Virus record (IMG/VR): IMGVR_UViG_3300031951_001186
Span: 1 to 23,971 of that record
DNA: 23,971 bases
Reading direction: 5' to 3' (one strand)
Source of the DNA: a virus
The translations under genes and the position numbers were made by a program. Below are positions 1-23,971 of this stretch, piece by piece. The first letter of the stretch is position 1; every line of letters begins with the position of its first letter. The notes beneath the pieces are model-generated. The model saw only the letters and a list, made by a program, of their open reading frames with translations, did no database searches and had not been told where the DNA came from.

Positions 1-2
1 AG

Positions 3-242
3 TTAGAAGGAAAAATAAAATCTTATGAAGGATGGGAAGAAAAAAATAAACAGAGAGGTGTGCAACAAATGATTTCAAGATTTAAAGTATCTGAAAACTT
101 GTTTAATTTAAAAGCTGTACAGAAAGTCATAACAGAAGAAAACCAAAGAAAAGACTTTATTAAACTACATAAAACTAAAGCTAATGTCAAGTCTAGGAAA
201 AAACATAATAAAGATATGGAAGAGCAAGGGTCAGATTCTTGA
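3..242 (+). CDS. C-terminal end of an unknown protein (cut by window edge)
   Basis: The reading frame is open from base 3 to the TGA ending at 242, giving about 79 residues of C-terminal sequence. A GTG at 60 and an ATG at 69 lie in frame, but the frame continues to the window edge without a stop, so the true start is probably outside and the gene is partial. The visible part is very hydrophilic and rich in Lys, Glu, Gln and Asn, with no Cys and no hydrophobic segment. It ends in a Lys-rich, basic stretch followed by an acidic tail (MEEQGSDS). I do not recognise it. The next gene starts inside it at 184, a 59-bp overlap, which fits a tightly packed phage operon. Confidence 0.6.
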   Translation, partial: LEGKIKSYEGWEEKNKQRGVQQMISRFKVSENLFNLKAVQKVITEENQRKDFIKLHKTKANVKSRKKHNKDMEEQGSDS

Positions 243-516
243 GGGAATTACCAACTCTATATTTAAGAAAGAAGATGTAGAAGAGATTGCACAACATAGA
301 ATGCAAATTTGTGGTGAATGTGAACTTTTAGATGTGCAAGGTGACGGGTGTATGGTGCCTGGAACGCAGCCATGTTGTAATGAAAAGAAAGGTGGATGTG
401 GATGTAGTCTTTCACTAAAGACTAGAGCTCTTAGTTCAGAATGTCCTCTTGGTAAATGGAAAGCAGAACTATCTGAAGAAGAGGAAGATAAATTAAAACA
501 AAAATTAGGAATATGA
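184..516 (+). CDS. Small Cys-rich, probably zinc-binding phage protein
   Basis: 110 residues. The N-terminus (about 1-35) is basic and amphipathic; the middle holds the cysteine cluster CGEC, then a C-x6-CC group, then CGC, and finally the motif SECPLGKW. This arrangement (ICxxC ... CxC ... CPLGKW) is one I associate with small phage proteins carrying a zinc-ribbon-like knot; the exact function is unknown and zinc binding is inferred from the cysteine spacing. The C-terminus is acidic then basic. The ATG at 184 was chosen because no later in-frame ATG precedes the conserved part; it overlaps the previous gene by 59 bp. The stop overlaps the ATG of the nuclease gene at 513 (ATGA), so the two are probably translationally coupled. 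An opposite-strand frame across this gene is a shadow. Confidence 0.8.
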   Translation: MSSLGKNIIKIWKSKGQILEGITNSIFKKEDVEEIAQHRMQICGECELLDVQGDGCMVPGTQPCCNEKKGGCGCSLSLKTRALSSECPLGKWKAELSEEEEDKLKQKLGI

Positions 517-1337
517 GCATAATCAAATTTTATCCTGACAAACATGAATATGTTAGTGATGATGGTACAAATTGGTTAAGTGTTACAAGTTTAGTATCTA
601 AGTTTAAGCAACCTTTTAAAGCTGATGAAATTTCTAGAAAGTGTTCTGTAAATAAAAAGAGTAAGTGGTATGGAATGACACCAGAAGAAATTAGACAAGC
701 TTGGAAAGCTGAAGCTAACAGAGCAACAACACTTGGGACATGGTATCATAATTGTAGAGAATCTGATATATGTTCTTTCCAGAATATGGAAAGACATGGA
801 CATACAATACCAGTTTTTAAACCCATCGAAATCGAGGGGGTTAAACATAGTCCTAATCAAAAACTAACAGATGGTATTTATCCTGAACATTTAGTATATT
901 TGAAAAGTGCTGGTATATGCGGACAATCTGATTTAGTTGAAGTAATAAATGGTGAAGTACATATCACCGATTATAAAACAAATAAAGAAATAAAACTTGA
1001 AGGCTTTACCGATTGGGAAGGGGTCACTCAAAAAATGGATCCTCCTGTTAACCATCTTGACGATTGCCATATTAATCATTATGCTCTTCAGCTTAGCATG
1101 TATCTCTATATTATTCTTAAGCATAATCCTAAGCTTCGTCCAGGATCTCTCACTATTCATCACATTTTGTTCGAGGAAGCTGGGAGGGACAAATTTGATA
1201 ATCCTATTACTGCTCTTGATAATGATGGGAATCCTATTGTATTGGATGTAATTCAATATGACCTTCCTTATTTAAAACAGGAAGCCATCTCTCTTATTCA
1301 TTGGTTAGAAGATAAAAACTTAAAGAATGTGGTTTGA
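513..1337 (+). CDS. PD-(D/E)XK nuclease, RecB/Cas4-like exonuclease
   Basis: 274 residues with the full signature of the RecB/Cas4/YqaJ-like PD-(D/E)XK superfamily: a GTWYH motif with His79, an acidic PEH at Glu125, GICGQSD with Asp140, the catalytic D-Y-K-T stretch (Asp153, Lys155) and the downstream helix HYALQLSMY whose Gln193 and Tyr197 form the Q-motif. Such enzymes bind a metal ion and degrade or trim DNA; in phages they usually serve replication, recombination or DNA processing before packaging. No helicase domain or Fe-S cysteine cluster is present, so this is a stand-alone nuclease. It overlaps both neighbours by a few bases. Codon use changes about halfway: the first half favours A-ending codons, the part after about 1030 favours T-ending ones (CTT, CCT, ATT), which could reflect an old recombination join. 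The enzyme class is secure, the precise role is not. Confidence 0.85.
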   Translation: MSIIKFYPDKHEYVSDDGTNWLSVTSLVSKFKQPFKADEISRKCSVNKKSKWYGMTPEEIRQAWKAEANRATTLGTWYHNCRESDICSFQNMERHGHTIPVFKPIEIEGVKHSPNQKLTDGIYPEHLVYLKSAGICGQSDLVEVINGEVHITDYKTNKEIKLEGFTDWEGVTQKMDPPVNHLDDCHINHYALQLSMYLYIILKHNPKLRPGSLTIHHILFEEAGRDKFDNPITALDNDGNPIVLDVIQYDLPYLKQEAISLIHWLEDKNLKNVV

Positions 1338-1698
1338 TGTAATTAAAATGTTGGTGACAATAGCACAACATAAAAAAGAAATAAACATAGCTCAAAGAGA
1401 ACGTGTTTCTAAAATGTATTTACAAATGTCTGAGCTTCTTGTTGATACAGTTAAAGATCTTAGATCAGATGTATATCCTCATGGAAAATGTGCTACAATG
1501 TGGTCTCTTGCAGAAAATGTTCTTAATTATCTTCAAGACAAAGTGAATGATGAAGAATTAAAAATGTTGCATGAAATGTTACATTCTTGTTCTCAATTAG
1601 AAAGAGAATATGCAACAAGACAAGATCCTGCTACAATAAATGCAATGTTTGAGGCAGCTGGAAGATTACATACATTATCAATTTTATATGCAGTATGA
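1327..1698 (+). CDS. Unknown helical protein
   Basis: 123 residues, not recognised. The sequence looks almost entirely alpha-helical, with many Met, Leu, Glu and Lys residues at heptad-like spacing and few Gly or Pro, so a small helical bundle or oligomer is likely. There is a single conserved-looking segment around GKCATMWSLAENVLNYL. The ATG at 1327 overlaps the nuclease stop by 11 bp; an in-frame ATG at 1348 is an alternative that would remove seven residues and the overlap. It ends in an ATGA overlap with the next gene. Position between a nuclease and packaging genes suggests an early-structural or DNA-processing role, but that is only context. Confidence 0.75.
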   Translation: MWFDVIKMLVTIAQHKKEINIAQRERVSKMYLQMSELLVDTVKDLRSDVYPHGKCATMWSLAENVLNYLQDKVNDEELKMLHEMLHSCSQLEREYATRQDPATINAMFEAAGRLHTLSILYAV

Positions 1699-2000
1699 TA
1701 ACACAAACAATACATGAAATACACAATCCTTTTGATGGATATGCCAAAGGGCTTGGAGAATGTCTTGTTATGTTTATGATATCAGGAAGTGTAACATCTA
1801 ATCCTCAGTTTGTTGTACGTATGTATGAGACAGGAGTTGTACGTACAGTGGATCAAAATGATTTAATAATTTATGGCAATCCTACAGCAGGTGAACCTTT
1901 AGTTCCAGTAATACCTGATGATTGGAAACCGAATAAGGGTAGATGGGGTAAAGGTGCTGTTAGAAATATGGACTTTTTAAAAAATAAAAACAATGAGTGA
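1695..2000 (+). CDS. Unknown small protein
   Basis: 101 residues, not recognised. The middle (about 25-75) looks beta-rich, with runs such as LVMFMISGSV and FVVRMYETGVVRTV; the C-terminal 30 residues are basic and Trp/Gly-rich (DDWKPNKGRWGKGAV). No Cys motif, signal peptide or membrane span that I would trust. The start codon overlaps the previous stop (ATGA at 1695) and the end overlaps the next gene by 8 bp, so it belongs to the same coupled operon. Confidence 0.75.
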   Translation: MITQTIHEIHNPFDGYAKGLGECLVMFMISGSVTSNPQFVVRMYETGVVRTVDQNDLIIYGNPTAGEPLVPVIPDDWKPNKGRWGKGAVRNMDFLKNKNNE

Positions 2001-2217
2001 AGAAATTCCCATGCTAAGTAGCATACTTGATGATTATGAAAATAATATTATAGAAGCTGGTAATTCAGCAAGAAAATGTTATTTAAATGAAAATCATAAA
2101 AAAAATAAAATAATTACGTGGGTACATGACCATGAGTTAAATGGACATTTATTATTAAGAAAAATGAGCATGTCTTCTGCAAGAAGAGATTTATTAAGAC
2201 AACCTCAAAATAAATAA
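1993..2217 (+). CDS. Unknown small hydrophilic protein
   Basis: 74 residues, not recognised. It begins with an acidic helix (SILDDYENNIIEAGN), followed by a Lys/Asn-rich central part and a basic C-terminus with Arg clusters (SSARRDLLRQPQNK), which could bind nucleic acid. The ATG at 1993 lies 8 bp inside the previous gene, after an A-rich leader with no Shine-Dalgarno; the stop is 2 bp before the next ATG. Confidence 0.7.
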   Translation: MSEEIPMLSSILDDYENNIIEAGNSARKCYLNENHKKNKIITWVHDHELNGHLLLRKMSMSSARRDLLRQPQNK

Positions 2218-2219
2218 AT

Positions 2220-2732
2220 ATGATTAGATTATTTGATATACAAAATGGTAAGTTGATTCCAAGTGAGCATTGCTACACTTTAAAGTTTTTAAAAGATATA
2301 ATGGAAGAATATCCTGATGATTATATTAAGGTGTATTCTTATTTATTTTATATGACTTGCCCTAATCCAGATCTTAATCCTTTTTTTGATGTTCCTGAAC
2401 AAGATAAAGAAGAATTAATATTAAGAGAAATAGATGCTGAGTTTAGTACAGAAGATGATTTAATATATAAAGCTTTAAAAAATTGTCAGAAGCTTTACGA
2501 AACTCCTACATATAGAGCATATCAAGGTATTAAAATTGCACTAGACAATATGGCTACATTTATGGCCACTGAAAAACCAACATCTGGCAGAGACGGATCT
2601 GCTACAGCATTATTAAGAATAGCAGAAAGATTTGATATGGTGAGACAATCTTTTAAAGGAGTGTATAAAGATTTAATGGAAGAGCAACAATCATCTGTAA
2701 GAGGTGGACAAAATTTAGCATACGATCAATAA
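2220..2732 (+). CDS. Conserved phage protein of unknown function upstream of terminase
   Basis: 170 residues. The N-terminal half contains the striking stretch FYMTCPNPDLNPFFDVPEQD, followed by an acidic helix. The C-terminal half reads YRAYQGIKIALDNMATFM, then a Gly/Ser turn (TSGRDGSAT), then a helix and a final segment RQSFKGVYKDLMEEQ. This combination looks like a conserved family I have seen next to terminase genes in Bacteroidota phages, but I cannot name it. A small terminase subunit or head-assembly factor is possible from position alone; no helix-turn-helix is obvious, so that is speculation. It starts 2 bp after the previous stop and ends 2 bp before the next start. Confidence 0.8.
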   Translation: MIRLFDIQNGKLIPSEHCYTLKFLKDIMEEYPDDYIKVYSYLFYMTCPNPDLNPFFDVPEQDKEELILREIDAEFSTEDDLIYKALKNCQKLYETPTYRAYQGIKIALDNMATFMATEKPTSGRDGSATALLRIAERFDMVRQSFKGVYKDLMEEQQSSVRGGQNLAYDQ

Positions 2733-2734
2733 TT

Positions 2735-3289
2735 ATGGTAGCACAAATTGAATTAAATTATCAAACTTTAGTTAGTCCTATTGTAAAAAATCTACCTAAA
2801 GTTTATTTAGACGAGTCTATAGAAATTAAAGTAAAAAATTTAGCTACTTTAATTGCTGAACGAAAGAAACAAGAAAAAGGGTATAAGGGTGATTTTAATA
2901 AATTAGAAAAAAGATATACCACTGGTTTATTAGGAGAAGCAGCTTTAGAAAAGTTATTGGGAGTAGAAATTATAGATTGGGAAGTAGGAGATTCAAGTAA
3001 ATATGATGTTGAGGATTTTAATAAAATAGGACTTAATTGCGGAGTAAAAACAGTAGAATATGGTAAGTTTCCTTTAATACAAGTTGTTCCTGTAAGAGAT
3101 GAAATAATTGTTATAAAACATCCCACTGAATTAAAATTTATAATTTGTGGTTTGTATAAAAAAGATATATTAGAAAAATATCAAAGTAGAGAGTTGGTAC
3201 TTGATTTAGGTGTTAGAGAAACTAAAACAGCTTTTTATGGTATTCCTTTTGGTCTTATTATTAAAACTGTAGATGATTTAAAAAAATAA
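2735..3289 (+). CDS. Possible PD-(D/E)XK endonuclease-like protein
   Basis: 184 residues. A basic helical N-terminus (about 30-60) leads into TTGLLGEAALEKLLG with Glu68, then SKYDVEDF with Asp91, then a beta strand ending GVKTVEYGKFPLI with Lys105. The order Glu helix - Asp - (x)VK is that of PD-(D/E)XK endonucleases. However, the residue two before the Lys is Gly103 rather than Asp/Glu, so the active site is degenerate or I have the wrong strand. The C-terminal half is beta-rich (IQVVPV, EIIVIKH, FIICGLY) as expected for this fold. It is the last protein gene before the RNA cassette; its TAA is 2 bp before the tRNA. A structural or DNA-binding role without catalysis is the alternative. Confidence 0.75.
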   Translation: MVAQIELNYQTLVSPIVKNLPKVYLDESIEIKVKNLATLIAERKKQEKGYKGDFNKLEKRYTTGLLGEAALEKLLGVEIIDWEVGDSSKYDVEDFNKIGLNCGVKTVEYGKFPLIQVVPVRDEIIVIKHPTELKFIICGLYKKDILEKYQSRELVLDLGVRETKTAFYGIPFGLIIKTVDDLKK

Positions 3290-3291
3290 AT

Positions 3292-3363
3292 TGCGAGGTA
3301 GAGCAGAGGTAGCTCGTGAGTCTCATAATCTCAAGGTCGTAGGTTCGAGTCCTACCCTCGCAA
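3292..3363 (+). tRNA. tRNA with CAU anticodon (elongator Met or AUA-reading Ile)
   Basis: A complete cloverleaf is visible: 7-bp acceptor TGCGAGG/CCTCGCA, 4-bp D-stem GAGC/GCTC, anticodon arm TGAGT/TCTCA around the loop CTCATAA (anticodon CAT), and T-arm GTAGG/CCTAC with loop TTCGAGT. The 31-39 pair is a T-T mismatch. The 1-72 pair is T-A and the anticodon stem lacks three G-C pairs, so this is not an initiator tRNA. The loop CTCATAA occurs both in elongator tRNA-Met and in tRNA-Ile2, whose C34 is changed to lysidine to read AUA; sequence alone does not decide. ATA codons are frequent in these genes, so an Ile2-type role would make sense. CCA is not encoded. Confidence 0.9.
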
Positions 3364-3510
3364 CAAAGTGCTAGTAGGCCACTAGATCGTAGTTCCTCTT
3401 AGCATCTTGATATGGGTTTTTGAACCTATACTTGATGCACAAACAAGAGCCTAATCGTAATGTAGGATGAGTTGGCAACTCTCACTGACATCGTTCAAAA
3501 GTTGCAATAT
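3364..3510 (+). ncRNA. Hairpin-rich non-coding stretch between two tRNAs
   Basis: These 147 bases hold no credible ORF but several foldable elements. CTAGT/ACTAG pair at 3371-3385. A long composite hairpin at 3396-3449 has the stems CTCTT/AAGAG, GCATC/GATGC and TATGGGTT/AACCTATA around a TTTG loop, with one G-T pair. A tight hairpin GAGTTGGCAACTC lies at 3469-3481. It sits inside a polycistronic RNA between a CAU tRNA and an aberrant class II tRNA and just upstream of the terminase genes. It could be a stable RNA released by tRNA processing, a processing spacer, or a packaging-related element. The secondary structure is by eye; the function is unknown. Confidence 0.4.
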
Positions 3511-3629
3511 TGTAGGGTGGTGAAATTGGCAGACACGCTATCTTGTCTCGATAGTGTTGGTTATTCTCCACAGAAATAAGCTTTTTGTTGAGAATAGTCA
3601 ACATGGAGGTTCGACTCCTCCCCCTACAG
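3511..3629 (+). tRNA. Aberrant class II tRNA: Leu-like body, GUC anticodon, giant variable arm
   Basis: The acceptor TGTAGGG pairs with CCCTACA, the D-arm is GTG/CAC with an AAATTGGCAGA loop as in tRNA-Leu, the anticodon stem is CTATC/GATAG with loop TTGTCTC, and the T-arm is GGAGG/CCTCC with loop TTCGACT. The loop gives anticodon GTC (3545-3547), which reads Asp codons. The bases G2-C71, G10, C38 and discriminator G73 also match the known Asp identity set. The variable arm (3555-3604, 50 nt) is about three times normal: a 14-bp stem with two wobble pairs (TGTTGGTTATTCTC with GAGAATAGTCAACA) and a 21-nt loop. T at position 37 is also unusual. It could be a working Asp tRNA, a mis-charging Leu/Asp chimera, a decoy for tRNA nucleases, or a decaying gene; perfect stems argue against decay. 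Confidence 0.75.
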
Positions 3630-3643
3630 CTAAAATTTAAAAA

Positions 3644-3865
3644 ATGCAAGATCAGTCATATTTAAACGATTATGTATTTCACTATAGTTCATTTAATGAG
3701 CAATGGGCTGCTATACCTAGGGAACAATACACTCAATATTGGAGCAACTATAATCTTAAAGGTATAATCAGAAGTCGTTCATTTAATACTCTTCTTGATA
3801 TTATACATAAAACAAAAGGAGACTTAAATGATCTTAATAAAAAATTAAACATAACTAATGAATAG
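3644..3865 (+). CDS. Unknown small protein upstream of terminase
   Basis: 73 residues, not recognised. The N-terminal half is aromatic-rich (Tyr, Trp, Phe), with YVFHYSSFNEQWAAIP and a YTQYWSNYN stretch; the C-terminal half is a charged helix. It begins 14 bp after the tRNA and overlaps the terminase start by 8 bp (ATG AATAG), so it is probably translated together with terL. A small terminase subunit is conceivable from position, but length and sequence give no positive support. Confidence 0.7.
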   Translation: MQDQSYLNDYVFHYSSFNEQWAAIPREQYTQYWSNYNLKGIIRSRSFNTLLDIIHKTKGDLNDLNKKLNITNE

Positions 3866-6059
3866 TTATAAAACGATACCTACATATGATAATGGAAATT
3901 GGACAACCACTGTATTTTATACAAGGGAAGGGTATCGTGATTTTGTAAGATCTGTTTTTATAGATGCTGGTCCAGATGAGGGATATAAATTTACAGTATC
4001 AATATCAAAGCAATTTAATAACGAAGCTAGAAGGTTTCAAAAATTAGGATATTATTGTAATGCTCCTATTAAAAGTAAAGACTTTATTGCATACTGGAAT
4101 GATCAAAAAGATAAATGCAGAAATGGAGTAATTTATAAAGAAGATGGATTAACCTGGTACATAACTCGTGATTATTACATGTGGCTTAATTTTCTTCCTA
4201 TTTATGATAAGGAGGAAAAAAGATTTGACTTTGCTAAAGTAAGGGATGCCCAATATCATATGGCTTTATATGAGTGTTTGGGTGAGCTTTATTGGAAACA
4301 TCTACCAATATTAAAGAAGCGTCAGATTGCATCATCCTATTTTCATATGGCTAAACTTCTTAATCAATATTGGTTTGAAGAAGGTTCTGTAAACAAAATA
4401 GGTGCTAGTCTTAAAGATTATATCTCTGAGAAAGGATCTTGGAGAATGCTTAATGAATATCGTAACTTTCTAAATGAACATACAGCTTGGTATAGACCAT
4501 CTGAACCTGATAAGATATTCTCATGGCAACAGAGAATTAAAGTGAGAATTGGAGGTCGTGATACATACAAGGGTAATAAATCTATTATTACAGGTACATC
4601 ATTTGAAAAAGATCCTACAAATGGTGTGGGTGGTCCAGTAACTTATTTCTTTCATGAAGAAGCAGGTATTGCTCCTAAGATGATGGATACATATGAGTTT
4701 ATGAGACCTGCTATGCAATCTGGTATGGTGACAACAGGTACTTTTATTGCAGCAGGATCAGTGGGTGATCTCGATCAGTGTAAGCCTTTAAAAGATATGA
4801 TACTATATCCTCATAGATATGGTATGTTTGCTGTTACAACTAACTTAATTGATAATAAAGGTACTATTGGTGAAAGTGGTCTTTTTATTCCTGAGCAATG
4901 GAGTATGCCTCCATATATAGATGAGGCAGGAAACTCATTAGTAAAGGAAGCTCTAGAAGCTATAAAAGAAGAACGTCTTCAGTGGTATAAAGATCTTCCT
5001 CCTGATCAATATCAGCTTCGTATATCTCAGAAGCCTACAACTATAGAAGAAGCATTTGCTACCAGAAAAGAGTCAGTATTCCCTCCACATCTTGTATCAA
5101 AACAACTCCAACGTATTGAAGATAAACAATATCCTGTTGAATATTTAGATTTGTACAGAGATGCTGAAGGAAAAGTAATAGATAAACCATCTAGAAAAAC
5201 TCCTATTATGGAGTTTCCAATATCTAAAAAAGCAGAAGATAAAGAAGGAGTAATATGTGTTTATGAACGTCCGGTTAAAGATCCAACATTTGGAATGTAT
5301 TATGCATCCATAGATCCTGTGGGTGAAGGTAAAACAACTACATCTGATTCTCTTTGTGCAATATATATTCTTAAAAATCCAGTTGAAGTAATAAAAAAAG
5401 AAGGAGAAAAGATATCACAACATATAGAAAGAGATACTATTGTAGCAAGTTGGTGTGGTAGGTTTGATGATATAAAAAAGACACATGAACGGCTTGAGAT
5501 GATGATTGAATGGTATAATGCTTGGACACTTGTAGAAAATAACGTGTCTTTATTTATACATTATATGATGGAACGTAAAAAACAAAGATATTTGGTTCCT
5601 AAAAATATGATGTTATTTCTTAAAGATATAGGAGCTAATACAAATGTCTTTCAAGAATATGGATGGAAAAACGTGGGAACTTTATTTAAAGGTAATCTTT
5701 TATCATATGGTATAGAATTTTTAAAAGAGGAGCTTGATCATGAAACACTTGAAGACGGATCAATTGTTAAAACTGTTTATGGTGTAGAACGTATTCCTGA
5801 TCCCATGCTTCTTAAAGAAATGCAGGATTACCAAGATGGGTTAAACGTAGATAGACTTGTAGCATTTTGTGCTTTAGTAGCTTTTGCTAAAGTGCAACAA
5901 GCTAACAGAGGGATGTCTAAACGTACAGAAGTTACAAATGAAAATTTGGATAACTCCGGTAAATTTAGTAAATTAAATTATAGTCCCTTTAGATATATTG
6001 GTACACATAAAAGCATTTCAGGAAGATCAGTTCGAAATGCTTTTAAAAATTTAAAATGA
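3858..6059 (+). CDS. terL: Terminase large subunit (TerL)
   Basis: 733 residues, the length of TerL proteins in large Bacteroidota phages. TerL is the ATP-driven motor that pushes DNA through the portal and the nuclease that cuts the concatemer. The N-terminal domain shows a degenerate Walker A-like segment KKRQIASSYFHMA (about 153-165) and a clear Walker B, VTYFFHEEAG (about 260-270), with HEE where DE is more usual. The C-terminal RNase H-like nuclease begins at YYASIDPVGEG with the first catalytic Asp at about 485, and LVENN (about 558-562) supplies the second acidic residue. About 150 residues before Walker A, rich in aromatics, form an extended N-terminal region. The start at 3858 overlaps the upstream gene; the TGA overlaps the ATG of the 34-aa ORF. 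The identification rests on motifs plus the following portal gene. Confidence 0.9.
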   Translation: MNSYKTIPTYDNGNWTTTVFYTREGYRDFVRSVFIDAGPDEGYKFTVSISKQFNNEARRFQKLGYYCNAPIKSKDFIAYWNDQKDKCRNGVIYKEDGLTWYITRDYYMWLNFLPIYDKEEKRFDFAKVRDAQYHMALYECLGELYWKHLPILKKRQIASSYFHMAKLLNQYWFEEGSVNKIGASLKDYISEKGSWRMLNEYRNFLNEHTAWYRPSEPDKIFSWQQRIKVRIGGRDTYKGNKSIITGTSFEKDPTNGVGGPVTYFFHEEAGIAPKMMDTYEFMRPAMQSGMVTTGTFIAAGSVGDLDQCKPLKDMILYPHRYGMFAVTTNLIDNKGTIGESGLFIPEQWSMPPYIDEAGNSLVKEALEAIKEERLQWYKDLPPDQYQLRISQKPTTIEEAFATRKESVFPPHLVSKQLQRIEDKQYPVEYLDLYRDAEGKVIDKPSRKTPIMEFPISKKAEDKEGVICVYERPVKDPTFGMYYASIDPVGEGKTTTSDSLCAIYILKNPVEVIKKEGEKISQHIERDTIVASWCGRFDDIKKTHERLEMMIEWYNAWTLVENNVSLFIHYMMERKKQRYLVPKNMMLFLKDIGANTNVFQEYGWKNVGTLFKGNLLSYGIEFLKEELDHETLEDGSIVKTVYGVERIPDPMLLKEMQDYQDGLNVDRLVAFCALVAFAKVQQANRGMSKRTEVTNENLDNSGKFSKLNYSPFRYIGTHKSISGRSVRNAFKNLK

Positions 6060-6160
6060 TGACTACAGGAACAGTAACAATATCTGATTATAACGCAGGT
6101 ACATTTGTATGTACCAATACTACAGGAATCACTGGTATTACATACATTATAACTAATTAA
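6056..6160 (+). CDS. 34-aa ORF between terminase and portal
   Basis: A short ORF that fills the gap between terL and portal exactly. Its first ATG overlaps the terL TGA (ATGA) and a second ATG follows directly. The 34 residues are rich in Thr, Ile and Gly with a beta-strand pattern (TVTISDYNAGTFVCTN, then TGITGITYIITN), one Cys and no charged tail. The composition and tight coupling suggest a real micro-protein, perhaps a strand-forming structural peptide; it also resembles a fragment of fibre-type beta sequence. No RBS is seen. Confidence is limited by its length. Confidence 0.5.
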   Translation: MMTTGTVTISDYNAGTFVCTNTTGITGITYIITN

Positions 6161-6165
6161 GAATC

Positions 6166-8916
6166 ATGCAAATATATAATGCCTTACAGTTAAAAAAGGG
6201 TGCTAAAGTAGAGTACAATAAGATGGGTACTCTTATTCAGCCTTTTCAATTTGTAACAGAAAAAGAAAAAGATGATCAGTGGAGAGCTTGGAACCTTGAC
6301 TGGTTAGAATTTCAAGGTATGAAACAACTTAGACGTAATGCAAGACGTCTAATGAAAAACTACAAACTTGCTAAAGGTATTATAGATAAGCAAGATTATA
6401 TAGTGGAAGAAGATAATGAAATGGCTGATTTGATTGACACTCTCACTAAAGAGGATGTATCAGCATTTGAGCTTAAGTTTTATCCTATTATACCTAATGT
6501 TATTAATGTTCTTTGTAATGAATTTTCTAAAAGAACATCTAGAATAATGTTTAGAGCAGTTGATGACATGTCATATAATGAGATGTTAGAAGAAAAAAGA
6601 GCAATGATTGAACAAGTTCTTTTACAACAAGCTCAACAAAAGCAAGTTCATAAGTTAATGGAAATGGGTATTGACCCTGCTTCAGAAGAAGCTGGTCAAG
6701 AATTAAATCCTGAAAAATTAAAAACTCTTCCTGAAATAGAAGATTTTTTTAAAAAGGATTATAGATCGATGATTGAAGAATGGGCTGATCATCAAATGAA
6801 AGTTGATGAAGAAAGATTTAAAATGCAAGAACTTGAAGAACGTGCTTTTCGTGATATGCTGATTACAGATAGAGAGTTTTGGCATTTTAATATGATGGAG
6901 GATGATTATGAAATGGAACTTTGGAATCCTCTTCTTACTTTTTATCATAAATCTCCAGATGTTCGTTATATATCCCAAGGAAATTGGGTAGGTAAACTAG
7001 ATATGATGTCAATTTCTGACGTTGTAGATAAGTACGGTTGGATGATGACTGATGAACAATTGGAAGCTTTAGAAGCAATTTATCCAGCAAGATCAGCTGG
7101 GTATGCTATTCAAGGAATGCAAAACGACGGTAGTTATTATGATCCGAAAAGAACACATGAATGGAACACACAAATGCCTTCACTGGCTTATAGACAGTTC
7201 ACTTCCTTATATGATGCCGGGAGTCAATTTGGAGACATTGTCCAATGGATATTATCTGACTCAGAGGACATGCAAGACTTCGGTAAAAGTTATATGCTTA
7301 GGGTTTCAACTATCTATTGGAAAAGTCAAAGAAAAGTGGGACACCTTACAAAAATCACATCAGAAGGTGATTTAATACAAGAAATAGTATCTGAAGAATA
7401 TAAAGTGAGTGAAAAACCACTTTATAATCAGGAATTGTTTAAACAAAAAACAAAAGACAACTTAATTTTTGGTGAGCATATAGATTGGATATGGATTAAT
7501 GAAGTATGGGGTGGAGTTAAAATTGGTCCTAACAGACCTGCATTTTGGGGTATGAATAATCCAGGAGGTATTAATCCTATTTATCTTGGACTTAATGGTG
7601 GTAGACCAGGTAGAGTTCCTTTCCAGTTTAAAGGTGATGCAACTCTTTATGGTTGTAAACTTCCTGTAGAAGGGGCTGTGTTCTCTGATCGCAATACGCG
7701 ATCTGTAAGTCTTGTAGACTTAATGAAGCCTTATCAGATAGGTTATAACATTGTAAACAACCAAATAGCAGATATTCTTGTAGATGAATTAGGTACAGTG
7801 ATTATGCTTGACCAGAATGCTCTTCCTCGTCACTCATTGGGTGAAGACTGGGGTAAGAACAATCTATCAAAAGCATATGTAGCAATGAAGAACTTTCAAA
7901 TGCTACCACTTGATACATCTATTACAAATACAGAAAATGCTCTTAATTTCCAGCACTATCAAGTGTTAAATCTTGAACAAACTCAACGTTTGATGTCAAG
8001 GATTCAACTTGGTACATATTTTAAAAATCAAGCATTTGAAGTAATTGGTTTAAACCCACAACGTATGGGTCAGCAAATAGCTCAGCAACAAACTGCTACA
8101 GGAGTTGAACAAGCTATGAATGCTAGCTATGCTCAAACAGAACAATACTTTATACAGCATAGTGACAACTTGATGCCTCGTGTACATCAGATGAGAACTG
8201 ATCTTGCTCAATACTATCATTCTAAAAAACCAAGTATTCGTCTTCAATATATTACAGGTGGAGATGAAAAAATTAACTTCCAAATGGAAGGAACTAACTT
8301 GTTAATGAGAGATCTTAATATTTTCTGTACTACAAAAACTAATTCTCGTGCAATGATGGAGCAATTAAAACAACTAGCTCTAAATAACAATGCTACAGGT
8401 GCCTCAATTTATGATTTAGGAAGTATTATTAAATCTGAGTCAATAGCTGAACTTACAGGTGTTCTTAAGAAAGCTGAAGAAAAAGTACAACAAGCTAAAC
8501 AACAAGAACAAGAACATCAGCAAAAACTTCAGCAAGAACAAATCGCAGCACAAGAAAAACAACTTCAAGAATCTCAGAAATTTAAAGCTGATGAAGCTGC
8601 TAAAGATAGACAAGCTCAAGTTACTATTGCAGAAATTAGAGCAGCTGGGTATGGAGCTATGCAAGATATTAATCAAAATCAACAGTCTGATTATCAAGAT
8701 GCTTTAGAAAAAATTCAAAAGCAAGAAAATTATACAGACACAATGAATTATAAAAGAGAGCAAGAAATAAATAAAAATATACAAAATCAAGAAAAAAATA
8801 ATCTTGAAAGGGAAAAGCTTCAGGCACAAAAAGAAATAGCTGATAAACAACTTCAAATAGCCCGTGAAAATAAAAATAAGTTTGATGCACCAAAACCTAA
8901 AGAAAAGAAGAAATAA
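6166..8916 (+). CDS. Portal protein
   Basis: 916 residues. The portal forms the ring at the capsid vertex through which DNA passes. The evidence is size, position directly after terL, and family-type segments: PIIPNVINVLCNEFSKR near the N-terminus, EEWADHQMKVDE (about 204-215), DREFWHFNMMEDDYEMELWNP and FYHKSPDVRYISQGNWVG (about 265-280), which are typical of large Bacteroidota phage portals. The C-terminal 150 residues (from about 765) are a Gln/Lys/Glu-rich coiled coil ending in a basic KPKEKKK tail, much longer than in classical portals. A later ATG at 6223 (residue 20, MGTLIQPF) is an alternative start that would begin closer to the conserved part. The gene ends 112 bp before the scaffold-like gene. 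Confidence 0.85.
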   Translation: MQIYNALQLKKGAKVEYNKMGTLIQPFQFVTEKEKDDQWRAWNLDWLEFQGMKQLRRNARRLMKNYKLAKGIIDKQDYIVEEDNEMADLIDTLTKEDVSAFELKFYPIIPNVINVLCNEFSKRTSRIMFRAVDDMSYNEMLEEKRAMIEQVLLQQAQQKQVHKLMEMGIDPASEEAGQELNPEKLKTLPEIEDFFKKDYRSMIEEWADHQMKVDEERFKMQELEERAFRDMLITDREFWHFNMMEDDYEMELWNPLLTFYHKSPDVRYISQGNWVGKLDMMSISDVVDKYGWMMTDEQLEALEAIYPARSAGYAIQGMQNDGSYYDPKRTHEWNTQMPSLAYRQFTSLYDAGSQFGDIVQWILSDSEDMQDFGKSYMLRVSTIYWKSQRKVGHLTKITSEGDLIQEIVSEEYKVSEKPLYNQELFKQKTKDNLIFGEHIDWIWINEVWGGVKIGPNRPAFWGMNNPGGINPIYLGLNGGRPGRVPFQFKGDATLYGCKLPVEGAVFSDRNTRSVSLVDLMKPYQIGYNIVNNQIADILVDELGTVIMLDQNALPRHSLGEDWGKNNLSKAYVAMKNFQMLPLDTSITNTENALNFQHYQVLNLEQTQRLMSRIQLGTYFKNQAFEVIGLNPQRMGQQIAQQQTATGVEQAMNASYAQTEQYFIQHSDNLMPRVHQMRTDLAQYYHSKKPSIRLQYITGGDEKINFQMEGTNLLMRDLNIFCTTKTNSRAMMEQLKQLALNNNATGASIYDLGSIIKSESIAELTGVLKKAEEKVQQAKQQEQEHQQKLQQEQIAAQEKQLQESQKFKADEAAKDRQAQVTIAEIRAAGYGAMQDINQNQQSDYQDALEKIQKQENYTDTMNYKREQEINKNIQNQEKNNLEREKLQAQKEIADKQLQIARENKNKFDAPKPKEKKK

Positions 8917-9028
8917 TTATAGCCATATAGTCCATATGTTTGTTATTTTTTCTTTTATGTTTTTAAATTTTTAGAGTTTAAATTAGTATATTTTTATTGT
9001 AGAAATACAAAACCAAAAAACCAATAAT
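8917..9028 (+). promoter_or_regulatory. AT-rich leader before the scaffold-like gene
   Basis: A 112-bp gap of very high A+T. It contains a weak CATAT/ATATG hairpin followed by T-rich sequence (8927-8955), which may slow or partly end transcription. I see no promoter pair I would defend. The last 20 bases carry two AAACCAA copies described separately. Confidence 0.25.
9010..9024 (+). promoter_or_regulatory. Tandem AAACCAA leader motif
   Basis: Two AAACCAA copies at 9010-9016 and 9018-9024, ending 4 bp before the ATG at 9029, in place of a Shine-Dalgarno. The same doublet precedes the genes at 12571 and 17232. Function is inferred from recurrence only. Confidence 0.4.
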
Positions 9029-10297
9029 ATGAGTATTGAAAACAATGTACAAACAAACGTACAACAAGTAGATGTAGACTTAGATAGTTTATTTGATGGA
9101 GCTCCTGGAGCAGAAAGTATAATTACTCCGAGTGAACCTACAGAAATTAAACCAAATATCTTCAGTAAGAAAAAGACAAGTCTTGATTTCTTAGATGGGG
9201 ATGAAACTAAAAAAACATCTGAAACTTTTAATTCTACTACTAATAATGTAGATGCAAAAGATGAAGTTAAAGCAGATTTAGAAGAAATATTAGATGAAGG
9301 TGTTACACCTGAATTTGATGATGAAACTAAATCTGATCGAGGAAGACCTCGAACAGACAAGTCAGGTTTAGTAGGGTTTTTGAAAAAAAGAATCGAAGCA
9401 AATGAAATGTTTGCATTTGATGATTATGATGAAACCAAACAATCACTTGATGATTATTTATCAAGTTTGTCAGAAAAAGATGTAGATGATCTTTGGCAAG
9501 CTAATATAAATAATCTTAAACAAGAAGTTGCTGCACAAACACCAGCTGAGTTCTTTGAATCACTTCCTGAAGAGTTGCAATATGCAGCTAAATATGTTGC
9601 TGATGGAGGTCAAGATCTTAAAGGTCTTTTCCAAGCTTTAGCAGCTGTTGAGCAAGTTAGAGAACTTGATCCTACAGATGAGTATGATCAAGAAATGATT
9701 GTAAGAAATTATTTACAAGCAACAAATTTTGGCACACCAGATGAAATTGAAGAAGAGTTAGATACCTGGAAAGATGTAGGTGTATTAGAAAAAAAAGCTA
9801 GACAGTTTAAACCAAAACTGGATGCAATGCAGGAAGAAGTTGTTCGATATCAAGTTGAACAACAAGAATTAAGAAAACAACAACAAGAAGAAGCAGCAGA
9901 AGCATATCAACAAAATGTTTTTGAAGCTTTGAGACCAGGTGAAATAAATGGTCTAAGATTGGATAAAAAGACACAAGCTCAACTTTATAGTGGACTTGTA
10001 CAACCTCAATATCCTTCTATTAGTGGTCGTCCTACAAATCTTTTAGGACATCTTTTAGAAAGATATCAGTATGTTGAACCTAATTATCCTCTTATTGCAG
10101 AAGCTCTTTGGTTACTTTCAAACCCTGATGAATATCGTAATAGTCTTATGAAACAGGGAAAAAATCAAGCAGTTGAACAAACTGTAAGACAACTTAAAAC
10201 TGAACAATCTAGAAAGAATATTTCTACTTATCATGAAGAAGAAGAAGATAAGAAACCAAGGAAAATAGCAAAACCGCAAAATATTTTTAAACGATAA
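9029..10297 (+). CDS. Acidic scaffold-like / head assembly protein
   Basis: 422 residues between portal and major capsid protein, the usual place of the scaffolding or assembly protein. The first 110 residues are low-complexity and acidic (VDVDLDSLFDG, DFLDGDETK, EILDEG), with no predicted core. The middle (about 115-260) alternates acidic helices, and residues 265-300 form a Gln/Glu-rich coiled coil (EVVRYQVEQQELRKQQQ). The C-terminus turns basic. A short motif is repeated at both ends, KPNIFSKKK at 41-49 and KPQNIFKR at 415-422, which may be a docking element. Acidic coiled-coil proteins of this kind guide shell assembly and are then lost; that role is inferred from position and composition. 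The frame on the opposite strand is a shadow. Confidence 0.7.
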   Translation: MSIENNVQTNVQQVDVDLDSLFDGAPGAESIITPSEPTEIKPNIFSKKKTSLDFLDGDETKKTSETFNSTTNNVDAKDEVKADLEEILDEGVTPEFDDETKSDRGRPRTDKSGLVGFLKKRIEANEMFAFDDYDETKQSLDDYLSSLSEKDVDDLWQANINNLKQEVAAQTPAEFFESLPEELQYAAKYVADGGQDLKGLFQALAAVEQVRELDPTDEYDQEMIVRNYLQATNFGTPDEIEEELDTWKDVGVLEKKARQFKPKLDAMQEEVVRYQVEQQELRKQQQEEAAEAYQQNVFEALRPGEINGLRLDKKTQAQLYSGLVQPQYPSISGRPTNLLGHLLERYQYVEPNYPLIAEALWLLSNPDEYRNSLMKQGKNQAVEQTVRQLKTEQSRKNISTYHEEEEDKKPRKIAKPQNIFKR

Positions 10298-10307
10298 ATA
10301 ATTTTAT

Positions 10308-10321
10308 TAACCCCTTAAATT
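10308..10321 (+). promoter_or_regulatory. TAACCCCTTAAATT leader motif before the capsid gene
   Basis: This 14-mer ends 9 bp before the capsid ATG and occurs identically 7 bp before the ATG of the structural gene at 15284. The C-run stands out in this AT-rich genome. It could be a phage-specific late promoter element or a translation enhancer. Confidence 0.45.
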
Positions 10322-10330
10322 TAAAGTCAC

Positions 10331-11950
10331 ATGCCGACTCCAGTTTTAAACAATGGTATATTCCTACGTGACAACAGCTATCAGACTAGCTCACACGTAG
10401 ATTCGTACCACCTTTCCAATCTCCTTAAGAGTGCAGAACCTACAGATTTAGGTCCTGTTGATCTTTGGGCAATGGCACAAAAAGTAGAAATGCCTTTGTA
10501 TCAAATGTCTTCTTTTGGTGGTAAGAACGTTATCTCAGTTGATAATGCTCGTGGTGAGTACAAATGGCAAATTCCAGTTGCCCAAGATCTTCCATATATT
10601 GTGGAAGACATTGAACTCAACAATACTAAAAAAGGTATTGATGGTCAATCATTTAAAATTAAAGTTAACAAGCGTTACTTTGGACATGGTGATATCATCA
10701 CTTATGACAAATATAACGGTGTAGAAATGTACATTACTGCTGATGATGTTATTCCAGCTGGTGATGGTTTCATTTATACAGTACAATTGGTTAACAACGA
10801 CAACAACAAATTCTTGGATAACAAGTATTTGAAAGTTGGTACAAAAATCTTCCGTAAAGGTTCTGCTCGTGGTGAATACGGAGAACGTTTTTCCGATATC
10901 GGTAACGTATCAGCAGGTTTTCGTGAGTTCTATAACTACGTAGGTGGTGCTGAAGCTCACGTACATTATTCTATTTCTTCTCGTGCTGACCTTATGATGA
11001 AAGGTGGTATGAAAGCTGATGGAACTGTACCTGTAGTTGAGCTTTGGAGAAACTTTGATAAAAATGTTGATCCTTCTGTTACCAATTTGGAAACAATGGC
11101 AGAAAAAATGGGTAAAGATTACGTGAAAAAAGCTTACCAATCTGGACAGCTTACACGTTCTTTCTTGACCACTTTGGAAGCTGCTCACCTGACTAAAATT
11201 GCTAATGACATCGAAACCTACTTGATGTGGGGACAAGGTGGACGTATTAAGCAAGATGGTCCAGATGATCTTCGTTTGTCTGTGGGTCTTTGGAAACAAC
11301 TTGATAACTCTTACAAGCGTATCTACAACCGTGGTTCTTTCAATCTTGATTTGTTTAAGTCTGAGATCTTCAACTTCTTCAATGGTAAAGTTGAATTTAA
11401 AGGACCTGAACCCAATCGTGCATTGATTGTTCAAACTGGTCTTGGTGGTATGAAGCTTGTTAACGAAGCAATTAAGAAAGAAGCTGTTAACTCAGGTCTG
11501 GTTCTTAATGCTAGTGAACTTGGAGCTGTAACTGGTAAAGGAATGGATCTGAACTTCGGATTTGCTTACACTAGCTACATCATCCCATTCTTGGCTAACG
11601 TTAAGTTTGTACTGAATCCTGCATTTGATAACGTACATACTAACGATATTGAAAATCCAATTATTGATGGTTTCCCTCTTAGTTCATATAATTTCATTAT
11701 CTTTGATATCACTGATAACACTAACGATAATATCTTCTTGCTGAAACTCAGCTGGGATAATCAACTGAAGTGGTTCTATCAGAATGGTACTATGGACTAT
11801 ATGGGTCGTACTCAAGGATTCCAATCTTCTGGTAACTTTAACGGATACCGTGTATTCATGACACAAACTATGCCGGCTATCTGGGTTAAAGATCCTACCA
11901 AAGTGTTGAAGATTGTTATGAGAAACCCAATCACTGGTGGTTCATTCTAA
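10331..11950 (+). CDS. Major capsid protein
   Basis: 539 residues. Identified from position (portal - scaffold-like - this gene - terminator), length, and the mixed alpha/beta composition expected of an HK97-fold shell protein of a large phage. Codon use is distinctly different from its neighbours: many C-ending and preferred codons (AAC, GGT, CGT, TTC, GAC), the pattern of a very highly expressed gene. Family-like segments include DLGPVDLWAMAQKVEMPLYQ near the N-terminus and LSWDNQLKWFYQNGTMDY near the C-terminus. Expression appears to be governed by the 14-nt leader motif upstream and ends at a terminator 13 bp downstream. The HK97 fold itself cannot be proved from sequence by eye. Confidence 0.85.
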   Translation: MPTPVLNNGIFLRDNSYQTSSHVDSYHLSNLLKSAEPTDLGPVDLWAMAQKVEMPLYQMSSFGGKNVISVDNARGEYKWQIPVAQDLPYIVEDIELNNTKKGIDGQSFKIKVNKRYFGHGDIITYDKYNGVEMYITADDVIPAGDGFIYTVQLVNNDNNKFLDNKYLKVGTKIFRKGSARGEYGERFSDIGNVSAGFREFYNYVGGAEAHVHYSISSRADLMMKGGMKADGTVPVVELWRNFDKNVDPSVTNLETMAEKMGKDYVKKAYQSGQLTRSFLTTLEAAHLTKIANDIETYLMWGQGGRIKQDGPDDLRLSVGLWKQLDNSYKRIYNRGSFNLDLFKSEIFNFFNGKVEFKGPEPNRALIVQTGLGGMKLVNEAIKKEAVNSGLVLNASELGAVTGKGMDLNFGFAYTSYIIPFLANVKFVLNPAFDNVHTNDIENPIIDGFPLSSYNFIIFDITDNTNDNIFLLKLSWDNQLKWFYQNGTMDYMGRTQGFQSSGNFNGYRVFMTQTMPAIWVKDPTKVLKIVMRNPITGGSF

Positions 11951-11962
11951 TAATATAACAGT

Positions 11963-12004
11963 ACCTGGGTTGCTTCCCATAAGAACAGCACCCAGGTCTT
12001 TATA
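11963..12004 (+). terminator. Terminator after the capsid gene
   Basis: ACCTGGGT (11963-11970) pairs with ACCCAGGT (11990-11997), extended by GCT/AGC past a one-base bulge, with a 12-nt loop, followed by CTTTATAT. The stem is strong and the T-tract weak, so partial read-through into the next small gene is likely. Confidence 0.65.
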
Positions 12005-12033
12005 TATATTGATAACAATTAAAAAGAAAAAAA

Positions 12034-12186
12034 ATGGCAGGTAATCCAAAAACTCCCAAAAGTGCAAAAGCTACTGTTCAAACTACACCTGGATCTAAAG
12101 GTGTAAAAGTAGGTGTTAACAAAGCAGCTACTTTACCAGGTAATAAGACTCAGTCTTCTGCTGTTGGGATGAAAAAGAAAAAGTAA
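12034..12186 (+). CDS. Small basic Lys/Ala/Thr-rich protein (50 aa)
   Basis: 50 residues after an A-rich leader, downstream of the capsid terminator. It has no acidic residues at all: 12 Lys, many Thr, Ala, Ser and Gly, no aromatics, and a GMKKKK end. It is probably unstructured and strongly basic, as expected of a nucleic-acid-binding or internal head peptide; such proteins cluster around capsid genes in this window (see 13590-14060). Codon use is regular, and the preceding sequence has no stop-free alternatives. Function unknown. Confidence 0.7.
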   Translation: MAGNPKTPKSAKATVQTTPGSKGVKVGVNKAATLPGNKTQSSAVGMKKKK

Positions 12187-12289
12187 CCCCCTCAAGGATA
12201 GTATCCTTGAACAACCTATTGTATGCCTACCACTTTGGCCAAAGTGAAGAGTTGGCAACTCTTATTAGGTTCATATAAAACTTACAACC
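12187..12289 (+). promoter_or_regulatory. Structured leader with three hairpins
   Basis: A 103-bp gap that folds into CAAGGAT/ATCCTTG (12193-12209), the perfect 16-nt palindrome CACTTTGGCCAAAGTG (12231-12246) and AAGAGTT/AACTCTT (12247-12263). AACCTA (12213-12218) and TAGGTT (12266-12271) close the last two into a three-way junction. The last hairpin has the same 13-base core as one upstream of terL. No T-tract follows, so this is not a simple terminator; it may be a cis-acting RNA controlling the 76-aa gene or an mRNA processing/stability element. Confidence 0.45.
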
Positions 12290-12520
12290 ATGGCACTAGA
12301 AATTTACACTCGATTAGGTAAGCTTTTGAGAATTAAAAATCAAAAGACTAAAACATTTACAAATGAAAATGAAGAGTATGTAACTGTGCTTGTTAAATTA
12401 AATCGTAAAGTAAAATGTCTTATGTTCACTGATGCTGAGTTAAGTAAAGCTTTAGCACGTGGTGAAAAAAATAAAGAAGACCAGCCTAAACAAAGTTGGA
12501 TTTCAAGAATATTAGATTAA
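12290..12520 (+). CDS. Unknown small protein after the capsid gene
   Basis: 76 residues, not recognised. A beta-rich centre (EEYVTVLVKLNRKVKCLMF) is followed by a charged helix and a C-terminal SWISRILD. It lies downstream of a structured leader, separated from the capsid gene by a terminator, so it probably has its own expression level. A head-decoration or completion function is possible by position only. Confidence 0.75.
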   Translation: MALEIYTRLGKLLRIKNQKTKTFTNENEEYVTVLVKLNRKVKCLMFTDAELSKALARGEKNKEDQPKQSWISRILD

Positions 12521-12549
12521 GATGGTTACAAAATGTAACCGATTAACAT

Positions 12550-12568
12550 AAACCAATAAATAAACCAA
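12550..12568 (+). promoter_or_regulatory. Tandem AAACCAA leader motif
   Basis: AAACCAA at 12550-12556 and again at 12562-12568, 2 bp before the ATG at 12571. Same doublet as before the genes at 9029 and 17232. Confidence 0.4.
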
Positions 12569-12570
12569 AC

Positions 12571-13587
12571 ATGAGTAGTGTTACTATTGTGGAAAGGTAT
12601 CCACAAAACAAAAAATCAAACCTTTCAATTCGTCCTTATTTTGATCCGGCAATTGAAAACATGGGATTGCAAAAGTATGGGTTAAGTCTTTTTGATGGTG
12701 CTTTTCATGAAGAATCAATTGCATGTTTAGAGATTAATGGAATTAAAAGGTATTTAACAGGATTAAATGAATTTGCTCCAGAAGTTAAATCATTATCTTT
12801 GGATGAGCAAGAAGCAAAAATTAAACAAATTAGATTAGTTGTAGCACAACTTGAAAAAGAACTTGCAGCTAATGTAATTGATCCTGAAGACAAAGAGTTT
12901 TGGAATAAAGTAAAATTACTCAGACCTGATAATAACGAATTTTGGGATAAGATTAAAGTTCGTTGTGGAAACGAACCTGTGCATTTAGAACCTAATACCG
13001 ATCCTTATGATTTAATTAGGTTGTATGCTATAGAAAATGGTGGGTTTTCAATTGTTGCAAAATCTTTAGAAGAAGCTAGAGCTGCATCAGTTCCACCTAA
13101 ATTTTATCTACATAGAGTAGAAGAAACAGCTTCTTTAAATACTGAAGTGAAAAAGCTTAGAAACAAAGCTCTTTCAGAACTTCAAAAGCTCTTTGATAAA
13201 AATACTAACAAACTGCTTTACATAGCAAAAATTTTGGATGTAAACGGAGCACAATACAAAAAGTCCACTCCTAATGATATTATCTATGATAATATGGATA
13301 AATACATTAATGGTGATCTTGTAGATAAAAATAAAAAAGTTACAGCTCGTAAATTTTTAGATGCTGCAGGTTTAGATATGGAATCTCTAAAAATTAGAGC
13401 AATTGTAAAAGAAGCAAACTATTATAGATATATTGCTTCTAAATCAGATGGTTTTATTTATCATATGTCCACATCTACAATGATGGGTCGTACTTTAGCA
13501 GATTGTGTAGAATATCTTAAGAATCCTTTAAATGAAGAAATTCTTGTAGACATTACTAAAAAAGTTGAAGAACATTGGAATCAATAA
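12571..13587 (+). CDS. Unknown conserved structural-region protein (338 aa)
   Basis: 338 residues, not assigned. The N-terminal 70 residues look folded and beta-rich (NLSIRPYFDPAIENMGL, SIACLEINGIKRYL). A helix at about 75-95 is followed by a small internal duplication, EFWNKVKLLRPDN (about 109-121) and EFWDKIKVRCG (about 123-133). A helical middle (185-225) and a C-terminal domain with ANYYRYIASKSDGFIYHM complete it. It sits between small capsid-associated proteins and the neck gene, with a doublet AAACCAA leader, so a head or neck component is the most natural guess. No catalytic motif is evident. Confidence 0.8.
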   Translation: MSSVTIVERYPQNKKSNLSIRPYFDPAIENMGLQKYGLSLFDGAFHEESIACLEINGIKRYLTGLNEFAPEVKSLSLDEQEAKIKQIRLVVAQLEKELAANVIDPEDKEFWNKVKLLRPDNNEFWDKIKVRCGNEPVHLEPNTDPYDLIRLYAIENGGFSIVAKSLEEARAASVPPKFYLHRVEETASLNTEVKKLRNKALSELQKLFDKNTNKLLYIAKILDVNGAQYKKSTPNDIIYDNMDKYINGDLVDKNKKVTARKFLDAAGLDMESLKIRAIVKEANYYRYIASKSDGFIYHMSTSTMMGRTLADCVEYLKNPLNEEILVDITKKVEEHWNQ

Positions 13588-13589
13588 TT

Positions 13590-13736
13590 ATGGCAAAAGA
13601 AATGATAAAACGAAAGGATGGATCTTACTCTCAAAGAGGACTTTGGGATAATATCCGTGCAGCTAAAGGTTCTGGAAAGAAACCTACAGCTGAGATGCTT
13701 AAGCAAGAAAAGAAAATAAAAGCTAAAACTAAATGA
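13590..13736 (+). CDS. Small basic protein with GLWDNIRA motif (48 aa)
   Basis: 48 residues, starting 2 bp after the previous stop and ending in an ATGA overlap with the next small gene. Rich in Lys (14) with the central motif SQRGLWDNIRAAKGSGKKPT, which I recognise as recurrent in short basic proteins of unrelated large phages (GLWxNIxAxRxRIxxGSGxKxxxP...APT). No function is known to me. Three such small genes are stacked here without gaps. Confidence 0.75.
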   Translation: MAKEMIKRKDGSYSQRGLWDNIRAAKGSGKKPTAEMLKQEKKIKAKTK

Positions 13737-13900
13737 GTAAGTCTAAAGCACATCCTGGATTCAAAGCAGTACAATCTAGTATTGCAAAAAAACAAGGTGT
13801 AAGTAAAGAAGCTGCTGGAGCTATTTTAGCATCTGCAACTCGTAAAGCTTCACCTGCTGCAAAAAGAGCAAATCCTAATCTTAAAAAAGTAAAAGGTTAA
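13733..13900 (+). CDS. Small basic protein of the AHPGFKAVQ type (55 aa)
   Basis: 55 residues, overlapping the previous stop (ATGA). The sequence has AHPGFKAVQSSIAKKQGVS, then a helix EAAGAILASATRKAS, then KRANPNLKKV. This recurring pattern (HPGFKxVQxxIAxKxGxSxExAxAILAxxTRxASxxAKxxNPxLKxV) is familiar from many phages and appears to be a conserved family of unknown function. It has about 12 Lys/Arg and two acidic residues at most, so nucleic-acid contact is likely but unproven. Confidence 0.8.
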   Translation: MSKSKAHPGFKAVQSSIAKKQGVSKEAAGAILASATRKASPAAKRANPNLKKVKG

Positions 13901-13904
13901 TAAC

Positions 13905-14060
13905 ATGAAAAAGAAAATGTCAAAAGGTGGGTCCACTTCATTCGGAATGCTTTCTGTAAAAAAAGGAATTGATAAAAATCCTAGTGCTACACATGCTGAT
14001 AGAATTGCAGGAGCCACTATGAAAATGGGTGGATCAGTTAAGAAAGGTAAAAAGTGTTAA
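13905..14060 (+). CDS. Small basic protein with FGMLSVKKGID motif (51 aa)
   Basis: 51 residues, 4 bp after the previous stop. Basic ends (MKKKMSKGG and VKKGKKC) flank SFGMLSVKKGIDKNPSATHAD, followed by RIAGATMKMGG. This motif is another that recurs in phage genomes in small proteins of unknown function. It ends with a C-terminal Cys. It completes a run of three tiny basic genes before the neck gene at 14065. Confidence 0.75.
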   Translation: MKKKMSKGGSTSFGMLSVKKGIDKNPSATHADRIAGATMKMGGSVKKGKKC

Positions 14061-14064
14061 TTAG

Positions 14065-14766
14065 ATGAATAATAATCTACTTCAAATAAAGATTAAACAA
14101 AGGCTTAATAAACTTGCAAGTTTTGACTATGATAACATAGAGTGCTGGCAAGTTCAAGAAGCTTTTAATAAAGCTCAAATTGAATGGGTTAGAAGGCAGA
14201 TGTATGGTATTAACACTAGAAAGCAAGGTGAAGAAATATCAAGTGGATTAGTTGATGACTTACAGAAATTACTTAAGCATCAATCATTAAATATGCTTGA
14301 TAGGGGAATTTATTACAGATCTACTTCTTTACCTACTGATTATCTGCATTATGTAAGAACTGATGTATTTGCAAAAAAAGAATGTTGTCCTGCTCGTAGA
14401 ATGACAGTTTATGAAGTGGAAGAAGCAAATATTTCAATTATCTTAAATAATAAAGATAAACAACCAAACTTTGAATGGGGAGAAACTGTATCAACTCTTA
14501 TTAATAATAATTTAAGAGTTTACACAAATGATGAGTTTGATATTACAGAATGTCATCTAACATATTACAGAAAACCAAGAGAAGTTCAATTTAATGGTTG
14601 TACCGATCCAAGTACTGGAGCAGTATTTAGTGCAGATCAGACATGTGAGTTTAACGATGACATTGCAGAAATTTTAGTTGATGCTGCAGCTAGTATATTA
14701 GCTGGTGATATTGAAAGTTTAACACAATATCAAAGAGAACAACAAAATGTACAATTAAATAGTTAA
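14065..14766 (+). CDS. Putative head-tail adaptor / neck protein
   Basis: 233 residues. The N-terminal half is helical, with QVQEAFNKAQIEWVRRQMYG, then an acidic turn and DDLQKLLKHQ, then LPTDYLHYVRTDVFA, followed by a beta-rich C-terminal half (FEWGETVSTLINNNLRVY, ECHLTYYRKPREVQF) and a final helix with DDIAEILVDAAASIL. A helical N-terminus with a beta insert and a terminal helix ending in AAA-x-IL is typical of the ring/adaptor proteins that follow the capsid gene in crAss-like and related phages, which plug the portal and connect to the tail. Assigned from pattern and position, not from a decisive motif. Confidence 0.6.
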   Translation: MNNNLLQIKIKQRLNKLASFDYDNIECWQVQEAFNKAQIEWVRRQMYGINTRKQGEEISSGLVDDLQKLLKHQSLNMLDRGIYYRSTSLPTDYLHYVRTDVFAKKECCPARRMTVYEVEEANISIILNNKDKQPNFEWGETVSTLINNNLRVYTNDEFDITECHLTYYRKPREVQFNGCTDPSTGAVFSADQTCEFNDDIAEILVDAAASILAGDIESLTQYQREQQNVQLNS

Positions 14767-14767
14767 C

Positions 14768-15217
14768 ATGCAAAAGATTTCAAGAAACTCAATTTTTTCT
14801 GCAAGTCCTGTTAGTATTACAGTTCAAATGTCAGATAATTGTTCACTATGTATGCAAACAGCAGCTTTAGCACAAGATCTTTTAAATGCTGTAACAAGTC
14901 TTCATAAGCTTCATCTTAAAGTGACAGGGCTTGGATCATTTGCTGCTCACAAAGCACTTGATTATGAAGCATTTACAGGACATGCTGATGATCTTGTAGA
15001 AGGATTTCAAGGTGCTGCTGAAAAAATATTAGAACTTCCAAATACAGCTGCTTCAGAATTAAACAATGTAGAAGAAGGTTTGGATTTTCTTAGAAAGTTG
15101 TATGACAAAATATGTTCATTACAATCATCTATGCCGTATAGTGAGATTGTAAATGATCTTGATAATATTAAGTCTACAATAAATTCTATAAAATATAAGT
15201 TGTTATTTTTAAAATAA
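14768..15217 (+). CDS. Possible ferritin/Dps-like four-helix protein
   Basis: 149 residues, starting 1 bp after the previous stop. After an extended N-terminus with a CSLC motif (Cys25, Cys28) the protein is all-helical. Its helix pair reads SLHKLHLKVTGLGSFAAHKAL and then HADDLVEGFQGAAEKI. The residues His49, His61, Asp74 and Glu78 follow an H-x11-H-x12-D-x3-E spacing, against H-x11-H-x14-D-x3-E for the ferroxidase site of E. coli Dps. The HKAL...D..vE..qG pattern also occurs in ferritin-like phage proteins. If real, it would bind metal, possibly iron, or simply use the fold structurally. It lies between the neck gene and the abundant tail protein, so it is probably made late. Function inferred; fold moderately supported. 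Confidence 0.5.
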   Translation: MQKISRNSIFSASPVSITVQMSDNCSLCMQTAALAQDLLNAVTSLHKLHLKVTGLGSFAAHKALDYEAFTGHADDLVEGFQGAAEKILELPNTAASELNNVEEGLDFLRKLYDKICSLQSSMPYSEIVNDLDNIKSTINSIKYKLLFLK

Positions 15218-15228
15218 TTTCTTATATT
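15200..15228 (+). promoter_or_regulatory. Candidate sigma70-type promoter
   Basis: TTGTTA and TATATT are separated by 17 bp, at the end of the 149-aa gene and before the strongly expressed-looking gene at 15284. In such AT-rich DNA this match is weak evidence. Confidence 0.2.
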
Positions 15229-15262
15229 ATATTATAAAGTAAAATTGTTTATTTATTTTTTA

Positions 15263-15276
15263 TAACCCCTTAAATT
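15263..15276 (+). promoter_or_regulatory. TAACCCCTTAAATT leader motif before the 408-aa structural gene
   Basis: Identical over 14 bases to the motif before the capsid gene and at almost the same distance from the start codon (7 versus 9 bp). The flanks are also T-rich upstream and A-rich downstream in both. Confidence 0.45.
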
Positions 15277-15283
15277 AAAAGCT

Positions 15284-16510
15284 ATGTATTTTAATCACGC
15301 CTTTAGGAAGAGCTTTCTTCCTTACGTTACAGGTAATGCAATTTCATTGCTTTCATCTGCTCCTGATGGTACAGCAAGTTTGTATTCAACCACTACTCCT
15401 GGTTTAATTGGTGCATTTACTCCTGATGGAACTGCATTACAAGCTGCAAGTACTAAACCGTTTATTCTTGCACAAGGATCTTATTATGCAAAAGACAAAA
15501 TTGGTCCTTTTCACGGTGGTTACACTGAGTCTGTAAAATCTAAGGTTATTAATCCTAGATATATTACTCGTGTAATTAAATATAACGGAAGTCTTCCTCA
15601 AAATGAAAAGCAACGAGTTTGTGTTACTGGACTTGAGTGTGGTAAAACTTACAGACTCCGTTTGGATCTGAAAGGTTCTCCTGCACTTCGTTTCTTGTCT
15701 CATAACATTTATCGTACATTAGATGCATTTACAGGATGTTGCACTGACGATTGTAATGCTACATGTACAGGTGATATTGTAGATCCTACAATTGCTGTAA
15801 TTAAATGGGCTGAGCAAATTGTTGATAATCCTATTCTTAAAGACTTCTTGAAAGTTAAAGTAACAAATTTTGATAGCACTTTTACAGCTACTCAAGCTGG
15901 TACAAGTGATGCTGAAATTGCTACTTTTAAAGCTGCTCTTGCTACATATGTAAGCACATTTGATCCTGCTACTGATTCAGCTGATGATGCTTGTTTGGAA
16001 CTTGAAGTTGCTTATGTTGAGACTAAGTTTGGTGATTGTACTTTTACTCCTACAGATTTCTATGAACTTCAGCCTTTGAAAATTATCCTTTCTATGACTG
16101 ATGAATCTGGAGATCCTTGTAATGTTCAAGGTGTTGTAATCACTGAAACTCAACCAGCTGCTCAAGCAGAAGGACTTGGAGAAACTGTTCTTCGTGAATT
16201 GATTCTCGATGGTCGTTATCGTCAAGAAGCTTATCCTGATAGCTCTCGTGTAGATAGCTTAAGGATGAGGGAAATTGAAGCTAACCCTTCATTGATTGGA
16301 TTTAACAAGGCTGCAATTTATGATAGAGTAATGATTCTTCATAATGTACCTCGTTTTAACAATCCTACAGGTACTTTTGATAATGATCAGTATTTGTTAG
16401 TATTTTATGTACCTTCTGGTACAAACGTTTCAGCTTTGACTAACTACGTTATCACAGCTGCTAATGCTGCTCAAGGTGCTAACACAATTGCTCTTGAAAC
16501 ATATAACTAA
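15284..16510 (+). CDS. Abundant structural protein, possibly tail tube
   Basis: 408 residues. It carries the same 14-nt leader as the capsid gene, has a comparatively codon-biased sequence (CGT, GGT, GCT, CTT), and is followed by the strongest terminator in the window, all signs of a major virion protein. The N-terminus (MYFNHAFRKSFLPYVTGN) leads into an Ala/Thr/Gly-rich beta domain. A Cys cluster GCCTDDCNATC lies at about 152-162, and the C-terminal domain includes LRELILDGRYRQEAYPDS and ends in a beta strand. Being the first abundant protein after the neck gene, a tail-tube, sheath or tail-hub role is likely. I see no specific tube or sheath signature, so a second capsid or head-fibre protein remains possible. 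Confidence 0.65.
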   Translation: MYFNHAFRKSFLPYVTGNAISLLSSAPDGTASLYSTTTPGLIGAFTPDGTALQAASTKPFILAQGSYYAKDKIGPFHGGYTESVKSKVINPRYITRVIKYNGSLPQNEKQRVCVTGLECGKTYRLRLDLKGSPALRFLSHNIYRTLDAFTGCCTDDCNATCTGDIVDPTIAVIKWAEQIVDNPILKDFLKVKVTNFDSTFTATQAGTSDAEIATFKAALATYVSTFDPATDSADDACLELEVAYVETKFGDCTFTPTDFYELQPLKIILSMTDESGDPCNVQGVVITETQPAAQAEGLGETVLRELILDGRYRQEAYPDSSRVDSLRMREIEANPSLIGFNKAAIYDRVMILHNVPRFNNPTGTFDNDQYLLVFYVPSGTNVSALTNYVITAANAAQGANTIALETYN

Positions 16511-16531
16511 TAGTTTATGTAATATGAAACT

Positions 16532-16556
16532 GGGGGACAATTTGTCCCCCTTTTTT
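16532..16556 (+). terminator. Strong rho-independent terminator
   Basis: GGGGGACA pairs with TGTCCCCC around a 3-nt loop (16532-16550), followed directly by six T. It is the most GC-rich short stretch of the window and ends the transcript of the 408-aa structural gene. Confidence 0.9.
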
Positions 16557-16578
16557 ATTTTGAAAAATCCTCAAATAA

Positions 16579-16608
16579 TTGTATATTATAATTGAGGGGT
16601 TCTATAAT
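16579..16608 (+). promoter_or_regulatory. Candidate promoter after the terminator
   Basis: TTGTAT, 18-bp spacer, then TATAAT, with a predicted start about 17 bp before the ATG at 16633. It directly follows a strong terminator, where a new transcript should begin. A hairpin (CCTCAA with TTGAGG, 16569-16597) overlaps it. Base composition makes chance matches common. Confidence 0.3.
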
Positions 16609-16632
16609 TATTTCCAATAAAAGTTTATAATA

Positions 16633-17211
16633 ATGGCCAAAAAGCATCAATTAAGTTTAGAAATACCTGACACAAATAATTGTAAAATATTTCGTGTACA
16701 GGATACTAGCATATATGCTGAGCATGTGCCTGTAACTTGTCCGAGATTAGAAATTATACCTCCAGGTTTTAATCAAGCTTCCGTAATCAATATACAAATT
16801 ACACCTACAAATGAAGTATCTTTTAATTATATTTTAAATGCTTGTACTTTAGGATTGCAATCATCAGGTTGTGGAGATCACTCACAAATTTTACCCGATG
16901 GTGTTTATTTTATACGTTATTCTGTAAGTCCTAACGATAAAGTATTTGTAGAATATAATCATTTAAGAACTTGTCAAATTTTAAATACATATTTTCACGA
17001 ACTTTGTGAATTAGAATTAGCAGCTTGTGAACCCGAAGCAGACGTAAAAGCACAACTTGAAGATTTAAGAATGATTAAATCTTTTATCGATGCTGCTAAA
17101 GCTAAAGTAGAAATTTGTCACGATGTTGAAAAAGGTATTGAACTTTTAGCTTATGCAAATAAGTTATTAGAAAAATATCTTAAAGATGGTTGTTGTTCAA
17201 CTTGTCATTAA
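16633..17211 (+). CDS. Cys-rich tail-region protein (192 aa)
   Basis: 192 residues with eleven cysteines, at 17, 36, 71, 80, 114, 125, 132, 162, 187, 188 and 191. The N-terminal half is beta-rich with ILPDGVYFIRYSVSPNDKVF in the centre; the C-terminal half is helical (HELCELELAACEPEADVKA, RMIKSFIDAAKAKVEIC) and ends in the cluster CCSTCH. The pairing of a beta sandwich-like half with a helical arm and a Cys-rich tip looks like a conserved tail/baseplate family of Bacteroidota phages that I cannot name. The cysteines may bind zinc or make disulfides in the particle. It begins a new transcription unit after the terminator. Confidence 0.75.
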   Translation: MAKKHQLSLEIPDTNNCKIFRVQDTSIYAEHVPVTCPRLEIIPPGFNQASVINIQITPTNEVSFNYILNACTLGLQSSGCGDHSQILPDGVYFIRYSVSPNDKVFVEYNHLRTCQILNTYFHELCELELAACEPEADVKAQLEDLRMIKSFIDAAKAKVEICHDVEKGIELLAYANKLLEKYLKDGCCSTCH

Positions 17212-17212
17212 T

Positions 17213-17230
17213 AAACCAAAAATAAACCAA
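17213..17230 (+). promoter_or_regulatory. Tandem AAACCAA leader motif
   Basis: AAACCAA at 17213-17219 and 17224-17230, 1 bp before the ATG at 17232. Third occurrence of this doublet in the window. Confidence 0.4.
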
Positions 17231-17231
17231 T

Positions 17232-17372
17232 ATGAATTGTCAAAATTGTAACTCTCAGATTACATGTGGATGTCAAAAACGTACTGCATCTGATGGAAAA
17301 CAAGTGTGTAGTAGTTGTTTAGCAGCTTACGAAAAAAAATTAGCAGAACTTAAAAATAGAAAATTGCCTTAA
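17232..17372 (+). CDS. 46-aa zinc-ribbon-like micro-protein
   Basis: 46 residues, starting right after a doublet AAACCAA leader and ending in a TAATG overlap with the next gene. The N-terminus holds CQNC, then CGC, then CSSC (Cys at 3, 6, 12, 14, 26, 29), followed by a basic amphipathic helix. The C-x2-C ... C-x-C ... C-x2-C arrangement is that of a small zinc ribbon. Whether it is a virion part, an assembly factor or a nucleic-acid binder is unknown; neighbours are tail proteins. Confidence 0.7.
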   Translation: MNCQNCNSQITCGCQKRTASDGKQVCSSCLAAYEKKLAELKNRKLP

Positions 17373-17935
17373 TGTGTTGTAATAATAGTGATATATCAAA
17401 GCTTGAAAAGTATTCAATAAATTTTGGGAATACAGTTTATTCTGAATTTCGTAAAAAGAGATATGGAATAAAATCATGTTCACTTAATAGAAAGTATTGG
17501 TTAGATGAAATAAGATATCAATTATTACAATATAAAAAAAATGATGATGCTGATGCTTTATGTTCTGTAAATATAACAGCAAATCTTGTTCCTTCACTTT
17601 CTATAATACATGATCCCATGAATAAATGTAATGTTCAAGTAAAATTTACAAATGGTAATGCAACAGCTAACATAATTGAAATTAATTCAGGTGGTTGTAT
17701 TACTAATTTAAATGTAGATCCTGTTGTGAATATTGGTACATCTTTTAAATACACTCAAGATTGTGCAACACCTTCTAGTCAATGGACAATTAATCATAAT
17801 TTAGGATTAGTTCCAAATATATGGGTAGAAGATTGTAGTGGTGTAGATTTAGATGCAGCTGTTGAAGTTGTAGATAATAATACTATTAAATTAAATTTTA
17901 GCCAACCTGTATCAGGTAAGGCATTTCTTTCTTAA
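17372..17935 (+). CDS. Tail protein with HNLG-type fibre-tip domain
   Basis: 187 residues. The first 60 are helical and basic with a CC pair at the start. The middle is a beta-rich Cys-bearing segment. The C-terminal 50 residues follow the phage fibre pattern: SQWTINHNLGLVPNIWVED, then an acidic turn and NTIKLNFSQPVSGKAFLS. That WTINHNLG...P.v.V.D...n.i.l.Fs.pvsGkA arrangement is common in the ends of tail fibres and baseplate proteins. It starts at a TAATG overlap and ends 10 bp before the long fibre gene, so it is probably the fibre's attachment or base component. Confidence 0.7.
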   Translation: MCCNNSDISKLEKYSINFGNTVYSEFRKKRYGIKSCSLNRKYWLDEIRYQLLQYKKNDDADALCSVNITANLVPSLSIIHDPMNKCNVQVKFTNGNATANIIEINSGGCITNLNVDPVVNIGTSFKYTQDCATPSSQWTINHNLGLVPNIWVEDCSGVDLDAAVEVVDNNTIKLNFSQPVSGKAFLS

Positions 17936-17945
17936 TATATAAAAG

Positions 17946-20900
17946 ATGCCACTAAAAAAATATTTACACGATGTTGATCTAGTTGCTAATCAGCTTTTAA
18001 ATAGCAGATTACACAATGTTACTACTGCTCAAAGAACAGCATTAGGTGCTACATTAGGTATAAGTGATATTGGATATCAGGTTTACGATACAACACTTCT
18101 AACTCCATATTTTTGGACAGGTTCCACGTGGAACAGTGGTATTGCTCCTTCTCTTACTTGGGGTTCAATTTCAGGTACTTTAACAGCACAAACAGATTTA
18201 ATAAATTATCTTGTAGCTAATTATTATCCAAGATTAACAAACCCTGCAGGTTATTTAACTAGTTTTACAGAAACTGATCCTACAGTACCTGCCGCTGTAA
18301 AAGCAATTACAAATACACAAATATCAAATTGGGATACAGCATATGGTTGGGGTAATCATGCAACAGCTGGTTATCTTACATCTGCTCTAGCAGCATCTAC
18401 ATACGTACCACTTAATCGTAATATTACAATTAATGGGACAACTTTTGATTTATCTGCTGATAGATCATGGACTATTTCTACAGCAGCAACCACATGGGGA
18501 AGTATAACAGGTACTCTCTCTTCTCAAACTGATTTACAAAATGCACTAAATGCTAAGTTTAATAATCCAACTGGAACAACTTTGCAATATTTGAGAGGTG
18601 ATGGGAGCTTGGCTACTTTTCCAACTATACCTGCAGCACAGGTTAATTCAGATTGGAATGCAGTTTCAGGAGTACAAGAAATACTTAATAAACCATTATT
18701 AGCAACAGTTGCTACATCAGGTGATTATAATGATTTACTTAATTTACCTATAATTCCTTCTGCAATTTTAACGGCATTACCTTGGTCAGCTAATCACACA
18801 ACTGCAACTGGAAATGAATATTTAATTGGTGATCTTGTTTATTATAGTGGAAATGTTTATGAATGTATTGCAAATAATGATTCTATCATACCAACTAGTA
18901 CATCATATTGGGTTAATCTTGGTGCAGGATTTCCTTTAATTCAAGAACCTGTAGATTGGAATGCAACAACTGGTAATAATCAAATACTTAATAAACCTGC
19001 AATACCAACTGTTGGTACATGGGGAGGTTTAAATTATCCTACATGGGTTAGTGGTACACCATTTGTGAAAATGACAGGTGTTGGAACATTTGCTCTGGAT
19101 ACAAATACATATCTTACTAGTATTTCATCTTTAGATGTAACAACTGCTTTAGGATACACACCTGTTACAAACGCGAGAAGCATCACTATCAATGGTACAT
19201 CGCAAGATCTTACTGCTGATAGAACATGGAGTGTTGGTACAGTTACAAGTGTAGGTCTTACAATGCCTGCAGCATTTAATGTTGGAAGTAGTCCTGTTAC
19301 AGGAGCTGGAACACTTGCTGTTACAGGTGCTGGATTACCTTCTCAATATATTCGTGGAGATGGTTCACTTGCTGATTTCCCCACTAATGTTGGTGGTGGA
19401 TCTTCTGTTAATTACTACTTAAATGGTAGTGTGTCTCAAGGAACTTTTGGAGGAGATGTATATTATGAGCTAAGCAAAGTTCCTGTTGTTGGAGGTGGGA
19501 CTACTTTTACAAGATTGGACGCTCAAGGAAATGGATATATAGCTTCATTTATTACTGATGCTGGTGATCCTAATCTTTTACAAATACCAGGTGGTAATTT
19601 TCATGTTGAATTTTATTTTAGTGCAAGTAGTGGTGGTGGCAGTCCATCTTTCTATACTGAGATATACAAGGTTAGCAATACTAATGTATTTACTTTTATA
19701 GCGAGCGATTCTGCTTTCCCTGAAGGTATTACAAATGGTACAAGTATTGATGTTTATTACACAACTATAAGTGTTCCGCAAACACCTTTATTGGCTACGG
19801 ATAGATTAGCTATAAGGATATTTGTTACTACGTCAGGTAGAAATGTAGTACTACACACAGAAAATGGTACATTATCAGAACTTATAACAACATTCTCTAC
19901 TGGTCTTGCTTCTTTAAATGGACTTAGTGTTCAAACACAATTTTTTACTCAAGGTACTTCAGGAACTGATTTTAATATCAGTTCAGCATTAGATACTCAC
20001 ACATTTAATCTTCCATTTGCATCAGCTAGTGCTAATGGTAAACTTAGTATAGCAGATTGGCTTGATTTTAAAAGTAAACAGAGTGCACTTAATGGTACAG
20101 GATTTGTAAAAGCTATTGGTACATCAATATCATATGATAATACTAATTATACTCCTGAGTCTCGTACTATTACAATAAATGGACTTGCACAAGATTTATC
20201 TGCAAATAGAACTTGGAGTGTAGGTGATATTCTGAGTACAGGTTCTTATGCAGATCCTTCTTGGATTACATCTCTTGATTGGTCTAAAATAACTAATGTA
20301 CCTGCTCTTGGTGGTATTAACTCACTTAATGGATTAACAGGAACTAGTCAAACTTTTGCAAATGATACAAATGTAATAATCAATAGTGCTGGGACAGTTC
20401 ATACACTTGGATGGTCAGGAACACTTGCAGATTCAAGAATTGCTAGTGCTGCTAACTGGAATTCAAAAGAACCAGGTATTGCTTTAGGAACTACTCTTCA
20501 ATACTGGAGGGGAGATAAAACATGGCAAACATTAGATAAAAGTGCTGTAGGTTTATCAAATGTTGATAACACAAGTGACTTAAATAAACCAATAAGTACT
20601 GCAACACAAACTGCATTAAATGCAAAAGAAGACAGTATTGCAGCTGGAACAATACTTCAATATTGGAGAGGTGATAAGACATGGCAAACATTAAACACCG
20701 CTGCTGTTCCTGAAAGTGGTAATTTATATTACACTGACGCAAGAGCTAGACAATCAATATCTCTAACTACAATTGGTTCTTCTGGTGCAGCAACATATAA
20801 CAATACAACAGGTGTTTTAAATGTACCTACTTATGGTGGTGTTGGTGGGTCTGGTTTTGGTTATACACTAATAATGGGATTCAATGTCACGGCTTTAGCA

Positions 20901-21299
20901 GCTAGTGAAACCTATGTGATGGGTACATTGTACGGATCTGGTGCAATTACTTTGTTTGAGAATAGACCAAGTAGATGGGTATTGTGCCCTAAAGTTGGTA
21001 ATATTGTTTCTGCAAGTTTAGTTGTTCAATTAAATTCAGCATCTTACGGATCTCCATCAACTTCTCAAATGCAAATTAGAGTGCACAATATCACTCAAAA
21101 TACAAATTCTCCTATTGATACTACATATCAAATAACATCAGGATTGTTTAGCGGAAGTCCTCCTGCAAGAAATACTTTTTACAATATAACTCCTTTGCAG
21201 GTAAACCAAGGAGACCAATTACAAGTTAGAGTTATTACTCCTGCTTGGACGACAGCACCTTCAACAATGAGTATGAACGTTATATTATTTATAGAATAA
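17946..21299 (+). CDS. Large modular tail fibre / receptor-binding protein
   Basis: 1117 residues of beta-rich, low-charge sequence with several repeat families. WGSISGTLTAQTDL and WGSITGTLSSQTDL come first. ITINGT..DLSADRTWSVG-like modules occur near residues 160, 413 and 742. LQYLRGDGSLA-type loops occur twice and LQYWRGDKTWQTL twice. DWNA.(S/T)G..(Q/E)ILNKP occurs twice. YYTDARARQSI follows near residue 930, a motif common in trimeric fibre shafts of Bacteroidota phages. The last 140 residues (from about 978) form a distinct beta domain (MGFNVTALAASETYVMG), likely the receptor-binding head. The modular shaft and unique tip are typical of host-range proteins. A DNA-level repeat of 48 bp near 20.5 and 20.65 kb supports recent duplication. 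Confidence 0.85.
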   Translation: MPLKKYLHDVDLVANQLLNSRLHNVTTAQRTALGATLGISDIGYQVYDTTLLTPYFWTGSTWNSGIAPSLTWGSISGTLTAQTDLINYLVANYYPRLTNPAGYLTSFTETDPTVPAAVKAITNTQISNWDTAYGWGNHATAGYLTSALAASTYVPLNRNITINGTTFDLSADRSWTISTAATTWGSITGTLSSQTDLQNALNAKFNNPTGTTLQYLRGDGSLATFPTIPAAQVNSDWNAVSGVQEILNKPLLATVATSGDYNDLLNLPIIPSAILTALPWSANHTTATGNEYLIGDLVYYSGNVYECIANNDSIIPTSTSYWVNLGAGFPLIQEPVDWNATTGNNQILNKPAIPTVGTWGGLNYPTWVSGTPFVKMTGVGTFALDTNTYLTSISSLDVTTALGYTPVTNARSITINGTSQDLTADRTWSVGTVTSVGLTMPAAFNVGSSPVTGAGTLAVTGAGLPSQYIRGDGSLADFPTNVGGGSSVNYYLNGSVSQGTFGGDVYYELSKVPVVGGGTTFTRLDAQGNGYIASFITDAGDPNLLQIPGGNFHVEFYFSASSGGGSPSFYTEIYKVSNTNVFTFIASDSAFPEGITNGTSIDVYYTTISVPQTPLLATDRLAIRIFVTTSGRNVVLHTENGTLSELITTFSTGLASLNGLSVQTQFFTQGTSGTDFNISSALDTHTFNLPFASASANGKLSIADWLDFKSKQSALNGTGFVKAIGTSISYDNTNYTPESRTITINGLAQDLSANRTWSVGDILSTGSYADPSWITSLDWSKITNVPALGGINSLNGLTGTSQTFANDTNVIINSAGTVHTLGWSGTLADSRIASAANWNSKEPGIALGTTLQYWRGDKTWQTLDKSAVGLSNVDNTSDLNKPISTATQTALNAKEDSIAAGTILQYWRGDKTWQTLNTAAVPESGNLYYTDARARQSISLTTIGSSGAATYNNTTGVLNVPTYGGVGGSGFGYTLIMGFNVTALAASETYVMGTLYGSGAITLFENRPSRWVLCPKVGNIVSASLVVQLNSASYGSPSTSQMQIRVHNITQNTNSPIDTTYQITSGLFSGSPPARNTFYNITPLQVNQGDQLQVRVITPAWTTAPSTMSMNVILFIE
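20487..20534 (+). repeat. 48-bp direct repeat in the fibre gene, copy 1
   Basis: About 41 of 48 bases match copy 2 at 20646-20693. It encodes the LQYWRGDKTWQTL loop. Divergence is mostly at third positions, so the protein repeat is under selection. Confidence 0.7.
20646..20693 (+). repeat. 48-bp direct repeat in the fibre gene, copy 2
   Basis: Second copy of the unit at 20487-20534, 159 bp downstream, in the same reading frame. Such repeats allow shortening or lengthening of the fibre by recombination. Confidence 0.7.
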
Positions 21300-21309
21300 A
21301 AACAAAAAC

Positions 21310-21693
21310 ATGGTACAAGTAGAATTAAAAGTAAAACATTTCTATCTTATTTCTTATGTCCTTTTTAAGGATCAAGCCAGTGTTTCCTTTTCTACATTAG
21401 AAAAGATTAAGATAGCATGTGCTAATAAATTAGATGACGATCTCACTACTGTTGAAAGTGATGTAAATTTCTTTATCACAGTGTTTAAAAAGCTTGGTGC
21501 TGAACCAGAAGGTCAGTTCACTACACCTAATGAAGAAATGTATAATCTTTTACTTCCTCAAATTACTGCTGGTGTAACTGCAAATGATGAAGATTGGATT
21601 ACATTAGCTACAGAAACTCAAGCTATTAGAACAGCTAATCAGGAAAATGTCGCAGCATACATTCAATATGCTAAAAATAAACTTAACGCATAG
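21310..21693 (+). CDS. Unknown protein next to the tail fibre, possibly a fibre assembly factor
   Basis: 127 residues, 10 bp downstream of the fibre gene and overlapping the next gene by one base (TAGTG). A beta-strand N-terminus (VQVELKVKHFYLISYVLF) is followed by helices with acidic stretches (ANKLDDDLTTVESD) and a final Lys-rich helix. Small proteins placed directly after fibre genes are often fibre chaperones, but nothing in this sequence proves it. Its TAG is the only amber stop I checked, confirming that TAG is read as stop here. Confidence 0.75.
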   Translation: MVQVELKVKHFYLISYVLFKDQASVSFSTLEKIKIACANKLDDDLTTVESDVNFFITVFKKLGAEPEGQFTTPNEEMYNLLLPQITAGVTANDEDWITLATETQAIRTANQENVAAYIQYAKNKLNA

Positions 21694-22088
21694 TGGGAGT
21701 TATTCTTTATATAATATCATTAATAATATCTGTTATACTACTTCCCCTTGGATTTGTATATATGATATTTAAAATGGTTTATAAAAGAAGATTCTTTCAA
21801 GAAGGTTTACCTGCAATAAATCAAAAATTTGTAAAACTTGCTACAGCTGTAGATATATATGGTAATGTAGCATGTTCTGAACTTTTTAACGACACGTTAA
21901 TTAAGAAAGAAAGTGTTGATCGATTTGGTAATTATGGTGAAACTATTAGTAGCGTAATTGGTAAAAACAAACTTACCAAAACTCTTACTAGAACTGGTAA
22001 AATATTAGATGCTCTTTTAGATTTTTTTGATCCAAATCATTCAATTAAATCAATTAAACGATGTTGTTTGAAATTTGGAAATGTTTAG
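21693..22088 (+). CDS. Small single-span membrane protein, conserved near phage fibres
   Basis: 131 residues from a GTG start that overlaps the previous TAG. Residues 4-28 form a clear hydrophobic span (LYIISLIISVILLPLGFVYMIF) followed by basic residues, placing the rest in the cytoplasm by the positive-inside rule. The soluble part contains DIYGNVACSELFNDTLI, then FGNYGETISSVIGKNK and LTRTGKILDALLDFF. This D..GN....LFN..LI ... ETIS...GKN...LT..G pattern is one I have seen in small proteins beside fibre genes of many phages; its function is unknown. A lysis or superinfection-exclusion role is conceivable. The terminator lies just after it. Confidence 0.75.
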   Translation: MGVILYIISLIISVILLPLGFVYMIFKMVYKRRFFQEGLPAINQKFVKLATAVDIYGNVACSELFNDTLIKKESVDRFGNYGETISSVIGKNKLTKTLTRTGKILDALLDFFDPNHSIKSIKRCCLKFGNV

Positions 22089-22108
22089 AAAATTGAGTAT
22101 CTTATAAT

Positions 22109-22144
22109 GTAAAGCTGTACTAAAGGTAATAGCTTTACTTTTTT
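22109..22144 (+). terminator. Rho-independent terminator
   Basis: GTAAAGCT (22109-22116) pairs with AGCTTTAC (22131-22138), loop of 14 bases, followed by six T. It lies 21 bp after the membrane protein stop and ends the fibre transcript. Confidence 0.8.
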
Positions 22145-22169
22145 ATAAAAACTTAAAAACCAACAAGTT

Positions 22170-22334
22170 ATGATTATTTTAACAAAAGAAGAAGTTGCTG
22201 ATTTAATGAAATACGTTGACGATTTGCCATTTAAATATGGATTTCCTTTGTACAATTTTATCATAAAGAAGACTGAAGAAATTAGAAAAAAGGAAACTAA
22301 AGAAAAAATATCTAAAGAAATAAATTCTAAATAA
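22170..22334 (+). CDS. 54-aa charged protein
   Basis: 54 residues, 25 bp after the terminator, with an A-rich leader containing one AAACCAA. The N-terminal half is helix-loop (LTKEEVADLMKYVDDLPFKY), and the C-terminus is a Lys/Glu-rich helix (KKTEEIRKKETKEKISKE) with coiled-coil character. It ends 1 bp before the next gene. Two opposite-strand frames here are shadows. Not recognised. Confidence 0.65.
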   Translation: MIILTKEEVADLMKYVDDLPFKYGFPLYNFIIKKTEEIRKKETKEKISKEINSK

Positions 22335-22335
22335 C

Positions 22336-23865
22336 ATGAAACCTGTAAGGTCAAGTTCAGAAAAAGAAAATTGCCTACCTATATCATCTAATTGTGTGAT
22401 ATGGCAAGGACCAGACATATCTTGCATTAATTTATGTAAAGGTGATTCTGTTTCTGATGTTGTTTATAAACTTGCTACAATTGTTTGTGATTTTCAAAAT
22501 AGTGTTTCATTAGATGATGTAGATGTAACATGTTTAATAAATGATATTTATTGTGGTCCTCAAGCTGTTCCTCCAGCAAAAACTTTAAGTGCAATACTTC
22601 AATTACTTATAGATAAAGTATGTTGTAGTGGAGGTGGGGGTGGAGCAATGCCAATGGTTCAATCATTTGCAAAATCATTTGCTTTTGAAGATGGTTTTAG
22701 TTCAAGTGGTGAGTTAGTTCTTCCAGAATGTTTACAATACACTGATTCTAATACAGGTTTGTTAATCACGTCTTTACCAATAAGTGATTATGCTGTATTA
22801 CTTGCAAATTCATATTGCACACTTAAAACTCTTGTTAATACTCATACAAGTCAAATTGAAAATCACGAAACTAGAATTAATACACTTGAGTTAAAACCAG
22901 ATTTTGAATTACCTTCTGTAACTCCTTTTTGCAGTTTTGGAACATTGGTTGCTAATAATCCAGTTTCTATTGTAACAATGTTACAAGAAATAGATGTAGA
23001 ATTTTGTCGTTTGAGAGAAATTCTCGGTAACAATACAGAACTAAATTCCGGTGTTGGTCAACAATGTACTTATTTATCTTCTTATAATGCTTTAAGTCAA
23101 AATGGCTTAATGAGTAATATACCAGGTTGGAATCCTGTTGTAAATAATTTAGGTCAATCTTTGCAAAATTTATGGTTAACAGTGTGTGATATAAGAGCTG
23201 CAGTTGTTGATTTAAAAGGATCAATTACCGTAGATTGTAGTAGTTTTGTGTTAGGTTTTAATGCTTATAGAACTATAGAATCAGGTACTATTAATATAGT
23301 TTTTAATTCATATTGTACAATTCCGTCGTATTTTAGTAATTGTGCAACAATGTCTACAATACAAGTATCTGATGGTAATGGTGCTATTTATACAGAAACA
23401 TTTAATTTAAAAACTGCTGCAGAATCACCAACTGGTTTAACAATAAATATTCAAAATTTAAATGTTCAAGTTCCTTGGACAATTACAGTTACAGGATGTT
23501 TAGAATACAAAGGAACAGTTTGTAGTAAAACTGTTACTAAACAAATACAATCATTTAATAATCCTGTTCCAACAACTACGACTTTTGTATATCCATTAAA
23601 TCCTCTTTTGAATGCATTAGTGAATGGTAGATTAGCAATAATACCAGCACCTCATTTACCAAATGAAAATTTAGTTGTTGAATATTCAGGACCTGATGGA
23701 ACATTGTTTTCAAAAGTAATTGAAGCAGTTGATGCCTCAACTCCAACAAATTTTACAGCGTGTATACAATGTAATACAACTGTTAGTATAACATCAGGAC
23801 AACCTAGTGCTACTATAACATATTCTAGTTTACCTGGATATTGCGAATGTTTAAATAATGGATAA
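22336..23865 (+). CDS. Large Cys-rich tail protein with CVIWQGPDI motif
   Basis: 509 residues with 24 cysteines. The N-terminal 100 residues contain SNCVIWQGPDISCINLC, then KGDSVSDVVYKLATIVCDF, which matches a recurring module of Bacteroidota phage tail/fibre proteins (CVxWQGPDIxCIxLCxGDSVSDVVxKLA..(L/V)C). CC at 96-97 precedes a GGGGG hinge. Residues 160-190 form a short coiled coil (TLVNTHTSQIENHETRINTLE), typical of trimerising tail proteins. The C-terminal 200 residues look like Ig/FN3-type beta domains with paired cysteines (SYC, SNC, TGC, GTVC, TAC, IQC) and end in GYCECLNNG. I read it as a trimeric tail-tip or accessory fibre stabilised by Cys pairs; the disulfide or metal question is open. 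Confidence 0.8.
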   Translation: MKPVRSSSEKENCLPISSNCVIWQGPDISCINLCKGDSVSDVVYKLATIVCDFQNSVSLDDVDVTCLINDIYCGPQAVPPAKTLSAILQLLIDKVCCSGGGGGAMPMVQSFAKSFAFEDGFSSSGELVLPECLQYTDSNTGLLITSLPISDYAVLLANSYCTLKTLVNTHTSQIENHETRINTLELKPDFELPSVTPFCSFGTLVANNPVSIVTMLQEIDVEFCRLREILGNNTELNSGVGQQCTYLSSYNALSQNGLMSNIPGWNPVVNNLGQSLQNLWLTVCDIRAAVVDLKGSITVDCSSFVLGFNAYRTIESGTINIVFNSYCTIPSYFSNCATMSTIQVSDGNGAIYTETFNLKTAAESPTGLTINIQNLNVQVPWTITVTGCLEYKGTVCSKTVTKQIQSFNNPVPTTTTFVYPLNPLLNALVNGRLAIIPAPHLPNENLVVEYSGPDGTLFSKVIEAVDASTPTNFTACIQCNTTVSITSGQPSATITYSSLPGYCECLNNG

Positions 23866-23867
23866 TA

Positions 23868-23971
23868 ATGTCTTGTACTTGTAACAAATCTCCAAATTGT
23901 GATCCTTGTGCTTTTTGTTTACCACCTGGTGTAACATGCTTACCAGATTGTAATCCGAAAGATCCATGTGG
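23868..23971 (+). CDS. Start of a very Cys-rich tail-region protein (cut by window edge)
   Basis: ATG 2 bp after the previous stop opens a frame that stays open to the window edge. The 34 complete codons contain eight cysteines, with CTCNKSPNCDPCAFCLPPG at the start and C-x3-C and C-x5-C spacings after. Pro, Asp and Asn are also abundant. It resembles the cysteine-knot-like leader of tail-tip proteins and continues the Cys-rich gene series. Only the N-terminus is visible, so the product cannot be named. Confidence 0.6.
   Translation, partial: MSCTCNKSPNCDPCAFCLPPGVTCLPDCNPKDPC

What the first reader, a model, noticed from the sequence alone, without database searches (positions are those of the whole stretch)
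3511..3629. Class II tRNA with a Leu-type body, Asp anticodon and identity bases, and a 50-nt variable arm
Seen: all stems pair perfectly, the D-arm and body are those of tRNA-Leu, yet the anticodon is GUC and the discriminator is G. G2-C71, G10, C38 and G73 are also present, which is the known E. coli Asp identity set. Known: Asp tRNAs are class I with a short variable loop, so a class II Asp tRNA is not expected. The variable arm is a 14-bp stem with a 21-nt loop. Inference: a Leu tRNA may have been converted to Asp use, possibly to resist host anticodon nucleases or to bind a protein through its arm; a non-translational RNA role is also possible.
Basis: partly seen in the sequence, partly recalled or inferred. 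Interest (0 to 1): 0.82.

Follow-up and report, generated by a model that had tools for sequence, protein, structure and literature searches.

The report
Hidden giant-armed tRNA-like RNA family
A phage carries one copy of a large, overlooked family of tRNA-shaped RNAs with oversized side arms, which is widespread in the chromosomes of Bacteroidota bacteria and looks built to carry an amino acid without reading the genetic code.

Summary
The feature is real. Window 3511-3629 (+) is a perfect class II cloverleaf with anticodon GUC, C38, G2:C71, G73 and a 50-nt variable arm. It is not a lone mutant but one member of an RNA family that ARAGORN mostly misses and for which I found no Rfam family beyond generic tRNA.

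The family has about 215 distinct sequences in phage contigs and Bacteroidota chromosomes and strongly covarying pairs. It occurs in 85 of 118 sampled genomes of one order. In 86 of 120 named chromosomal loci an Lrp/AsnC-type gene lies on the opposite strand, 82 of them within 300 nt.

The loop keeps a pyrimidine at position 37, where 193 of 197 ordinary tRNAs in the same loci have a purine. Ordinary tRNA-Asp coexists in hosts and some of these phages, so a plain decoding role is unlikely.

The first pair is U1:A72, the known signal for amidation by GatCAB. GatB is present in 84 of 85 and 31 of 31 RNA-positive genomes. My best reading is a non-decoding, Asp-charged RNA that GatCAB turns into Asn-RNA. 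Family and structure are shown; charging, amidation and function are inferred.

The parts
3511..3629 (+). class II tRNA-like RNA, phage member of the family
   Evidence: (R1 91 bits, E 1.5e-21)
3511..3517 (+). acceptor stem 5' strand TGTAGGG; U1 pairs with A72
3520..3536 (+). D-arm: stem GTG/CAC, 11-nt loop AAATTGGCAGA
3538..3554 (+). anticodon arm CTATC-TTGTCTC-GATAG; anticodon GTC at 3545-3547, U37, C38
3555..3604 (+). 50-nt variable region: 13-14 bp stem, 21-nt loop containing AAGCTT, two unpaired nt before the T-stem
3605..3621 (+). T-arm GGAGG-TTCGACT-CCTCC
3622..3629 (+). acceptor 3' strand CCCTACA plus discriminator G73; C74 is encoded, CCA is not
3292..3363 (+). ordinary phage tRNA-Met(CAT) upstream in the same intergenic stretch (context, not part of the RNA)
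3858..6059 (+). terminase large subunit (context); in 29 of 80 terminase-fetched loci a family copy lies upstream on the same strand

Best explanation
The element is a phage copy of a conserved Bacteroidota RNA that is made and matured like a tRNA but is specialised not to decode. Shown here: one covarying class II fold; near-invariant U1:A72, G2:C71, U3:A70 and G73; loop YUGUCUC (rarely YUSUCYC) with a pyrimidine at 37; wide chromosomal distribution, 1-6 copies per genome; a neighbouring AsnC/Lrp-type gene in most host loci; and GatB in nearly every RNA-positive genome. Inferred: AspRS charges the RNA through GUC, C38, G2:C71 and G73; GatCAB amidates Asp-RNA to Asn-RNA through U1:A72; position 37 and the large arm keep Asn from being inserted at Asp codons; the Asn is released or sensed, under control of the AsnC-type regulator. 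A phage copy would raise Asn supply during infection. That the family exists and is structured is near certain (about 0.97). The confidence given is for the charging-and-amidation mechanism.
For: Structure: 36 pairs, 22 with changes on both sides, 97.8% of cells paired, 0 of 500 shuffles as good. Conservation in the pattern-selected set: U8 G9 216/216; G73 in 215/216, the exception being a misparse (L295); TGT/ACA acceptor ends in 211/216. Copies found by the covariance model, not by the loop pattern: 63 of 63 distinct copies have G73; loops CTGTCTC 44, TTGTCTC 14, TTGTCCC 4, CTCTCTC 1 (13 of 57 loci gave no parse by that script). Asp identity (G34, U35, C36, C38, G73, with G2-C71) and U1-A72 as the amidation signal are stated in PMC9976931 and PMC4206432 (passages). 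Position 37 is a purine in 193 of 197 ordinary tRNAs of the same loci. Ordinary tRNA-Asp is present in 3 of 3 host genomes checked and in at least five phage loci with the RNA. GatB over cut-off: 84 of 85 RNA-positive against 19 of 33 RNA-negative genomes of one order (recount 105; Fisher p 2e-8). Within its 51 GlnRS-positive genomes: both 39, GatB only 1, RNA only 1, neither 10. In the phylum sample 31 of 31 RNA-positive genomes have GatB, against 211 of 265 others (p 0.002). AsnC-family neighbour: 86 of 120 named loci and 42 of 57 model-found loci (Pfam PF01037).
Against: No expression, charging or amidation data. The co-occurrence is confounded by common descent, and the two sampling centres (G001, G002) were chosen because they carry the RNA. 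Across the phylum sample 61 genomes have GlnRS and GatB but no strong hit to the RNA, so the RNA is not the general reason why GatCAB is kept. One of them (G192, 76% of its chromosome read) shows no such RNA and has a tRNA-Asn with U1:A72. PMC4206432 reports U1-A72 tRNA-Asn in all 18 genera with AsnRS, GlnRS, GatCAB and no Asn synthetase, Bacteroidetes among them, so ordinary tRNA-Asn could do this job; tRNA-Asn of RNA-positive hosts could not be read here. PMC9976931 calls G1-C72 crucial for bacterial Asp identity, and this RNA lacks it, so charging by AspRS is itself uncertain. TIGR01536 (AsnB family) is over cut-off in 104 of 118 genomes. One host copy has C34 (L343), and 3 of 216 copies have A1:U72. 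The UGUCUC copy in the D-loop of ten phage sequences is not explained by aminoacylation.
Confidence: 0.32

Rival explanations
1. A non-coding regulator or sponge: the tRNA fold serves for maturation and stability, the UGUCUC loop binds an RNA or protein, and the AsnC/Lrp-type neighbour controls it. Charging is incidental.
For: The loop is conserved while its stem varies and pairs. Ten distinct phage sequences carry a second YUGUCUC in a D-loop hairpin, against 0 of 206 normal D-loops and 0 of 216 variable arms. Signs of an independent transcription unit: promoter-like TAnnTTTG at various distances upstream in a part of the copies, and terminator-like hairpins downstream in several printed loci. 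A regulator gene is adjacent.
Against: Near-invariant acceptor end and G73 are not needed for a sponge. GAGACA is not enriched near gene starts. The D-loop copies are probably one evolutionary event.
Confidence: 0.3
2. An auxiliary decoding tRNA-Asp used under special conditions, for example stress or phage infection.
For: Perfect cloverleaf; GUC, C38, G2:C71 and G73 kept; tRNA-like leader (A at -2 and -4; its link to RNase P is recalled) and encoded C74 as at most ordinary tRNA genes there.
Against: Pyrimidine at 37 in every parsed copy; ordinary tRNA-Asp coexists; 5 of 63 model-found distinct copies have other loops, one of them with C34; no G1:C72; arms of up to 123 nt.
Confidence: 0.18
3. 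A decoy or replacement that protects against tRNA-cleaving toxins or defence nucleases.
For: Phages carry it, some with two UGUCUC loops and many with a self-complementary arm segment.
Against: Conserved in host chromosomes with stable gene neighbours, unlike patchy defence genes; no nuclease partner was looked for or found.
Confidence: 0.08
4. A serine- or leucine-charged class II tRNA with a misleading anticodon.
For: Class II body; an A73 to G73 change can switch Leu to Ser identity (PMC9976931, passage).
Against: G73 argues against LeuRS. Two nt between variable stem and T-stem (one search lists them) resemble Leu more than Ser arms (recalled). The near-invariant GUC loop would then be unexplained.
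Confidence: 0.05

Closest known systems
tRNA-Leu (class II)
   Same: Body, 3-bp D-stem, nearly the same D-loop as phage tRNA-Leu in the same loci (AAATTGGCAGA against AAATTGGTAGA), class II arm
   Different: G73 instead of A73, GUC loop, pyrimidine 37, U1:A72, arm of 21-123 nt
bacterial tRNA-Asp
   Same: G34 U35 C36, C38, G2:C71, G73
   Different: U1:A72 instead of G1:C72, pyrimidine 37, class II arm, unrelated body; ordinary tRNA-Asp coexists
tRNA-Asn of the two-step pathway (non-discriminating AspRS plus GatCAB; PMC4206432, passages read)
   Same: U1:A72 and the predicted Asp-then-Asn chemistry
   Different: Here the anticodon is that of tRNA-Asp and the RNA appears not to decode; amidation is untested
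tRNAOther of Bacillus cereus (PMC3399842, only the start of the abstract in a search listing was seen)
   Same: A pseudo-tRNA that does not function in translation
   Different: Described there for one B. cereus strain; this family spans several Bacteroidota orders and their phages and has an ornate arm
tRNA-Sec and allo-tRNAs
   Same: Class II tRNAs with unusual proportions
   Different: 7+5 bp acceptor/T-stems here, not 8/5 or 9/4 (recalled); RF01852 scores 20.7 bits, below its cut-off of 47

Membership tests
canonical tRNA-Asp | GUC anticodon, C38, G73, G2:C71 | tested here: met
   Window and nearly all members; one member with C34 (L343)
canonical tRNA-Asp | G1:C72 first pair | tested here: not met
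   TGT/ACA ends in 211 of 216; ordinary tRNA-Asp in the loci 9 of 10 G1:C72
canonical tRNA-Asp | class I short variable loop and purine at 37 | tested here: not met
   Variable region 21-113 nt in the parsed set, up to 123; pyrimidine 37 in all; ordinary tRNAs purine in 193 of 197
tRNA-Leu | A73 and a Leu anticodon | tested here: not met
   G73 in all but one misparse; model R1 separates it from tRNA-Leu in the same loci
tRNA-Ser / tRNA-Sec | Ser-type arm junction; 8/5 acceptor/T-stem for Sec | tested here: inconclusive
   Two nt at the junction and 7+5 bp stems do not fit; RF01852 20.7 bits, below cut-off; the yardsticks for the junction and stem lengths are recalled
a specific known RNA family (Rfam 15) | match above gathering score | tested here: not met
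   Only generic tRNA RF00005: 37.1 bits for the window copy, 37.9 for L083; family copies in L059, L081, L102 and in six chromosomal loci gave no listed match
GatCAB substrate | U1:A72 first pair | tested here: met
   rule from PMC9976931 and PMC4206432
GatCAB substrate | amidation of the charged RNA | not testable with these tools
   Needs biochemistry
GatCAB substrate | absence of the extra D-loop base 20a | not tested
   Numbering of the class II D-loop was ambiguous
decoding tRNA | used on ribosomes | not testable with these tools
   Needs polysome or reporter data

The most novel reading that the evidence does not exclude
A dedicated non-decoding carrier tRNA for asparagine: AspRS charges it through the GUC anticodon, GatCAB amidates it through U1:A72, and pyrimidine 37 with a giant arm keeps the Asn-RNA off the ribosome. 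An AsnC-type regulator controls it in hosts, and phages carry copies whose arms have gained self-complementary loops and may pair with themselves.
Probability: 0.27. Interest if true: 0.95.

Novelty: new variant of a known kind. Interest (0 to 1): 0.86.

Why it matters
A structured RNA found in 85 of 118 sampled genomes of one bacterial order, and carried by phages that include a 636-kb record, has no Rfam family of its own that I could find and is mostly missed by ARAGORN. If it carries an amino acid without decoding, it would be a tRNA-like RNA devoted to metabolism or sensing rather than translation, and would help explain why some bacteria keep GatCAB beside both AsnRS and GlnRS. The family gives immediate, testable predictions about charging, amidation and phage use.

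Tried and rejected
Packaging RNA linked to the terminase: rejected as a general role, because the RNA is chromosomal in hosts and because 51 of 116 pattern-found phage loci have no tblastn match to any of 12 window proteins. Some of those neighbours read by eye as GroEL, DNA polymerase or radical-SAM proteins; no family search of them succeeded (one search failed and was not repeated).

Loop as an antisense seed: GAGACA ranks 581 of 4096 hexamers around gene starts in chromosomal loci and 3668 of 3857 in phage loci. AGACAG ranks 91 in chromosomal loci but 3767 in phage loci. No consistent enrichment.

Kissing-loop dimer as a feature of the whole family: in phage copies 35 of 44 distinct segments after GACCAC hold a palindrome of 6 nt or more (shuffles mean 10, maximum 18 in 300), but in chromosomal copies only 11 of 33 (mean 9, maximum 17), so it is at most a phage feature. 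The window copy has AAGCTT in its arm loop but lacks the GACCAC module; one such palindrome is not significant by itself.

The rule that GatB with GlnRS implies the RNA held in one order but failed over the phylum sample: 27 genomes with all three, 61 with GlnRS and GatB only. A look at 76% of one exception (G192) found only ordinary tRNA-Leu class II genes. Scarcity of Shine-Dalgarno motifs in 20 genomes (0 to 3 per region) agrees with the sample being Bacteroidota but is a rough check.

AsnB as a test of Asn auxotrophy: TIGR01536 has 0-9 matches per genome, the listed frames mostly 610-670 aa, and probably includes paralogues, so it was not decisive. AsnA is over cut-off in 6 of 118.

Dropped before counting: one misparse (L295) inflates the variable-region range to 136 nt and is the one copy without G73; L294 is a fusion of two tandem copies. 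One search left 13 of 57 model-found loci without a parse. The evolutionary count of 5 phage/chromosome changes rests on a quick tree of short sequences and is not used.

Literature searches for a prior description found none (open-licence PubMed Central only). PMC4206432, PMC9976931 and PMC7609411 were read as passages; the others only as listings.

Full report
What is in the window. The window is a 23,971-nt phage record with a crAss-like packaging module: terminase 3858-6059, portal 6166-8916, major capsid 10331-11950 (PHROGs; tblastn 25-27% identity to the best-listed crAss-like and related phages). Between a gene ending at 3289 and a small ORF at 3644 lie an ordinary tRNA-Met(CAT) at 3292-3363 and the element at 3511-3629. 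Its cloverleaf is complete. RF00005 gives 37.1 bits against a gathering score of 29, yet ARAGORN and a default Rfam scan of the whole window miss it. It folds better than all 200 shuffles (z -4.9), and a strict finder gives 0 hits in 200 whole-window shuffles.

It has many relatives. The best 80 of 562 terminase relatives were fetched without regard to the RNA. In 29 of 80 loci an anticodon-blind finder sees a class II element on the terminase strand with a variable arm of 26 nt or more, always with loop YTGTCTC and G73; five loci (L052, L059, L073, L075, L076) show ordinary tRNA-Leu with A73, and two (L053, L056) a spurious reverse-strand parse. Many of the 80 loci hold little sequence upstream of the terminase, so absence there means little. 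Of the 120 genome loci, 119 are titled Bacteroidota and one is a 'Rickettsiales' MAG (L302): Sphingobacteriales 62, Cytophagales 24, Saprospirales 14, Chitinophagales 10, Flavobacteriales 5, no order given 4, Rickettsiales 1. A 636-kb phage record, LR756504.1, also holds one (R1 133.1 bits). Blastn of two other members against the GenBank phage collection and of one against plasmids gave no convincing further hit. ARAGORN calls four distinct family copies as tRNA-Asp (L083, L169, L174, L194) and none in ten chromosomal loci that hold copies.

Anatomy of the family. One search collected 216 distinct sequences (83 phage, 133 chromosomal), selected by loop YTGTCTC. One (L295) is a misparse and one (L294) a fusion. 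U8 G9 is invariant; G73 is in all but the misparse; the acceptor end is TGT/ACA in 211, and three have A1:U72. The variable region runs from 21 to 113 nt in that set and to 123 nt. In 28 aligned members of similar length, RNAalifold gives 36 pairs, 22 with changes on both sides; 97.8% of cells are paired, and none of 500 shuffles reaches any of the five measures. The arm has its own helices and conserved internal loops (GAUAAAC facing GCUAAC), often with a GGGUUGACCAC motif (GACCAC in 64 of 83 phage and 50 of 133 chromosomal members). The window copy has a simpler arm, a single hairpin, but fits the model (91 bits, E 1.5e-21).

Not selected by the loop pattern. Loci found by the covariance model, which itself was trained on YUGUCUC loops, give 63 distinct parsed copies: CTGTCTC 44, TTGTCTC 14, TTGTCCC 4, CTCTCTC 1, all with G73 (13 of 57 loci gave no parse by that script). 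Position 37 is a pyrimidine in all of them. Of 197 ordinary tRNAs called by ARAGORN in the same loci, 193 have a purine there; the four exceptions are three '???' calls and one tRNA-Pro.

Distribution and neighbours. In a phylum sample of 296 genomes, 31 (the centre G001 included) have strong hits of 85 bits or more over at least 108 nt. The many weaker hits of about 83 nt look like tRNA-Leu, and that search used stricter filters that lose weak matches. In the order of the Aquirufa genome G002 (Cytophagales, recalled) 85 of 118, the centre included, have hits at E <= 1e-15, with 1 to 6 copies. An Lrp/AsnC-family gene (PF01037) is present in 86 of 120 named chromosomal loci and 42 of 57 model-found loci. 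In the named loci it is on the strand opposite to the RNA in all 86, with its start 128-290 nt away in 82 and 334-1792 nt in four. It was found in 0 of 198 phage loci, many of them short. In 83 chromosomal copies the leader has A at -4 in 88% and at -2 in 92%, and the base after G73 is always C; ordinary tRNA calls there also mostly end in C (174 of 197).

Is it a decoding tRNA-Asp? Three of three host genomes checked have an ordinary class I tRNA-Asp with a CCUGUCACG loop, and phage loci L166, L182, L126, L139 and L147 carry ordinary tRNA-Asp too. With the pyrimidine at 37, the loop variants and the giant arm, a plain decoding role is unlikely, though not excluded.

Why Asp and GatCAB. PMC9976931 (passages) gives bacterial Asp identity as G73, G34, U35, C36, C38 with the pairs G1-C72 and G2-C71, the first called crucial. 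All but G1-C72 are kept here almost without exception. The same review states that amidation of Asp-tRNA is signalled by U1-A72 and prevented in tRNA-Asp by G1-C72 and U20a; here the pair is U1:A72. The missing G1-C72 is thus both the main argument for amidation and an argument against easy charging by AspRS. GatB (TIGR00133) is over cut-off in 84 of 85 RNA-positive and 19 of 33 RNA-negative genomes of the order (p 2e-8). AsnRS is over cut-off in 115 of 118. Among the 51 with GlnRS over cut-off, which do not need GatCAB for Gln, 39 have both GatB and the RNA, 1 GatB only (G351), 1 the RNA only (G385) and 10 neither (p 9e-9). In the phylum sample all 31 RNA-positive genomes have GatB, and 27 of them have GlnRS. 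Against this, 61 other genomes there have GlnRS and GatB without a strong RNA hit, so GatCAB is kept for other reasons too, and common descent confounds all these counts. In G192, one of the 61, tRNA-Asn has U1:A72, the classical arrangement, and PMC4206432 reports the same for the Asn-synthetase-free genera it surveyed (passage). Seven distinct phage tRNA-Asn in loci with the RNA have G1:C72. Host tRNA-Asn of RNA-positive genomes could not be read. Five RNA-positive genomes with GatB, GlnRS and AsnRS (G002, G194, G253, G304, G363) lack AsnA and have no AsnB-family match over cut-off.

Two phage peculiarities. Ten distinct phage sequences have an inserted D-loop hairpin that repeats YUGUCUC, while 0 of 206 normal D-loops and 0 of 216 variable arms contain UGUCUC. 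The arm segment after GACCAC holds a palindrome in 35 of 44 distinct phage segments (shuffle mean 10, maximum 18 of 300) and is not enriched in chromosomal copies (11 of 33, mean 9). Both suggest added RNA-RNA or protein contacts in phages and favour the rival 'regulator or sponge' reading.

Verdict. The finding is larger than a phage oddity: it is a conserved tRNA-like RNA family of Bacteroidota and their phages. The GatCAB carrier mechanism is my best guess at about one in three. The window proteins have 6.7% Asn, which would suit a phage need for Asn but proves nothing.

Noticed in passing
window 3365-3510: A 146-nt spacer between tRNA-Met and the RNA, with weak folding (z -1.3) and no Rfam match.
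   Followed up: partly
40 phage loci, e.g. L052, L059, L081, L082, upstream of the terminase: A conserved, apparently structured stretch of about 110 nt (AGGTTGACTGG ... AAGCAGATGTCCACGCACCCATCTTCTGCTT) between the tRNA-like RNA and the terminase genes; its core motif is in 40 phage loci and in none of the chromosomal loci. Possibly another ncRNA or a ribozyme.
   Followed up: partly
L083 6234-7505: A family copy of 96 nt called tRNA-Asp by ARAGORN, followed by a stretch ending in a terminator-like hairpin, then tRNA-Leu, Leu, Ser, Tyr and Trp.
   Followed up: partly
L097 3663-3738 and L167 607-682: ARAGORN calls tRNA-??? with a four-base anticodon (agtc) a few hundred nt from a family copy.
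   Followed up: no
L294: Two tandem copies appear fused by a deletion into one 170-nt element.
   Followed up: no
L302 (Rickettsiales isolate NP5 contig): The only non-Bacteroidota title among 120 genome loci carries family copies and the AsnC-type neighbour; probably a mis-binned contig.
   Followed up: no
L206 and 15 other chromosomal loci: A protein that I read by eye as SufB (Fe-S cluster assembly) recurs near the AsnC-type gene and the RNA.
   Followed up: no
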